From positions 1 through 64,000 of the forward strand of contig NZ_CANMNK010000005.1 in assembly GCF_947499265.1 (NCBI RefSeq): DNA of 64,000 nt. Direction: 5' to 3'. Below, in pieces: positions 1 through 64,000 of this stretch. Numbering within the stretch: position 1 is the first letter of the stretch; each line of letters starts with the position of its first letter. Both the position numbers and the translations under genes were made by a program. This DNA comes from an uncultured Roseobacter sp. Lineage in GTDB: Bacteria; Pseudomonadota; Alphaproteobacteria; Rhodobacterales; Rhodobacteraceae. Under the pieces are notes generated by a model that saw only the letters and a list, made by a program, of their open reading frames with translations, ran no database searches and was not told the DNA's origin.

Positions 1-340
<340 letters not shown>

Positions 341-423
341 GCGCGGCCCCACTTCTCACGTGATCCCCATCTAAGGGGATTTTGTCAGAAGGGAAAGGGC
401 CGCACCCGGATTGATACCCGGTG

Positions 424-2124
424 TCAGATCTCGTCGGGGAAGTGCTTCATGACCAGGCGGATCGGGTTCGGCGCCGCCTGCCCCAGCCCGCAGATCGATG
501 CATCCACCATCGCTGTGCTCAATTCCTCAAGCAGGCCCTGATCCCATGTGTCCTGCTGCATCAGCTTCACGGCCTTTTCGCAGCCCACCCGGCAAGGCGT
601 GCACTGCCCGCAGCTTTCATCCTCAAAGAACCGCAGCATGTTGAGGGCGGCGGCCCGTGCGGAATCCTGATCAGACAGCACCACAACCGCAGCCGACCCA
701 ATGAACGAGCCCAGGGGTTGCAATGTGTCGAAGTCCAGCGGCACGTCATTGATCGAGGCGGGCAAGAGGCCCGAGGACGGCCCGCCCGGCTGATAGGCCT
801 TGAATTGATGACCCTCCGCCATGCCACCCGCTGCCTCGATGATGTCGGTGATCGTTGATCCGGCGGGCAAGAGATAGACGCCCGGTGCCGCCACGCGCCC
901 CGAGACCGAATAGCTGCGCAGGCCCTTGCGGCCATTCTTTTCGGTGGAGGACAGCACCTCCGGCCCCTCACGGCAGATACGCGCCACCCAATGCAGCGTC
1001 TCGACGTTATGGACCAGCGTCGGCTGACCGAAGATACCTACCTGCGCCACAAAGGGCGGGCGGTGCCGTGGCATGCCGCGTTTGCCTTCAATGCTCTCAA
1101 TCATCGCGGATTCTTCACCGCAGATATAGGCACCCGCGCCACGGCGCAGATCGATATACCCAGGCTCCACGATCCCGGCTTCCTCCAACGCCTTGATTTC
1201 ACGCGCCAGAATTTCCAGCACGGCGGGGTATTCGTCCCGCATGTAGATGAAGGCTGTTTCCGCCTCGACCGCCCAAGCCGCGATCAGCATGCCTTCGAGG
1301 AAGAGATGCGGCACGCGTTCCAGATAGTAACGGTCCTTGAAAGTGCCCGGTTCGCCCTCGTCGCCGTTGACGGCAAGGTAACGTGGCCCCGCATTTGCCC
1401 GCACAAAGCCCCATTTCTTGCCCGATGGGAAACCCGCCCCACCCAGACCGCGCAGACCGGAGGCGAGCACCTTGTCCTGCACCGCTTCCCAGTCGCCCTG
1501 CGTGCGCAGTTCCTTTAGCGCCGCATAGCCGCCCTCGGCCTCATAGGCCGCAAAATCCTGATACGCGGGGATATGCGCATGGGTATCCCCCGCGGCAATT
1601 GCCGCCTCTACCTTCTGGGGCGTCGCGTGATCGATATGCGCATGACCCAGCTCCAGCACCGGCGCTGTATCACACCGCCCCATGCAGGGCGCGCGCAGAA
1701 CGCGGACCTGCGCCGGGTCGAGCCCCTCCTCAAGCGCGGTTTTCAACTCCTGCGCACCCGCCAATTCACACGACAGCGAATCGCAGACTCGAATGGTCAG
1801 TGCCGGTGGCGGGGTCTCCCCCTCTTTGACCACATCGAAATGCGCATAAAAAGTTGCGACCTCATAGACTTCTGCCATCGACATGCGCATTTCTTCGGCC
1901 AGGGCGCGCAAATGGTCTGCAGACAAATGGCCAAAGTGATCCTGGATCTTGTGCAAATGCTCGATCAGCAAATCGGCGCGACGCGGGGCATCGCCCAGCA
2001 GCGTCTTGACCGCCTCCCAGGCGTCATCTTGCAACTGGCGGCCCTTGGTATGGCGACGACCTTTGCCTTTGCCTGACTTCCACACCCCCTTGCGCGGGGA
2101 TTTATCTGCCGTATCCAATGCCAT
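424..2124 (-). CDS. NAD-dependent formate dehydrogenase beta subunit (NuoE-NuoF fusion)
   Basis: This 566-residue protein fuses a NuoE-like 2Fe-2S thioredoxin-fold domain (about 30-180; cysteines 114, 119, 147, 151) to a NuoF-like NADH/FMN domain (about 190-480; glycine-rich GLGGAGFPSGKKWGF) and a 4Fe-4S domain (C505-x2-C508-x2-C511, with C545). This is the arrangement of the beta subunit of soluble NAD-linked, molybdenum or tungsten formate dehydrogenases such as Fdh1B of Methylorubrum, where it passes electrons from formate to NAD. A Lys/Arg-rich N-terminal tail of about 30 residues precedes the first domain. No catalytic alpha subunit, FdhD or delta subunit lies beside it; ftsY follows. 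It could serve another NAD-linked hydrogenase or dehydrogenase module. Confidence 0.8.
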   Translation of the reverse strand: MALDTADKSPRKGVWKSGKGKGRRHTKGRQLQDDAWEAVKTLLGDAPRRADLLIEHLHKIQDHFGHLSADHLRALAEEMRMSMAEVYEVATFYAHFDVVKEGETPPPALTIRVCDSLSCELAGAQELKTALEEGLDPAQVRVLRAPCMGRCDTAPVLELGHAHIDHATPQKVEAAIAAGDTHAHIPAYQDFAAYEAEGGYAALKELRTQGDWEAVQDKVLASGLRGLGGAGFPSGKKWGFVRANAGPRYLAVNGDEGEPGTFKDRYYLERVPHLFLEGMLIAAWAVEAETAFIYMRDEYPAVLEILAREIKALEEAGIVEPGYIDLRRGAGAYICGEESAMIESIEGKRGMPRHRPPFVAQVGIFGQPTLVHNVETLHWVARICREGPEVLSSTEKNGRKGLRSYSVSGRVAAPGVYLLPAGSTITDIIEAAGGMAEGHQFKAYQPGGPSSGLLPASINDVPLDFDTLQPLGSFIGSAAVVVLSDQDSARAAALNMLRFFEDESCGQCTPCRVGCEKAVKLMQQDTWDQGLLEELSTAMVDASICGLGQAAPNPIRLVMKHFPDEI

Positions 2125-2339
2125 GTTCGGGTCTCCGTGCCGGAGCGGATCGCTCCTGCCTTAGTTTTCATTCGGTTGCACGGACCGTATCAGCCCGGTT
2201 TCGCGCAGGATACGGCCAAACCACGCACCAAGTAGGACCAGAAGCGACACTCTGTGTCTGATCAGAAACTTCTGACGTTAACTGAGACAAATTGCGGCGC
2301 TTGGAGCAGCGCCTGCAACACGGTAAACAGATTCCTAAC

Positions 2340-3425
2340 ATGACTGCGCGCGCATCTTCATCAACCTTCGCCCTCGCGAGCCTTGGGCCAGCGATTTTGC
2401 TGGTTATCGGCGCCTACGCCGGGGGTATCTATGCCTATCTGGGCCTGCTTGGCATCACCGCAGTTGTCCTGATTGCAGACAAATCCGGTCTGGCGGCTGC
2501 CAGTACCCCGCGGCAAGGCTATTGGTTGCCGCGCCTTGTCGGTCTCTCCCATTTCGCAGTTCTGACTGCAGGTGTCTGGGCCATCGGTCTGGACGCCCGT
2601 CTGGATCTGACGGAAAAGGCGGCGCTTTTTCTGGGCATTGGGTTATATCTTGGACAGGTCTCAAATGCTTGCGCGCATGAGTTGATCCATCGCAACAACA
2701 GATCCCTGCGCGCCCTTGGCACGGCCATCTATTGTTCGCTGCTGAACGGGCAGCATGTATCGGCTCATATGCTTGTGCATCATATACATGCCGGCACCGC
2801 GCGCGACCCCAATTCCGCGCCCATCGGCCAGGGGTTCTGGCGCTTTTTCTCACGAGTGGTCGTGCGTGAGTTTCGCGAGGGGCTTTTGGCAGAAAACAAG
2901 CGCAGACAGACACATACCTCCGGGCTGCACCCCTATGTGATATACATTTCCGGGGCGCTTTTGAGCATGGGGGCCGCCTATCTGCTGAGCGGTTTTGCGG
3001 GGCTTCTGGTGATTTTGGGGCTGAGCGCGCACGCGCAAATGCAACTGATGCTGTCGGATTATCTGCAGCACTACGGGTTACGACGACAGACGGATGAAAA
3101 CGGACGGACAGAGCCAATGGGGCCGCGCCACAGCTGGAATGCGCCGCACGCCTATTCCGCCGCGCTGATGCTGAACGCGCCCCTGCATTCCGACCACCAT
3201 ATGAACCCCGCGCGTGCCTTTCCCGACTTGCGCTATGATGCGGAGGCCATGCCCACCTTACCACGTTCGGTGCCGGTGATGGGGGCCATCGCAATGATCC
3301 CGCCCTGGTGGCGAAAGGTGATGGACCCGCGCGTGCGCGAGTATCAGCCAGTTGATGCGGCACATCACGGCAACGTCATACGCAATGCCACCCCTGCCCC
3401 TGTTCCCAAAACGTCAAATCTGTAA
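2340..3425 (+). CDS. AlkB-type membrane di-iron alkane/fatty acid hydroxylase
   Basis: The 361-residue protein belongs to the alkane 1-monooxygenase branch of membrane fatty acid desaturase/hydroxylases. These use O2 and electrons from rubredoxin or ferredoxin to hydroxylate a terminal methyl group. Hydrophobic segments alternate with the expected histidine boxes: HELIH (113-117), H143-x4-HH-x-H, an HYGL box at 244, and HSDHH at 283-287. I chose ATG 2340; an in-frame TTG at 2292 would add 16 residues but neither has a good ribosome site. No rubredoxin or rubredoxin reductase gene is adjacent, so the redox partner is elsewhere. Substrate cannot be read from sequence. Confidence 0.85.
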   Translation: MTARASSSTFALASLGPAILLVIGAYAGGIYAYLGLLGITAVVLIADKSGLAAASTPRQGYWLPRLVGLSHFAVLTAGVWAIGLDARLDLTEKAALFLGIGLYLGQVSNACAHELIHRNNRSLRALGTAIYCSLLNGQHVSAHMLVHHIHAGTARDPNSAPIGQGFWRFFSRVVVREFREGLLAENKRRQTHTSGLHPYVIYISGALLSMGAAYLLSGFAGLLVILGLSAHAQMQLMLSDYLQHYGLRRQTDENGRTEPMGPRHSWNAPHAYSAALMLNAPLHSDHHMNPARAFPDLRYDAEAMPTLPRSVPVMGAIAMIPPWWRKVMDPRVREYQPVDAAHHGNVIRNATPAPVPKTSNL

Positions 3426-3435
3426 GAGTAAATCT

Positions 3436-3849
3436 ATGTTTTCAGTCCCCAAATTCACCAGCGCGTGCCTGATCGGCCTTTGTCTTGCGATGTCTCCTGC
3501 TGTCGCCGAAGGCACCATGAGCGCCGAAGAATTCGACAGCTACACACGCGGGAAAACCCTGTTCTACGGTCAGAACGGGGCTTCGTATGGCGCCGAGGTT
3601 TACATGGACAATCGTCGCGTCCGCTGGTCGTTTCTGGATGGTCAGTGCAAGGAAGGCGAATGGTATGAAGAGGCCGGTCACATCTGTTTTGTCTATGACG
3701 ACAATCCTGACCCGCAATGTTGGACGTTCCGGAAAGAGGGCTCCGGGTTGGTGGCGCGTTTTCAGAATTCCCCCGGCACAACCGACCTTTATGAGGCGGA
3801 TGATCTGGGCCAGGAAATGATCTGCTTGGGTCCTGAAATCGGCGTTTGA
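3436..3849 (+). CDS. Secreted hypothetical protein with four cysteines
   Basis: This 137-residue protein starts with a Sec signal peptide (about 1-24, ending near AVAEG) and is predicted periplasmic. The mature part is acidic and aromatic-rich with cysteines in QCKEG, HICF, PQCW and MICLG, which could make two disulfides. I do not recognise a function. It starts 10 bp after alkB on the same strand, so cotranscription is likely, but no functional link is visible. I chose ATG 3436 because the signal peptide begins there; longer in-frame extensions run back into alkB. Confidence 0.75.
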   Translation: MFSVPKFTSACLIGLCLAMSPAVAEGTMSAEEFDSYTRGKTLFYGQNGASYGAEVYMDNRRVRWSFLDGQCKEGEWYEEAGHICFVYDDNPDPQCWTFRKEGSGLVARFQNSPGTTDLYEADDLGQEMICLGPEIGV

Positions 3850-3962
3850 CCAAATGCCTCAAAGCATTTCGCTCTGAACCCGCGGCACATAGCGCTGCCT
3901 GAAATCAACGATTTCAGCGCTGTTAGGCGACACAGCATGTTTCCAGCTAAGTGCGAAACGCG

Positions 3963-5504
3963 CTAGAACAGCGATCCCTGCTCGGGGGGTTTGCGCGCCT
4001 CTTTGCGCGCACCGGGTTTTCCGCCCAGGCTGACGCGACCATCCGCGAACTGGATCTCCAAAGAGGTTGCCGCCTTCGCCGTCTTGCTGTCTGTCACCAC
4101 CGCGCCGTCGCTGCGCACAACGGCAAATCCCCGTTCCAGCGTCGCCTCATACCCCAGCGTGCGTCTGAGCCGTTCCATTGCGTCAACCTGCCCCCGCCAA
4201 ATCGCGATATTGCGCTGACCGACATCGGACAGGCGTTGGGCGATGGCGGCAAAATCCTTGGTTTTGCGCGCATGATCCTGTGCCAGTGCCGCTGGTCGAA
4301 ACCGCCGTGCGCAGGCGGTCAATTGTTCTTGTTTGGCTGAAACGGACCGGCTCAGCGCCGGGGCCAGGCGGGCCGATATCTCGCGCAGGCGGCGCTCTTC
4401 GACCGTCAACGATCGACGCAGCGTTGCTGGCCGCAGGCTGCCGCTCATATCCGCCAGCCGCACCTTGCGTTTTTGCACGCCTGCAATCAGCGCCGGACCC
4501 AGGCGGGCGCTGACCATATCCAAGCGCTGACGAGGTGTATCCAGCAAGGTTTCTGCCCGTGGCAGTGCCCGCGCCACATCCCGCAACCGCTGCCCCCGGC
4601 GGGTCAGACCCTGGCTCAACGCCTGCCGCATCCGGGCATCCTGCCCGTCGAGCCAGGCCATCAGCTCGTGACGCACAGGCACCGCAAGCTCTGCTGCCGC
4701 CGTTGGCGTCGGCGCGCGCTTGTCGGACACATAGTCGATGAGCGTTGTATCCGTCTCATGCCCCACCGCGGAAATCAGCGGGATGTCAGAGGCCGCTGCC
4801 GCGCGTGCGACACTTTCCTCATTGAACCCCCAAAGGTCTTCAACCGACCCGCCCCCGCGCGCGACAATCAGCAAATCAGGCCGGGGCAACGCGCCACCGG
4901 GGGTCATCGCATTGAAGCCTTCAATCGCGCGGGTCACTTCGGGCGCACATTTTTCGCCCTGAACCGCCACCGGCCAAATCAGCACCTTGCGCGGGAAACG
5001 GTCCCGCAAGCGGTGCAGAATATCGCGGATCACGGCACCCGAGGGCGAGGTCACAACGCCGATCACCTCGGGCAAATAGGGCAGCGGACGTTTGCGCGCG
5101 GGGTCAAAGAGCCCCTCCGCCTCCAGCATCTTCTTGCGTTTTTCCAGCAGGGCCATCAGCGCACCCATGCCCGCGGGTTTGATGTCTTCGATGACGATCT
5201 GATACTTCGACTGCCCGCCAAAGGTTGTCACGCGGCCGGTTGCAACAACCTCCATCCCCTCTTCGGGCTGGGTCTGCAGACGGGCCGCAACCCCTTTCCA
5301 GATGACGCCCGAAATCACCGCGCGGTCATCCTTGAGGTCGAGATAAATATGACCGGACCGGGGGCGGGACACGCGCCCGATCTCGCCCTTGATCCGCACA
5401 TGCCCGAACTCGCCTTCAATCACACGTTTGATCGCGCCCGACAATTCGGTCACGGTGAATTCAGGGCTGTTGAGCCCGTCTTCAGGAGCGTCGATCAGAT
5501 CCAT
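3963..5504 (-). CDS. xseA: Exodeoxyribonuclease VII large subunit
   Basis: XseA is the catalytic subunit of exonuclease VII, which degrades single-stranded DNA from both ends in repair. The 513 residues show the N-terminal OB-fold DNA-binding domain (about 12-110, with RIKGEIGRVSRPRSGHIY), the nuclease core with GVVTSPSGAVIRDILHR and the ARGGGSVEDLWGFNEE and SAVGHETDTTLID blocks, then a long basic helical region. The extreme C-terminus is Lys/Arg/Gly-rich. The start has AGAGG four bases upstream. It is divergent from purD. The small subunit XseB is not in the window. Confidence 0.97.
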   Translation of the reverse strand: MDLIDAPEDGLNSPEFTVTELSGAIKRVIEGEFGHVRIKGEIGRVSRPRSGHIYLDLKDDRAVISGVIWKGVAARLQTQPEEGMEVVATGRVTTFGGQSKYQIVIEDIKPAGMGALMALLEKRKKMLEAEGLFDPARKRPLPYLPEVIGVVTSPSGAVIRDILHRLRDRFPRKVLIWPVAVQGEKCAPEVTRAIEGFNAMTPGGALPRPDLLIVARGGGSVEDLWGFNEESVARAAAASDIPLISAVGHETDTTLIDYVSDKRAPTPTAAAELAVPVRHELMAWLDGQDARMRQALSQGLTRRGQRLRDVARALPRAETLLDTPRQRLDMVSARLGPALIAGVQKRKVRLADMSGSLRPATLRRSLTVEERRLREISARLAPALSRSVSAKQEQLTACARRFRPAALAQDHARKTKDFAAIAQRLSDVGQRNIAIWRGQVDAMERLRRTLGYEATLERGFAVVRSDGAVVTDSKTAKAATSLEIQFADGRVSLGGKPGARKEARKPPEQGSLF

Positions 5505-5584
5505 GAAACCTCTGGTGTTGTATCGCCGGTGCGTGCAGCTTAGAACGCCCGGAACCCGAGGCCAAGCAGATCAGGAGCGCGCCC

Positions 5585-6856
5585 ATGAACATTCTTATCC
5601 TTGGCAGCGGCGGGCGCGAGCACAGCCTGGCCTGGGCGGTGATGCAGAACCCCAAATGTGACCGGCTGATCGTGGCCCCCGGCAACGCGGGGATCGCGGA
5701 AATTGCGGAATGTGCCGCGCTGAACATCGAAGACGGCGGTGCCGTCACCGTGTTTGCCGAGGAAAACGCCATTGATTTCGTGATCGTCGGGCCAGAGGCA
5801 CCGCTCGCAGCGGGCGTGTCGGACCGGTTGCGCGCGGCGGGTTTTCTGGTCTTCGGCCCAAGCGGTGCCGCAGCGCGGCTGGAGGCCTCCAAGGCCTTCA
5901 CCAAGCAGATTTGCGATGCTGCGGGTGCGCCCACGGCGGCTTACGGGCATTTCAGTGACGCAGCCTCGGCCAAGGCCTATGTGCAAGCGCAGGGCGCACC
6001 GATTGTCATCAAGGCCGATGGTCTGGCCGCGGGCAAAGGCGTGATCATCGCCGAGACGGTTGCGGATGCTGAAACCGCGGTGGATGAGATGTTCTCCGGC
6101 GCTTTCGGCGATGCGGGTGCTGAGGTGGTGATCGAAGAATTCATGCAGGGCGAGGAAGCCTCGTTTTTTGTGCTCTGCGATGGCGAGGATGTGCTGCCCA
6201 TCGGCACGGCGCAGGATCATAAACGGGTGGGCGAAGGCGACACTGGGCCAAACACCGGCGGTATGGGCGCATATTCCCCGGCCCCGGTAATGACCGATGA
6301 TGTCGCGCAAGCGGCGCTGGACCAAATCGTGAAACCCACCATGGCTGAGATGGCCCGGCAGGGCACACCCTATCAAGGGGTCCTCTTTGTCGGGTTGATG
6401 ATCGAAAACGGCGCGCCCCGGCTAGTAGAATACAACGTGCGGTTCGGCGACCCGGAGTGCCAGGTGCTGATGATGCGACTGGGCGGGCAGGTGTTGGATT
6501 TGCTCCAGGCCTGCGCCGAAGGGCGCTTGGCAGATACTCAGGTCAATTGGGCCGCGGACCACGCCTTGACGGTCGTTCTGGCCGCCAAAGGCTATCCCGG
6601 CGCCTATGAAAAGGGCTCCGTCATCGGGGGCCTGGAACACCTGCCCGAAGACAGCAGTCACATGGTCTTCCATGCTGGCACGGGCCGGGCGTCAGGGCAG
6701 TATATTGCACAAGGCGGGCGCGTTCTGGCCGTCACCGCGCGCGCGCAAACGCTGTCAGACGCACGGGACAAGGCCTATGCAATGGTGGACGATATCGACT
6801 GGCCCGACGGGTTTTGCCGACGTGATATCGGTTGGCGGGCGTTGTCGGAAGACTAA
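5585..6856 (+). CDS. purD: Phosphoribosylamine-glycine ligase
   Basis: PurD makes glycinamide ribonucleotide from phosphoribosylamine, glycine and ATP in purine synthesis. The 423-residue protein has the standard length and order: N-terminal GSGGREHSLAW, central ATP-grasp with VIKADGLAAGKGV, and GGMGAYSPAP followed by the metal-binding EYNVRFGDPECQ segment. AGGAG lies 9 bases before ATG 5585. It stands alone, and its stop overlaps that of the convergent FG-GAP gene by 4 bp. Confidence 0.98.
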   Translation: MNILILGSGGREHSLAWAVMQNPKCDRLIVAPGNAGIAEIAECAALNIEDGGAVTVFAEENAIDFVIVGPEAPLAAGVSDRLRAAGFLVFGPSGAAARLEASKAFTKQICDAAGAPTAAYGHFSDAASAKAYVQAQGAPIVIKADGLAAGKGVIIAETVADAETAVDEMFSGAFGDAGAEVVIEEFMQGEEASFFVLCDGEDVLPIGTAQDHKRVGEGDTGPNTGGMGAYSPAPVMTDDVAQAALDQIVKPTMAEMARQGTPYQGVLFVGLMIENGAPRLVEYNVRFGDPECQVLMMRLGGQVLDLLQACAEGRLADTQVNWAADHALTVVLAAKGYPGAYEKGSVIGGLEHLPEDSSHMVFHAGTGRASGQYIAQGGRVLAVTARAQTLSDARDKAYAMVDDIDWPDGFCRRDIGWRALSED

Positions 6857-7595
6857 GGCGCGCAGCCCAGCGCCTTTGCGAATGCCGCACGGCTGGTATC
6901 GGTCCCGATCGGACGGGTCACCAGCGTGCTCTCCAGCGTCACACTGATCATCTGAAACCAGTCTGCAGAGGCCACCAGCATTTCCGGCAAACCATTGCAG
7001 GTGCGTATGCCGCCAGCAATGTCCGTTTCACCAATCCTGTGGTTTGTCAGCCCACCAAGGCTAGCTATTGCTTCAAGTTTCTGGTCGCGATAGCGAAAGA
7101 GGCGCAGAGTCTTAGCCAGATGGGGCCGGTCGATAAATGCGATTTCCGTATGGCCATCACCATCCAGATCCGCGGCGCCCACAGGTGCCAGCCAGCGGAA
7201 GCGTGTCCCGATGAACTCCGTTGCCGTGATGCGCCCCTGAGCATCGTAAATCGCCAGGCGGGCACCGCGCGTCTGGCTGCTTTCGACAACGATGACTTCC
7301 GGCACCCCATCGAAATCCAGATCACCGACACGTGGGGCGGTATCTTCAAAGACAAGATCATCCGGCAGGACAAATCGCCGAAACGTGCCATCCGACAGCC
7401 CGATCACAAGGGCCGCGTGTTCAACAGAATCGCCAAGCACCCCATGTGCGTAGCGTGTCGTCGGATCCTCATAGCGGGCCGAAATGATCGCTTCTGTCGC
7501 CGCCAAAGACCCTGGCAACACGCACAACACCAGCAGCGCGCGGCGCGCGAAAGGGTGCAGACAGCGCGATAGCAGACGCCGCGCCTTGGCCCACA

Positions 7596-7596
<1 letters not shown>
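6853..7596 (-). CDS. Secreted FG-GAP/VCBS-like repeat protein
   Basis: This 247-residue protein has a basic N-terminus and a hydrophobic stretch (about 19-34) consistent with a signal sequence. The body contains integrin-like FG-GAP/VCBS blades with Asp-rich calcium loops, seen as GDLDFDGVPEV and ADLDGDGHTEIAF. It probably folds as a partial beta-propeller outside the cytoplasm. Its ATG overlaps the ferredoxin stop by one base (TGATG), so translation is probably coupled. Why a periplasmic propeller protein should be coupled to a ferredoxin is not clear. Function unknown. Confidence 0.72.
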
Positions 7597-8733
<1,137 letters not shown>

Positions 8734-8741
8734 CACGAAAA

Positions 8742-8760
8742 GGGCGCCACCAGGGCGCCC
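8742..8760. terminator. Convergent hairpin between the lipoprotein gene and degP
   Basis: Seven-base perfect arms GGGCGCC (8742-8748) and GGCGCCC (8754-8760) enclose a five-base loop. It sits between two convergent genes and has an A run on the left, so it could terminate both strands, though there is no strong T run to the right. Confidence 0.6.
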
Positions 8761-8781
8761 CGATCTCATATTTTCTTGAGG

Positions 8782-10263
8782 CTATTCAGCCAGCGACAGC
8801 GCCACGAACCGCGGATCGCCTGCCCGTCGGACCAAAAGCAGCAGCGACTTGCGCCCGGCTTCCTCTGCAGCTTCCACACGTTTTTCCAGATCGGAAATAC
8901 TTGTCACTTTCTGCTGTCCGGCTTCGGTAATGATATCACCGGCGCGCAGACCTTTCTCGAAAGCCTCCGAGGTTTCATCAACAGCGGTAACCGCGAGCCC
9001 CTGCGCACCCGCATCCGTTCCCAACTCCTGGCGCAACTCATCCGTCAACGACGTCAGGGTCAGCCCAAGCAGATCTTTGGTAACGGGGTCCTGATCTTCA
9101 TCAGGGGCGGTCGCAACGGCCGGGACGGCGCCCTCGGCTTCTTCGCGACGGCCCAGCGTCACTCTGAGTGTCACCGACTTGCCGTCACGCATGACAACCA
9201 CGCGGACCGTTTCGCCGACGGGGCTATTGCCGACCGTCCGCACCAGACCGCGCGTATCCGCCACTTCGTTGCCAGCAAAGCTCATGATCACATCACCGGC
9301 TTCCATACCGGCCTCTTTTGCCGGCCCTTCAGGCACGTCTGTCACCAGCGCACCGGATGCGGACGCCAGACCCATCGCCTCAGCCACATCTTCGGTGACG
9401 TCCTGGATGCGCACGCCAAGCCAGCCGCGGCGGGTCTCGCCGAACTCTTTCAGTTGGTCCACGACGCGCGTGACAACATTGGAGGCCATCGAAAAGCCGA
9501 TCCCGATCGATCCACCGTTGGGTGACAGGATTGCCGTATTCACCCCGATCACCTCGCCGTCCATGTTGAAGAGCGGCCCACCGGAGTTCCCTCGGTTGAT
9601 CGCGGCATCGGTCTGGATGTAGTCGTCATAGGTGCCGCTCAAAGCCCGATTGCGCGCGGAAACGATGCCCGCACTGACAGAAAAGCCTTGTCCCAACGGG
9701 TTGCCCATGGCCACCACCCAATCGCCAACGCGGGCGATGTCGCTGTCCCCGAAGGAGACAAAGGGCAGCGGGCCATCCGCTTCGACCTTCAACAGCGCGA
9801 TATCGGTGTTGGGGTCGGTCCCGATCACTTCGGCTTTCATCAACTCGCCGTCGCCGGGGTAGAATTCGATCATGATTTCATCGGCACCCTCGATGACATG
9901 GTTGTTGGTCACAACATAGCCATCCTCGGAAATCACAAACCCTGACCCCAGGGCCGAGGACCGTCGTGGCCGGTTGCCATCGCCATTGTTGCGGTCCTGG
10001 AATTCGCGGAAGAAATCCTCAAAGGGGGATCCTTCCGGCGCGATCCCCTGCGGACCTGTGCGACCAGCTACCACGGTGGAGGTGGTGATGTTCACCACGG
10101 AGGGGCTGATTTTCTCTGCCAACGGTGCCAGACTGGATTGCTGTGCGACCGCGCTCAGCGGTTGCACAAGCATGAAAGCCAGTGTCAGAACCGCCAAGAG
10201 CAACAGGCGCATCTGGACGGTGATGGGACTGATGATGGACGTAGGTACTGCCTTGGGCTGCAT
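8782..10263 (-). CDS. degP: Periplasmic serine protease of the DegP/HtrA family
   Basis: This envelope quality-control protease/chaperone is 493 residues from ATG 10263. It has a Sec signal (about 18-41), a trypsin-like domain with H122 (NNHVIEG), D154 (TDIALLK) and S227 (GNSGGP), and two PDZ domains. The LA-loop region is Arg/Asn/Gly-rich. AGGAG lies seven bases upstream of the chosen start; a start at 10344 would add a basic extension ahead of the signal. It lies downstream of hflK-hflC-DUF2065 on the same strand with a 190-bp gap, an order common in alphaproteobacteria. The gap carries a dyad that could regulate it. Confidence 0.95.
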   Translation of the reverse strand: MQPKAVPTSIISPITVQMRLLLLAVLTLAFMLVQPLSAVAQQSSLAPLAEKISPSVVNITTSTVVAGRTGPQGIAPEGSPFEDFFREFQDRNNGDGNRPRRSSALGSGFVISEDGYVVTNNHVIEGADEIMIEFYPGDGELMKAEVIGTDPNTDIALLKVEADGPLPFVSFGDSDIARVGDWVVAMGNPLGQGFSVSAGIVSARNRALSGTYDDYIQTDAAINRGNSGGPLFNMDGEVIGVNTAILSPNGGSIGIGFSMASNVVTRVVDQLKEFGETRRGWLGVRIQDVTEDVAEAMGLASASGALVTDVPEGPAKEAGMEAGDVIMSFAGNEVADTRGLVRTVGNSPVGETVRVVVMRDGKSVTLRVTLGRREEAEGAVPAVATAPDEDQDPVTKDLLGLTLTSLTDELRQELGTDAGAQGLAVTAVDETSEAFEKGLRAGDIITEAGQQKVTSISDLEKRVEAAEEAGRKSLLLLVRRAGDPRFVALSLAE

Positions 10264-10386
10264 GCGTCGTCTCCTGAAAATACTTGTTTCTTGGCCTTGG
10301 GGCCACATTGGTCTTTGCTCGGTGTGATTGCTCACAGAGTGCATTTAGGGTGACCTTGGTGCAACATCAAAGATGTATCACGCTGG

Positions 10387-10417
10387 CACAGTTTCAACAG
10401 TGTGTTACCAAACTGTG
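10387..10417. promoter_or_regulatory. Dyad upstream of degP
   Basis: Perfect eight-base arms CACAGTTT (10387-10394) and AAACTGTG (10410-10417) flank a 15-base spacer in the gap between DUF2065 and degP. The site is about 125 bp before the degP start. It could be an operator or an mRNA hairpin; no regulator is identified. Confidence 0.35.
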
Positions 10418-10453
10418 AAGATGGCGCTCTATTTTTAAGGCGTTGCGCAACGG

Positions 10454-10657
10454 TTAGCCGAAGGTGGCGCCAAGCTGCCAGGCCAGCCAGACGAGGATCA
10501 GACCGCTGACCACGATCAATAATCCGATCTGCCGAACGGCGGCCTCCGGCATGGCGCGCAGGGCCTCCAGCATCCGTTCAATAAGCGAAGGGGCCAGCGC
10601 ATAGGCCAGCCCCTCCACAATCATCACCAGCCCGAGAGCAAGCAGAAGCGTACTCAC
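10454..10657 (-). CDS. DUF2065 small membrane protein
   Basis: The 67-residue protein has two hydrophobic segments (about 2-18 and 42-62) separated by a short amphipathic linker, as in the YjeT/DUF2065 family. Members of this family regularly follow hflC. Its GTG start overlaps the hflC stop in GTGA, which indicates translational coupling. A role alongside HflKC is inferred from position only. Confidence 0.85.
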   Translation of the reverse strand: MSTLLLALGLVMIVEGLAYALAPSLIERMLEALRAMPEAAVRQIGLLIVVSGLILVWLAWQLGATFG

Positions 10658-11550
10658 CGCTCGCCCTCATCGGACCGCGCGCCCTGATCGCTGCGCAGGT
10701 AGTTGAAGAACTCGCTGTCCGGCGACAGAACCATCGTCGAATTGCTGCCCTTCAGCGAGCGTTCATAGGCGGTCAGCGACCGGTAGAACTCAAAGAATTC
10801 CGGGTCCTCGCCAAAGGCTTGAGCAAAGATCGCGTTACGTTCCGCATCCGCCTGACCGCGAATGATATCCGCTTCCCGCGTTGCATCCGATGTCAGCTCG
10901 ACCACAGTACGGTCGGCAAGGGCGCGCACCCGCTGGGCGGCTTCCTCACCACGCGCGATCTCGTCCGCCGCTTCGCGTTCCCGCTCCGCCCGCATCCGCG
11001 CAAAGGTTGCGTCCAGGTTCTGCTCCGGCAGGTTGGTCTGCTTTAGACGCACGTCAACTACTTCCAGACCAAGCGGCAGCGCCCGCAGGCGCGCCTGTTC
11101 AGTGATCCGTGCCATCAATCCGGCGCGATCCGCCGACAGGATCGTGTTCGAGGTCACCCCGTCCGACCCCAGCACGGCCCGGATGGTCGGGTTCAAAATA
11201 CCTTCCAGCCGGTCCTCGGCGGTGCGCATACCGCCCACACCAACCGCCTGACGGAATTGTGTCACATCCGAAATACGGTAGCGCGCAAATGCATCCACGA
11301 CGAGTCGGCGATCATCAGAGGGCGTGACCTCAGTCACATCCGTATCCAGCGACAGGATCCGGTCGTCATAGCGGACGACCTCCTGGATCAGCGGGATCTT
11401 GAACGCCAGACCGGGGTTTTCCTTCACGGATTTGATCTGGCCGAACTGCAGCACCAGCGCCTTTTCACGCTCATCAACGATGAAAACCGAACCGAGAACG
11501 CCCACCACAGCGATCACAGCAATAGGGATCAGAAAATTGCCAGCACGCAT
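10654..11550 (-). CDS. hflC: HflC, SPFH-domain modulator of FtsH
   Basis: HflC forms with HflK a large membrane assembly that surrounds and restrains the FtsH protease. The 298 residues contain one N-terminal membrane anchor (about 5-24), an SPFH/band-7 domain, and a helical coiled-coil tail rich in Arg, Glu and Ala (about 185-250). The ATG overlaps the hflK stop by one base (TGATG). Length and order match other alphaproteobacterial HflC proteins. Confidence 0.96.
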   Translation of the reverse strand: MRAGNFLIPIAVIAVVGVLGSVFIVDEREKALVLQFGQIKSVKENPGLAFKIPLIQEVVRYDDRILSLDTDVTEVTPSDDRRLVVDAFARYRISDVTQFRQAVGVGGMRTAEDRLEGILNPTIRAVLGSDGVTSNTILSADRAGLMARITEQARLRALPLGLEVVDVRLKQTNLPEQNLDATFARMRAEREREAADEIARGEEAAQRVRALADRTVVELTSDATREADIIRGQADAERNAIFAQAFGEDPEFFEFYRSLTAYERSLKGSNSTMVLSPDSEFFNYLRSDQGARSDEGER

Positions 11551-12710
11551 CAGTTGTTTCCTCCAGCAACAGCGCCGCGACGCAATTCATTCAAAGGCAG
11601 ATAGGGCACAACGCCCTGCCCGCCGTTTCCGCCGCCCAGATCACTTTCAAGAATGATCTTGTCGACATCGCCAAACACACGTTCCATCGTCTCAAGATAA
11701 AGCCGCTTGCGGGTCACTTCAGGCGCCTTGGCATATTCTTCCAGAACGGAGGTGAAACGTGCCGCCTCACCCTGCGCTTCGTTGACCTGCTGAGCGCGGT
11801 AGGCCTCGGCCTGTTCCAGCTGACTTGCGGCTTCACCACGTGCGCCCGCTGTCACCCGGTTGGCATAAGCATCCGCCTGACGTTCCAGACGGTCACGCTC
11901 CTGCTCCGCCGCCTGAACTTCGCGGAAGCTGTCGATCACCTCGCGCGGCGGATCCGCCTTATCGAGGTTGAGCCGCACGATATTCACGCCGCTGTCATAG
12001 GCGTCCAGCGTGCCCTGGATCAGCTGCTGCGCCTCGTCGGCGATGATTCCACGGTCCCGGTTGAGGATCGGCGCCAGCTGATTGCGCGCGATCACCTCGC
12101 GCATGGCGGATTCAGAAACGGCGCGGATCGTCTCCTGCGCCTCGGCGAGATTGAAGAGATATTTCGCCGGGTCGCTGATGTTCCAAACAACCTGGAAATC
12201 GATATCGATGATGTTTTCATCCGTGGTCAGCATCAGCCCGCTGTCCACGCGCGACCCGATGTCTTCAGTTTGCTCGCGTGTCACAGGCAGAACCTCGGCG
12301 GTGACCAGCGGCCAGGGCGCAAAGTTCAGACCGGGATCGCCGGTCGCATAATATTCGCCCAGGAACAGCTCTACCGACTGCTCTTCCGGCGCCACGGTGT
12401 AAAAGCTCGCCATGCCCCAGAGGATCACAGCACCCAAAACGCCAAGACCAATGGTCCCGCGGGTAAACGCCGGCCCGCCGTTGCCGCCACGGCCACTGCC
12501 GTTGCCCGCGCCGCCGCCTTTGCCGCCCATCAGAACGCGCAGACGTTCCTGACCTTTTTTGACCAGCTCATCGATTTCCGGAATCTGGGGCCCGTCGCCA
12601 CCCGGCCCACGTGGGCCTCCGCCATTGTTCCCGCGGTTTCCGCCGCCGGGTCTGTCGTCATCGGAATTTCCGCCGCCGCCCCCCCAGGGGCCGCCATTAT
12701 TGCCAGCCAT
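11550..12710 (-). CDS. hflK: HflK, SPFH-domain modulator of FtsH
   Basis: The 386-residue partner of HflC carries a long Gly/Asn-rich N-terminal cytoplasmic segment (about 1-75), which is low complexity and includes many GGN and GPGG repeats. A single membrane anchor (about 82-105) is followed by the band-7 domain and a Glu/Gln/Ala coiled coil. First gene of hflK-hflC-DUF2065. The Gly/Asn-rich tail is longer than in enteric HflK but is common in this order. Confidence 0.96.
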   Translation of the reverse strand: MAGNNGGPWGGGGGNSDDDRPGGGNRGNNGGGPRGPGGDGPQIPEIDELVKKGQERLRVLMGGKGGGAGNGSGRGGNGGPAFTRGTIGLGVLGAVILWGMASFYTVAPEEQSVELFLGEYYATGDPGLNFAPWPLVTAEVLPVTREQTEDIGSRVDSGLMLTTDENIIDIDFQVVWNISDPAKYLFNLAEAQETIRAVSESAMREVIARNQLAPILNRDRGIIADEAQQLIQGTLDAYDSGVNIVRLNLDKADPPREVIDSFREVQAAEQERDRLERQADAYANRVTAGARGEAASQLEQAEAYRAQQVNEAQGEAARFTSVLEEYAKAPEVTRKRLYLETMERVFGDVDKIILESDLGGGNGGQGVVPYLPLNELRRGAVAGGNN

Positions 12711-12784
12711 TCAGTCTCTTTCCCTCCTAAATCGCGCTCATGTGCGATTAAATCATGCCATAGGTACGCAAGGTTGCGCGGAAT

Positions 12785-14248
12785 TCAAGCAGTACGCATC
12801 GGGGTGCGCATCGTTACAATCTCTTCGGACATGGTCGGGTGCACCGCCACCGTCCGGTCGAAATCCTCTTTTGTCGCGCCCATCTTGATTGCAACGCCCG
12901 CCAGCTGAATCATTTCACCTGCGCCCGGTGCGACGATGTGACAGCCCAGGACCTTACGCGTTTCCTTGGAAACCACCAGCTTCATCAGGACCCGGTCCGG
13001 GCGCCCGGCAAAGGCCGTCTGCATCGGGCGGAACGAGGTGCAATAGACCTCAATCGGCTCCAGCTCCCGCGCGTCTTCCTCGCTGAGGCCAACGGTGCCC
13101 ATCTCCGGTTGGGTAAAGATCGCAGAGGGGATCAGCTCGTGATCCACCGGCGTCGGGTTGCCTTTGAACACGGTCTCGACAAAAGCCATGCCTTCGCGGA
13201 TCGCCACAGGGGTAAGGTTCACACGGTCTGTGACATCGCCGATCGCGTAGATCGAGGGCACCGCGGTCTGGCTGTATTCATCAACCTCGATCTGCCCGCG
13301 ACGTCCGAGTTTCACCCCCACGTCCTCCAGTCCCATGTCCCGAGAGTTCGGATCACGGCCGGTGGCAAAGAGCACCATGTCAAAGACACGCTCGCCGCCA
13401 TTGGTCGATTTGACCCAGATCGGCCCATCGGTGGCTTTGGCAGTGGTCTGCATCTCCTCGCGCTGCTTCACATCCGCTCCCATCGCCGCGTCGGACGCAG
13501 TGCCCGCCGAGCTCATCAAATGGTCTTCACTCGCGGGTGCCATTTCCAGTATATTCGTGCCCACCCGCAAATCGATGCCGCGCTCGCGCATGGATTCGGC
13601 AACCAGGCCGCGGGCCTCCTCATCAAATCCCCGGAGAATTTGTGCACCGCGATAATATTGTGTCACCTCGACCCCAAGGCCGTTCATGATGCCCGCAAAT
13701 TCACAGGCAATGTAGCCGCCACCGACAATCAGCAGGGATTTGGGCAAAGCCTTCAGATGGAAAATATCATCTGACACAATTCCAAGATGCGCGTTGGGCG
13801 TATCAGGTCGCACCGGATGGCCGCCGGTGGCCACCAGGATATGTTTCGCCGTCTTTGTTTCGCCGGTCGAAAGCTTGACCTCATGTGGCCCGGCCACCGA
13901 CGCCCGCGCATCGAAGGTGTCGACCCCGGACCCCTTGAGCAAATTGCGATAGACCTGCTCCAGCCTGTCTAACTCGTCATTCAGCCGTTTGCGGAAAGCG
14001 GGCCAGTCAAACGGCCCTTGCTTCAGGTCCCAGCCGTAGGATTGCGCGTCTTCGACAACGCCCGCGTATTCGCTGGCAAACACCATCAGCTTTTTGGGCA
14101 CACAGCCCCGGATGACACAGGTGCCGCCATAGCGGTCATCTTCGGCCAGCGCCACCTTTGCGCCCGCCTCGCCAGCGGCAACACGCGCGGCGCGCACACC
14201 GCCCGACCCGCCTCCGATGACAAAGAGATCATAGTCAAAATCGCTCAT
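12785..14248 (-). CDS. gor: Glutathione-disulfide reductase
   Basis: Gor reduces glutathione disulfide with NADPH. The 487-residue enzyme has the FAD motif GGGSGGVRAARVAA near 12-25, the redox pair C44/C49 in GGTCVIRGCVPKK, the NADPH motif GGGYIACEFAG (176-186), and the C-terminal dimer histidine region with AVHPTMSEE. It is about 35 residues longer than usual. The excess is one Ala/Ser/Glu-rich, apparently unstructured insertion at about residues 238-273, between the NADPH domain strands. Catalytic residues are intact, so it should be active. Confidence 0.95.
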   Translation of the reverse strand: MSDFDYDLFVIGGGSGGVRAARVAAGEAGAKVALAEDDRYGGTCVIRGCVPKKLMVFASEYAGVVEDAQSYGWDLKQGPFDWPAFRKRLNDELDRLEQVYRNLLKGSGVDTFDARASVAGPHEVKLSTGETKTAKHILVATGGHPVRPDTPNAHLGIVSDDIFHLKALPKSLLIVGGGYIACEFAGIMNGLGVEVTQYYRGAQILRGFDEEARGLVAESMRERGIDLRVGTNILEMAPASEDHLMSSAGTASDAAMGADVKQREEMQTTAKATDGPIWVKSTNGGERVFDMVLFATGRDPNSRDMGLEDVGVKLGRRGQIEVDEYSQTAVPSIYAIGDVTDRVNLTPVAIREGMAFVETVFKGNPTPVDHELIPSAIFTQPEMGTVGLSEEDARELEPIEVYCTSFRPMQTAFAGRPDRVLMKLVVSKETRKVLGCHIVAPGAGEMIQLAGVAIKMGATKEDFDRTVAVHPTMSEEIVTMRTPMRTA

Positions 14249-14354
14249 CGCGCGGGCCTTTCCAAGTCTTTCGGGTCTTTGAGGGGTCTATATAAGTGTG
14301 CGGCAGGTCATTACCACAAGGTCTCGGTGTTTTTGGCAGGCCCTTGAGCGGCAC

Positions 14355-15143
14355 TCAGTCGGACAGATCGGCAAAAAGGTTGTCTGATTCAACAAAATCC
14401 AGCTGTCCTTTTTCGACCGTGCCTTCGTTGATGTCGCGCACTTCCACCTTGCCGTCGCCGAAGCCGATGATCACCCGATCACAGATATCGATGAAGAGGC
14501 CATTCTCGACCACACCCGGCATCTGGTTGAGCACCAGGGAAAGCTGCCGCGCATTGCCGATACGCTTAAGATGCAGGTCAATGATGTGATTGCCCTCGTC
14601 TGTCACGAAGGGGACCGCGCCATTCATGCGCAGGCTGCTTTCCCGGCCCAGCACATCCATGGACACCAGCGTTTCCTCAACCAGCGCCTGAGTTGTCTGC
14701 CACCCGAAAGGGATAACCTCGATCGGCAGGGGGAAAGCGCCGAGCGTTTCGACCTCCTTGCCCACGTCGGCAATCACAACCATTTGATCAGAGGCCGTCG
14801 CCACGATCTTTTCCTGCAGCAGCGCGCCGCCGCCCCCTTTGATCAGGTTCAGCTGACCGTCGAATTCATCGGCACCGTCAATGGTGATGTCGAGCCACTT
14901 GGCCTCGTCAAGGGAGATCACCTCGATACCGACATCCCGGGCAAGCTCTGCCGTGCGGGTGGAGGTAGGCACCCCTTTGATCCGCAGCCCGTCATCACGC
15001 ACCATCTCACCAAGACAGCGCACCAGCCAGGCGGCGGTTGATCCGGTCCCCAATCCAACGCGCATCCCCGTTTCCACCAGCTGTGCCGCGCGTTTGGCGG
15101 AGACGAACTTGGCTTTGTCGATGGGAGAGAGTTCAGACGGCAT
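14355..15143 (-). CDS. rpiA: Ribose-5-phosphate isomerase A
   Basis: RpiA interconverts ribose-5-phosphate and ribulose-5-phosphate in the pentose phosphate pathway. The 262-residue protein shows the GLGTGSTA phosphate loop (about 30-37), the IDGADEFD acidic motif, and the KGGGGALLQEKI block with the catalytic glutamate and lysine region. It lies upstream of gor on the same strand, with about 100 bp between them. Both supply the NADPH/redox system, but co-regulation is only an inference. Confidence 0.97.
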   Translation of the reverse strand: MPSELSPIDKAKFVSAKRAAQLVETGMRVGLGTGSTAAWLVRCLGEMVRDDGLRIKGVPTSTRTAELARDVGIEVISLDEAKWLDITIDGADEFDGQLNLIKGGGGALLQEKIVATASDQMVVIADVGKEVETLGAFPLPIEVIPFGWQTTQALVEETLVSMDVLGRESSLRMNGAVPFVTDEGNHIIDLHLKRIGNARQLSLVLNQMPGVVENGLFIDICDRVIIGFGDGKVEVRDINEGTVEKGQLDFVESDNLFADLSD

Positions 15144-15332
15144 GGGCGGAATCCTTGGCGAGAGATGTCAGCCTTATAGAAAACATGTGCAGCGGGTGCG
15201 AGGGGTGATTTTGAGCAACTTGTGTCTGGTTTGCGGACAATTGGCCTCATGGCGATGTGCCATGTGCAAATCGCTTTGAAAAACGTCGTTTCCTGCACCG
15301 CTGCCATAAGGGAATCGGAATAGATCTGGGGC

Positions 15333-16025
15333 ATGAAGAACGCTGCCTACAAGCTCCATTACGCCCCTGACAATGCCTCGCTGGTGATCCGCCTGGCGCT
15401 GGAGGAGATTGGCGCGCCCTACACCACGCATCTGGTGGACCGCCGCGCACAAGGACAGCGCACACCGGCCTATCTGGCATTGAACCCGGACGGCAAAATC
15501 CCGGTGCTGGAGACAGAACATGGCGCGCTTTTTGAAACTGCAGCTATACTTCTGTGGTTGGCAGACAAACACCGCGGCTTGGCCCCTGCGCCCGATGCTC
15601 CTGAGCGCGGCGACTGCCTGAAATGGCTGTTTTACCTCTCCAACACGGTGCACCCCGCCCTGCGGATGCTGTTTTATCCCTGCGCCTACATCGGCGCATC
15701 CGAAACAGATCAACGGCAGCTCCAAACCGCCGCGCGCGCAAGTATCTTGGAGCATTTTGCCCTATTGGACGCGCATTGGCGTCACCGTGAAACACCCTCG
15801 ATTCTCGACCTCTACACCGCACCGATGCTGCGCTGGATTAGGCTTTACCCCCGTAACACCGATACCAGCTGGTTTGACCTGCACCGCTTTCCTGCTCTAC
15901 ATCGCATGGCAAGTGCGCTTGAGACCCGCGCGTCGGTCATCGCGGCCCAGGCTGCCGAGGGTCTTGGACCATATCCTTTCACCGCGCCGCAGGCGCCAAC
16001 CCCGCCCGAAGGAAGTGCTCTTTAG
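15333..16025 (+). CDS. Glutathione S-transferase family protein
   Basis: The 230-residue protein has an N-terminal thioredoxin-like GST domain (about 3-80) with LNPDGKIPVLE and ETAAILLWLAD, the glutathione-binding cis-Pro and Glu-Thr positions. An all-helical C-terminal domain follows. Substrate is unknown. Its stop codon is immediately followed by the sdaA start, so the two are cotranscribed. Confidence 0.88.
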   Translation: MKNAAYKLHYAPDNASLVIRLALEEIGAPYTTHLVDRRAQGQRTPAYLALNPDGKIPVLETEHGALFETAAILLWLADKHRGLAPAPDAPERGDCLKWLFYLSNTVHPALRMLFYPCAYIGASETDQRQLQTAARASILEHFALLDAHWRHRETPSILDLYTAPMLRWIRLYPRNTDTSWFDLHRFPALHRMASALETRASVIAAQAAEGLGPYPFTAPQAPTPPEGSAL

Positions 16026-17399
16026 ATGTTTCTGTCTGTCTTCGATATGTTCAAGGTAGGGATCGGCCCGTCGTCGTCACACACGATGGGGCCGATGGTG
16101 GCTGCGGCACGCTTTCTGGACAAAATGCGCGCCTCGCCCTTTGTCTTTCACGGGCTGCGCGCCTCCCTGCATGGCTCGCTGGCTTTTACAGGCGTCGGCC
16201 ATGCCACGGACCGCGCGACCATCCTTGGTCTCGCTGGGTTTGTGCCCGACACCTACGATGCCGATAAAGCGGACGCAGCGCTCGCGCAGATCAAGGCGGA
16301 GGGGGTGATCCATCCTGAGGGCCTGCCAGAACTGTCCTTTGACCCCGCGCAGGATCTTATCTTCGACTTCGACACCATTCTGAGCGGACACGCCAATGGC
16401 ATGATGCTGATGGCCACGGATGCGCAGGGCGACGTGACGCTGCGCGAAACCTATTATTCCATCGGTGGTGGTTTTGTCATGACCGAGGCGGAACTGGCCG
16501 AGGGAAAGGACATTGAAGAGGGTGCGCCGATCCCCTTCCCTTTCAAAACAGCGGCACAAATGCTGGAGATGTCCGAAGCCTCGGGCCGCACAATTGCAGA
16601 AATGAAACGTTCGAACGAGGCAGCGAGAGGTGGTGTGGATAACCTGCGCTCCGGCACCAAACGGCTCTGGCAGGTGATGAACGATTGCATCAATCGCGGT
16701 CTTTCCAGCGAAGGCGAACTGCCCGGCGGGCTGTCTGTGAAACGGCGCGCCAAGGGGATCCACGAAAAGCTGTTGGAGGAGCGCGGCATGAACCTCACCG
16801 CGCCCCACACCATCAACGATTGGATGAGCGTTTACGCGATGGCGGTGAACGAGGAAAACGCCGCCGGTGGTCAGGTGGTCACGGCCCCAACCAATGGCGC
16901 GGCCGGCGTGTTGCCGGCAACCCTGCGCTACTATCTCGATCATGTGCCCGGCGCATCAGAGGCGCATATCGAGGACTTTCTGCTGACCGCGGCGGCCATC
17001 GGCGGGCTGGTCAAGTACAATGCCTCAATCTCCGGGGCCGAGGCAGGCTGCCAGGCCGAAGTTGGCTCGGCAGCCGCGATGGCTGCGGCAGGTTTATGCG
17101 CTGTGCTGGGGGGCACGCCGCAACAGGTCGAAAACGCTGCCGAAATCGCCCTGGAACACCACCTCGGGATGACCTGTGACCCCGTGAAGGGGCTGGTGCA
17201 AGTGCCCTGCATCGAACGCAACGGGCTGGGTGCGATCAAGGCTGTCTCTGCCGCCTCTCTTGCCCTGCGCGGAGATGGTACGCATCTGGTCCCGCTGGAC
17301 GCCTGTATCGAGACGATGCGTCAGACCGGGGTGGATATGTCAGAGAAATATAAGGAGACATCGCTGGGCGGCTTGGCGGTAAATGTGCCAAACTGCTAA
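16026..17399 (+). CDS. sdaA: L-serine ammonia-lyase (iron-sulfur L-serine dehydratase)
   Basis: SdaA converts L-serine to pyruvate and ammonia using a 4Fe-4S cluster rather than PLP. The single-chain 457-residue protein begins with the beta domain (SVFDMFKVGIGPSSSHTMGPM) and continues into the alpha domain with PTNGAAGVLPA. Likely cluster cysteines lie in AGCQAEVG, MTCDPVKG and QVPCIERN. It directly abuts the upstream GST gene with no spacer. Confidence 0.97.
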   Translation: MFLSVFDMFKVGIGPSSSHTMGPMVAAARFLDKMRASPFVFHGLRASLHGSLAFTGVGHATDRATILGLAGFVPDTYDADKADAALAQIKAEGVIHPEGLPELSFDPAQDLIFDFDTILSGHANGMMLMATDAQGDVTLRETYYSIGGGFVMTEAELAEGKDIEEGAPIPFPFKTAAQMLEMSEASGRTIAEMKRSNEAARGGVDNLRSGTKRLWQVMNDCINRGLSSEGELPGGLSVKRRAKGIHEKLLEERGMNLTAPHTINDWMSVYAMAVNEENAAGGQVVTAPTNGAAGVLPATLRYYLDHVPGASEAHIEDFLLTAAAIGGLVKYNASISGAEAGCQAEVGSAAAMAAAGLCAVLGGTPQQVENAAEIALEHHLGMTCDPVKGLVQVPCIERNGLGAIKAVSAASLALRGDGTHLVPLDACIETMRQTGVDMSEKYKETSLGGLAVNVPNC

Positions 17400-17460
17400 A
17401 AGTTGTGTTAAACGCCGTGCTCTTCTTGCAATGATTGAGTTCCGGTTCTAGCCTCCGCCA

Positions 17461-18378
17461 ATGGCCCTAGATCGTCCCCTCCTCGGCATCACCCTGATGC
17501 TCGGCTTCTGCATTCTTGCTCCCGTGGGCGATGCCGTGGCAAAGATATTGGGGCAGACCGTCCCCATCGGTCAGTTGGTGCTCGTGCGATTTGCGGTGCA
17601 GGCGCTTGTTCTGATCCCCCTTGTCTGGGCGACCGGGCGCATGTGGAAAATGCGCGGCCGCATCCTGGCGCTGACCTTTATACGCACATTGCTTCATATC
17701 CTCGGGATCGGCGCGATGGTCACCGCGCTGAAGTTCCTGCCGCTGGCTGACGCCGTTGCCATTGCCTTTGTCATGCCCTTTATCATGTTGCTGCTGGGCA
17801 GATACGCCTTGAACGAAGAGGTTGGCCCGCGCCGCATGATCGCCTGTCTGGTGGGCTTCATCGGAACGCTCTTGGTGGTGCAACCCAGCTTCACGCAGGT
17901 CGGCTGGCCCGCCTTGCTGCCACTGGGGGTGGCGGTCAATTTCGCCCTCTTCATGCTGGTCACACGTCAGATTGCCAAGGAAACCGATCCCATTGGGCTG
18001 CAAGCGGTCAGCGGTGTCATGGCGGTTGGCGTCATGCTGCCGGTGCTGCTGGTATTTCAGGGCAGCAGCCTGGCGCAGTTGCACCTGATCCAGGTCAGCA
18101 ATTTCGAGTGGACGCTTTTGATCAGCATCGGGCTTCTGGGCACGGTCGCGCACCTGCTGATGACCTGGTCGCTGCGCTATGCGCCCTCAGCGACGCTGGC
18201 GCCGATGCAATACCTGGAAATCCCCTTCGCGACCATCATCGGCTTTCTGGTCTTTGGCGACTGGCCGAACCCGCTGGCCTCCACCGGCATTCTGATCACG
18301 ATGGCTGCGGGTCTCTATGTGGTGCTGCGCGAGCGGGCCACCGCGCGTGATCTGGCAGCGCAGCAAGCCGTTCCGTAA
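17461..18378 (+). CDS. DMT-superfamily (EamA) transporter
   Basis: This 305-residue membrane protein has about ten hydrophobic segments arranged as two EamA repeats (about 5-140 and 150-290), typical of drug/metabolite exporters such as RhtA or YdcZ relatives. Substrate cannot be inferred. Its last 83 bp overlap the 3' end of thiN on the other strand, a long convergent overlap for this genome. Confidence 0.88.
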   Translation: MALDRPLLGITLMLGFCILAPVGDAVAKILGQTVPIGQLVLVRFAVQALVLIPLVWATGRMWKMRGRILALTFIRTLLHILGIGAMVTALKFLPLADAVAIAFVMPFIMLLLGRYALNEEVGPRRMIACLVGFIGTLLVVQPSFTQVGWPALLPLGVAVNFALFMLVTRQIAKETDPIGLQAVSGVMAVGVMLPVLLVFQGSSLAQLHLIQVSNFEWTLLISIGLLGTVAHLLMTWSLRYAPSATLAPMQYLEIPFATIIGFLVFGDWPNPLASTGILITMAAGLYVVLRERATARDLAAQQAVP

Positions 18379-19015
18379 CCGCCGCCAAAAACCGGCGCGG
18401 CAGGATGCAGAGCATGAAAGGCGCATCAACTTCGAGGCGCAGGTCGCCCGTAGCCCGATTTGACGTCCCCGAGGCACCGGTAGGTGAAAACGTGAGACCC
18501 TCAATCGGCCACTCCAACCCCTGCGAAACCCCGCGCACCTCTCCCATCGGGAATAATGACACGCGTGTGCCCGGAGCCATGGGAATTTCTATCGTCGGCG
18601 GGCAGAGAAAAATGACATCTTCATCCCCCAGCAAGAGACACGCGACATCGGGGCGCATGACAAGTGTGTGCAACACACCCAGTTGATGATCGATCCGCCG
18701 ACCGCAAAATCCAACGGCCAAAACAACAGGCGCGCTGATATTGCGCAGCGCCTTATCAAAATCCGTGCTCATCTGTTCAGGGATCTTGTGGAACCGCGCC
18801 GTGGGGATTTGCGCTTGCGCTTCGGGTGAGATGGAATCCATATCACCAATGACCGCCGTCAGTTCGATACCCGCCCGCAGTACAACATCTGCCCCGCTGT
18901 CGGCTGCCACGCAGACCGGCGCCAGGGCCAAAGCCGCCTGCAAATCCTCAGGCCCAACCGCGCCCCCACCCACCAAAGTGACTGCCTCAAATTCGTCTAC
19001 AATTTTATTATTCAC
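18296..19015 (-). CDS. thiN: Thiamine diphosphokinase
   Basis: The enzyme transfers diphosphate from ATP to thiamine to make TPP. The 239-residue protein carries the family motifs ADSGAD (about 38-43), GDMDSI, STDFDKAL and GGRIDH-like FCGRRIDHQLG. The start is a GTG at 19015 with AAGGA upstream. The C-terminus is Pro/Arg/Ala-rich and overlaps the transporter gene, so it may be longer than in relatives. No TPP riboswitch fold is apparent upstream. Confidence 0.9.
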   Translation of the reverse strand: MNNKIVDEFEAVTLVGGGAVGPEDLQAALALAPVCVAADSGADVVLRAGIELTAVIGDMDSISPEAQAQIPTARFHKIPEQMSTDFDKALRNISAPVVLAVGFCGRRIDHQLGVLHTLVMRPDVACLLLGDEDVIFLCPPTIEIPMAPGTRVSLFPMGEVRGVSQGLEWPIEGLTFSPTGASGTSNRATGDLRLEVDAPFMLCILPRRFLAAVTERLAALPDHARWPARAAPHRDPQPS

Positions 19016-19153
19016 CGAAGTTTAATGTCCTTTTTGGAAACAGAACACAATCTCGCCACGAAATGATACGGTAAAAAGCACAGATTCGCACCGGTTTGGA
19101 CTTTTGCCGTATGGTAAACAGTTTGTTGAGATCACGCAGAGGACGAGCATCCG

Positions 19154-21394
19154 ATGATGAATAACAACAAGATTTTGACAGTCTCCTACGGGACATTTTC
19201 TTGCACGCTCGAAGGATTTGACGATTCTTTCGACACAATGAAAGCGATTGCGGAGTATTTCCGCGATCTGGCTGCAGATGACAGGTATTTTGGCGCAGAA
19301 CCGCCACAACCCGATGCAGAAATGCTCGCTCGGATCGCGGAGCGCGAGGTTGCGCGGCGTGTTGAAGCGCGTGAACATGACGGCCGTATCATGCTTAAGG
19401 CACATGATGAGATCGTCGAAGAGGCCGTCGAACCTCCCAAGGCTGCAGCGGTGACGACAGCTGCTGTCGCCGCGGTTCCGGAAGCGGAAGCCGCCGAAGA
19501 TATCGTTTCCAATGAGGCAACAACGCCGGAGCAGGTTGCGGAGCCCGAAACCGGCTTTGTGGCGGAAGAGGCACCTGCCGCCGAAATTTCGCCCGAAACA
19601 TCGGTCATTGAAGACATCGCAGAAGAAGAGCCTGCTGAAACGGCGGTTGAAGAAACCGAATCCACAGTCGATGCATCAGCCTTCGACGCCGATGAGCCTG
19701 CTGCGGAGACCGCTGAAGTGGCGCCCGCAGCCGATGAGGTGGCACGGGTTGAGGCGGTCACATCGGCGCTTGAACACGGTGAAGCTGTCGCAGACGCCAC
19801 GGTCCAAGAGGATTTTGCCGAAGAGATTGTGGCACAGGACTTCGCTTTGAGCGCGGAGGCCTTTTTTGCCGATAGCCCTTCCATCGACGACATGGAAGAC
19901 GACGTGGAAATGGAATCAGAGGCCATTGAGCCGTTTGATAGTTTTGTTGCTGAACCCGAATTCGTCGCACCGCCCGCCGCTACCGCCGATGCGAGCGATA
20001 GTATTGCGGCCAAACTGCAACGCATTCGCGAAGTGGTCTCGCAGCACGACGACGAAGCCGAGGACGTTGAGTACGAAGAAGACATCGTTAAAGCAGAGGA
20101 TCAGCACGCCAGCGATATCCTCGACGCAGCGTTTGAGACAGAAGCGTCAGACAGCGTGCATGATGAAGACACCACGCTGACGGACGCCGCGGAGGACATC
20201 GAAAGCGCGCTCGACGCGGATGACCAGATCGCTGCCGAAGCGGAAGAGCCACAGGATGAGGCGGAGGACGAACTTTCTGGCATCCTGAGCCGTCTTGAGG
20301 CTGGCGATGCGCAAAGTGACGCGCTTGAGGAAGAAGACACTCTGATCGGCGCAGACGATGATGATGTGATCACGGACGATGCGGGCGAAAACCTTTTTGA
20401 AGATGACGATCATTTTGAAGAGGATCATCACGACGCGGACGACCATGAAGAACCGACTGCCGAAGTCGAAGAGGCCATTGCGGCCCAGGAAGAGGATGAC
20501 GACCTGCCCGTAGCCCCCGTTCAGGGCCGTGTGATGAAAGTGGATCGCGCGGAACTGGAAGCTGCTCTGGACTCCGGTGAGCTCGAAGAATTTGACGGCT
20601 CCGACGCGCCTGAACTGTCCGATGAAGACGAAGCAGAGCTTCAGCGTGAATTGGACGCGGTTGCCGCCGAAGCGGGATCTGATGACACAGATGCCCAAGC
20701 CACCCGCCCGAGCCTGCCTGCCATCGACGCGGATGCGAGCGAAGACGTGTCACGCCTGATGGCCGAAGCGGACAGCCAAATGGAGGAGCCGGAAGGTGCC
20801 ACACGGCGCAGCGCATTTGCGCATCTTCGCGCGGCGGTTGCGGCGCGTTTTGCCGACAAGACCATGCGCGAGGAACCAACCGAGGAAGAGACCACAAAGG
20901 CCTATCGCAGCGACCTTGCAGAGGTGGTCAAACCGCGCCGCCCGGTCGCCTCCGGCAACCGTACAGAGCGTCCGGCAGAAGCCCGCCCGACACCGCTGAA
21001 ACTCGTGGCCGAACAGCGCATTGACGTCGATGGGGCGGGCAATAACGCACCCGTCACACCACGGCGTGTTGCTGCGGCCTTCGATGACGATTTTGATACG
21101 GATGAGGACACTGGCTTTGCAGATTTTGCCGAAGAGATGGGCGCAACCAAGCTGCCCGAGCTTCTCGAAGCTGCTGCTGCCTATCTTTCGTTTGTGGAAG
21201 GGCATGAGCAGTTTTCCCGCCCGCAACTGATGACGCGCGTGCGCCAGGTCGACTGCGGTGAATTTAGTCGCGAAGACGGTCTGCGTTCTTTTGGGCAATT
21301 GCTGCGCGCCGGTAAAATCGAGAAGATCAAGGGCGGGCGTTTCACCGCATCCGAGGCGATCGGTTTCAAGCCGGATGAGCGCGCAGCAGGGTAA
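19154..21394 (+). CDS. Very acidic 746-residue protein with conserved-looking ends
   Basis: A folded-looking N-terminal region (about 1-75, with SYGTFSCTLEGFDDSFDTMKAI split across it) precedes a long Glu/Asp/Ala-rich, low-complexity middle (about 80-560). A C-terminal region at 667-746 again looks globular, with a helical LPELLEAAAAYLSFVEG stretch and a winged-helix-like FSRPQLMTRV...LLRAGKIEKI segment. No signal peptide or membrane segment is seen, so it should be cytoplasmic. GAGG sits ten bases before ATG 19154. I do not recognise a function; the ends suggest a scaffold or DNA-associated protein. It is monocistronic, with a strong terminator. Confidence 0.82.
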   Translation: MMNNNKILTVSYGTFSCTLEGFDDSFDTMKAIAEYFRDLAADDRYFGAEPPQPDAEMLARIAEREVARRVEAREHDGRIMLKAHDEIVEEAVEPPKAAAVTTAAVAAVPEAEAAEDIVSNEATTPEQVAEPETGFVAEEAPAAEISPETSVIEDIAEEEPAETAVEETESTVDASAFDADEPAAETAEVAPAADEVARVEAVTSALEHGEAVADATVQEDFAEEIVAQDFALSAEAFFADSPSIDDMEDDVEMESEAIEPFDSFVAEPEFVAPPAATADASDSIAAKLQRIREVVSQHDDEAEDVEYEEDIVKAEDQHASDILDAAFETEASDSVHDEDTTLTDAAEDIESALDADDQIAAEAEEPQDEAEDELSGILSRLEAGDAQSDALEEEDTLIGADDDDVITDDAGENLFEDDDHFEEDHHDADDHEEPTAEVEEAIAAQEEDDDLPVAPVQGRVMKVDRAELEAALDSGELEEFDGSDAPELSDEDEAELQRELDAVAAEAGSDDTDAQATRPSLPAIDADASEDVSRLMAEADSQMEEPEGATRRSAFAHLRAAVAARFADKTMREEPTEEETTKAYRSDLAEVVKPRRPVASGNRTERPAEARPTPLKLVAEQRIDVDGAGNNAPVTPRRVAAAFDDDFDTDEDTGFADFAEEMGATKLPELLEAAAAYLSFVEGHEQFSRPQLMTRVRQVDCGEFSREDGLRSFGQLLRAGKIEKIKGGRFTASEAIGFKPDERAAG

Positions 21395-21410
21395 ACCCTT
21401 ATCGCAAAAC

Positions 21411-21442
21411 AAAAAAGGCAGGCTTTCATCGCCTGCCTTTTT
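21411..21442. terminator. Strong bidirectional intrinsic terminator
   Basis: GGCAGGC (21417-21423) and GCCTGCC (21431-21437) pair around a seven-base loop. Six A residues precede and five T residues follow, so it terminates both the acidic-protein gene and the converging purA-DUF2842 unit. Confidence 0.9.
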
Positions 21443-21464
21443 GCATTTCAGACGCCTGTTTTAG

Positions 21465-21689
21465 CTATTCATCGGGTTTATCCGGATCAGCTTGACCAAT
21501 TCCCTTGAAGACAAACTTGAAGGGCAGCGCCCATACGATGCCCAGCACGATATAGACCACAAGCTCCACCCAGAGCGATGGACGTTCCAGCCAATTCACA
21601 ATGGTCACCGCAACAACGATATAGGCGGGCAGACCCACCAGCAGGATCAGAAGCGACAGTCGGCGGCGGGCTTTGTAACTGACGGGCAT
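21465..21689 (-). CDS. DUF2842 membrane protein
   Basis: The 74-residue protein has a basic N-terminus (YKARRR) and two transmembrane segments (about 12-32 and 41-62), matching the alphaproteobacterial DUF2842 family. It starts nine bases after purA and ends at a bidirectional terminator, so it is the last gene of that unit. Function unknown. Confidence 0.85.
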   Translation of the reverse strand: MPVSYKARRRLSLLILLVGLPAYIVVAVTIVNWLERPSLWVELVVYIVLGIVWALPFKFVFKGIGQADPDKPDE

Positions 21690-21698
21690 GGGGTTTTC

Positions 21699-22991
21699 TC
21701 AATCGGCAAAAGGGTCCGTCACAAGGATCGTGTCCTCACGCTCGGGTGAGGTGGAAAGTAGGGCAACGGGGCAATTGATCAACTCCTCGACCCGGCGCAC
21801 GTATTTGATCGCATTGGCAGGCAGATCTGCCCAACTGCGGGCCCCTTCGGTAGATTCGTGCCACCCCGGCATCTCCTCGTAGATCGGCGTGCAACGCGCC
21901 TGATGATCCGCCGCTGTGGGCAGATAATCCAACGGTTCACCGTCCAATTCATAGCCTGTGCAGATTTTCAGCGTGTCAAAGCCATCCAACACGTCGAGTT
22001 TGGTAAAGGCGATCCCATTGACACCCGAGGTCGCGCAGGTCTGGCGCACCAGCACCGCGTCAAACCAGCCACAGCGGCGCTTGCGCCCCGTAACCGTTCC
22101 GAATTCGTGACCGCGTTCACCGAGCCGTTGGCCGTCCGCGTCGTCAAGTTCCGCCGGGAAAGGGCCTTCGCCCACACGCGTGGTATAGGCTTTGACGATC
22201 CCCAGTACGAAGTCGATGGATCCCGGCCCGATGCCCGTGCCCGTTGCCGCCTGCCCCGCAATCACGTTGGAGGAGGTCACGAAAGGATAGGTGCCGAAAT
22301 CGATGTCCAGCAACGCGCCTTGCGCGCCTTCGAACAGAATGCGCTTTCCTGCCTTGCGTTGTTCGTTCAGCACCTTCCATACGGGCGCCGCGTACGCCAA
22401 CACAACCGGCGCAATCTCTCGCAGTTTTGCCAGTAATGCATCGCGGTCGACGACTTCCAACCCCAATCCGCGGCGCAGTGCGTCATGATGCACGAGCGCA
22501 CGGTCAACCCGCAATTCAAGCGTGGCTTCATCCGCCAGATCGGCCACACGTACGGAACGGCGGCCCACTTTATCCTCATAAGCGGGGCCAATCCCGCGCC
22601 CGGTTGTGCCGATTTTGGCAACGGAATTCTGCGCCTCACGGGCGCGGTCCAGTTCCCCATGGATCGGCAGAATGAGGGGGGTGTTTTCTGCAATCATCAG
22701 CGTTTCGGGGGTGATTTCAACACCTTGGTTGCGCAACCCCTTGATCTCGCTGTCCAGATGCCAGGGATCCAGAACCACACCGTTACCGATCACGCTCAGC
22801 TTGCCACCACGCACGATCCCGGATGGCAGCAGGCTCAGCTTGAAGACCTCCCCGTCAATCACCAGCGTATGCCCGGCGTTGTGCCCGCCCTGAAACCGCG
22901 CGATCACATCCGCCCGCTCAGAGAGCCAGTCCACGATCTTGCCTTTTCCCTCATCGCCCCATTGAGCGCCGACAACGACAACATTTGCCAT
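21699..22991 (-). CDS. purA: Adenylosuccinate synthase
   Basis: PurA joins IMP and aspartate with GTP hydrolysis in AMP synthesis. The 430-residue protein begins [18 protein letters not shown], containing the catalytic Asp and P-loop, and has GHNAGHT and the [11 protein letters not shown] block. I chose ATG 22991, preceded by AAGGA at a good distance; an extension to 23018 lacks conservation. Cotranscribed with DUF2842. The other purine gene here, purD, is 15 kb away. Confidence 0.98.
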
Positions 22992-23168
22992 GGCTGGTCC
23001 TTCTTTGCTGTGCTTCAAACCCGCGCCGGTATAGCCGCGCGGGGCGACGGGCGAAACCCGAAAAGAGCCTGCCGCCTGCCGTAAGTTCGGATCCCGACCG
23101 CCATAGACATTTCAGCCGCGACACGGGTATTTTCCGCCAGACCGATCAAAAGCCGGGAGCAATGGATC

Positions 23169-23564
23169 ATGGGATTTCTAACGCGGTGGTTTTTTGCCTT
23201 TGCGCTGTTGGCGCTGACGTTCAACCCGACGCAATACAATTACATCAACTGGGCACGTGACTACGGGGCCATGAACCTCTCGATTGCGGTGCTGCTCGCC
23301 CTGATCCTGACCGTCGGGTACATCATCTATCTGCGTGCGACTCTGCGCTCTATCGGCGCCGGAGGCATGGTGCTGGTGCTTGCCATCATCGGCGCCCTGA
23401 TCTGGGTGCTCTACGATCTGGGCATTCTGCAGTTGGACAATTCAAGCTTCCAGGTCTGGCTTGGTGTCTTTGCCCTGTCTTTCGTGCTGGGGATCGGCCT
23501 GAGCTGGAGCCATGTCAGGCGGGCGCTGTCAGGTCAGTCAGATGTGGATGATGTCGATGAATAG
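23169..23564 (+). CDS. DUF6524-type four-helix membrane protein
   Basis: The 131-residue protein has four hydrophobic segments (about 5-17, 35-53, 63-83, 95-113) and a short acidic C-terminus (SDVDDVDE). It resembles the small membrane proteins annotated DUF6524 in Rhodobacterales. Function unknown. GGGAG lies about ten bases before the start. Confidence 0.8.
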   Translation: MGFLTRWFFAFALLALTFNPTQYNYINWARDYGAMNLSIAVLLALILTVGYIIYLRATLRSIGAGGMVLVLAIIGALIWVLYDLGILQLDNSSFQVWLGVFALSFVLGIGLSWSHVRRALSGQSDVDDVDE

Positions 23565-23643
23565 CGGTCTTTAAACTCATTTGTTCAATCGATCATGGCC
23601 AAGTGCTGCGTCACAGACTAGATTTCAGGCGAGGAGACGACAC

Positions 23644-23862
23644 ATGCGGAACACGCCGGACAAACCTGAAGACTTTCAAAAGTTCTACTATGCCAAGGTT
23701 GGTCTGGGTGAAGGATGTGGCTGCGCCGAACGGGTCATAGACATGCACGAATTTGACCGTCTCGCAGGCAAGCCACGTTTGCGATTGCCTCGGTTCCCAC
23801 AAAAGGGCGCATGGCGTCGGTTTCTGAACAAAGCCGGGCTCACCGCACGGCCGAAAGGCTAA
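23644..23862 (+). CDS. Small basic protein with a CGC motif
   Basis: This 72-residue protein has a GEGCGCAERVID segment with C25 and C27 and a basic C-terminal half rich in Arg and Lys. GAGGAG sits about eight bases before ATG 23644, which supports translation. No signal or membrane segment. It is not recognised. It converges on the nitrile hydratase operon with a four-base overlap. Confidence 0.6.
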   Translation: MRNTPDKPEDFQKFYYAKVGLGEGCGCAERVIDMHEFDRLAGKPRLRLPRFPQKGAWRRFLNKAGLTARPKG

Positions 23863-24176
23863 TCTGCAAGCTGAACCGGCACGCCGTGTGGTGTGGTGAG
23901 GTAGGCGGCTTCCCAGGCGGCTTTGGCCGTCAAAACATCCTGCGTTTCCGCCATGCCCATGCTCGCCAGGTAGTGCTCAAGCGTTTCCAGCCAGGCGATG
24001 AAATAATCGTCACCACCGTCGAGTTCCTTGTCCAGACCGTGTCGTTTCAGGGTGGCCCCAAATCGGGTGGCCCAATCGGGCCAGTCAAAGTGACCGGCCT
24101 CGTTCAGAACGACCGTCAAAGCGAAAACCTGGGCGTGCCAAGGCTCGGAAAACTTGGGCTCAGGCGCGCTCGTCAT
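23859..24176 (-). CDS. Nitrile hydratase accessory/activator protein
   Basis: The 105-residue protein matches the nitrile hydratase activator family, which helps insert metal into the alpha subunit and resembles the N-terminal part of the beta subunit. Typical text is EPWHAQVFALTVVLNEAG and FDWPDWATRFG. The ATG at 24176 overlaps the nthB stop in ATGA. Last gene of nthA-nthB-activator, the normal order for Co-type enzymes. Confidence 0.92.
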   Translation of the reverse strand: MTSAPEPKFSEPWHAQVFALTVVLNEAGHFDWPDWATRFGATLKRHGLDKELDGGDDYFIAWLETLEHYLASMGMAETQDVLTAKAAWEAAYLTTPHGVPVQLAD

Positions 24177-24844
24177 GCCGGAGCCAGATAGGATTGCCAA
24201 AGATCAAGGATCACCTCATCGCCTGGATTTTCCGGATGTGACCACAAATCCGACGCCGCAAAGGCCACGGCGTAAAGCGGTTCGGGGGCGTCCCCTAACC
24301 GGTGCGCGGAACTGTCGGGCAGAACATGGGTACCGTGATAGCGGATCACGCGGCCAGTGGCCCCCGCGGCATATTGCGGCAAACGGGTGTGGCCGCCATC
24401 GACAAACATATTCGCCGCGATCTGGCGGGTGCGCACCACGTCACCGGGTTTGAAAGCAGGCCCGACGCTGCTTGGTCGGTCCGCCGGCCCGCCGCGCGCC
24501 AGAACAGCAGGCACGTTTTCCTGGGTCAACATTTTATCTGCCGGTGGTTGGGGTGCCGCATCTCCTGCCGCCAGTTCGGCGGCAGTGACCATACCCGCCT
24601 CAACCAAAAGATCTGCGAGCCCGGCCATCCATTTTTCGTAATAGGAAAAGCGCGCGTAATCCATCGGGGCCAGTTTTTCACGGACATGCCGAGACACGTC
24701 GATGTTCCATGCACCATGCGCGGCGACCGCCAGCGTAACAGACAGCGCGCGCGCGTGCCAATCTGCATGAAATACCTCACCCTCGGCTTCCGGAATCACC
24801 GGGCCGTCCCCATAGCGGCCACCCATATCATGCGGGCGTGTCAT
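24173..24844 (-). CDS. nthB: Nitrile hydratase subunit beta
   Basis: The beta subunit forms the heterodimer that hydrates nitriles to amides. The 223 residues start [15 protein letters not shown], as in family members, and contain [10 protein letters not shown] and the [10 protein letters not shown] segment, followed by a [11 protein letters not shown] block in the SH3-like C-terminal domain. Translation is coupled to nthA by an ATGA overlap. Confidence 0.95.
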
Positions 24845-25479
24845 GCTTTAGCCTCCGAGGCCTGTGGATCCAGCGCCAATCCGGTGCCGATCATGCTGTC
24901 GCGCGTGACAAGCGCCATCAGCCCGGCCTCGTCCATGCCCTCGGTGCCGACGGGGCGTTTCGGGATCACCAGATATCGAATTTCCGCCGTCGAATCCCAA
25001 ACCCGTACCGCCGTTCTTTCCGGCAAGGTCACGCCAAAATCCGCCAGAACGGCCCGTGGTTCCCGGACCGTCCGGGCGCGGTAGGCGTCTGATTTATACC
25101 AGCCCGGCGGGATGCCCAACAGCGGCCACGGATAGCAGCTGCACAGCGTGCAAACGACCATATTGTGGATGTCGTCGGTGTTCTCGACCGCCACCATGTG
25201 TTCGCCCTGCCGTCCATAATAGCCAAGCTCGGAGACCAAAGCCGTGGCATCCTCCAGCAACCGCGCCTTGAACGCAGGGTCCAACCAAGCACGCGCCACC
25301 ACATGGGCGCCGTTGCGCGGACCGATCTTGTTTTCATAGGTATCGATAATCTCATCCAGCGCCGCCGGATCAATCAGCCCTTTTCGGGTCAGGATTGTTT
25401 CAAGTGCCTTGATGCGCAGGGCGGGATCAGGCGGCAGGAGGCTATGGGGGTGATCAGGGTCATCATGGGGCATGCACAT
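24841..25479 (-). CDS. nthA: Nitrile hydratase subunit alpha, cobalt type
   Basis: The alpha subunit carries the metal in the claw motif VCTLCSCY, here C110, C113, S114, C115. The threonine between the first two cysteines and the tyrosine after the last mark the cobalt rather than iron class. Two cysteines are expected to be oxidised to sulfinate and sulfenate. The 212-residue protein is full length. The start is ATG 25479 or 25473; neither has a clear ribosome site. No amidase, cobalt transporter or regulator is adjacent, so the product amide must be handled elsewhere. Confidence 0.95.
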
Positions 25480-25796
25480 ATCATTGCGGGCCAGTGAATG
25501 ACTTGTCCAGCGGTTCTCTGCCGCACTTATCCACAGGTTGTATTTTGAGGGCGATTTCTAGCGCAAATCGTGCTATGCATTTTGCATGAAGTGAGTCTTC
25601 AGCGCCTCAATTCCAGGATAACCCTCTTAGTCTGCGCGCGAGAGAGAGTAGCTTCGACAGACCGTCGCCCGGACAAATCGACTGGCGGCGGTCTTGACTT
25701 GTGAAAACCCCAACGGATTAGCGGCTTTCCTCCCTTGCGAGCCGGGGCAAACTTGCCTAGATACCCCCAAAGCCAAATCAAACCCGCAGGTCCTTA
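25480..25796. other. Divergent intergenic region between nthA and secG
   Basis: This 317-bp gap is AT-richer than its surroundings and has no credible gene. It contains a perfect DnaA-box 9-mer TTATCCACA at 25527-25535 and a short inverted repeat ATGCA/TGCAT at 25575-25587. A possible -35 TTGACT occurs at about 25694 toward secG, but a matching -10 is poor. A 60-codon frame on the minus strand near 25599-25781 shows no coding character. Confidence 0.7.
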
Positions 25797-26159
25797 ATGG
25801 AAAACGTCATCCTGATCGTCCACCTTATTCTGGCGCTGAGCCTGATCGCTGTTGTGCTGATGCAGCGGTCTGAAGGCGGTGGCCTGGGGATGGGCGGCGG
25901 TGGCGGTGCCGTGTCCGGGCGTGCGGCGGCCACGGCTCTGGGCAAACTGACATGGCTTCTGGCCATCGCGTTTATCTGCACGTCGATCACATTGACCATT
26001 TTCGCCGCCGAAAACGCCTCTGGCAGCTCGGTTGTGGATCGACTTGGTGTCACGCCGCCCGCCCTGAATGAACCTGCAACGCCTGCGGTTCCGGAAAGCG
26101 ATCTGCTTTTGCCCCCGACACCGGGTGACAACGCACCGCTTGTTCCGACAGCAGATTAA
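25797..26159 (+). CDS. secG: Preprotein translocase subunit SecG
   Basis: SecG is the small SecYEG channel subunit. The 120 residues have two membrane helices (about 3-20 and 52-72) linked by a Gly-rich cytoplasmic loop (QRSEGGGLGMGGGGGA), which is characteristic. The Pro/Ala-rich C-terminal tail of about 45 residues is longer than in enteric SecG. It is followed by pyrG on the same strand, 173 bp away, an order seen in many alphaproteobacteria. Confidence 0.95.
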   Translation: MENVILIVHLILALSLIAVVLMQRSEGGGLGMGGGGGAVSGRAAATALGKLTWLLAIAFICTSITLTIFAAENASGSSVVDRLGVTPPALNEPATPAVPESDLLLPPTPGDNAPLVPTAD

Positions 26160-26332
26160 CCTCTAACTACAACCCCTTGCGGATGCGAGATGTTTTGCAA
26201 CATCATGTTGCGGTACGTCTTGCCTTTGCACACCGAATCCTGTTAGGCTTAAATCCCGTGGAACTGCGAATATCGCGGTCTATTTGAGCGGCCTTTCACA
26301 CACCGCAAAGATGCACGGGAGCATATCAGACC

Positions 26333-27976
26333 ATGGCACGTTATATCTTTATCACCGGTGGTGTGGTGTCTTCCTTGGGCAAAGGGTTGTCCTCCGCCGC
26401 TTTGGGCGCGCTGCTGCAGGCCCGTGGATTTTCGGTGCGGTTGCGCAAGCTTGATCCCTATTTGAATGTTGATCCCGGCACGATGTCGCCCTTTGAACAC
26501 GGCGAGGTGTTTGTCACTGACGATGGCGCGGAAACCGATCTTGATCTGGGCCACTACGAGCGGTTCACCGGCGTGTCCGCGCGCAATACTGATTCCGTCT
26601 CTTCGGGCCGCATCTACTCCACCGTCCTCGAAAAAGAACGGCGTGGCGACTATCTGGGCAAAACCATTCAGGTGATCCCCCATGTGACCAATGAGATCAA
26701 AGCGTTTCTTGATGTGGGCGGCGATGAGGTGGATTTCATGCTGTGCGAGATCGGCGGCACGGTTGGGGACATCGAGGGCCTGCCCTTCTTCGAGGCCATC
26801 CGCCAATACGCCCATGACAAGCCGCGTGGCCAGTGCATTTTCATGCATTTGACCCTGCTGCCCTATCTTGCAGCCTCAGGCGAATTGAAGACAAAACCAA
26901 CCCAGCACTCGGTCAAGGAACTGCAAAGCATCGGGATCGCGCCGGATATTCTGGTCTGCCGCTCGGAGCAGCCCATTCCCGAAAAGGAACGCGAAAAAAT
27001 CGCGCTGTTTTGTAATGTGCGCAAAGAGGCTGTTGTGGCCGCTTATGACCTCAAGACCATCTACGACGCACCGCTGGCCTATCATGAACAGGGCTTGGAT
27101 CAGGCTGTCCTTGATGCCTTCGACATCTCCCCTGCCCCGAAGCCGGATCTGAGTGTCTGGCGTGATGTCTCGGACCGGGTCCATCATCCGGAAGGCGAGG
27201 TCCGGGTCGCGATTGTCGGCAAATATACTCAGCTCGAAGACGCCTATAAATCCATCGTCGAGGCGCTGACCCATGGCGGCATGGCCAACCGTGTGAAAGT
27301 CCGGGTTGAATGGGTCGACGCGGAGCTTTTCGAGCGTGAGGATCCCGCCGCTCATCTTGAGGGTCTGCACGCCATCCTTGTCCCCGGTGGCTTTGGTGAG
27401 CGCGGCACGGAAGGCATGATCAAGGCCGCTGAATTCGCACGTACTCGCAAAGTGCCCTACATGGGCATCTGTCTGGGCATGCAGTTGGCGGTGTTGGAGG
27501 CGGCGCGCAATGTGGCCGGTATCATCAGCGCAGGCTCCGAAGAATTCGACCACGAATCCGGGAAGAAGCGTTTTGAACCTGTGGTCTACCACCTCAAGGA
27601 ATGGGTTCAGGGCAACGCGAAAGTGTCCCGCAAGGTCGAAGACGACAAGGGCGGGACGATGCGATTGGGCGCCTATGACGCCACGCTGAGTGCCGGGTCG
27701 AAGGTGGCAGAGGTCTACGGCACGACCACAATCGACGAACGCCACCGGCACCGTTATGAGGTGGACATCAAGTACCGCAAACAGTTGGAAAGCGCGGGTC
27801 TGAGCTTTTCCGGCATGTCGCCTGATGGCAAACTGCCGGAGATTGTCGAATGGCCGGACCACCCCTGGTTTATCGGCGTACAATTCCACCCCGAGCTGAA
27901 ATCCAAGCCCTTTGATCCACATCCGTTGTTCAAGGATTTCATCCGCGCGGCCAAGGAAGTCTCGCGCTTAGTCTGA
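26333..27976 (+). CDS. pyrG: CTP synthase
   Basis: PyrG aminates UTP to CTP using glutamine and ATP. The 547 residues comprise the synthetase domain ([12 protein letters not shown] at about 6-17, and [19 protein letters not shown]) and a class I glutamine amidotransferase domain with GICLGMQ and the FHPE of [14 protein letters not shown] lies upstream of ATG 26333. Length is standard. Confidence 0.99.
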
Positions 27977-28080
27977 GCCTTTTTGCTCGTCAAGCCCGGA
28001 CACGTATCAGACGGGATTTCGCAGAAATCTGCCGCCCTTGCGCGCCGATCTGCGGTTTCCAGCCCAAATTCCCCTCCGAC

Positions 28081-28112
28081 AAAAAAAGGCGGCTTTGCCG
28101 CGTTTGTTTTCG
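28081..28112 (+). terminator. Probable terminator after pyrG
   Basis: GCGGC (28089-28093) and GCCGC (28097-28101) form a short stem with a TTT loop, preceded by seven A residues and followed by a T-rich run. It lies about 105 bp after pyrG and just before the next gene. Confidence 0.6.
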
Positions 28113-28161
28113 CGCATAACGTGAGCTTCGTTAATCATGGTGAATGTAAGGGAATTTTTGG

Positions 28162-28812
28162 ATGAGATTTCAGGCCATATTGATTTTTGCTGCCGCAACT
28201 TTTGGCTCAACCGCATCGGCGACAACGCTTGGGTTTGAAGCCGAGTTCCTTGGCGACAGCCTTACCGAATTGCACACGCCTGATGCGGAAGTATGCGATG
28301 CCGGTGACAGTTTATGCTTCCCGGTTGGCTTTGAAGTGCCTGCAACCCTGCGCGGCCCATTATCCCCCTTTGCCGGATTGACCAGCGGCAGCATTCTGGA
28401 AGTCGATGTTGACCTATCAGACGATGGTGTAGCGTCTTGTTCCTTTGGAGGAACGTTCGCGTGCCCCTCATTTTCCGAAGGTTTCGAACAGGTTGATTCG
28501 AACGACGAGCCGATCATCGTGGATGTTTTCGACGGTCTGGGCGACATCAACATACGCTTTGACCTTGTCGCGGAAAGCGTTGCCTTTTTCGGTGCGGCGG
28601 GCAGCTTCCTACCAGGCGGGTGTAGCTTGAGCGATCCACTTGCCGCCTCTTTGCCTGCGGGATATTGCGATTTCTTCGGCTATGAGGCCGAATTTGCGAT
28701 CGTTCCGGGAAGCTTGAACCCGATCGAGGTGGTGCCGTTGAGCCCGTCTTTCCTCTTTGCTCTGTTCGGATTGGCAGCCCTGGTGATCACGCGGCGTTTT
28801 CAGCGGGCATAG
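28162..28812 (+). CDS. Secreted VPLPA-CTERM-like surface protein
   Basis: The 216-residue protein has a signal peptide (about 1-19, ending SATT) and an acidic, cysteine-containing extracellular domain. Its C-terminus has the sorting-signal layout of VPLPA-CTERM/PEP-CTERM proteins: a VPLSP motif, a hydrophobic helix, then RRFQRA. Such proteins are processed by an exosortase/archaeosortase-type system and often released with exopolysaccharide. The motif reads VPLSP rather than VPLPA, so it is divergent. No exosortase gene lies in the window. Confidence 0.72.
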   Translation: MRFQAILIFAAATFGSTASATTLGFEAEFLGDSLTELHTPDAEVCDAGDSLCFPVGFEVPATLRGPLSPFAGLTSGSILEVDVDLSDDGVASCSFGGTFACPSFSEGFEQVDSNDEPIIVDVFDGLGDINIRFDLVAESVAFFGAAGSFLPGGCSLSDPLAASLPAGYCDFFGYEAEFAIVPGSLNPIEVVPLSPSFLFALFGLAALVITRRFQRA

Positions 28813-28925
28813 CAGCACCCCGCGCCTGAGCAGCCCATGCCGACCAGCCCTCACTTGCGCAAAGCTTGATCCAGGCGAGACGTTTTCGCGTTGCGTCGCG
28901 GGATGGGTCCGGTACACGTCGCAGC

Positions 28926-29708
28926 ATGCTCAGCTACCAACATATCTATCACGCCGGGAACCTTGCGGACGTTCATAAACACGGGCTGCTGGCGTGGATC
29001 CTGGCCTATATGACCCGGAAAGATAAGCCACTCAGCTACATCGAGACCCATGCGGGGCGGGCGATTTATGATCTGGACGATCCCTCGGCATTGAAAACCG
29101 GCGAGGCAGCGCAGGGTATCGACAAGGTAGCGGCGTGGTTCCCCGCCGACCATCCTTATGCCGAAGTATTGGCGCGAACGCGCGCAGCACATGGCGCCCG
29201 CAGCTATACCGGGTCACCGCAAATCGCGGCACAGATGCTCCGACCCGGCGATGCGATCCATCTTGCCGAATTGCATCCTCAGGAGCATGCAACCCTCGAT
29301 TTTGCGATGTCCGCCTTCGCCGCAAAATGCCACCGGATGGATGGCTTCGAGCTTGCACATTCGCTGTGCCCCCCCACACCACGGCGGGGTATGCTGCTGA
29401 TTGACCCAAGCTATGAGATCAAGAACGACTACGCCGAGATCCCCAGACACATCGCGCAGATTACCCGCGCCTGGAATGTTGGCGTGATCTGCCTGTGGTA
29501 CCCGATCCTGAAGTCGCAGGCACACCGTCAGATGCTACACACCCTGCAAGCGCACCATCCGCAAGCACTGCGGCATGAAGTGCATTTCCCCCCGGCACGC
29601 CCTCGCCACGGAATGACGGGTTCGGGATTTTTTGTGCTCAACCCGCCCTACGGGCTGGACACCGAAGCGCAAAGGCTGTCGGAGTGTTTTGCAACACTCA
29701 CGCGTTAA
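28926..29708 (+). CDS. rlmJ: 23S rRNA (adenine-2030-N6)-methyltransferase
   Basis: RlmJ methylates A2030 of 23S rRNA. The 260-residue protein begins MLSYQHIYHAGNLADVHKH, nearly invariant in the family. It has the N6-adenine catalytic tetrapeptide as DPSY within LLIDPSYEIK, and ends with GSGFFVLNPPYGLD. ATG 28926 matches the family start; an upstream in-frame start at 28866 lacks conservation. Confidence 0.96.
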   Translation: MLSYQHIYHAGNLADVHKHGLLAWILAYMTRKDKPLSYIETHAGRAIYDLDDPSALKTGEAAQGIDKVAAWFPADHPYAEVLARTRAAHGARSYTGSPQIAAQMLRPGDAIHLAELHPQEHATLDFAMSAFAAKCHRMDGFELAHSLCPPTPRRGMLLIDPSYEIKNDYAEIPRHIAQITRAWNVGVICLWYPILKSQAHRQMLHTLQAHHPQALRHEVHFPPARPRHGMTGSGFFVLNPPYGLDTEAQRLSECFATLTR

Positions 29709-29768
29709 GCCGTTCCCGCACGAAATTCCCGACTAGGCAGCGCGCATATTGCGTGCCAATGTGCCCAG

Positions 29769-30419
29769 ATGCGCGCGATGATGATCCTGTTCTTTGTCCT
29801 GTTTGGCCGTGCGGCGTTAGCCTGTGAAGCGCCCGTCTGCCTTGTCGATCCTGAAGTGCTGCAATTGACCCGCGTCATCACCTTCGAGGACACGCAGTCA
29901 AGCCAGGGCCCCGGACATCAGGTCAAGGATCTACTGGTTCTAGAGGGCGCCGTCTTTGGCGAACGATTTGCCGGACAGGTCACCGTGTCAGAAGGCGATC
30001 ATGACAAGATACTTGGCGAAGCACTCTCGCCCCTGACGATCATGCCCGGAGAAGACGGCCAGAATCTGTCAGTCGTGTTTTTGCAAGGCAACAACGTGCT
30101 GAACGGATACGGCGTGGCGGGGTATCCCAAACGCCATGCCCAGGGCGAGGGGGCGATGGCCTTCTTGTTCGACGACGATCAGTCGGCCCTGTCCTTTCAA
30201 ATTCGCGGTGGCGAAGAGGGGGCCGTCGTGGTGGTTTTTTACCGCCGCGATGGCGTCGTCATCATGCGTATGGACTTGCCGCCAGCAGGCGAGCACGCCT
30301 TTGGATTCATCCGCGCGACCGGAGAAGCCGATATCGCTGGCGTGCTGATCACGAACACCGATCCACAGGGGGTCGCCCTTGATAACGTCCGCTTTGAAAA
30401 GACACCGGAACTCAGCTAA
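29769..30419 (+). CDS. Secreted hypothetical protein, beta-rich
   Basis: The 216-residue product begins with a short signal peptide (about 1-18, ending ALACE). The mature part has alternating hydrophobic/polar residues, with a FEDTQ segment at the front and VALDNVRFE near the end. That layout resembles carbohydrate-binding or jelly-roll domains in PEP-CTERM-type proteins, but no sorting signal follows. Function unknown. It lies six bases before the first TerB-like gene. Confidence 0.7.
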   Translation: MRAMMILFFVLFGRAALACEAPVCLVDPEVLQLTRVITFEDTQSSQGPGHQVKDLLVLEGAVFGERFAGQVTVSEGDHDKILGEALSPLTIMPGEDGQNLSVVFLQGNNVLNGYGVAGYPKRHAQGEGAMAFLFDDDQSALSFQIRGGEEGAVVVVFYRRDGVVIMRMDLPPAGEHAFGFIRATGEADIAGVLITNTDPQGVALDNVRFEKTPELS

Positions 30420-30425
30420 CCTCCT

Positions 30426-30863
30426 ATGTTTGAAAAACTTTTCCCCCGAAAGACTCCTGATCCGAAACCCCTGCCGCAGCCCAACGCTCAGCTTGCGCTT
30501 GGTGCGCTGTTGGTACGCGTGGCAATGGCGGATCGCAATTACCAAGCCTCCGAGGTGGGCCAGATTGACCGGATACTCGCCGCCACCTTTGACCTCAAGC
30601 CGCTGGAAGCCGCCAAGTTGCGCGCGACCTGCGAAGCCCTTGAGCGGCACGCGCCCGGCACGCCGGAATTTGCGCAGATCCTGCGCGATGAGGTGGCCTA
30701 TGACGACCGCAGGGCCCTGGCCGATGCCATGTGGTCCGTTGCCCTGGCCGATGGTGAACGGGACACCGATGAAGAAGTCCAGTTGCTGGCCATCGAAACG
30801 GCGCTTGGGCTGACGGATGAGGACATCGCCGCGGCCCGAAAAAACGCGCTCAGACCCGACTGA
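30426..30863 (+). CDS. TerB-family protein, copy 1
   Basis: The 145-residue cytoplasmic protein is predicted all-helical and matches the TerB (tellurite resistance B/DjlA N-terminal) fold. Typical text includes ALGALLVRVAMADRNYQASEVGQIDRILAA and LADAMWSVALADGERD, split here into the two helical halves. The acidic clusters may bind metal. A paralog follows at once. No other ter genes are present, so tellurite resistance is not implied. Confidence 0.85.
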   Translation: MFEKLFPRKTPDPKPLPQPNAQLALGALLVRVAMADRNYQASEVGQIDRILAATFDLKPLEAAKLRATCEALERHAPGTPEFAQILRDEVAYDDRRALADAMWSVALADGERDTDEEVQLLAIETALGLTDEDIAAARKNALRPD

Positions 30864-30900
30864 TATTGGCAGTTGGGAAAATCCTGATTATATCGCGCTC

Positions 30901-31341
30901 ATGTTTGGTGATTTCATAAGACGATTGACACAGCCGGAACCCGATGTGCTTCCCGATGAAGACGCGCGCCTGGCGCTTACCGCCTTGCTGGTGCGTATCG
31001 CGCGTTCTGACAACGATTACAGCGACCGGGAAATGGAACGCATCGACCAGATCAACGCGCGCCGTTACGGGTTGGGGCCGGGAGCGACCGCCGCCCTGCG
31101 CGCGGAAGCTGAAGTGCTGGAATCAGAGGCGCCCGACACTGTGCGCTTCACCCGCGCGATCAAGGATGCGGTGCCCTACGAGCAACGCCGTGCCGTGGTA
31201 CAGGCGCTTTGGCAGGTTGTTCTGGCGGACGGATCGCGCGCGCAGGAAGAAGACGCGCTTGTGCGCATGGTCACGAATTTCCTGGGCATCAGCGACCGCG
31301 ATTCAGCCCTGGCGCGCCAGGCTGTCGACGACGAGGCATGA
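30901..31341 (+). CDS. TerB-family protein, copy 2
   Basis: A 146-residue paralog of the preceding gene, sharing the same layout (LALTALLVRIARSDNDYSDREMERID, here quoted in two parts by its ALLVRIARSD and REMERID ends, and AVVQALWQVVLADG). I chose ATG 30901 because homology to copy 1 begins there. Its stop overlaps the start of the PhnD-like gene in ATGA, so the two are translationally coupled. Tandem duplication is apparent. Confidence 0.85.
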   Translation: MFGDFIRRLTQPEPDVLPDEDARLALTALLVRIARSDNDYSDREMERIDQINARRYGLGPGATAALRAEAEVLESEAPDTVRFTRAIKDAVPYEQRRAVVQALWQVVLADGSRAQEEDALVRMVTNFLGISDRDSALARQAVDDEA

Positions 31342-32078
31342 CGGCCAGCCTGCCGATGTACGACACGGGCACGACCCGCTCCGCGAACGACCGGCTTTGG
31401 ACATTGATCCGCAAACACCTTGGAAGAGGCCCCTTGGAACTGGATCGCGAAACCGATCCTCACGATACTTGGGACGCGCCGGATCTTATCCTCTCGCAAA
31501 CCTGTGGACTGCCCTACCGAAGCGGGCTGCATGACCGCGTTGCACTGGTGGGAACGCCTGATTATGGCGTCCGGGGATGCCCCTCAGGGTATTACAAATC
31601 CTACCTTGTCGTGCGCAAGGATGACCCGCGGCGCGACCTGGCCTCCTTCGCGGGAGCGACGCTTGCACGCAATGATGTCCGGTCTCAATCAGGTTGGGCG
31701 GCCGTCGAAGGGCACTTGAGCGAAATCGATTTTGGCTTCAGCTTTGTGGGCAACACCATCGACACCGGTGGCCATGCAAGATCGGCGCAGGCCGTGCACG
31801 CAGGACAGGCTGACATCGCATCCCTCGACGCGGTGACCTGGACGTTAATCAAACGTGAAATGCCGATGGCAAAGGAACTGCGCGTCCTGGCGTCGACACG
31901 ACCAACACCGGGTCTGCCCTTCATTACATCGAAGGGCGCGGATACGCAGACGATGTTCGAGGCCATCACCCGGGCGATCCAGGAATTGGACGCGCGGGAT
32001 CGGGCCAAGCTGCTCCTTAAAGGTCTGGTCGCGATTCCGGCCAGCACTTATCTGGCTGAACCGCTTCCGCCTGCTTGA
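31338..32078 (+). CDS. PhnD/SsuA-like binding-fold protein without signal peptide
   Basis: The 246-residue protein has the type 2 periplasmic-binding fold of phosphate/phosphonate-binding PhnD relatives: an N-terminal SLPMYD strand, LARNDVRSQSGW, and GHARSAQAVHAGQADIASLDAVTW in the ligand region (quoted as GHARSAQAV and ADIASLDAVTW). No signal peptide or lipobox is seen, so it should remain cytoplasmic or depend on an unseen start. It is coupled to TerB copy 2 by ATGA and has no permease or ATPase of its own family nearby. The transporter that follows belongs to a different family. Confidence 0.8.
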   Translation: MTASLPMYDTGTTRSANDRLWTLIRKHLGRGPLELDRETDPHDTWDAPDLILSQTCGLPYRSGLHDRVALVGTPDYGVRGCPSGYYKSYLVVRKDDPRRDLASFAGATLARNDVRSQSGWAAVEGHLSEIDFGFSFVGNTIDTGGHARSAQAVHAGQADIASLDAVTWTLIKREMPMAKELRVLASTRPTPGLPFITSKGADTQTMFEAITRAIQELDARDRAKLLLKGLVAIPASTYLAEPLPPA

Positions 32079-32153
32079 ATTGCCGTCGATACCGCGGATT
32101 CTGCGAAAGTTATCCTTCGGAAACGCCGTTTCCCCGCTTTCAACATTGCAAAT

Positions 32154-32179
32154 GCGGTATTTTTGACCCCTTATACCGC
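32154..32179. promoter_or_regulatory. Dyad before the amino acid/polyamine ABC operon
   Basis: Perfect seven-base arms GCGGTAT (32154-32160) and ATACCGC (32173-32179) flank a 12-base AT/C-rich spacer. The dyad ends 12 bp before the ATPase start. It may be an operator for the 32192-40286 operon or a leader hairpin. Confidence 0.4.
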
Positions 32180-32191
32180 CTTGAATCAACA

Positions 32192-32983
32192 ATGAGACCG
32201 TGCCCCTTGTCCACTCAACCACCGGTTATCGAAATCAAAAACCTGCACAAAGCCTATGGGGCGCTCGAAGTGCTCAAAGGCGTGAGCATCACGGCCCCGA
32301 AGGGTCATGTGGTTTCCCTGATCGGGTCCTCCGGGTCCGGAAAATCGACGCTGCTGCGGTGCTGCAACCTTCTCGAGGACAGCCAGCAAGGCGAGATCAT
32401 ATTCAAGGGAGAGCTGGTCGCGTGGAAAGGCGAAGGTCACAACCGGCGCCCGGCGGACGCGGATCAGGTCCTGCGCATTCGTACAAACCTGTCGATGGTG
32501 TTTCAGCAATTCAATCTGTGGGCGCATATGTCCATCCTGCAAAACGTCATGGAAGCACCACTGACGGTGCTTAGACGGGACCGGGACGAGGTCGAACACG
32601 CGGCGCGCATGTATCTGGATAAAGTGGGCATTGGCGACAAATGCGATGTCTATCCCGCTCAATTGTCCGGCGGGCAACAGCAGCGCGCCGCCATCGCGCG
32701 GGGGCTTTGCATGGAGCCCGAAGCCTTGCTGTTTGATGAACCCACCTCCGCCCTCGATCCGGAGCTGGAACAGGAAGTGGTCAGGGTGATCAAGGATCTT
32801 GCGTCCGAAGGACGCACCATGATGATTGTGACACATGATATGAAACTGGCCGCGGATGTGTCTGACCATGTGGTCTTTCTGCATGCCGGTCTGATCGAAG
32901 AACAGGGGCCACCAGAGACACTCTTTGGTGCGCCCAAATCCGAACGATTGCGCGGTTTCCTTTCGGCAACCCACGCAGCGTAA
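32192..32983 (+). CDS. ABC transporter ATP-binding protein, polar amino acid type
   Basis: This 263-residue ATPase belongs to the HisP/GlnQ class. It shows Walker A GSSGSGKST, Q-loop VFQQFNLW, signature LSGGQQQR, Walker B EALLFDEPTSALDPE and H-loop TVTHDM-type IVTHDM. It powers uptake with the binding protein and two permeases that follow. The start is uncertain: ATG 32192 gives a short N-terminal lead, an upstream ATG at 32075 would run through the dyad, and no ribosome site is clear. Context suggests an amine or polyamine substrate. Confidence 0.92.
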   Translation: MRPCPLSTQPPVIEIKNLHKAYGALEVLKGVSITAPKGHVVSLIGSSGSGKSTLLRCCNLLEDSQQGEIIFKGELVAWKGEGHNRRPADADQVLRIRTNLSMVFQQFNLWAHMSILQNVMEAPLTVLRRDRDEVEHAARMYLDKVGIGDKCDVYPAQLSGGQQQRAAIARGLCMEPEALLFDEPTSALDPELEQEVVRVIKDLASEGRTMMIVTHDMKLAADVSDHVVFLHAGLIEEQGPPETLFGAPKSERLRGFLSATHAA

Positions 32984-33011
32984 CCCAAATAAAAATAACG
33001 GGAGAAACACC

Positions 33012-33737
33012 ATGAAAACACTTATTCTGACATCCGCAGTACTTGCCCTGACAGCAGGAATGGCGCTGGCAGACGGCCACGCGAAAACCATTCGCATGGG
33101 CACCGAGGGCGCCTACCCTCCGTACAACTTCCTCAATGACGCGGGCGAAGTTGCGGGGTTCGAGCGCGAGTTGGGCGATGAGCTTTGCGCGCGTGCCGAG
33201 CTGACCTGCCAATGGGTCACCAACGAGTGGGACAGCATCATCCCCAACCTGGTGTCCGGGAACTACGATGTGATTATCGCGGGCATGTCCATCACCGACG
33301 AGCGGGATGAAGTGATTGATTTCACTCAGAACTACACGCTGCCTGACCCATCGGGTTACATCGCGATGTCCGAAGACGCAGACCTCAAGTCCGGCATTCT
33401 GGCGGCACAGACCAACACCATCCAGGCCGCCTTCATCGCGGAAGGCAGCGCCACATTGGTGGAATTCGCGACGCCAGAAGAAACCATCGCCGCAGTCAAG
33501 AATGGCGAGGCTGACGCCGTGCTGGCCGATAAGGCCTTCCTGACACCGATTGCGGACGCCGATGCTGACCTGATCATGTTGGAGCAGGAAGAACTGCTCG
33601 GCGGCGGGATTGGCCTGGGTCTGCGTGAAAGCGACACGGAATTGAAAGAGAAGTTCAACGCCGCCATTGCTTCGATGAAGGAAGACGGCTCTCTGAACGA
33701 ATTGCTCGCAAAATGGGAAATTTCCGGACAGTTCTGA
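33012..33737 (+). CDS. Periplasmic substrate-binding protein of the ABC transporter
   Basis: The 241-residue protein has a Sec signal (about 1-21, ending ALADG) and a family 3 solute-binding domain. Typical text is RMGTEGAYPPYNFLN, then VTNEWDSIIPNLVSGNYDVIIAGMSIT (its ends only quoted: VTNEWDSIIPNL and DVIIAGMSIT). This class binds basic or polar amino acids and opines. GGAG lies upstream of ATG 33012. A stable hairpin follows the stop, which fits higher expression of the binding protein than of the permeases. Confidence 0.93.
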   Translation: MKTLILTSAVLALTAGMALADGHAKTIRMGTEGAYPPYNFLNDAGEVAGFERELGDELCARAELTCQWVTNEWDSIIPNLVSGNYDVIIAGMSITDERDEVIDFTQNYTLPDPSGYIAMSEDADLKSGILAAQTNTIQAAFIAEGSATLVEFATPEETIAAVKNGEADAVLADKAFLTPIADADADLIMLEQEELLGGGIGLGLRESDTELKEKFNAAIASMKEDGSLNELLAKWEISGQF

Positions 33738-33747
33738 TCGACCAGAA

Positions 33748-33768
33748 GGGGCGGCCATGTGCCGCCCC
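33748..33768 (+). terminator. Intra-operon hairpin between binding protein and permeases
   Basis: Eight-base perfect GC arms GGGGCGGC (33748-33755) and GCCGCCCC (33761-33768) enclose a five-base loop. No T run follows, so it is more likely an mRNA-stabilising or partial terminator structure than a full stop. Confidence 0.65.
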
Positions 33769-33788
33769 CTCATATTTAAGAGGCCGCC

Positions 33789-34673
33789 ATTTTTAGTTTT
33801 TGCACAGATCCCAGCACCTTGCCCGATTGGCAGTGGATGGCGTGTTACCTGACCACGGGCAAGCACATGTCCATTTACTGGTCCGTGCTGACGGTATTGA
33901 CCCTGCTGGCGATCACCGCCCCGATTGCATTGCTCTTTGGCTTTGGCGGCGCCTCTGCCGCGCGCTCGCATTTTGCGCCTCTGCGGTGGCTTGGGCAGAC
34001 GTACATTTCCATCGTCCGGGGCGTGCCGGAGATTGCCTTTTTCCTCTTTTTCGTCATCGCACTAGATCAGATCATCGAATACCTGCGGCACAAGGTGAAG
34101 TGCCCTGACTGGTCCCAACCCATCTGGCAAGGCAACGATTTCGTTGTCTGTCAGGCGGCGAAAATGCCGCTGGGCAATGCGCCGCAATGGGTGCATGAAA
34201 CCTATGGGTTTTCGATCGCGATCCTGACATTCGCCATCGTCTATGGTGCGTTTGCTGCCAATGTTCTCTTTGGTGCCATGCGCGCCGTGCCGCATGCGCA
34301 ACTGGAAACGGCAGAAGCCTACGGCATGACCCGGCGCCAGACCTACTGGCGCGTGCTGGTGCCGCAGATGTGGGTCTACGCCCTGCCCGGTCTCAGCAAT
34401 CTGTGGATGGTTTTGATCAAAGCCACGCCGCTGCTGTTCCTATTGGGCGTCGAAGACATCGTCTACTGGGCGCGTGAGTTGGGCGGGACCAAGACACCAC
34501 GTTTCACCGACTATCCGCATGGAGATTGGCGAATGTGGTATTTCCTCGCATTGCTGGTCTTTTATCTCGCCTTTACGCGGGTCTCGGAAATCGTGCTTGC
34601 GCGGATCATGGCCCGTCTGACCCATGGCCAGGCCACGGCGGGTGGTGAAGCACAGCGAAAGGCCGCCGCGTGA
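33789..34673 (+). CDS. ABC transporter permease (HisQ-like), possible ATT start
   Basis: The permease has about five transmembrane segments and the EAA loop AETAEAYGMTRRQTYWRVLVP (quoted in part: EAYGMTRRQ). It pairs with the next gene in the inner membrane. The start is unclear. The frame opens after a stop at 33777; an ATT at 33789 sits five bases after AAGAGG (33778-33783), a good ribosome site, and gives 294 residues. TTG 33819 (284 residues) and ATG 33837 (278) have no such site. An extension starting FSFCTDPSTLPDW resembles the sibling permease's Trp/Cys-rich N-terminus. I chose ATT with caution. Confidence 0.82.
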   Translation: MFSFCTDPSTLPDWQWMACYLTTGKHMSIYWSVLTVLTLLAITAPIALLFGFGGASAARSHFAPLRWLGQTYISIVRGVPEIAFFLFFVIALDQIIEYLRHKVKCPDWSQPIWQGNDFVVCQAAKMPLGNAPQWVHETYGFSIAILTFAIVYGAFAANVLFGAMRAVPHAQLETAEAYGMTRRQTYWRVLVPQMWVYALPGLSNLWMVLIKATPLLFLLGVEDIVYWARELGGTKTPRFTDYPHGDWRMWYFLALLVFYLAFTRVSEIVLARIMARLTHGQATAGGEAQRKAAA

Positions 34674-35476
34674 GCTGCTGGGCCACGATACAAGACTACG
34701 GTCTGCGCGCCATCGGGATCGGCGAACGCCTGTTGCCGCGTGATGATTTCACGCTGTGTCAGCAGTTCACGCTGATCGGGTCGGGCATGATCTGGAACAT
34801 CTACTTTGGGCTTTTCGCGCTCATGATGGGCTTTTTCCTTGCGACCGCACTGGCCATGGGCAAGGCCTCCTCCAGCGCCATCTTCCGTAAACCTGCGGAA
34901 TGGTTCATCTTCCTCTTTCGCGGCTCGCCCCTGTTTATCCAGTTCTTTTTCGCGTACTTCCTGTTTCTCAACCTGAAATCCGTCTCGCCCTTCTTTGACC
35001 CTTTCACCGCCGCGTGGTTGGGGGCGCTGATTGTGCTCTTTTTCAATACGGCGGCCTATTCCGGCGAGATTTTCTATGGCGCGCTGCTGTCCATCCCCAA
35101 GGGCGATATCGAGGCTGCCGACGCTTACGGCATGTCCGGATGGTCAAGGTTCAAACGGGTGATCTGGCCGACCATGCTGCGGCTCGCCTGGCCCGCCTAT
35201 ACCAATGAGGCGATCTTTCTCTTCCACGCCACGGCGCTGGTGTTTTTCTCCGGCTTTCCGGCCTGGCAGCAACGGGGCGATGCGCTCTATTACGCCAGCT
35301 ATTTTGCGGACAAGACCTTCAACCCCTTCATTCCCTACCCTATTCTGGCGTTCTATTTCATCCTTCTGACGCTGGTCGTGATCGGCACCTTTGGGCTGGT
35401 CAACGCCCGCCTGAACCGCCATTTGCCGCAAAACATGCGCCGCAAAATCAGGTTGCGCCCGAACCTGATCCGGTAG
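34670..35476 (+). CDS. ABC transporter permease (HisM-like)
   Basis: The 268-residue second permease has several transmembrane segments and the EAA loop AADAYGMSGWSRFKRVIWP (quoted in part). The GTG at 34670 overlaps the previous stop in GTGA, so synthesis of the two permeases is coupled. Family: polar amino acid permeases (HisMQ/GlnP). Confidence 0.92.
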   Translation: MSCWATIQDYGLRAIGIGERLLPRDDFTLCQQFTLIGSGMIWNIYFGLFALMMGFFLATALAMGKASSSAIFRKPAEWFIFLFRGSPLFIQFFFAYFLFLNLKSVSPFFDPFTAAWLGALIVLFFNTAAYSGEIFYGALLSIPKGDIEAADAYGMSGWSRFKRVIWPTMLRLAWPAYTNEAIFLFHATALVFFSGFPAWQQRGDALYYASYFADKTFNPFIPYPILAFYFILLTLVVIGTFGLVNARLNRHLPQNMRRKIRLRPNLIR

Positions 35477-35561
35477 TATCCCTGAATTTGATCAAATTAT
35501 TTGTGGCGCTGGCCATGCGGTAGGTCTTTGGCCTCTCACCAGCCCACCGCATCGGTGACAT

Positions 35562-36896
35562 ATGAAGAACTGGCTCCGCAAAAATCCTCAGGTCCGCACC
35601 ATCCGTGTGGCCGCGGCAGATTTGAACGGACAGGCGCGGGGCAAGCGCATCCCTTCGCGGTATGCAGATAAGGCTGTCGAAGGTGGCACACGGTTTCCGA
35701 TGTCAGTGCTGAACCTCGACATCTGGGGCGAGGACATCGACGACAGCCCCCTCGTGTTCGAAAGCGGCGACAAGGACGGCGTTTTGAAACCAACCGAGCG
35801 TGGTTTCATGCCGATGCCCTGGCTGGATGCGCCGACGGCCCTGCTGCCGATCTGGATGTTTCACGAAGACGGGCGCCCCTATGACGGCGATCCGCGCCAT
35901 GCCTTGCGCGCGGTGCTGGACCGATACAAGGCACGCGGGCTCACACCGGTCTGCGCGGTCGAACTGGAATTTTTTCTGATCGACGACTCCGGCCGCAAGC
36001 TGCAAGTGCCGCCCTCCCCCCGGTCGGGGAAACGGCGCGTCGCGGGCGAAATCCTGTCACTGCGCGCGCTGGATCAATTCGATACCTTCTTCACCGATCT
36101 CTATGACGCCTGCGAAGAGATGGACATTCCCGCAGACACCGCGATTTCCGAAGCCGGGCTGGGACAGTTCGAGATCAACCTGATGCATTGTGATGACGCG
36201 CTGCGCGCGGCGGATGATGCCTGGCTCTTCAAGATGCTGGTCAAGGGGCTGGCGCGGCGGCACGGGTTTGCCGCCAGTTTCATGGCCAAACCCTATGCGG
36301 ATTATTCCGGCTCCGGGCTGCACATGCATTTTTCGGTGCTGGATGCAGAGGGCAATAACGTCTTTGACAACGGTGGTGACGACGGCACGGATGTGTTGCG
36401 CCACGCAGTGGCGGGTTGTCTCAATGCCATGCCGGGATCAGCGCTGATCTTTGCGCCACATGCCAATAGTTTCGACCGGATGGTACCGGGATCCCACGCG
36501 CCCACGGGCATCAGCTGGGCCTATGAAAACCGCACCTCCGCCATCCGCATCCCATCAGGGCCCGCCGCTGCGCGCCGTATCGAGCACCGTGTCGCGGGCG
36601 GGGATGTGAACCCCTATCTGATGCTGGCCGCTGTTCTGGGCGCGGCGATCAACGGGATCGAAGATGCCAAGGAGCCGCCAAAGCCGATCACCGGCAACGC
36701 CTATGCCGCGGACCTGCCTCAGATCCCCGGCGACTGGAAATCCGCCATTGACGCCTTTGAAGCAGATGCCGAGATTGCCCGCATTTTTGCGCCCGACCTG
36801 ATCCGGAACCTTGTGCTGACCAAACGGCAGGAGCTGCACTACATGCAGGAGTTGACACCGGCAGAGCAGGTTACAATCTACCTCGACACAGTATGA
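35562..36896 (+). CDS. Glutamine synthetase-like ligase (gamma-glutamylpolyamine synthetase type), copy 1
   Basis: The 444-residue protein belongs to the type III/PuuA branch of glutamine synthetases, which join glutamate to amines such as putrescine with ATP. It shows the catalytic-domain motifs AVELEFFLID, GLGQFEINL, ASFMAKPYADYSGSGLHMH (ends quoted) and NRTSAIRIPSG. Metal-binding Glu and His positions appear intact. It is followed seven bases later by an amidotransferase and then by a second ligase of the same family. Which amine it uses is not readable. Confidence 0.87.
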   Translation: MKNWLRKNPQVRTIRVAAADLNGQARGKRIPSRYADKAVEGGTRFPMSVLNLDIWGEDIDDSPLVFESGDKDGVLKPTERGFMPMPWLDAPTALLPIWMFHEDGRPYDGDPRHALRAVLDRYKARGLTPVCAVELEFFLIDDSGRKLQVPPSPRSGKRRVAGEILSLRALDQFDTFFTDLYDACEEMDIPADTAISEAGLGQFEINLMHCDDALRAADDAWLFKMLVKGLARRHGFAASFMAKPYADYSGSGLHMHFSVLDAEGNNVFDNGGDDGTDVLRHAVAGCLNAMPGSALIFAPHANSFDRMVPGSHAPTGISWAYENRTSAIRIPSGPAAARRIEHRVAGGDVNPYLMLAAVLGAAINGIEDAKEPPKPITGNAYAADLPQIPGDWKSAIDAFEADAEIARIFAPDLIRNLVLTKRQELHYMQELTPAEQVTIYLDTV

Positions 36897-36903
36897 GAAC
36901 CTC

Positions 36904-37581
36904 ATGAAGATCGGCATATTGATCACCGGACACCCCCCTGACACCCTGATGGCGGGTGGGCTTTACGACCAGTATTTTGCGCGGCTGCTGGACGGGCACG
37001 GTTTCATCTTCCAGGGCTGGTCGGTGGTGGATGGCGTCTTTCCGGACAGCGTCGAAGAGGCCGATGGCTGGCTGATCACCGGGTCCAAACATGGCGCTTA
37101 TGAAGACCACGCCTGGATACCGCCGCTGGAAGATTTCATCCGCGCCGCCTACGCCGCCAAACGCCCGATGATCGGCGTATGCTTCGGGCATCAGATCATC
37201 GCACAGTCCATGGGCGGGCGGGTCGAGAAATTCGCTGGCGGCTGGGCGGTCGGGCGCACGGAATATCAGATGGACGGGGAAACGGTCAGCGTCAACGCCT
37301 GGCATCAGGATCAGGTGGTAGAGAAGCCGGATATGGCCGAGGTGATCGGGCGCAACGATTTTTGCGAGAACGCCGCATTGCTCTATGGTGACCGGATGTG
37401 GACCATCCAACCACACCCCGAATACGGATCGGATTTCATCGATGGCCTGATCAAGACCCGCGGACAAGGGGTCGTCCCGGATGCGCTGCTGCACCGGGCC
37501 AGTGCGGATTTGGACACCCCAACGGACCGCATGGCTGTCGCGCAGACTATGGCTGATTTTTTCAAGAAAGCGAGGGCCTGA
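36904..37581 (+). CDS. Class I glutamine amidotransferase-like protein
   Basis: The 225-residue protein has the GATase triad: C93 in GVCFGHQ, H171 and E173 in QPHPEYG. It resembles GMP-synthase-like amidotransferases found beside gamma-glutamyl-amine ligases, where such a hydrolase could release glutamate (a PuuD-like role) or supply ammonia. This use is inferred. Its stop overlaps the next ligase start (TGATG), so translation is coupled. Confidence 0.85.
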   Translation: MKIGILITGHPPDTLMAGGLYDQYFARLLDGHGFIFQGWSVVDGVFPDSVEEADGWLITGSKHGAYEDHAWIPPLEDFIRAAYAAKRPMIGVCFGHQIIAQSMGGRVEKFAGGWAVGRTEYQMDGETVSVNAWHQDQVVEKPDMAEVIGRNDFCENAALLYGDRMWTIQPHPEYGSDFIDGLIKTRGQGVVPDALLHRASADLDTPTDRMAVAQTMADFFKKARA

Positions 37582-38939
37582 TGGCCGATTGGACACATAC
37601 ACTCCCGGCGGCGGCGCAGACCTATCTGGAAGGGCGGCGGCTGGATGAAGTGGAATGCATCATTTCCGATCTGCCCGGCATTGCGCGGGGCAAGGCGGTG
37701 CCTGCGTCCAAATTCGCGCGGCAGGATTTCTTTCACCTGCCCGACAGCATCTTTTACCAGACCATCACCGGTGACTGGGGGGAGGCTGCGGGAGAGGACG
37801 GGTTCATCGAGAAGGACATGATCCTGAAGCCCGATATGAGCACAGCCTCCGCCGCGCCGTGGACCGGTGACTGGACATTGCAGGTAATCCACGATGCATA
37901 CGACCGGGCGGACAACCCCGTCCCTTTCAGCCCGCGCAATGTGCTCAAACGAGTGTGCCAACTCTATCGTGACAAGGGCTGGGAGCCGGTAGTCGCCCCC
38001 GAGATGGAGTTTTTTCTGGTCGCGCGGAACCTCGATCCCGCCCATGACATCAAGCCGATGATGGGCCGTTCCGGGCGTCCTGCTGCGGCACGACAAGCGT
38101 ATTCGATGACTGCCGTGGATGAATTTGGCCCGGTGATCGACGACATCTATGATTTCGCCGAAGCACAGGGGTTTGAGATCGACGGCATCACCCAGGAGGG
38201 CGGCGCGGGCCAGTTGGAGATCAACCTGCGCCACGGCGATCCGGTGAAACTGGCGGATGAGGTCTTCTATTTCAAACGGCTGATCCGCGAGGCGGCCTTG
38301 CGGCACGATTGTTTTGCCACCTTCATGGCCAAACCGATTGCGGATGAGCCCGGCAGTGCCATGCATATTCATCACTCGGTGCTTGAGACGTCGAACGGGC
38401 AGAACCTGTTCTCGGACACCTCGGGCGCGGAAACGGATGCGTTTTTGCATTTCATCGCCGGGCTGCAGAACCACATGCCAGCGGCGCTCGCGGTGATCGC
38501 GCCCTATGTGAACAGCTACCGGCGCTATGTGAAAGATCAGGCCGCCCCCATCAACCTGCACTGGGCGCGCGACAACCGCACCACAGGCATCCGCATTCCG
38601 CTATCGGACCCCGAGGCGCGGCGGGTGGAAAACCGGCTTGCCGGCATGGATTGCAACTCCTATCTGGGCATCGCGGCCAGTCTGGCCTGCGGCTATCTGG
38701 GGCTGGTGCAGGGGCAGCACCCCCGCGACGAGTTCAAGGGCGACGCCTATGATGGCGAAGGGGATATCCCGCGTGTGCTCGGCTCCGCGCTCGACCTCTT
38801 CGAAGCGGCCACCGAATTGCACGAGGTGCTGGGACCGGAGTTCGCACGCGTCTATTCCATCGTGAAACGTGCCGAATACGACGAATTTCTGCAGGTCATC
38901 TCACCCTGGGAGCGTGAGCACCTGTTGCTCAACGTCTGA
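37581..38939 (+). CDS. Glutamine synthetase-like ligase, copy 2
   Basis: The 452-residue protein is a second PuuA-type ligase, distinct from copy 1. Motifs include PEMEFFLVARN, GAGQLEINLRHGD, FATFMAKPIADEPGSAMHIH (ends quoted) and RDNRTTGIRIP. The pair flanking an amidotransferase suggests two amine substrates or a heteromeric enzyme; neither can be decided from sequence. The ribosome site lies in the end of the upstream gene. Confidence 0.87.
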   Translation: MADWTHTLPAAAQTYLEGRRLDEVECIISDLPGIARGKAVPASKFARQDFFHLPDSIFYQTITGDWGEAAGEDGFIEKDMILKPDMSTASAAPWTGDWTLQVIHDAYDRADNPVPFSPRNVLKRVCQLYRDKGWEPVVAPEMEFFLVARNLDPAHDIKPMMGRSGRPAAARQAYSMTAVDEFGPVIDDIYDFAEAQGFEIDGITQEGGAGQLEINLRHGDPVKLADEVFYFKRLIREAALRHDCFATFMAKPIADEPGSAMHIHHSVLETSNGQNLFSDTSGAETDAFLHFIAGLQNHMPAALAVIAPYVNSYRRYVKDQAAPINLHWARDNRTTGIRIPLSDPEARRVENRLAGMDCNSYLGIAASLACGYLGLVQGQHPRDEFKGDAYDGEGDIPRVLGSALDLFEAATELHEVLGPEFARVYSIVKRAEYDEFLQVISPWEREHLLLNV

Positions 38940-38981
38940 CACCGTCACAAGGCACCGACCCGGAAACAGGAGCCCATCTCT

Positions 38982-40286
38982 GTGAACCTGCTCTACGCCA
39001 ATGACACCCTTGGCCAGTATCCGCCCAGTTGGTACGCCGCGAGCACGCCCACACTCGCGCCTTTTGACAGCCTGAAAAGCGAGGTCAAAGCCGACGTCTG
39101 TATCATAGGTGCGGGCTACACGGGTCTCTCAGCGGCATTGCATCTGGCGCAAGCCGGGCGGCGCGTGGTCGTGCTGGAGGCGCACCGCGTCGGCTTTGGC
39201 GCATCGGGTCGCAATGGTGGACAATTGGGCAGTGGTCAGCGGGTCGAACAGGATGCGCTGCAAAAGATGGTGGGCAAGACGCGCGCGCAAGCCCTGTGGG
39301 ATCTGGGCGAAGACGCAAAAGCGCTGGTGAAATCCCTGATCCACCAGCATCAGATCGACTGCCATCTGAAGCCGGGGATCGCCTGGACCGGGTCATCTCA
39401 ATCCGATGTGACACATCTGCATGACTATGCGGAATTGCTCAATTCTACCTACGGGTATTCCGACATCCGCGCTTTGACGGCGGCGGAATGCCATGAAATT
39501 TGCCCCTCCCCCGATTATCAGGGCGGTGTGCTGGACCTCGGCGCGGCCCACCTGCACCCGCTGGCCTTCGCGCTCGGGCTGGCGCGTGCTGCCAAGGACG
39601 CAGGCGTTGAAATCTATGAACGCTCCTGCGTGCACACGCTGGCACATGGCACTCCCGCCAAGGTCCGAACCGATGCGGGGCGCGTGGTGGCCGATCATGT
39701 GATCCTGGCCTGCAACGGGTATCTGTCGTCGCTGGCGCCCTCGGTCTCCGCCCGGGTGATGCCGATCAACAATTTCATCATCGCCACAGAGCCCTTGGGT
39801 GACCGTGTGAAGCAGGTTCTGACCAAAGACATTGCGGTGGCTGACAGCCGCTTTGTGGTGAATTACTTCCGGCTCAGCCACGATGGGCGTTTGCTCTTTG
39901 GCGGTGGCGAAAGCTATGGCTACCGCTTTCCCAGGGACATCGCCGCCACCGTGCGCAAACCGATGGAGATCGTTTTTCCACACCTGAGAGACGTCAAGAT
40001 TGATTACGCCTGGGGCGGTACACTCGGCATCACGATGAAACGGTTTCCCTATCTTGCCCGTGTCGCGCCCAATGTTCTCTCTGCGTCCGGGTATTCCGGC
40101 CACGGCGTCGGAACGGCGACCCATGCCGGTCAATTGATGGCGCTGGCGATCGAAGGGCAGACAGACGGCTTCGACACCATGGGCACCATTCCGACGCCCG
40201 CCTTTCCGGGTGGTGGCGCGCTGCGCAGCCCGCTGCTGGTGCTCGCCATGAGCTGGTATGCGCTGCGCGACCGGCTTGGATTTTAG
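38982..40286 (+). CDS. FAD-dependent amine oxidase, PuuB-like
   Basis: The 434-residue flavoprotein is in the D-amino acid oxidase/GlpO family and resembles gamma-glutamylputrescine oxidase. The dinucleotide motif IIGAGYTGLSAALHLAQ (about 39-55) is followed by GFGASGRNGGQLGSGQR, a common segment in PuuB-like proteins (quoted in part). It would oxidise the gamma-glutamyl-amine to an aldehyde and H2O2. The GTG start at 38982 has ACAGGAG ten bases upstream. It ends the transporter-ligase operon. Confidence 0.88.
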   Translation: MNLLYANDTLGQYPPSWYAASTPTLAPFDSLKSEVKADVCIIGAGYTGLSAALHLAQAGRRVVVLEAHRVGFGASGRNGGQLGSGQRVEQDALQKMVGKTRAQALWDLGEDAKALVKSLIHQHQIDCHLKPGIAWTGSSQSDVTHLHDYAELLNSTYGYSDIRALTAAECHEICPSPDYQGGVLDLGAAHLHPLAFALGLARAAKDAGVEIYERSCVHTLAHGTPAKVRTDAGRVVADHVILACNGYLSSLAPSVSARVMPINNFIIATEPLGDRVKQVLTKDIAVADSRFVVNYFRLSHDGRLLFGGGESYGYRFPRDIAATVRKPMEIVFPHLRDVKIDYAWGGTLGITMKRFPYLARVAPNVLSASGYSGHGVGTATHAGQLMALAIEGQTDGFDTMGTIPTPAFPGGGALRSPLLVLAMSWYALRDRLGF

Positions 40287-40334
40287 CCGAAATCCCCTGT
40301 CACAAAAGATTCGCTTGGCCCGCACGCGCCATTG

Positions 40335-40373
40335 ATTTAGAATTTCGAAAACTTCAATTTGGGAATTCTAAAT
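40335..40373. promoter_or_regulatory. Ten-base inverted repeat immediately before the aminotransferase start
   Basis: Perfect ten-base arms ATTTAGAATT (40335-40344) and AATTCTAAAT (40364-40373) flank a 19-base spacer. The right arm ends at the base before ATG 40374. It is AT-rich in a GC-rich neighbourhood. It may be an operator for a dimeric regulator or a leader hairpin that hides the start codon. Confidence 0.55.
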
Positions 40374-41564
40374 ATGATGCTGCCAGACATGCACACCGCA
40401 GAGCCGATCCCTGACGCGGCACGCGCGGAGATTGAGCGCCTTTTGCAAACTGGCGATCTGTTTCGCTACACGGCTGCGCGCGACGCGCCTGTCTCGCTGC
40501 TGGAAGCTGAGTTCGCGCAGATGATGGGTAGTAAATACGCATTGGCCGTCTCCTCTTGCTCGGCTGCGCTGTTTTTATCCCTCAAAGCGCTGGATTTGCC
40601 GCGGGAGGCCAAGGTCCTGATCCCCGGATTTACCTTTGCCGCAGTGCCCTCTTCGGTTGTGCATGCAGATTGCCGCCCCGTTCTGTGCGAAGTCGGCGAG
40701 AATTACCGCGTCGATCTGGATGACTTTGCGGCGAAGCTTTCAGATGGGATCAGCGCCGTGATCATCAGCCACATGCGCGGGCACACCTCTGACATGGATG
40801 CGATCATGCAGCTCTGTGACGCGGCAGGCGTTCCGGTGATCGAAGACGCCGCACATTCGTTGGGCACGCTCTGGCGGGGTCGTAAAATCGGGACCATCGG
40901 CAAGATCGGGTGCTTTTCCTTTCAGTCCTACAAGATGGTCAATGCTGGCGAAGGCGGCATTCTGATCACGGATGACGCTGATCTGGTGGCACGCGCCATC
41001 ATCATGTCGGGCGCCTACGAGCATAACTGGCAGAAACACCCGGTGCTTCTGGAAGCCTTTTCGCGCCACCAGAATAAGCTGCCTCTTTATAATCTGCGTC
41101 TGAACAACCTCTCGGCAGCCCTCATTCGCCCACAACTGGACGCGCTGCCGCAACGGGTTCGGGATGGTCGACACAATCATGACTACGTCGCCGCACGGCT
41201 AAATACCTCGCCCTTCATCGATGTCCCGGAACCGCTGGAGGGTGAGGAGCGTGCCCCTGACAGCATTCAGTTCAATCTTGTCGGGTTGGACAACAGCGCG
41301 ATTACCGCCTTCGCAAAGGCCGCGGATCAGGCAGGCGTCAAGGTGCAGGTCTTTGGTCAGAGCGCCGATAACGCCCGCGCCTTCTGGAACTGGCAATTCA
41401 TCAAGGATTTGCCTGAATTGCCGCAAACGCGCGAAATGCTGATGAAGGCCTGTGATGTGCGCCTGCCGGTACGGCTGAAAACCGTGGAGCTGGATGCGGT
41501 CACGGATGTGCTGTTGTCGGCAATCGAAACTGTCACGGCACCGCAGGCATCTGCGGTCGCCTGA
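40374..41564 (+). CDS. DegT/DnrJ/EryC1/StrS-family aminotransferase
   Basis: The 396-residue PLP enzyme belongs to the sugar aminotransferase family. It has the N-terminal ligand loop, SSCSAALFLSLKAL, EDAAHSLGTLWRG, and the PLP lysine in CFSFQSYKMVNAGEGG (K in the SYKMV segment). Members transfer amino groups to keto sugars for surface polysaccharides or antibiotics. No nucleotide-sugar gene is adjacent, so it is isolated between the amine operon and the pha locus. ATG 40374 is chosen; an in-frame TTG at 40359 lies inside the inverted repeat. Another three-base-later ATG at 40377 is possible. Confidence 0.87.
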   Translation: MMLPDMHTAEPIPDAARAEIERLLQTGDLFRYTAARDAPVSLLEAEFAQMMGSKYALAVSSCSAALFLSLKALDLPREAKVLIPGFTFAAVPSSVVHADCRPVLCEVGENYRVDLDDFAAKLSDGISAVIISHMRGHTSDMDAIMQLCDAAGVPVIEDAAHSLGTLWRGRKIGTIGKIGCFSFQSYKMVNAGEGGILITDDADLVARAIIMSGAYEHNWQKHPVLLEAFSRHQNKLPLYNLRLNNLSAALIRPQLDALPQRVRDGRHNHDYVAARLNTSPFIDVPEPLEGEERAPDSIQFNLVGLDNSAITAFAKAADQAGVKVQVFGQSADNARAFWNWQFIKDLPELPQTREMLMKACDVRLPVRLKTVELDAVTDVLLSAIETVTAPQASAVA

Positions 41565-41567
41565 GCG

Positions 41568-42131
41568 CTATTTCAACTTGGACAGCTTATCCTGAAGCTC
41601 TGCCAGCTGCTTTTTGATGGCGTCGAGATCCTCGGCGCTCTCCTGGTCTTCGGCAGGCTCGTCCTTGTCTGGCGCGCTCCAGCCACTGCCCCCGCCCAGG
41701 CCACCAGTCATGGCTTTCATGAAGGCCTGTTGCTGCGCTTGCATCAATTCAAATCCGGGCATTTTCGCCATCGGATTCATGGCGGTCATCTTGTCCATCA
41801 TTTGTGATTGGCCATCCCGCAGCATTTCAAAGGACGCCTGCAGGAATTGCGGCACCACGCTGGAGCCTGGTGTCATGTAGCTGCGCACCAGATCGTTGAG
41901 CACATCAACCGGCAGCACGCTTTCCCCGCGGCTTTCGTGTTCTGCAATGATTTGAAGCAGGTATTGACGGGTGAGATCGTCGCCGGATTTCAGATCAACG
42001 ATCTGAACCTCACGCCCTTCCCGGATCAGGGAGGCGATATCTTCCAGCGTGACGTAATCGCTTGTTTCGGTGTTATAGAGACGCCGACTTGCGTATCGTT
42101 TGATCAGCAATGGTTTGTCTTTTTCCGCCAC
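41568..42131 (-). CDS. phaR: Polyhydroxyalkanoate synthesis repressor PhaR
   Basis: PhaR binds DNA and PHB granules and derepresses phasin genes when polymer appears. The 187 residues begin with the PHB/PHA accumulation-regulator DNA-binding domain (KPLLIKRYASRRLYNTETSDYVTLEDIA, ends quoted: KRYASRRLYNTETSDYV) and end with a helical, Met/Gln-rich granule-binding region and a coiled tail. The GTG start is preceded by GGGAG. A perfect PhaR-type site lies 23 bp upstream, implying autoregulation. Confidence 0.95.
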   Translation of the reverse strand: MAEKDKPLLIKRYASRRLYNTETSDYVTLEDIASLIREGREVQIVDLKSGDDLTRQYLLQIIAEHESRGESVLPVDVLNDLVRSYMTPGSSVVPQFLQASFEMLRDGQSQMMDKMTAMNPMAKMPGFELMQAQQQAFMKAMTGGLGGGSGWSAPDKDEPAEDQESAEDLDAIKKQLAELQDKLSKLK

Positions 42132-42153
42132 GCGAGTTCTCCCTCATCAGACG

Positions 42154-42164
42154 CTGCAGTGCAG
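42154..42164. promoter_or_regulatory. PhaR-type operator upstream of phaR
   Basis: The sequence CTGCAGTGCAG is a perfect CTGC-N3-GCAG, the PhaR-binding pattern described for Paracoccus and Rhodobacter. It is 23 bp before the phaR start, consistent with autoregulation. Confidence 0.65.
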
Positions 42165-42189
42165 CTTAAGACACAGATTTGTAAAAAGA

Positions 42190-42215
42190 AAGGGCGGGCT
42201 CCAAAAAGCCCGCCC
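42190..42215 (-). terminator. Intrinsic terminator between phaP and phaR
   Basis: Nine-base arms GGGCGGGCT (42192-42200) and AGCCCGCCC (42207-42215) surround a six-base loop. On the minus strand the stem is followed by a T-rich run TTTCTTTTT. It ends the phaP transcript, about 50 bp after its stop. Confidence 0.9.
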
Positions 42216-42265
42216 TCTTAGTTGGCGCCGTTCAGGGAGGAAGTAGGCGCTAACTGGGAGACGAA

Positions 42266-42712
42266 TTACTTCGCAGTTGCGGCTTTTTTGACAGCAGCTG
42301 TTGCGTCTTTTGTGGCTTTCTTGACAGCGGCAGAAGCGTCTTCACTCATGTCTTTGCCAGCAGCCATCATCAGCTCGACAGTTTCCATTTGCGCTTTTTT
42401 CGCAACTTCAGCGAAAGCGGCCATGTGCTCAGCAGCGGCTTCGGAGTACGCAGATGCGAAATCGGTCATCGCTTTTGCGTAATCAACTGGCTCTGATTTT
42501 GCTTTCGACATGTCGGCCAGTTTGGCCAGCGTGTCTTGTGTCCATTTGCTGGAGATCTCGGTGGACTTCTCTGCAGCTGTCAGCGCAACTCCGGACAGTT
42601 TTTCATTCAGGGAAGCGGTTGTTTTGAACGCGTCTTCCATTGCAGCTGTGTCCACTGGGAATGCGCCCAGAACGTCTTTGAATACGGCGGTCATGTCAGG
42701 TGTCTTTGTCAT
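42266..42712 (-). CDS. phaP: Phasin (PHA granule coat protein)
   Basis: The 148-residue helical, Ala/Lys-rich, amphipathic protein is a phasin that coats polymer granules. It has the phasin core (NEKLSGVALTAAEKSTEISS in part, and FASAYSEAAAEHMAAFAE) and an Ala/Lys-rich C-terminal repeat (VKKATKDATAAVKKAATAK in part). It lies between phaC and phaR, all on the minus strand, each with separate signals. Confidence 0.93.
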   Translation of the reverse strand: MTKTPDMTAVFKDVLGAFPVDTAAMEDAFKTTASLNEKLSGVALTAAEKSTEISSKWTQDTLAKLADMSKAKSEPVDYAKAMTDFASAYSEAAAEHMAAFAEVAKKAQMETVELMMAAGKDMSEDASAAVKKATKDATAAVKKAATAK

Positions 42713-42768
42713 GTCTAAAATCCTTTTGTCGCTTTCCGGATCATCCCGGCTTTCTGCGTCTGGAAAAG

Positions 42769-42817
42769 GATATACATGCTGCAGTGCGGCATTTCAAGTA
42801 TTTTTTCTGCACCGCAG
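42769..42817 (-). promoter_or_regulatory. phaP promoter with PhaR-type sites
   Basis: Minus-strand -35 TTGAAA (42792-42797) and -10 TATATC (42769-42774) are separated by exactly 17 bp. A near-perfect PhaR site, CTGCAGTGCGG (42779-42789, one mismatch to CTGC-N3-GCAG), fills the spacer. A perfect site CTGCACCGCAG (42807-42817) lies just upstream of the -35. PhaR bound here would block RNA polymerase directly. Confidence 0.75.
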
Positions 42818-42851
42818 CATAAAAATTTTAAGCCATAAATTCAATATGAAA

Positions 42852-44657
42852 TCAAAGAGTTGCCTTCTTGGCTACATATGTTCCGGGCGCATCACAGAGG
42901 ACGGGATGGCTCGAATCTCCCGGAATACGTGCGGGAATCATCTTTCCGGAACGCTTTTTCAACCAGCTTTCCCAGCGCGGCCACCATGAGCCTTCGGTGA
43001 AATCCGCATCCTCCAGCCAATCGGAATAATCCAGCGATAAATCCGGATTTGTGTAGTGGCCGTATTTTTTGCGGGTCGGCGGATTGACGATGCCGGCGAT
43101 ATGCCCCGATTGGGTGACGATGAATGTTTTGTCCTTGGCGCCCATTTGCTGGACCCCGCGGTAACTGTCCTTCCAGGCAGCGATGTGATCGGTCTCGCAG
43201 GCGATCGCACAGAGTGGGATGTCGACATCTTTCAGTGTCAGCTTATGGCCCATCAGATCAAACCCGCCCTGCGCCAGTTCGTTCCGTTGGCAAAGGCCCC
43301 GCAGGTATTGCATCGCCATCTTGCCCGGCAGGTTCGCCCCATCCCCATTCCAATACAGCAGGTCGAACGCCGGGGGCGTTTCGCCCATCATGTAACTCTT
43401 GATCGCGGGACCGTAGATCAAATCATTCGAGCGGAGAAAGGAGAAGGTGCGTGCCATGATCACCGATGGCAGCACGCCTTTATCCGCGATCTCTTCTTCG
43501 ATCCCGTCAATAAAATCATTGGTCAGGAAGGGCGCGAATTCGCCCTGATCGGAAAAATCTGTCAGCGCGGTAAATAGCGTCGCGGATTTCACCGATTTGT
43601 CGCCACGCTGCTTGAGCAAAGACAGGGTCAGCGACAATGTGGTGCCCGCGATACAGTAGCCGACCGCGTTGACCTGCTTTTCGCCCGTGATTTGCTTGAT
43701 CTCTGAAATCGCGGTCAGATAGCCGTCTTCAACATAGTCTTCCATCCCGATGTCGCGGTAGGTCGGGTCCGGGTTGATCCAGGAGACCATAAAGACGGTG
43801 TAGCCCTGATCGGTCAGCCATTTGACAAGAGAGTTCTGCGCTTTCAGGTCCAGAATATAGTATTTGTTGATCCACGGCGGAAAGATCACCAGCGGGGTTT
43901 TATGCACCTCTTCGGTCGTGGCCTCATATTGAATGAGCTCCATCATCCGGTTGCGATAAACCACCTTGCCCGGCGTTGTGGCGATGTTGCGACCGAGCTC
44001 AAAGGCCGTTTCATCCGCGAGCTTTACGACCAATTCGCCCTTGTTCGCCTCAAGGTCATGGATCAGGTTTTCCAGCCCATGCACGAGGCTTTGCCCTTCG
44101 GTCTCAAGCGCTTTTTCCAGCGCATCCGGATTGGTGGCCAGAAAATTTGTCGGGGACATCAGATCAACGATCTGACGCGCAAAATAGGTCAGCCGCTTCT
44201 TTTCCTCAGGATCGAGATCGCTGACATCATCGACCGCAGTGTTCAACGCATCCGCGTTGATCAGGTATTGTTTCTTCACGTAGTTGAAATAGGGGTGCGT
44301 ATCCCAGAGCGGATTGGCAAAGCGCCGATCCTTTGGGCCCGGATCTTCGGGGGCCGACAATTTGCCCTTCGCCAGTTCTTGCTGCGCCTGCACAAACTGC
44401 TTCATCGTGTCCGCCCAATAGGACATCTGATGCTCGAATACCTTCGCGGGATTGTTCACCGCTTCCGCCCAATACGCCTGCGCTGCGCGCCCAAAAAGCT
44501 CTTGATTCGGGCCATCCAAAGCCGGGTGATGCGTCTGACGATTGGTCAGAACCCGTTGCAACCTCTCTGACAGTTCCTCAACTTTCTTGAGATTTTCCGT
44601 CATTCTCTCAAGCGTTTCTCCCGAGGGGATCACCTCACTGTCAGTTCCTGTTGTCAT
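42852..44657 (-). CDS. phaC: Poly(3-hydroxyalkanoate) polymerase, class I
   Basis: PhaC polymerises 3-hydroxyacyl-CoA into PHA granules. The 601-residue protein has the N-terminal PhaC domain and the alpha/beta-hydrolase catalytic domain with the lipase-like box GYCIAG, nucleophile C334. The later TGSHIAG-like segment (TQSGHIAGIVNPP) supplies the catalytic histidine. Single-subunit class I is indicated by length and by the absence of phaE. It is divergent from the depolymerase gene. Confidence 0.97.
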   Translation of the reverse strand: MTTGTDSEVIPSGETLERMTENLKKVEELSERLQRVLTNRQTHHPALDGPNQELFGRAAQAYWAEAVNNPAKVFEHQMSYWADTMKQFVQAQQELAKGKLSAPEDPGPKDRRFANPLWDTHPYFNYVKKQYLINADALNTAVDDVSDLDPEEKKRLTYFARQIVDLMSPTNFLATNPDALEKALETEGQSLVHGLENLIHDLEANKGELVVKLADETAFELGRNIATTPGKVVYRNRMMELIQYEATTEEVHKTPLVIFPPWINKYYILDLKAQNSLVKWLTDQGYTVFMVSWINPDPTYRDIGMEDYVEDGYLTAISEIKQITGEKQVNAVGYCIAGTTLSLTLSLLKQRGDKSVKSATLFTALTDFSDQGEFAPFLTNDFIDGIEEEIADKGVLPSVIMARTFSFLRSNDLIYGPAIKSYMMGETPPAFDLLYWNGDGANLPGKMAMQYLRGLCQRNELAQGGFDLMGHKLTLKDVDIPLCAIACETDHIAAWKDSYRGVQQMGAKDKTFIVTQSGHIAGIVNPPTRKKYGHYTNPDLSLDYSDWLEDADFTEGSWWPRWESWLKKRSGKMIPARIPGDSSHPVLCDAPGTYVAKKATL

Positions 44658-44765
44658 ATTAACCTATCCCTCGTATGTTCGCAGTTGCAGCATTATGTCG
44701 TTGGCTTTCAGGGGGCGAAGCGACTGTGTTCACCGGTGCACCCGGATTGTTACAAGGAGACCCCT

Positions 44766-46046
44766 ATGCGCTATATGGCCACTTATGACCTCATGGAAAC
44801 CATCCGCAACACGAACCAATGGCTGGGCGCGACGGCCCTTGCCATGGGATCATACCCGGCTTTCTCGATGATTCCAAACCCCGGTTTGGCATGGATGACA
44901 GCCTGGGGTGAAGTCACGGAGCGCACGTTCCAGCGCATGATTGTAAAGCCGGACTGGAACATTCCGGCTGTGCCATCAAGCGACGGACAAGACCATGTGG
45001 TCAGCACCGAGATCGTGATGGAAAAGGATTTCGGGGACCTTCTGCATTTTGTTGTACCTGGTCGCGACCTGCCAAGCCGCAAGTTATTGCTGGTGGCACC
45101 CATGTCCGGTCACTACGCCACTCTGCTGCGCTCCACCGTAATCAGCATGCTGCCCGACGCGGATGTCTACATCACCGACTGGCACAATGCGCGCGACATT
45201 CCGGTCAGCGCCGGCAAGTTCGATATTGAGGATTACACGCTCTATCTGGTGGATTTCATGCGGGAGCTTGGGCCGGACACCCATGTGATTGCCGTGTGCC
45301 AGCCCGCCCCGCTGACCCTTGCCGCCACCGCCTATCTGGCCGAAGAAGACCCCAAAGCGCAGCCGCGTAGCCTGACCCTCATCGGCGGCCCGATCGATCC
45401 GAATGCAACGCCGACCGATGTGACCGACTTTGGCCACCGGGTAACGATGGGTCAGCTTGAGGAGTTGATGATCCAGCGCGTTGGCTTCAAATACCCCGGT
45501 GTCGGACGCATGGTATACCCCGGGCTGTTGCAGTTGAATTCCTTCATCTCGATGAACGCCGAAAAGCACAGCAAAGCGTTTGCCGATCAGATCGGTCGTG
45601 TCACGCGCGGCGAAGCAGCCGATCACGACAAGCACAACCGGTTCTATGATGAATATCTCGCCGTGATGGATATGACCGCCGAATTCTACCTCAGCACGGT
45701 GGAGCGCATCTTCAAGAACGGCGAAATTGCCAAGAACGAATTCGTGGTGAAGGGCAAGAAAGTGGATATCGGCAAGATCACAACCGTCGCGGTCAAAACA
45801 GTTGAGGGCTCAAAGGACGACATCTCGGCCCCTGGACAGTGCATTGCAGCCTTGGACCTGTGCACCGGCTTGCCGGACAACAAAAAAGCAAGCCACGTGG
45901 AAGAGGGCGCGGGCCACTACGGTATTTTTGCGGGCAAGAGCTGGCGCAAAAACATCCGCCCATTGGTGCTGGACTTCATTGACGCCAACAGCGGCAAGCC
46001 CGCCAAAAAGCCCCGCAAAGCTGCAAACAAAAACGCAGCGGCTTGA
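44766..46046 (+). CDS. phaZ: Intracellular PHB depolymerase
   Basis: PhaZ mobilises stored polymer. The 426-residue protein matches the Ralstonia PhaZ1-type family, which uses cysteine rather than serine: here C178 in AVCQPAP. C-terminal text GAGHYGIFAGKSWR contains the catalytic histidine. The basic tail is Lys/Ala-rich. ATG 44766 has AAGGAG eight bases upstream; a start at 44685 extends into the divergent promoter region. It is divergent from phaC. Confidence 0.95.
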   Translation: MRYMATYDLMETIRNTNQWLGATALAMGSYPAFSMIPNPGLAWMTAWGEVTERTFQRMIVKPDWNIPAVPSSDGQDHVVSTEIVMEKDFGDLLHFVVPGRDLPSRKLLLVAPMSGHYATLLRSTVISMLPDADVYITDWHNARDIPVSAGKFDIEDYTLYLVDFMRELGPDTHVIAVCQPAPLTLAATAYLAEEDPKAQPRSLTLIGGPIDPNATPTDVTDFGHRVTMGQLEELMIQRVGFKYPGVGRMVYPGLLQLNSFISMNAEKHSKAFADQIGRVTRGEAADHDKHNRFYDEYLAVMDMTAEFYLSTVERIFKNGEIAKNEFVVKGKKVDIGKITTVAVKTVEGSKDDISAPGQCIAALDLCTGLPDNKKASHVEEGAGHYGIFAGKSWRKNIRPLVLDFIDANSGKPAKKPRKAANKNAAA

Positions 46047-46055
46047 TCCGCGCGA

Positions 46056-46766
46056 CTATCTGAGCACCAGCGGCAGCCCCATCCAGTCCCGCAGGGCCCG
46101 GGTGGTCTCGGAAGGCTGTTCCAAGGTCGGCAGATGCCCCGCATGCTCCATGACCCGAAGTGTCGCATAGGGGATCAGTTCCGACATGAATTCATGCCGT
46201 TTCACCGGACATAACGCATCGTGCCGCCCGCATAGCACAAGTGTGGGGACCTTGCATTTTCGCAATGTGCTTTGTTGATCACGCCTGCGCTGCAGCGCGC
46301 GTGACTGGCGGACAAACACCTCCGCCCCTAGGGTTTCGGCCATATCCATCACCAGATTGAGAACATCCTGTTGATGTGCACCGGGTGCAAGATAGTTGGG
46401 TTTCATCTCCTCACGCATCACATCCAGCATGCGACCGGTGCGCGCGGCGACGATCTGAGGTTCGCGCGCCGCTGCGATTTGCGGGGTTTCGGCGAGGGGA
46501 TTGGTATCCATCAGGGCAATACGAGTTACCCTGTCCGGTGCCCGGCGCAAAATCTCCATCGCCACGATGCCGCCCATGCTCAGGCCCGCGAGGGCAAACC
46601 GGGTTGGCAGCTGATCGAGTAAGGACGAGGCAATCTCTTCAATCCGTTCGCCTTGCGTGATCGGTGCGACCATCACCGCCAGATCCGCGGACATTTCTGC
46701 GATTTGGGGCCCGAACAGCCGCGCATCACACATCATTCCGGGCAGCAGCACCAAAGGCTCAGCCAT
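46056..46766 (-). CDS. Alpha/beta hydrolase
   Basis: The 236-residue protein has the canonical fold with nucleophile elbow GLSMGG (about S81), an acid near LVLCGRHDALCP and the catalytic histidine in EHAGHLPTLEQP. It resembles enol-lactonase or 2-hydroxy-6-oxo-hydrolase relatives. Substrate unknown. It converges on phaZ with a ten-base gap. Confidence 0.88.
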   Translation of the reverse strand: MAEPLVLLPGMMCDARLFGPQIAEMSADLAVMVAPITQGERIEEIASSLLDQLPTRFALAGLSMGGIVAMEILRRAPDRVTRIALMDTNPLAETPQIAAAREPQIVAARTGRMLDVMREEMKPNYLAPGAHQQDVLNLVMDMAETLGAEVFVRQSRALQRRRDQQSTLRKCKVPTLVLCGRHDALCPVKRHEFMSELIPYATLRVMEHAGHLPTLEQPSETTRALRDWMGLPLVLR

Positions 46767-46894
46767 GCCGAAGCCTCCTGCCAGAGTGGCGCTGCGTGCT
46801 GCTCATGAAATGCCCCGTGATCCGCGATCTTGAAGGCAGTCTTACCCGCTATGCGCGCAATCGCAAGGCTGAGGCGCGGAGCTTTCGGCAAAAC

Positions 46895-47701
46895 TCAGCC
46901 TTTGAGCCGCTCCCAATAGATCGCGATGTGACGGGACAGGATTTCAGCATAGGCGCCTGTTTGTTTCAGTTTCGCCAACCCCGCGTTGAACCGATACATC
47001 AGGGCGGTGCCGCGCCAATGGGTCTTTGAGATCACCACATGCAACGATTGGGTGGCGAGAGGGCGGGTCAAAGGCACCACCTTCTCCGTCAGTCCCGCCG
47101 CAAACATGTGCTGGACGCCCTGGAATTCGTTGACGGCGACGGCATCAACCCTGCCCGCCATCAAAAGGTCGAAACACGCCCCAAGCGTCTGAGGCTGTCG
47201 CAACTTTACAGTGTCATTCGGCAGCCACTGGGCTTCAAATCCGTTCGGATCATGGGTGAGCAAACCGGAAGGCCGACACAGGGTGCGCCCCGCAAGATCC
47301 GCATTCTGGTCGAACTCAAATTCATCGTCCGCTCGCACGAAGAGCAGAATAACCACGTCGATCACAGGCTCCGAATAGTGAAAGTCGGTGCATCTGACAT
47401 CATCCGCGGCGGTGACTTCGCACCCGGGCTGACCCCATGGAAACGCCATGTCATAGGCCTTTGACTTGATCAGATCCGGTTGGGAGGACCAATTGTCCTG
47501 CCAGGTGATGGAGTGCGGCTCCGGCGCTGGGCTTGCCGCCAAAGCCGCCGCCACCAACTCCGTGAAAATACCTTGTTCCGGCCAGGTTGCAGCGGTGAAC
47601 GGAGCATTGTCCGGCCCGGTGAGGAGGCTGATGTCTGCCTGCGCCGAAAACGCCACCATCGTCGCAGCCAAGATACATGAGACGGGTCGAAGCCGCATCA
47701 T
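46895..47701 (-). CDS. Orphan family 3 periplasmic binding protein
   Basis: The 268-residue protein has a signal peptide (about 1-22, ending SAQAD) and a type 2 periplasmic-binding domain. It shares a layout with the upstream gene: an SYPWP-like/FPWGQPGC segment, a RTLCRPSG motif, TLGACFDLLMAGRVDAVAVNEF (ends quoted: GACFDLLMAGRVDAV) and SLHVVISKTHW. No permease or ATPase is adjacent. It starts in an ATGATGA overlap with the upstream stop. Confidence 0.85.
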   Translation of the reverse strand: MMRLRPVSCILAATMVAFSAQADISLLTGPDNAPFTAATWPEQGIFTELVAAALAASPAPEPHSITWQDNWSSQPDLIKSKAYDMAFPWGQPGCEVTAADDVRCTDFHYSEPVIDVVILLFVRADDEFEFDQNADLAGRTLCRPSGLLTHDPNGFEAQWLPNDTVKLRQPQTLGACFDLLMAGRVDAVAVNEFQGVQHMFAAGLTEKVVPLTRPLATQSLHVVISKTHWRGTALMYRFNAGLAKLKQTGAYAEILSRHIAIYWERLKG

Positions 47702-48792
47702 AAACCTGCCCAAACCGCGCTCAAATGACGGTCAAGGATGTCTTGGAACCCACCGTCACGCTTGAGTTTTCGCAGCCCATCGTTGAGCGCCGCCAATATC
47801 TTTTGGCTTTGCGGATGCTGCTTGGACACGACGGCATGAAGCGTCACAATACCAAGCGGAGTGTTTCGCAGCGGCGTAACACGATCTGTCAGGCCCAGCG
47901 TTGCAACCGCGTTTCGCCCCGTAAATTCGTTCACCACCACGGCATCGACATCCCCGCGCACCAGGAGATCGAAGCAGCCTGCTACCGTTGGCGCGCGGAC
48001 CAATTCAATCAAACCATTTCGCAACCATCCCCGCCCTTCAGCATCCAGCATGAAAACCATCCGGCCCGCGGGTCGGCACAGTTTTTTGCCATGGATGTCC
48101 TCGGTGTTCGCCAGGGGAACCGGCTTGTCTGCGTCCACGAACATCACCATCAACATCTCGAACATCGGGTCAGAAAATGCGTAAGCCTGACAGATGGGCG
48201 CGCCAGACAGGTCGTCGCAATCCGGTTTTGGCCAAGGATATGACACATCCATAAGATCGCCTGTCAGCAGCGGTTCAAGGTGTGATGCCCAATCGTTGAT
48301 GCGGAAAGTCTTGACCGTTCTGCTCTTCAGACCCCGTTGCAATGCTTGGTCCATCACTTCGGCCAGCATCCCACCCTGCGGCAGACGATGGTCCGAAAAC
48401 GGGGCCTGATCGTCGCCGGTAACCACCCGCAAAGGCGTCGAACGAACCGGCGGAACGCTTGGCTCCGAGACGTTGGTTCCGGGGGAAACCGAATCCAGTT
48501 TTAGCCGTTCGCCGGACACCGCGCCGCGGGGGGACATGCCCTTGGGCAAACCGTTGATGCACGCGAGCTCCAACCGCGTGCCCACGAGAATTTTGTCGGG
48601 ATCTTCACCAATCACGCTGCGGTTCACAGTATGGATTGCCGTCCATTTACCCGCATCTTTGTAGAGGCGATTGGCAATGAGCGAGAGGCTGTCGCCCCGC
48701 GCCACCTCGTAGTCGCCACCGCAAGCCTGAGCCATAACATTGCCCGGGCCAAACCCGCACAGAACCAAGATATAGAAAAACAGCCTGACCAT
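47698..48792 (-). CDS. LysM domain fused to a family 3 periplasmic binding domain
   Basis: After a signal peptide (about 1-22, ending VMAQA) comes a LysM domain at about 28-77 (YEVARGDSLSLIANRLYK, with KILVGTRLEL at its end). A Pro/Ser-rich linker follows to about residue 115, then a binding-protein domain with CQAYAFSDPMFEMLM, KLCRPAGRM and GCFDLLVRGDVDAVVVNEF (364 residues total). LysM should hold the protein to peptidoglycan. The paralog without LysM follows at once in a coupled overlap. I know of no assigned role. Confidence 0.85.
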   Translation of the reverse strand: MVRLFFYILVLCGFGPGNVMAQACGGDYEVARGDSLSLIANRLYKDAGKWTAIHTVNRSVIGEDPDKILVGTRLELACINGLPKGMSPRGAVSGERLKLDSVSPGTNVSEPSVPPVRSTPLRVVTGDDQAPFSDHRLPQGGMLAEVMDQALQRGLKSRTVKTFRINDWASHLEPLLTGDLMDVSYPWPKPDCDDLSGAPICQAYAFSDPMFEMLMVMFVDADKPVPLANTEDIHGKKLCRPAGRMVFMLDAEGRGWLRNGLIELVRAPTVAGCFDLLVRGDVDAVVVNEFTGRNAVATLGLTDRVTPLRNTPLGIVTLHAVVSKQHPQSQKILAALNDGLRKLKRDGGFQDILDRHLSAVWAGL

Positions 48793-48867
48793 GAATCATC
48801 ACCCCCCTGATGACGCTGGGGAGACATTGCTCAAATCTCGTTTTAGGTCAATGTTCAATCAATATGT

Positions 48868-48876
48868 TGTGGATAA
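48868..48876 (-). promoter_or_regulatory. DnaA-box 9-mer, intergenic
   Basis: TGTGGATAA, the reverse complement of the DnaA consensus TTATCCACA, lies between the LysM gene and the gene ending at 48901. It could be upstream of the LysM operon (76 bp before its start). Confidence 0.4.
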
Positions 48877-48900
48877 GATGCCAAAAATATACAATATGCT

Positions 48901-49539
48901 CTAGTTCTGCGGGAATTTAATGCCGCGATAAGCAGGGAAGTCCGCGTAGCGCCCCCTGCGATCTTCCAACGATTCCGCTGGCTCGGCGCCAGCGCGGAGC
49001 AACATCCCCTTGGGCGCGATATAGCTCGAAATCGTGCGCAGGGGGGTGGGTCGCCAAACCAGGTTGAACGCCGCGAGTTTGGGAAAAAACCATGCCTCGG
49101 AATAGGGCAGATGATCATGGATCCACCAGGCCAGATCACGCCAATCGCGGCCTTGCGCGTATTGATCCGCAAACCAGGGAATGGCCAGCGACGTGCCTGC
49201 GATCGCCTCGGCCCCCGCGCCGCGATCCCAGATATGGCACTCGATCGGGTTATCGTTGGCGGCACAATTCAATTTATGCGCGTTGCCATATCCATTCAGT
49301 GTCGGGGACCGGTATCCGGACCTGATGGCGAGGCGGCCGAAAGTTTCCTCCAACGGATCAAGCAGTTCTGTGCAGAGCATGCGCCCATTCTCAAGCGCCA
49401 GTTCAGGATCAGGTGGCACATTGGGCACGCCGTGGATGTTACTGATTTCCGAATAGAGAAAATCCCGCATGTAGAAATGCTTGGACAACCGCACGCGGCC
49501 AAGCGTCTCCAGGCTCCACATGGATTTAGGGCTGCGCAT
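48901..49539 (-). CDS. Peptidase M15-like protein, weakly matching
   Basis: The 212-residue protein resembles M15-type (D-Ala-D-Ala carboxypeptidase/endolysin) folds at the front: LSKHFYMRDFLYSE, then LRI-like AIRSGYRSPTLNGYGNAHKLN (quoted in part: SGYRSPTLNGYGNAH). The usual zinc-ligand spacing is altered, reading HKLNCAANDNPIECHIWD, so activity is uncertain. No signal peptide is evident. Its ATG overlaps the next gene's stop (TGATG), coupling it to the VOC gene. Confidence 0.5.
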   Translation of the reverse strand: MRSPKSMWSLETLGRVRLSKHFYMRDFLYSEISNIHGVPNVPPDPELALENGRMLCTELLDPLEETFGRLAIRSGYRSPTLNGYGNAHKLNCAANDNPIECHIWDRGAGAEAIAGTSLAIPWFADQYAQGRDWRDLAWWIHDHLPYSEAWFFPKLAAFNLVWRPTPLRTISSYIAPKGMLLRAGAEPAESLEDRRGRYADFPAYRGIKFPQN

Positions 49540-49973
49540 CAGTCGTCCGCGTATCCGTTCCACCGGAAAGCGCCATCGTGACGCAGCGGCGAGAACGGGT
49601 TGTGCGCGATCTCCCAAATATGGCCCTCGGGGTCGGAAAAATACCCGTGGTGCCCACCCCAAAAGACGTCTTGGGCCGGTTTGAGGATTTTTGCACCAGC
49701 CGCCTCAGCCCGGGCCAGCAGCGGCGCGACGTCTTCTTTGGCCGGTACATTATACGCAAACGTGCTCGCCCCATACCCAAGCTGATCCGGAGACACTCCG
49801 ATATCCTCTGCCAGCTTGTCCAGCGGATAAAGACCGAGCGTCTGGCCAATCAGATCATAGGCGATCACCCCGTCTGGCGAGGGCGTGCGCTGCCAACCAA
49901 GCGCGTCGTAAAATGCCGACAAGGCGTTGATATCACGCGCGCCAAGTGTAATCAGGCTAATCCGCTGTTCCAT
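49539..49973 (-). CDS. VOC-family (glyoxalase/dioxygenase-like) protein
   Basis: The 144-residue protein has one vicinal-oxygen-chelate fold: ISLITLGARDINALSAFYDALG (quoted in part) at the N-terminus and FWGGHHGYFSDPEGHIWEIAHN (quoted in part) near the C-terminus, with likely metal ligands His and Glu. Substrate unknown. AGGAG lies seven bases before ATG 49973. First-type member of the minus-strand group hydrolase-VOC-M15-like. Confidence 0.85.
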   Translation of the reverse strand: MEQRISLITLGARDINALSAFYDALGWQRTPSPDGVIAYDLIGQTLGLYPLDKLAEDIGVSPDQLGYGASTFAYNVPAKEDVAPLLARAEAAGAKILKPAQDVFWGGHHGYFSDPEGHIWEIAHNPFSPLRHDGAFRWNGYADD

Positions 49974-49982
49974 GGTCTGCTC

Positions 49983-50735
49983 CTATTCTGCAAGCGCCAG
50001 AATGTCTTCGATTGCCGTTTCGATGATGCCAAGACAGGGGCCATCTGAAAACCGATGATCCGCGTCCTTGACCAACGTCAGGCGCATGTCCGGGCAGGTT
50101 GCGTGGTCCACAAGACGCAATGCCGTTTCGGTGCTGACGGCCGTATCTGCCGTGCCCTGCAGACAGCGGACAGGAAAGGGCAAATCGAGCGGGGATAGCA
50201 GCACCAGATGCTTGCGACCATCTTCGATCATGCGCCATGTGATCACGTAAGGTTCCATATAGTCAGAGGGGATTTCGACACGGCCATCCTCTTGCAATTG
50301 GGCGCGCTGTGCATCGCTGAAACCCGCCCAATAGCTGTCCTCGGTAAAGTCAGGCGCTGCGGCGATGGTCACCAGCCCGGCGATGCGATCCGCAAGACGC
50401 TTGGCCAGCAACAGCGCCTGCCAGCCGCCCATGGACGACCCCACCGGTAAAATCGGCCCGTCGGTCAGGGCCTGAATGATCTGGTAGGTGTCTTCGGCCC
50501 AATCACCAATGCAGCCTTCCTCGAAAGCCTCGGACGATTGGCCGTGACCGGAGTAATCGAACCGCAAAAACGCCCGGCCCTGCGCCCGCGCCCAATCTTC
50601 CAGATGTAGCGCCTTGGTTCCCTCCATGTCGGATTTCAGCCCGCCCAGAAAGATGATCCAGGGCCCGCGCCCCGGCGTCAGGTGATAGGCGAGCCTGCGG
50701 CCTTCCGGCCCGACGAAGGTATTTGGCGTGGTCAT
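49983..50735 (-). CDS. Alpha/beta hydrolase, thioesterase-like
   Basis: The 250-residue protein resembles ABHD10-type hydrolases: FLGGLKSDMEGTKA, FDYSGHGQSS, the nucleophile elbow GSSMGGW, and the histidine in VKDADHRFSDG. Substrate is not readable; relatives hydrolyse acyl-thioesters or glucuronides. ATG 50735 has AAAGGA upstream; an in-frame start at 50816 runs into the divergent regulator promoter. Confidence 0.88.
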   Translation of the reverse strand: MTTPNTFVGPEGRRLAYHLTPGRGPWIIFLGGLKSDMEGTKALHLEDWARAQGRAFLRFDYSGHGQSSEAFEEGCIGDWAEDTYQIIQALTDGPILPVGSSMGGWQALLLAKRLADRIAGLVTIAAAPDFTEDSYWAGFSDAQRAQLQEDGRVEIPSDYMEPYVITWRMIEDGRKHLVLLSPLDLPFPVRCLQGTADTAVSTETALRLVDHATCPDMRLTLVKDADHRFSDGPCLGIIETAIEDILALAE

Positions 50736-50853
50736 GGATGGGTCCTTTCTGGCGCGATGATGCGCGCAAGCAGAACGAGCCTGCAATCCCCTTGCAGAAT
50801 TTTTATATGTTACCATCTTGTCACGTGATTAACTACTCACTTATAAAGAATTC

Positions 50854-51612
50854 ATGGATTCGATTTTCAAAGCTCTTGCCGATCCGGCCCGTCGCACGCT
50901 GCTTGACAGCCTGCGCGTCAAGCCCGGGCAAAGCCTGCAGGATCTGCAGGTACAGCTCGATATGACGCGTTTTGGTGTGATGAAGCATCTGGGCGTGCTG
51001 GAAGAGGCAAAGCTGATCGTGACCCATAAAAAAGGCCGGTTCAAATACCACTACCTCAACGCGCTTCCGCTGCAGGAAGCAATTGATCGCTGGGTGGAGC
51101 CCCTGCTTCAGCAACCAGCGGCACGAGCGGTGCTCAATCTCAAAACCCAACTTGAAGGAACACCGAAGATGACCAAACCCGATTTCATGATGCAGACCTA
51201 TATTCACTGCACACAAGATGCACTTTGGCATGCGCTGACTGATGCAGAGGCTAACGCTGCCTATAATTTTGTCGCAGGCAGCTGCGTGCGCGAGGGCAAC
51301 AAGCTGGTTCTGAAATTTCCCGATGACAGCGTGATGCTGGTCCTGACGGAAACCAAGCTGACGCCGAAAACGCGGATTGAAAGCACGTTTGAGCCCCATT
51401 GGGCGGGCCCAGATGTGCCGCTGGAACAGTCACGCTTTGTCTACATGATCGAACCGCAGGGCGAGAATTGCATGCTCACGTTGGAGCACTACGACATCCC
51501 CGCCGGTCAAGAAGGCGTAGCCGATGGCTGGCATCGCACCCTTGCGGGTCTGAAAACATGGCTGGAGACCGGGCAATCCGTCCGCTTTTCCCATGCCGAG
51601 GCGGAGGGTTGA
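50854..51612 (+). CDS. ArsR-type HTH fused to an SRPBCC/AHSA1 domain
   Basis: The 252-residue protein has an ArsR winged helix (about 1-80: IFKALADPARRTLLDSLR, TRFGVMKHLGVLEEA) joined to an Activator-of-Hsp90-like SRPBCC domain (about 105-245). The fusion suggests a one-component regulator or ligand-sensing partner. Two-gene versions of this pair are common, so this is a natural fusion. MAPEG follows three bases later. Confidence 0.85.
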   Translation: MDSIFKALADPARRTLLDSLRVKPGQSLQDLQVQLDMTRFGVMKHLGVLEEAKLIVTHKKGRFKYHYLNALPLQEAIDRWVEPLLQQPAARAVLNLKTQLEGTPKMTKPDFMMQTYIHCTQDALWHALTDAEANAAYNFVAGSCVREGNKLVLKFPDDSVMLVLTETKLTPKTRIESTFEPHWAGPDVPLEQSRFVYMIEPQGENCMLTLEHYDIPAGQEGVADGWHRTLAGLKTWLETGQSVRFSHAEAEG

Positions 51613-51615
51613 TCC

Positions 51616-52029
51616 ATGCCGACAGAAACGCTTTCCACCGAAATGGGCATCCTGATCATGCTGTGTATTTTAGCTGCATCATTGTGGATCCCCTACATCG
51701 TCGGCGTGAACACGGACCCCGCGCCCATCGACAATTTCACGCGGCCCGGCGATCTGACGCAGCTGCGTCCTTGGGTCCACCGCGCCTATCGGGCGCATCT
51801 CAACCTGCTGGAACAACTGCTGCCCTTCGCCATCCTGGTTCTGATCATTGATCGGCTGGGGGGCTATTCGAGCCTTACCTATTGGACGGCCATCGCCTTT
51901 TTCTGGCTGCGGATCGCACATGCGGCAGGCATGATTTCGGGCCTCGCGCGTTTGCCATTGCGCCCGATCATTTTCACAAGTGGATGGGTGTGCTGTTTGC
52001 TGATGGCCTACGCGGCATACGTCGCCTGA
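51616..52029 (+). CDS. MAPEG-family membrane protein
   Basis: The 137-residue protein has four predicted membrane helices and the MAPEG (microsomal glutathione transferase) pattern: RAYRAHLNLLEQLLPFAILVLI (quoted in part) with the conserved polar residues. It could handle glutathione or eicosanoid-like substrates in the membrane; activity unknown. It is cotranscribed with the ArsR-SRPBCC gene. Confidence 0.85.
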   Translation: MPTETLSTEMGILIMLCILAASLWIPYIVGVNTDPAPIDNFTRPGDLTQLRPWVHRAYRAHLNLLEQLLPFAILVLIIDRLGGYSSLTYWTAIAFFWLRIAHAAGMISGLARLPLRPIIFTSGWVCCLLMAYAAYVA

Positions 52030-52043
52030 CAGGGCAACGCCTG

Positions 52044-52079
52044 CGGCGCAATTACCCGCTGACGTAGGGTGTTGCGCCG
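52044..52079. terminator. Hairpin at the convergent end of MAPEG and a small gene
   Basis: Eight-base arms CGGCGCAA (52044-52051) and TTGCGCCG (52072-52079) flank a 20-base loop and overlap the last codons of the minus-strand gene. It could act as a terminator for the converging transcripts; no T run is present. Confidence 0.4.
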
Positions 52080-52297
52080 GGGCGATAGAAAATCTTTTGG
52101 TTGTGCAGACGCCCAAGCAGCTCTTCGTTTTCGCGCTGGTCGGCTTCGATCACCGTCACGGACTGCAAATCAGCAGGGTTTTCGTCAGACAGCGCCCGCC
52201 GCATCCGGCAAAGCTCACGACCGCGCGCGCGCAGAGACTCCTCGATCAGATCGACATCGTGGATACTCAATTCAAACGTACGGTTATAGCTCGGCAT
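52052..52297 (-). CDS. Small helical hypothetical protein
   Basis: The 81-residue protein is Arg/Glu-rich and predicted helical (VDLIEESLRARGRELCRMRRAL in part), with no signal or membrane segment. Function unknown. It is divergent from thrS and converges on MAPEG. Confidence 0.65.
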   Translation of the reverse strand: MPSYNRTFELSIHDVDLIEESLRARGRELCRMRRALSDENPADLQSVTVIEADQRENEELLGRLHNQKIFYRPGATPYVSG

Positions 52298-52490
52298 CTG
52301 GTTCCCCTAGGCGATGAAACTTCTCTTGGTCTATGTCGGATTTAACACGTGAAATGTCGCAGTCAACGTATTCTTCGGTATACAGGCCAAGTGTTTTGCT
52401 TGACAGTTTACCGCGCACCCGTCATGTCGCAGGCACATATACCCGCAACCGGGCGTCTCGTAGGCGCCAAACCGACGAGGAGTGCCCAAG

Positions 52491-54449
52491 ATGGCCCCAA
52501 AAGACAGTTCAATCTCTCTTACTTTTCCCGACGGCAATGCGCGCGACTACCCGGCTGGCGTAACCGCTGGCGATGTTGCCGCAAGCATTTCGACCTCCCT
52601 GCGCAAGAAGGCGATCAGCGCGACCGTGAACGGCGAGCACTACGATCTTGCCTGGCCGATTGAAGGCGATGCCAGCGTTGCCATCCATACCATGCAGGAC
52701 GAAGAGCAGGCCAATGAGCTGGTCCGCCATGACCTTGCGCACATCATGGCCCGCGCGGTGCAGGAAATCTGGCCCGACACTCAGGTCACCATTGGCCCGG
52801 TGATCAAGGACGGCTGGTATTACGACTTTGACCGCGAAGACCCGTTCACTCCCGAAGATCTCGGCCTCATCGAGAAGAAGATGAAAGAGATCATCAACAA
52901 GCGTGACCCGGTGCGGACCGAGGTCTGGGACCGGGCGCGCGCCGTCAAGCACTACGAAGACGCGGGCGAGCCCTACAAAGTGGAGCTGATCGACGCCATT
53001 CCGGGCGACGAGCCATTGCGCATGTATTGGCATGGGGATTGGCAGGACCTCTGCCGTGGGCCGCATCTGCAGCACACCGGGCAGGTGCCGGGCGATGCCT
53101 TCAAGCTGATGTCGATTGCCGGGGCCTATTGGCGCGGCGACAGCGACCGCGCCATGTTGCAACGAATCTATGGCGTGGCCTTCACCGGCAAGGAAAAGCT
53201 GCGCGCGCATCTCAACATGCTGGAAGAGGCCGCCAAGCGCGACCACCGCAAGCTGGGCCGCGAGATGAACCTATTTCACATGCAGGAAGAGGCGCCCGGG
53301 CAGGTCTTCTGGCACCCCAATGGCTGGTCCATCTACACCACCTTGCAAGACTACATGCGGCGTAAACAGCGCGCAGCGGGCTATCAGGAAGTGAACACCC
53401 CGCAGGTCGTGGACCGTAAACTCTGGGAAGCCTCCGGCCACTGGGACAAATACCAGGAGCATATGTTCATCGTCGAGGTGGACGAAGAACACGCGCGCGA
53501 GAAGGCCATCAATGCCCTGAAGCCGATGAACTGCCCCTGCCACGTGCAAATCTTCAATCAGGGTCTGAAATCCTACCGCGATCTGCCCCTGCGTCTTGCG
53601 GAATTCGGCTCGTGTAACCGCTATGAGCCCTCGGGCGCGCTGCATGGCATCATGCGGGTGCGCGGGTTTACGCAGGACGATGGGCACATCTTCTGCCGTG
53701 AGGATCAGATCGAGGCCGAATGTGCAGATTTCATCAACTACCTCTCCTCCGTCTACAAGGATCTGGGGTTTGACAGTTTCGAGATCATGTTTGCGACCCG
53801 GCCCGAAAAGCGCGTTGGTTCAGAGGAAAGCTGGGATCACGTCGAATCCGCACTTGAGAACGCGATCAAGGCCACTGGCCACCCCTATACTCTGGACGCG
53901 GGTGAAGGCGCGTTTTACGGGCCCAAGCTCGACTTCAAACTGACGGATGCGATTGGCCGGGAATGGCAATGCGGCACCTTCCAGGTGGATCCCAACCTGC
54001 CCGAGCGGCTGGGGGCGACCTTCATCGGGGAAGATGGCGCCAAGCACAGGCCCTACATGCTGCACCGCGCCTGTCTGGGCTCCTTTGAGCGTTTCATCGG
54101 CATGCTGATCGAAAACTCGGCTGGTAAGCTGCCGTTCTGGCTGGCGCCACGCCAGGTTGTCGTTGCCTCCATCATCTCTGACGCCGACGACTATGTACAA
54201 GAGGTGGTCGAGACGCTGCGCGCAGCGGGCGTGCGGGCCGAAGCCGACATCCGCAACGAAAAGATCAACTATAAGGTGCGCGAGCATTCCGTGGGCAAAG
54301 TGCCGGTCATACTGGCCGTCGGTGCCCGCGAGGTTGAGGAACGCACGGTCACTGTCCGACGTCTGGGTGAAAAGCAGACACAGGTCCAACCCCTTGATGA
54401 GGTTGCCGCCGCGCTCTCCACGGACGCAACACCGCCCGACCAGTTGTAA
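52491..54449 (+). CDS. thrS: Threonyl-tRNA synthetase
   Basis: ThrS charges tRNA-Thr. The 652 residues comprise a TGS domain (about 1-65), the editing domain with the [10 protein letters not shown]-type region, the class II core with MNCPCH zinc-binding Cys, and an anticodon-binding domain. ATG 52491 has AGGAG at a good distance; a GTG at 52482 would lengthen it by three residues. No T-box is expected in this lineage and none was seen. A strong terminator follows. Confidence 0.98.
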
Positions 54450-54455
54450 CAAACT

Positions 54456-54497
54456 CCGGCCCCGGAGCGGCAAAAGACCGTTTCCGGGGCCGGTTTT
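54456..54497 (+). terminator. Strong terminator after thrS
   Basis: Eleven-base perfect arms CCGGCCCCGGA (54456-54466) and TCCGGGGCCGG (54483-54493) enclose a 16-base loop and are followed by TTTT. It isolates thrS from the bufferin operon promoter. Confidence 0.92.
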
Positions 54498-54560
54498 GTA
54501 ACATTTCAGGTGCTTGAAGTGCGATTTTCCGCGTCCGAGATAATTTCCACTGACAGCTCT

Positions 54561-54589
54561 GTGACACACAGGCTCGTGAGTGGTATATT
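54561..54589 (+). promoter_or_regulatory. Sigma-70 type promoter of the bufferin operon
   Basis: -35 GTGACA (54561-54566) and -10 TATATT (54584-54589) are separated by exactly 17 bp. Transcription would start near 54596, leaving a 5' leader of about 60 bases before ATG 54655. The match to the housekeeping consensus suggests basal expression; any copper or ECF-sigma control is not visible. Confidence 0.65.
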
Positions 54590-54654
54590 AACGCCTAAAA
54601 ACATACCTATACTGCATCAACGACCGCAATGGTCCGCAACAAGGGAATGAATTC

Positions 54655-54957
54655 ATGTCCAAAACAATGAAAACCGTAGCGATCGCAGGCGCAGTTGCAG
54701 CAGCCATGGCAGCGCAGGTGACAACCGCACAGGCTGCCGCAAAAGAAAAGTGTTTCGGCATCTCGCTGGCGGGCGCGAATGATTGCGCTGCTGGCCCGGG
54801 CACAACCTGTGCCGGTACATCGACAGTGGATTATCAGGGCAACGCCTGGACGCTGGTAGACGCAGGCACATGCGCAGAGATCGAACTGCCCGCGATGGCA
54901 GACGGCACCGAGCGCAAGGGTTCGCTGGAAGAACTGGACCGCGATCTGCCAGCCTAA
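54655..54957 (+). CDS. bufA1: Bufferin-type precursor peptide (DUF2282), BufA1-like
   Basis: The 100-residue DUF2282 protein has a Sec signal (about 1-28, ending TAQAA) and a mature part with four cysteines at 33, 44, 52 and 73, the spacing typical of BufA1 peptides. In Caulobacter such a peptide is modified by an MNIO enzyme, which turns two cysteines into thiooxazoles, and is exported to bind copper in the periplasm. Here it is followed by the full set of partner genes, so the same role is likely. The acidic C-terminus is unmodified in appearance. Confidence 0.92.
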
Positions 54958-54978
54958 GCCGGTTTCCCCCAAAGAAGA

Positions 54979-55005
54979 GGTCAGGCGGTGATCTACCGGC
55001 TGACC
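54979..55005 (+). terminator. Hairpin between bufA1 and bufB
   Basis: Eleven-base arms 54979-54989 and 54995-55005 pair with one mismatch around a five-base loop. No T run follows. It probably raises precursor mRNA level relative to the enzymes. Confidence 0.6.
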
Positions 55006-55055
55006 CTCACACCAAACGATGCCCTAGGACACATGAAGTTAGTTGGTGGGTCACG

Positions 55056-55910
55056 ATGTTAGACAACTCCCCTCGCGCGCCCAACCTGCCAAACGCCCCC
55101 GGTGTCGGCTATAAACCTCAGCATTTTACGGACTTACGCGCCGATCCAGGCCCCGTGCGGTGGATCGAGGTCCATGCTGAGAATTATATGGGTGACGGCG
55201 GGCGCCCTCTTGCGCAACTGCGTGCGCTGGCGGATCAGTTTGCCCTGTCTGTGCACGGTGTCGGCCTGAGCATTGGTGGCGAAGCACCGCTTGACCGTGA
55301 CCACCTTGCCCGTCTGAAAACGCTTGTCGGGTGGTCCAGTCCAGCCAGTTTTTCAGAGCATCTGGCGTGGTCCACACATGGTGCAGAATTCCTGAATGAC
55401 CTGCTGCCCCTGCCCTATACATCCGAAACGCTGCAGCGGGTGGCTGATCACATCGATCAGGTGCAAACAGCGCTGGGACGCCAGATGCTGCTGGAAAACC
55501 CTTCCAGTTACCTTTGCTTTGCCGAAAGCACTTGGTCCGAAACCGATTTTCTGGCTGAGTTGGTGCATCGCACAGGCTGCGGTCTGCTGCTTGATGTAAA
55601 CAACGTTTTCATATCTGCCACCAACCTTGGGCTGTCTGCTGAAAGCTACATCGAGGCTTTCCCGCTGCATGCGGTTGGCGAGATCCACGTGGGCGGCCAT
55701 GATGAAGATACCGATGATCACGGCGCACCTCTGCTGATCGATAGTCACGGCAAACCCGTTGTGGACCCGGTGTGGTCCCTTCTGGCGTTCGCCCTCGCGA
55801 AATCCGGTCCCAGGCCCGTGCTTGTTGAATGGGACAATGACGTCCCCGACTGGCCGGTATTGCGAGCAGAGGCCGAACGTGCGGCACTGGCGCTCGCCCC
55901 GGCACAATGA
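55056..55910 (+). CDS. bufB: MNIO enzyme (DUF692), BufB-like
   Basis: The 284-residue protein is a DUF692 multinuclear iron oxidase. It shows the TIM-barrel metal ligands: E42 in HAENYM, H67, H102 in SEHLAW, E147 in LLENPSSY, D180 in LLLDVNN, H211 and H215 in IHVGGH, and D229/H231. It would modify the cysteines of the precursor. I chose ATG 55056, near where family homology begins (GVGYKPQHF). Its stop overlaps bufC in ATGA. Confidence 0.93.
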
Positions 55911-56662
55911 GCGTTTCACAGGCCACATTCCGCAGCGCTTTGCTGGACGCGGAAGAAGCCGTGCCCGAAGGTCTCCTCGACGGCTCCGACACCCCAGCAG
56001 GCGCCAGATTTTCCGTATACCGAAACAACGTAGTGGTGTCCCTGACCGAAGCTCTGCGCACGGCGTTTCCGTTGATTTACAAGCTCCTGGGTGCGCAAAC
56101 CTTTGACCGGTTGGCAGCGATCTATGTGCGCCAGCAACCGCCATCGTCACCACTGATGATGCACTACGGACAAGAGCTGCCAAAATTCCTGCAAAGCTTT
56201 CAACCGCTTTCGCATATCGGATATTTGCCCGACTGCGCCCGTTTGGACATCGCAATGCGCCGCTCTTATCACGCGAAGGACGCCGCGCCGATTAACCCCA
56301 GCGTTTTCCAGACCGATCCCGAAGAGCTGATGTCGCTGCGGTTGGCGCTTGCGCCCGCAACCATTGTGCTGCGCTCTGACTGGCCCTTGCATGACATCTG
56401 GCGGTTGAATTTTGAGCCAGATGCGCCAAAACCACGGGCAACGGCCCAGGACGTTCTGATCACCCGCCCGGAATTCGACCCCGCGCCCCATGCATTGCAG
56501 CCGGGGGGTGCGGATTGGCTTCAGCACCTGCAAAACGGCATGGCATTTGGGTCGGCGCATGAAGCGACGATCACCGCCGCGCCCTCATTTGATCTCTCGG
56601 CAGCGCTGTCGCAGGCGCTGCAAACCGGTGCCCTCACAGAATTCAAGACAAAGGACAGCTAA
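55907..56662 (+). CDS. bufC: DUF2063 partner of the MNIO enzyme, BufC-like
   Basis: The 251-residue protein has the DUF2063 N-terminal domain (about 3-95: [37 protein letters not shown] in part) and a less conserved C-terminal half. HvfC/BufC proteins bring the leader peptide to the MNIO enzyme. Translation is coupled to bufB by ATGA. Often mis-annotated as DNA-binding; nothing here supports that. Confidence 0.9.
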
Positions 56663-57211
56663 ATGATCTCCGCCTACACTTCAGTCACCGAACGCCTCTC
56701 GCGCGCAGACTGGCTCTTGCCGACGCTTGCGCGCCTTGTCTTCGCGGGTACTTTGCTGATGTATTTCTGGGTCTCCGGGCTGACAAAACTGGGCGGCGGT
56801 CTTGTCGGGCTCTTTCAGCCCTCTGTCGGTGCCTACGCGCAGATTTTCCCAAAGGCGATGGAAGCGGTGACATATGACACCTCACAGCTGTCCCTCTACC
56901 ATTGGGCGGTCGTTGTTGCGGGCACCTGGGCGGAATTCATTCTGCCAGCACTCATCGTTCTGGGGCTGCTAACACGGCTCTCCGCGCTTGGCATGATCGG
57001 GTTCATCATCGTGCAATCCTTGACGGATTTGATTGGTCACGGCGGGTTTGAGCACAAGGAAACTTTTGGCGCGTGGTTTGATCGCTTTCCCGACAGCGTG
57101 ATCCTGGACCAACGCAGCTTCTGGATTTTCGTATTGTTGGTTCTGGTGATCAAAGGAGCCGGGCCTGTGTCACTCGACAATGCGCTGCGCGGCCGCAGCG
57201 CCCAAACCTGA
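56663..57211 (+). CDS. DoxX-family membrane protein of the bufferin operon
   Basis: The 182-residue protein has about four membrane helices and the DoxX pattern (RLVFAGTLLMYFWVSGLTKL in part, then GLLTRLSALGMIGFIIVQ in part). It directly follows bufC with AAGGA in the bufC tail. DoxX proteins commonly end buf and hvf operons; their role there is not established. Confidence 0.88.
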   Translation: MISAYTSVTERLSRADWLLPTLARLVFAGTLLMYFWVSGLTKLGGGLVGLFQPSVGAYAQIFPKAMEAVTYDTSQLSLYHWAVVVAGTWAEFILPALIVLGLLTRLSALGMIGFIIVQSLTDLIGHGGFEHKETFGAWFDRFPDSVILDQRSFWIFVLLVLVIKGAGPVSLDNALRGRSAQT

Positions 57212-57213
57212 TC

Positions 57214-57531
57214 TCACTGAACCCCAAGCGCCTGCTGTGTGGCGGGCGTCCACCCCAAATGCATGCCGCTCTCGGTGACAATCAGAGGGCGCTTCATCAG
57301 CGTTGGATGCACCTTGAGCAATTCAGCAGGTGGCTTTTCGCGCTCGGTCGCATCCAATCCGCGCCAGGTGGTTGATCTGGTATTCATCAACGCCTCCCCG
57401 AACTGCTCCAGTGCCGCCTGCAAGACAGCCTCCGGCACGCCATCGGCCCGCACATCGACGAATTCCGCCTCCGGCAAGGTTTTCAGCGCCTTCCTGCAGG
57501 TGTCACAGGTCTTCAATCCATAAAATCGCAT
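57214..57531 (-). CDS. ArsC/Spx-family thioredoxin-fold protein
   Basis: The 105-residue protein has the CDTC motif near the N-terminus (LKTCDTCRKAL) and the family C-terminal KRPLIV segment. It is of the Spx/YffB type, distinct from true arsenate reductases. It converges on the bufferin operon two bases after it. Function unproven. Confidence 0.85.
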   Translation of the reverse strand: MRFYGLKTCDTCRKALKTLPEAEFVDVRADGVPEAVLQAALEQFGEALMNTRSTTWRGLDATEREKPPAELLKVHPTLMKRPLIVTESGMHLGWTPATQQALGVQ

Positions 57532-57663
57532 AATTTGCCCACAACTTGGGGTTTTCGGCGCGAAAATCGCAACCTTTGCACCCGTTTTCCTTGATTTTTA
57601 CATGTGAAGGTCAATCTCTTAAAGGGTGTTCAATGCAATTTTTGTGTTGGGTGCGTGAACAAG

Positions 57664-57686
57664 CCGCGTCGGAAGAGCTGACGCGG
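57664..57686 (+). promoter_or_regulatory. 5' leader hairpin of cspA
   Basis: Arms CCGCGTC (57664-57670) and GACGCGG (57680-57686) form a seven-base stem, 15 bp before the AAGGAGG ribosome site. It may be a cold-sensitive leader structure or a mini-terminator. Confidence 0.5.
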
Positions 57687-57715
57687 TCTCAAATACAAAA
57701 GGAGGCACGGGACTG

Positions 57716-57922
57716 ATGCCAAACGGCACCGTGAAATGGTTTAACACGACTAAAGGTTACGGATTTATTGCGCCGGAAGGTGGTGGCTCAGATGTGTTTG
57801 TACACATCTCAGCAGTCGAACGATCCGGCCTGACCGGACTTGCCGATGATCAGAAAGTCAGCTTTGAACTTTCTGAAGGACGCGACGGACGGCAGATGGC
57901 CAGCGATCTGAAACTACTTTAA
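57716..57922 (+). CDS. cspA: Cold-shock protein, CspA family
   Basis: The 68-residue single OB-fold RNA chaperone carries RNP1 (KGYGFI) and RNP2 (DVFVHIS). A strong GGAGG is ten bases upstream. It has a long 5' leader with a hairpin. Length is normal for family. Confidence 0.95.
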   Translation: MPNGTVKWFNTTKGYGFIAPEGGGSDVFVHISAVERSGLTGLADDQKVSFELSEGRDGRQMASDLKLL

Positions 57923-58101
57923 CACCCCAGGAAACCCCAAAAGACCAGAAACGCGGGCGATCGCCGATCGGCCGCATGAAGACACTGAACCGCCTATGTG
58001 TTTGGGTACGGGCACGAAAAACCCGGTCAGGTGATCGCAATTGCTTCTGCAAGCCGGTAATCACACAGGGCTTTTCATCTCCGCATCTCAGACCAGCTTG
58101 A

Positions 58102-58392
58102 TCAGCCCGGGTCGTGCGGCGCGAAATCTGTCCAATGCTCGCCCATGGCCACGATGCACGATGTGCCGGAGGCGTAGCGCACCACCATCGTCCAATCTCC
58201 ACGATCATCCGTCCAGACTTCCATCACCTGTTCCCGCCCGCGCAGGCCACTGGCCTGGCGCGCGCTCCCGTATTGCTGGGCAAGCCGGGAAAGCATCTCG
58301 TCTGACGGCGCGCAAATGACCTCACCAATCGGTGTTGTCGCGCCAACCATGGACGCCGAAGATAGAAAAACGACTGCTGACCATTTCAACAT
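58102..58392 (-). CDS. Secreted hypothetical protein
   Basis: The 96-residue protein has a signal peptide (about 1-17, ending MVGAT) and a small mature domain with two cysteines (EVICAPS and GTSCIVA). It resembles S-layer-like or YpeB-like Rhodobacterales secreted proteins in layout, but I recognise no family. ATG 58392 is chosen at the signal; a start at 58443 adds a non-typical extension. Confidence 0.65.
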   Translation of the reverse strand: MLKWSAVVFLSSASMVGATTPIGEVICAPSDEMLSRLAQQYGSARQASGLRGREQVMEVWTDDRGDWTMVVRYASGTSCIVAMGEHWTDFAPHDPG

Positions 58393-58420
58393 GCTCAATC
58401 GTAACAGTTTTATGACGCCC

Positions 58421-58429
58421 TGTGGATAA
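58421..58429 (-). promoter_or_regulatory. DnaA-box 9-mer, intergenic
   Basis: TGTGGATAA lies between the small secreted-protein gene and cytochrome P450, 29 bp before the former's start. It is the same 9-mer as at 48868 and, inverted, 25527. Confidence 0.4.
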
Positions 58430-58449
58430 CAAAATGCGCCCAATTGCGA

Positions 58450-59634
58450 CTATCTGGCGAGTTCGGCGCAAAGCGCGGCATAGCCCCGGAACCGGATACG
58501 TCCCCCATGCGTGCGCGCAGTGATCGCATAGTCCGGAAAGCGATTCAAAAACCGCTGAAGCGCGATGCGGCCTTCCATGCGCGCAAGCGTCAGGCCGACG
58601 CAAACATGTGGCCCGCCCGCAAAAGCCAAATGCCGGTTTGGATGACGGGAGATGTCAAATCTCGTTGGGGCATCAAAGACTTGCGGATCCCGATTGGCGG
58701 CCCCAATGCACAGATGCAGGTTAGCCCCCGGTGGGATCGCATAGCCACCCAACGACACCTCGACCGTCGTCTGCCGGTTCCCGAACTGATTGGGCGACCG
58801 AAAGCGCAGGATTTCCTCCACCGCCCGGTCGATGAGGTCGGGATTGCGCACCAGCAGGTCGCACTGTTGAGGGTGATCGTAAAGCAGCGCCAGACCATTA
58901 CCGATCAGGTTCGTGGTCGTTTCATGCCCTGCGTTGAGGATAAAGATGCAGTTCTGGATCAGCTCGATTTCAGACAGTTGTCCGCCGTCATCGCCCTCGA
59001 TCAAGCGGGTCAGCACATCGGTTTCCGGGTCGCCGGGATGGGCCCGTCTACGGGCGATCAGGTCTTGCAGATATTCCTTGAACTCGGAAACGGCCTCATG
59101 CCCGCGCGTGAGCTGCGCATCCGTCAGGGTTGGTTCAAGCGCGCCAAGAATGGCGAGGGACCAGCCCCGCAAGGGCGCGCGTTCCGACATCGGCACGTCC
59201 AGCAGGTTGCCAATCACCTGAATGGGGATCGAGGCTGCAAAATCCTCGATCAGGTCAGGCTGGTCCGGCATCTGATCCAAAAGCTCGTCAACGGTTGCGA
59301 CCAGTCCGGGCTCCATGCGTTTCAGGGCCTTGGGCGTGAGCGCCGAAGTCATGATCCGCCGGACACGGGTGTGCAGCGGAGGGTCGTTGAAAACAAGGCT
59401 GGTGGTATGGTGTTCAAAGAGTGGGGACCCTTCGCCGAATTTTGGCGCAAAGGCGGTCTTTTTATCAGAAATATAGCGGGTAACGTCCCGATAAATTGAT
59501 GACAGATCCGCATGGCGGGCGAGCAGAAAGGACCCATCGGGCTGCGGGCAGACAGGGCTCTCGCGCAGCCATTGATCGTAGTAGGGAAAGGGGTTTTCCG
59601 GGAAGTCCGGCGGCGGGTCTGCGAGGTTAAACAT
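58450..59634 (-). CDS. Cytochrome P450
   Basis: The 394-residue soluble class I enzyme has I-helix AGHETT, the K-helix ExxR as EILRFR, and the heme-binding FAGGPHVCVG with C345. Substrate cannot be assigned; no ferredoxin or reductase is adjacent, though a FdVI-type ferredoxin is elsewhere in the window. Monocistronic. Confidence 0.95.
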   Translation of the reverse strand: MFNLADPPPDFPENPFPYYDQWLRESPVCPQPDGSFLLARHADLSSIYRDVTRYISDKKTAFAPKFGEGSPLFEHHTTSLVFNDPPLHTRVRRIMTSALTPKALKRMEPGLVATVDELLDQMPDQPDLIEDFAASIPIQVIGNLLDVPMSERAPLRGWSLAILGALEPTLTDAQLTRGHEAVSEFKEYLQDLIARRRAHPGDPETDVLTRLIEGDDGGQLSEIELIQNCIFILNAGHETTTNLIGNGLALLYDHPQQCDLLVRNPDLIDRAVEEILRFRSPNQFGNRQTTVEVSLGGYAIPPGANLHLCIGAANRDPQVFDAPTRFDISRHPNRHLAFAGGPHVCVGLTLARMEGRIALQRFLNRFPDYAITARTHGGRIRFRGYAALCAELAR

Positions 59635-59684
59635 GGGCGAAGTGTGCGGGATCGGGCGGCCTTGTCAAATGCCAAGCAGCTTCG

Positions 59685-60008
59685 CTAACCGCGCGTGCAA
59701 TCGAGACAGCGGGCGATGGCGAGGTCCGCTAGGAGCCGTGCGGGCGCAATCTCCTCTCCGCAATCGGTGCAAAAACCGTATTCGCCTTCGTCGAGGCGCT
59801 GGAGGGCGGCGGCGATCTTCTGACGCTCTGCCTGCCGACGTCTCGCCTGAGCCTGCGCCATGGCCTGATTCTGCAAGGCATCCATGCGGGAAAGCCGCCC
59901 CACCGCCTGCTGATCGAGCGTAACGGTTTTCTGACCATCAAGGCCTGCGGCATCCTCTGCGTCGAGGGTTTTGAGGCGTTTGGTGAGCGCGGTGCGTGGA
60001 TTGGTCAT
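59685..60008 (-). CDS. DksA/TraR-family C4 zinc-finger protein
   Basis: The 107-residue protein has a helical N-terminal region and a C-terminal C4 zinc finger, C80-x2-C83 and C101-x2-C104 (FCTDCGEEI, ARCLDCTRG). Such proteins act at the RNA polymerase secondary channel. The short helical region may be insufficient for full DksA activity. Confidence 0.88.
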   Translation of the reverse strand: MTNPRTALTKRLKTLDAEDAAGLDGQKTVTLDQQAVGRLSRMDALQNQAMAQAQARRRQAERQKIAAALQRLDEGEYGFCTDCGEEIAPARLLADLAIARCLDCTRG

Positions 60009-60413
60009 TGGGTAAGCTTAGTCCGATTGATCGATGGCTCAAAGGTGCTTCGTCAAGCGACCAGGTAGTGTATCGGTCCGTTCCCGATGGGTCAGTGGGT
60101 GTGATGTGTTGCGGTTGGAACTGGCGCGCCCGCCCCGTGGTGGGGTGAGGCATGGTCCGGCGTCAGCCGGATCAAATGATCCGGGGGATCATTTGAAATG
60201 CCGAACGCAAAATTCGCAAGAATCGGGCCGGGTGACAGGCGCTTTTAACGTCACCAATACGCTTAGAATAGAGCCCCGCGCCCGAACCGAGGGGCAGGAA
60301 GCGAAGCGCCCGCCCCGTGGGGGCGGTTCGGGCGCTGCCCGCCTTTGGCGGGCAATACAATAGAGATCTAAGGCAATGGGCGATTAAGTTTGAATTGCTT
60401 AGAACTTTCAAGA
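60009..60413. other. Hairpin-rich intergenic segment
   Basis: This 405-bp gap holds no credible gene. It contains an 11-base perfect stem TCAAATGATCC/GGATCATTTGA (60172-60182, 60186-60196) with a three-base loop, and a 15-base direct repeat GCGCCCGCCCCGTGG at 60126 and 60306. There is a 12-base inverted pair GCGCCCGAACCG/CGGTTCGGGCGC (60278-60289, 60324-60335) enclosing a GC hairpin CGCCCC/GGGGCG (60311-60325). A further hairpin GCCCGCC/GGCGGGC lies at 60337-60353. The last could terminate the thyX-TIR transcript. Confidence 0.8.
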
Positions 60414-60848
60414 TTACTTACCAGATTGTCGCCAAGACGAATTGACAACAGACTTTCCAGACCAGCCGACAATCTCGTTGGCTGCTTTGCTCACAATCGA
60501 TGATTTTCGGTCGGCACCCCAAAGATCAACTGCAACAATTGGCCTTCTAAAAGCTTGAGCCCCATCAATTTCAGTTTTTATCCACCGCGAATAGTTCGCG
60601 TACATCCCTGTTGGAATTACGACAACATCACTCTGATCAATTCGTTGAAAAATTGCCATTGCCAATTCCTGATCGTTTACCGCGGAATGAACCGGGCTAC
60701 TTTCAGGAATCGATTTGTCAATGAATTGAAGGCTGGTTCGCTCGTTGCCCCACTGGGTTTCAAATAACCATCCTGCTAACCGCTCGTAGTGGTTCGAGTA
60801 GCGCCACGAGTGACTTATGAAAACGTTGATAACGGATGTATACTTCAC
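60414..60848 (-). CDS. ThsB-like TIR-domain protein, coupled to thyX
   Basis: The 144-residue single-domain protein resembles the Thoeris ThsB TIR-like family (MTH538/DUF1863): NVFISHSW at the first strand, helix [10 protein letters not shown], a core [21 protein letters not shown] (quoted in part) with W89 and E93 in the position of the TIR NAD-cleaving glutamate. Its GTG start overlaps the thyX stop in GTGA, so it is read as the second gene of that operon. Its DNA is visibly richer in A and T than its neighbours. No ThsA-type effector is in the window. Activity is unproven. Confidence 0.8.
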
Positions 60849-61753
60849 CCATCAATAACCCCCATAAACTCCCGCCACTCGCCCTTGGACATTCCCGAGG
60901 TCTCTTGCGTGACCTCCTCACCTTTCAGCATACGCTTCACGCAGTCCAATGCTTTGCCGGACATGGTGGCGCCGCCCAGACGGTAGTCCTCGAAGGCGCC
61001 GTAGGCGGCGGGCACCCAGTCGGCTACCATGGCGCAAATCGCATCGGCGTAGACCCGGATTTCATATTGCGCGTGGGCATCGGCGCGCAGGCGCAGGAAG
61101 TGGAAGAGGTTGTGCAGGTCCACTTTCCAATACCATTGGGTGTAAACATTGGCGGGCAGGTTCATGCGGGCAAGCTCACGCGCCAGACCGTCCTGCCCCT
61201 CCTGTGAGATCATGGTTTCGTAGTTGTCATAGCAGCGGTTGCTGTCAGCTTTCAGGATTTCAAGAACGCGCGCGGCCTCATCGCCTTTCAGCACGCCACC
61301 ACGCCCCTGATTATTCACCACCGATTGCGCGTTAATGTGTTCCGGTGCGGGAATGTAGAATTCGCGGTCGAGGATCGAGTAGCGGGCGGAGTATTCGTTG
61401 ACGTTGGCGGTGCGGTGGCGGATCCACTGGCGGGCGACGAAAACGGGCAGTTTCACGTGCAGTTTGATCTCGCACATCTCGAAGGGGGTGGAGTGCCAGT
61501 GGCGCATGAGATAGCGGATCAGACCTTCGTCGTTCTGAACGGATTTGGTGCCCTTGCCGTAGGAGACACGGGCGGCCTGGCAGATAGCAGCATCATCGCC
61601 CATGTAGTCGATAACGCGGACAAAGCCGTGATCAAGCACGGGCTGCGCCTTGTAGAGGTGTTGTTCCATGCCGGGGCTGACCGCGCGCAATGTTGGCGTG
61701 GGTATGCTGCGTTGTTCGTCGATTTCGGCCTGTTGTTCAGGGCTCAGCGGCAT
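60845..61753 (-). CDS. thyX: FAD-dependent thymidylate synthase
   Basis: ThyX makes dTMP with FAD and methylenetetrahydrofolate, replacing ThyA. The 302-residue protein has the RHR-x7-S motif at 112-122 ([11 protein letters not shown]), followed by ARYS, and a C-terminal extended helical domain. Normal for Rhodobacterales, where ThyA is absent. It is the first gene of a unit with the TIR gene. Confidence 0.97.
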
Positions 61754-61938
61754 GGGCGTGGTCCTTTTCGGGTGTGAGTCGGGGATGACTATATCTGGGC
61801 AAAGCGTATGGCGGAACAGCTATATGCTGTATTCCGGAAATGTTCTGATGCTGCATCACAAGTGTCTGATGGTGCTGGCATCTGGGGCGGGGCATGTTAG
61901 ATTTGCCCGGAGCGTAACCTGAAAACTGGAGGGGCGAG

Positions 61939-62367
61939 ATGAGCCTGAAGTACCTGCACACGATGGTCCGGGTCAAAGACCTTGATGCATCGATCGCGTT
62001 TTACAAGTTGCTGGGCCTAGAAGAGACCCGGCGGATGGACAGCGAGGGCGGTCGTTTTACGCTGGTGTTCCTTGCGCCGCCTGGCCAGGAGGAGTGCCCT
62101 GTTGAGCTGACATACAACTGGGATGGCGACGAGGGGTTGCCGAGTGACAGCCGTCATTTTGGGCATCTGGCCTACCGCGTCGGCAATATCTACGACGTGT
62201 GTCAGCACCTGATGGACAATGGCGTGACGATCAACAGACCGCCACGTGATGGCCATATGGCCTTTGTAAGATCGCCCGACAACGTCTCAATTGAGCTGTT
62301 GCAAGAGGGTGACCATCTGGCACCGGCAGAACCCTGGGCCAGCATGGAAAACACCGGGCATTGGTGA
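61939..62367 (+). CDS. gloA: Lactoylglutathione lyase (glyoxalase I)
   Basis: GloA converts the methylglyoxal-glutathione adduct to lactoylglutathione. The 142-residue protein has the VOC fold with HTMVRVKDLDASIAFYK in part, ELTYNWD, and HLAYRV and SIELLQ metal-ligand strands. GGAGGGG precedes ATG 61939. The next gene starts inside the stop codon. Confidence 0.95.
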   Translation: MSLKYLHTMVRVKDLDASIAFYKLLGLEETRRMDSEGGRFTLVFLAPPGQEECPVELTYNWDGDEGLPSDSRHFGHLAYRVGNIYDVCQHLMDNGVTINRPPRDGHMAFVRSPDNVSIELLQEGDHLAPAEPWASMENTGHW

Positions 62368-63077
62368 TCCGTGCCGGCATCGTCGGGCTGACGCTCTTTG
62401 CCAGCGGGGCGGGGGCGGCTGAGTGCCGCCTGGCCTTGGTGTTGGCGTTGGACGTGTCCAGTTCGGTTGATGATACCGAGGATAGGCTACAGCGGGGCGG
62501 CCTCGTGTCCGCCCTGACGGCACCGGAAGTAAGTGCTGCTTTTTTTGCGACGGATCAGCCCGTTGCCCTTGCGGTATTTGAGTGGTCGGGGCGGTATAAT
62601 CAGGAGATCCTGCTGGATTGGACCCTGATCGAAGGGCCCGCGGAACTGATCGGCGCCGCGGAAGCGATTGCCGCCAGCAAAAGAAGTCACAACGATTTTC
62701 CGACGGCGATGGGGTATGCTTTGGGGTATGGGGCGGGTCTGCTGCAACGCGCGCCCCAATGTCTGTACAAAACTTTGGATATGGCAGGTGATGGCCAGAA
62801 CAATGAAGGTTTCGGCCCCGCCGCGGCTTATGCTGAGTTCCCATTTGAAGGTGTCACGGTGAACGGGCTTGTGGTGAACGGCGCGGACTACGAGGCGGAA
62901 ACTGGCTTGATCGCATTCTACAAGAGCCAGGTGCTGCATGGGCCAGGTGCATTTATCGAAATCGCACAAGGATTCGAAGACTACGAGCGCGCGATGCGCC
63001 GCAAACTTGAACGTGAGCTGACACCGCCCGTGATCGGAATGGATGGTGCGCGCCCTGAACTGCGACCAAAGGGGTGA
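62364..63077 (+). CDS. DUF1194 von Willebrand-like protein, copy 1
   Basis: The 237-residue protein has a signal peptide (about 1-19) and a DUF1194 vWA-like domain with an intact metal-site motif DVSSS (D30, S32, S34). It should be periplasmic. The GTG start overlaps the gloA stop in GTGA. A paralog follows immediately. Function unknown. Confidence 0.88.
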   Translation: MIRAGIVGLTLFASGAGAAECRLALVLALDVSSSVDDTEDRLQRGGLVSALTAPEVSAAFFATDQPVALAVFEWSGRYNQEILLDWTLIEGPAELIGAAEAIAASKRSHNDFPTAMGYALGYGAGLLQRAPQCLYKTLDMAGDGQNNEGFGPAAAYAEFPFEGVTVNGLVVNGADYEAETGLIAFYKSQVLHGPGAFIEIAQGFEDYERAMRRKLERELTPPVIGMDGARPELRPKG

Positions 63078-63078
63078 G

Positions 63079-63795
63079 ATGATGCGCAGTCTGCTAACCA
63101 GCCTGCTGGTCACATGCGCTCTCGCCCAATCGACGGCGGCAAATTGCAGACAGGCCCTCGCGTTGGGGCTGGATGTTTCCGGTTCGGTGGATCTTCGGGA
63201 GTACAGGCTGCAGCTGGACGGATTGGTGACAGCTTTGAATCACCCGGACGTTGTAAGTGCTTTGCTGGCATCGCCCGATGCGCCCGTGGCATTGATGGTG
63301 TTCGAGTGGAGCGGACCTGCCGATCAATCGGTCCTCGTGCCGTGGACGTCCATTTCTGATGCGCAAACTCTGGCGATTGTCAGTGAAACCCTGGCTGGCA
63401 CACAAAGACGCAACGCGACACCCGGAACGGCTTTGGGTGTGGCGATGACTCTAGGCGCGCAGTATCTTGATCAACAAAAAGATTGCTGGAAACGGACGCT
63501 CGATATCTCAGGAGATGGGCAATCAAATCTGGGTCCGCGTCCGCGAGACGTGAAACAGGCCATCGGCGCACGCGGGATAACGATCAATGCGCTGGTCATC
63601 GGCGCGGACGCTCCGGCAACAGGGGATCGCCAACAATCCGAAATTGGAGAGCTTTCCTCATACTTCCGCGCCGAAGTCATCACAGGCCCGGATGCGTTTG
63701 TGCAGACAGCTCTTGGTTTTGAAGCCTATGCAGAAGCCATGACCGCCAAGTTGAAACAGGAACTCGACGGCTTGGCTGTCAGCGCGCTTCAGTAG
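63079..63795 (+). CDS. DUF1194 von Willebrand-like protein, copy 2
   Basis: A 238-residue paralog of the preceding protein with a signal peptide (about 1-21, ending TAANC) and the motif DVSGS (D32, S34, S36). Sequence similarity is clear along the whole length (VSALLASPDAPVALMVFEWSG in part). It begins one base after the first copy's stop. Its end overlaps the converging MarR gene by seven bases. Confidence 0.88.
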   Translation: MMRSLLTSLLVTCALAQSTAANCRQALALGLDVSGSVDLREYRLQLDGLVTALNHPDVVSALLASPDAPVALMVFEWSGPADQSVLVPWTSISDAQTLAIVSETLAGTQRRNATPGTALGVAMTLGAQYLDQQKDCWKRTLDISGDGQSNLGPRPRDVKQAIGARGITINALVIGADAPATGDRQQSEIGELSSYFRAEVITGPDAFVQTALGFEAYAEAMTAKLKQELDGLAVSALQ

Positions 63796-64000
63796 ATGTA
63801 GCGGATCTGGTCGGACCAGTAACGCTCCATACGCTTCAGCGACCGGGTGATGTCATCGATCCCATCAGGTCCCAGGACACCTTTGGCCTCCAGCCCATCC
63901 GCGTGACGGGAGAACAACTCTGACACCACTTCTCGGATTTTTTGACCTTTTTCCGTCAGCTTGACACGCACGGACCGGCGATCAATTTCACAACGCTGAT
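63789..64000 (-). CDS. MarR-family regulator, C-terminal part (cut by window edge)
   Basis: The frame is open to the right edge. It contains the winged-helix wing and last helices: EIDRRSVRVKLTEKGQKIRE (in part), matching the DRRxVRVxLTxKG signature of MarR. The N-terminal helix-turn-helix lies beyond base 64000. Target unknown. Confidence 0.8.
   Translation of the reverse strand, partial: QRCEIDRRSVRVKLTEKGQKIREVVSELFSRHADGLEAKGVLGPDGIDDITRSLKRMERYWSDQIRYIY

Follow-up and report, generated by a model that had tools for sequence, protein, structure and literature searches.

The cluster of genes that follows thrS in a 64,000-nucleotide stretch of DNA from an uncultured Roseobacter sp. (contig NZ_CANMNK010000005.1; hereafter, the window) raises the question of what peptide it makes and how its expression is controlled. 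The original prediction was a complete four-gene operon of the bufferin type, and family models, conservation and the order of the genes support this assignment, more precisely to the Buf1 bufferins: DUF2282, MNIO, DUF2063 and DoxX genes were all found where they had been placed, arranged as follows.

ending at 54449, + strand: thrS, the next gene upstream of the operon
54456..54499, + strand: terminator-like hairpin of thrS, recognised by eye (CCGGCCCCGGA / TCCGGGGCCGG, then TTTTGT)
54655..54957, + strand: bufA1, Buf1/DUF2282 precursor of 100 aa with cysteines at 33, 44, 52 and 73
55056..55910, + strand: bufB1, MNIO (DUF692) bufferin maturase (Pfam, NCBIfam)
55907..56662, + strand: bufC1, DUF2063 partner protein (Pfam)
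56663..57211, + strand: DoxX-family membrane protein (Pfam), directly after bufC1

The thrS hairpin is the upstream boundary and lies outside the operon; a terminator scan of the region had no entry for it at 54456..54499. The predicted DUF2282 peptide with four cysteines was confirmed, with BufA1 scoring 83.9 bits against the DUF2282 model (cut-off 22.4), and its N-terminus, judged by eye only, is typical of a Sec signal peptide. BufB1 scored 336 bits with the Pfam model MbnB_TglH_ChrH and 367.5 bits with the NCBIfam BufB equivalog NF050167 (cut-off 310), which places it over the BufB cut-off and under that of HvfB. Eight of its residues (His67, His102, Glu147, Asp180, His211, Asp229, His231 and Glu258) are identical to those of the 3bww chain in the alignment, and we take them to be the full set of metal ligands that had been claimed. 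The DUF2063 and DoxX proteins both exceed their Pfam cut-offs, and the NCBIfam HvfC and HvfX models stay below cut-off for the window proteins. The genes are as tightly spaced as predicted, since the bufC1 start overlaps the bufB1 end by 4 bases and doxX adjoins bufC1. Further along the window, a ThsB-type TIR domain protein (Thoeris; Pfam ThsB_TIR, 52.6 bits) is encoded on the - strand at 60414-60848.

We retrieved 80 relatives by MNIO protein similarity and inspected the neighbouring DNA for thrS, bufA, bufC and doxX. All 80 have bufC, and 79 each have thrS, bufA and doxX; the genes missing from L064 (thrS, bufA) and L008 (doxX) fall where the contig ends. The source genome has one DUF2282 gene, and DUF2282 is present in 211 of 295 family genomes. 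As DUF2282 and the gene set are found across most relatives, the pathway is ordinary and widespread, and the window operon is a regular new member of the Buf1 bufferins. Several features were seen in passing. Tandem DUF2282 precursor genes stand before a single MNIO gene in L050 and L202. The C-terminal tail of BufA1 (about 54910-54957) resembles GSLExLxRDLPA, extends beyond the DUF2282 model and is common to most of the precursors listed for loci L002-L081; the enzyme pair could use it for docking. Plasmid records with MNIO relatives number 356, of which 73 are labelled Escherichia, the latter with about 54% identity or less among the matches listed. Locus L056 (JAHVJD010000002.1) is labelled Nocardioides marinus, and its thrS and buf genes look like those of Leisingera-type Rhodobacteraceae; the assembly is probably mislabelled.

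The Buf1 bufferins presented in PMC12452194 have four conserved cysteines, the MNIO/DUF2063/DoxX core and, as far as judged by eye, a signal peptide in common with the window, and against that account we see no difference in peptide or enzymes. Likewise, CC3254-CC3257 of Caulobacter crescentus encode DUF2282, DUF692, DUF2063 and DoxX proteins in the same order (PMC3511200). The captophorins (fontiphorin, oxazolin and gonophorin) are alike in their MNIO and DUF2063-type partner, their 5-thiooxazoles and their Cu binding, but carry EGKCG Lys-Cys repeats where the window has DUF2282 (PMC12668002). According to PMC12452194, the central cysteines of Buf1 are modified while the first and last form a disulphide, so that the loss of hydrogens is expected per central cysteine and not, as had been predicted, per cysteine pair. 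By analogy, BufB together with BufC would probably introduce 5-thiooxazoles at C44 and C52, the precursor modified in this way would be exported by Sec, the C33-C73 disulphide would form, and the periplasmic peptide would sequester excess copper; the role of DoxX and the placing of export after modification follow homology. By homology, it is fair to infer that copper is sequestered by thiooxazoles here. A peptide whose main task concerns oxidants or a metal other than copper would agree with the chromium response of the Caulobacter homologues through sigma-F (PMC3511200) and with the MsrA link described below, which points to oxidants; however, the characterised bufferins chelate excess copper (PMC12452194) and related thiooxazole peptides bind Cu (PMC12668002), making such a role rather improbable.

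We then considered control of the operon in the region before bufA, of which up to 220 bases were taken from the window and from 79 of the 80 relatives. These upstream regions share a conserved block, TNAC-N6-GTGA-NN-CAC-N6-GTGA-N-T, composed of two adjacent 14-bp palindromes that begin 15 bp from each other, and window positions 54551-54581 match TNACNNNNNNGTGANNCACNNNNNNGTGANT exactly. The elements of this region are:

54551..54564, no strand: palindrome 1 of the tandem operator, TGAC-N6-GTGA
54566..54579, no strand: palindrome 2 of the tandem operator, ACAC-N6-GTGA, followed by a conserved T at 54581
54608..54613, + strand: candidate -10 element, TATACT, with modest column conservation

A housekeeping-type promoter had been proposed at this place, and GTGACA-N17-TATATT is literally present in the window, where it would drive the operon as an ordinary sigma-70 promoter without a dedicated regulator. 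It has 10 of 12 consensus matches and a TG before the -10; promoter-like sites in 3.8 kb number 3, versus 1.2 expected in shuffles. However, in 75 aligned rows the six TATATT columns hold 0.02 to 0.39 bits, compared with about 1.1 to 1.8 bits for the core palindrome columns, and TATATT is absent in the three closest relatives L002, L003 and L051, so that we rejected it as a working -10. GTGACA is conserved because it is part of the double palindrome. Since TATATT is unconserved, GTGACA and TATATT are argued against as a working pair, and a plain sigma-70 promoter is very improbable; the literal match stands and the housekeeping role does not. A weaker TAnnnT-like block, with up to 0.7 bits, is conserved about 53-59 bases into the element, and the -10 of the window is probably TATACT at 54608-54613 in place of TATATT at 54584-54589. 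The former lies about 28 bp below the last GTGA of the tandem operator; conservation of TATACT-type elements across the upstream regions is modest, and L003 and L051 retain CTATA. The -35 position is poor, which would resemble activator-dependent promoters. A GTAACA at 54498-54503, just behind the thrS terminator, was rejected as a sigma-F promoter: it lacks a suitably spaced CGAA and, at 157 bases from bufA, is too far upstream.

The exact tandem element occurs once in the source genome, before bufA. With up to two mismatches, there are 3 matches in this genome (the exact site before bufA, its counterpart read on the opposite strand and an additional match) versus 4 for the reversed-pattern control; therefore, only the exact site counts there. 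With at most one mismatch, the element is found in 54 of 120 family genomes, and in exact form in 65 of 196 order-level genomes, with the reversed pattern in 2 in each case; the two sets overlap and share genera, and their counts are not independent. Among the 30 retrieved one-mismatch loci, 25 are directly upstream of bufA, three lie inside open frames (L131, L144 and L150), one is intergenic without clear meaning (L128), and one precedes an exported MsrA gene (L133). Likewise, 11 of the 12 retrieved exact loci are before bufA and one (L213) is before an exported MsrA gene. In L065 and L127, the tandem operator is repeated between bufA and bufB, an arrangement that would suit a separate bufB promoter. 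Beyond the Rhodobacteraceae, the palindrome is patchy: 12 of 30 class-level loci (L167-L196) have a sigma-F-type match, just before which a strict palindrome occurs in L185 only and imperfect ones, by eye, in L170 and L173. Six plasmid loci comprise one with the exact tandem element (L201, Tritonibacter), one with a palindrome before GTAAC (L199, Gemmobacter), one with an imperfect palindrome (L200) and three with none (L197, L198 and L202). The only exact TCAC-N6-GTGA palindrome of the window is at 21736.

In Caulobacter crescentus, CC3254-CC3257 belong to the sigma-F/NrsF regulon and have GTAACC-N16-CGAA and a nearby sigF-nrsF (PMC3511200), whereas the window has a tandem palindrome and its genome no NrsF. 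A GTAAC-N15..18-CG(A/T) promoter 60-110 bases before bufA is absent in the window, and the NrsF anti-sigma factor gave 0 matches in the source genome, with a positive Caulobacter control. In the window lineage, the sigma-F/NrsF switch is missing and the tandem palindrome is there instead. To the 80 upstream regions we added 39 from 42 further family loci, giving 119, of which 111 are unique. They were assigned to the operator class at a score of 12/15 or better 80-150 bases before bufA, and to the sigma-F-type class by GTAAC-N15..18-CG(A/T) 60-110 bases before bufA. The 111 unique regions divide into 86 with the operator, 18 of the sigma-F type, 0 with both and 7 with neither (L039, L047, L050, L080, L089, L090 and L105), several of the last showing decayed or single palindromes by eye. 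The operator threshold was reached in 6 of 2220 shuffles; since 80 of the 119 regions counted had served to derive the pattern, it is the genome-wide searches that are independent tests. Under looser limits, 5 of 119 score as both classes: L006, L011 and L056 have GTAAC matches located at other distances, and L082, like its duplicate L120, has a score of 12. Considered as a further element, a conserved 5'-UTR hairpin was discarded as weak (at most 1/30 shuffles as stable in 18 of 85 operator loci and 4 of 18 sigma-F-type loci), and an Rfam search gave no match.

NrsF matches occur in 45 of the 295 family genomes, 40 of them over the cut-off. In a presence table over 120 genomes, transcribed by hand from the genome searches, the operator is found in 51 of 85 genomes with DUF2282 and in 3 of 35 without. 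Within those 85, it is found in 0 of 14 with NrsF and in 51 of 71 without (p 3.7e-7, relatedness ignored); that is, the tandem form is associated with a lack of NrsF. One NrsF genome, G274, does carry an exact tandem element, but this precedes MsrA and not the bufferin operon. Furthermore, a TCAC-N6-GTGA palindrome with at least 7/8 matches lies within 40 bases upstream of 17 of the 18 sigma-F-type promoters (1.2% in shuffles), and in 16 the best palindrome ends 4-6 bases before GTAAC, the -35. With a palindrome before the sigma-F-type -35, a single palindrome thus seems common to both promoter classes, and one palindrome just upstream of the sigma-F -35 may have been the ancestral state.

A second target is suggested by L133 and L213, in which the tandem element stands directly before an MsrA gene with a signal-like start; Pfam confirms both proteins, and the L133 genome is without DUF2282. 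By a directed look at the two MsrA genes of the source genome, we found a similar element at one of them:

C1:427916-428344, source genome: exported MsrA gene (L225), preceded by a bufA-like tandem palindrome with one extra base

Here, TCACCAGCCCGTGA lies 80 bases before the start and is followed by CATCGCAGGCTCGTGAATTG; relative to the window element, one base is inserted and one core base changed, and the site scores 8/15 ungapped. The other MsrA gene (L224) has no such element upstream. TCAC-N6-GTGA occurs twice in 49,511 bases of the source genome, this site included, and once in the window; therefore, a chance palindrome within 200 bases of L225 is unlikely. A palindrome-plus-sigma-F pattern with one fixed spacing was found in 8 of 295 genomes (the reversed pattern in 5) and was used only to choose loci, of which we looked at 6 of 9. 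The site precedes exported MsrB genes in L205 and L211 (the former by eye, the latter by Pfam), a DsbD-like/thioredoxin pair in L204 (by eye), bufA in L206, and other genes in L207 and L209. As a like element stands before exported MsrA, in the source genome too, copper buffering in the periplasm and methionine repair seem to be linked in one regulon, and a regulator-driven periplasmic copper/oxidant regulon would be the best reading.

A tandem operator just upstream of a weak -35, with a -10-like element below, suggests binding of an activator, and its layout that of a dimeric one, which would bind TNACR-N4-YGTGA twice, with starts 15 bp apart. Palindromic sites fit repressors equally, and the single palindrome is just upstream of the sigma-F-type -35 as well, as might be expected of a repressor operator relieved by metal or oxidant; however, the site lies upstream of a poor -35 and not over the -10 or start, a position probably more usual for activators, and repression is an unlikely reading. 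The regulator could be a response regulator like CusR/HprR that senses copper or reactive chlorine/oxygen. The E. coli CusR/HprR box, CATTACAAAATTGTAATG (PMC9302797), has the skeleton TNACA-N4-TGTNA, which recurs here twice as TNACR-N4-YGTGA, with R/Y replacing A/T; the common part is TNAC-N6-GTNA (PMC9302797, PMC8249747). In the presence of copper, CusR of E. coli acts on msrP by way of a box with a similar skeleton (PMC9302797), and this copper/oxidant control of a periplasmic Met-sulfoxide reductase by CusR and HprR (PMC9302797, PMC8249747) can be likened to the inclusion of MsrA in the putative regulon here, although the E. coli regulators act on cus and msrPQ, whereas the window regulon would have tandem sites before bufferin and MsrA genes. 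However, an orthologous response regulator was not found in the source genome at the TIGR01387 cut-off, below which there are 41 weaker matches; the best candidate is rare in the family, and half-sites this short could suit other families. A CusR/HprR-like regulator therefore seems doubtful. When the 10 best candidates per genome were scored, the CopR-like pair at C5:453474-454142 of the source genome reached E<=1e-50 in only 14 of 290 genomes, its own included, and was rejected as the general regulator. Word searches of the main text of PMC12452194 gave no mention of the promoter element or the spacer hairpin, and the tandem operator, the regulon and a role for the spacer hairpin were not found in the open-licence literature searched. 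We give an even chance to an undescribed Rhodobacteraceae regulator that controls bufferin and exported MsrA genes, and that acted first beside sigma-F and then, by doubling of its site, alone without NrsF.

The original prediction also held that a hairpin between the precursor and enzyme genes sets this operon apart.

54977..55008, + strand: hairpin between the precursor and enzyme genes

This stem is present and is more stable than 30/30 shuffles, while the 98-nt spacer taken in full shows no unusual stability (z -0.87). However, it is not a departure from other members. The best local hairpin was computed for 77 bufA-bufB spacers, that of the window among them, and its median is -23.2 kcal/mol versus -12.8 in shuffles; 0/30 shuffles are as stable in 60 spacers, and at most 1/30 in 71. 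The hairpin was not above chance in L003 and L051, which are among the closest relatives. Stem sequences vary freely among the 77 spacers. At least 5 T in the next 8 bases follow the hairpin in only 8 of 77, so most of these hairpins are not typical terminators. Of the 17 sigma-F-type loci considered, 14 have measurable spacers, 12 of these with at most 1/20 shuffles as stable; two spacers are short (3 and 22 bases) and one is unparsable. A stable spacer stem is also found in L198, L199, L200 and L202, and rhizobial loci have a spacer hairpin too, while Asticcacaulis L197, with a 2-base spacer, has no room for one. A likely role would be protection of the 3' end of the precursor mRNA, with partial termination as the alternative; either way, the hairpin would probably keep the precursor message above the enzyme message. 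In the window spacer, a long predicted pairing would cover the bases before the bufB start.

Taken as a whole, the locus is a Buf1 bufferin operon, predicted to sequester copper and probably under tandem-operator control that would be shared with exported MsrA, with a hairpin that would favour the precursor. Among copper-handling RiPPs, bufferins are very common, and we met no control other than sigma-F/NrsF in the bufferin literature searched. If our reading is true, many Rhodobacteraceae, which are abundant marine bacteria, would activate bufferins by a route other than sigma-F/NrsF, and the tandem element would offer a direct handle for fishing out the regulator. A hairpin so common behind the precursor gene hints at a general means of producing peptide in excess of enzyme, and, if the MsrA link holds, copper trapping and the repair of oxidised methionine in the periplasm would be one response.
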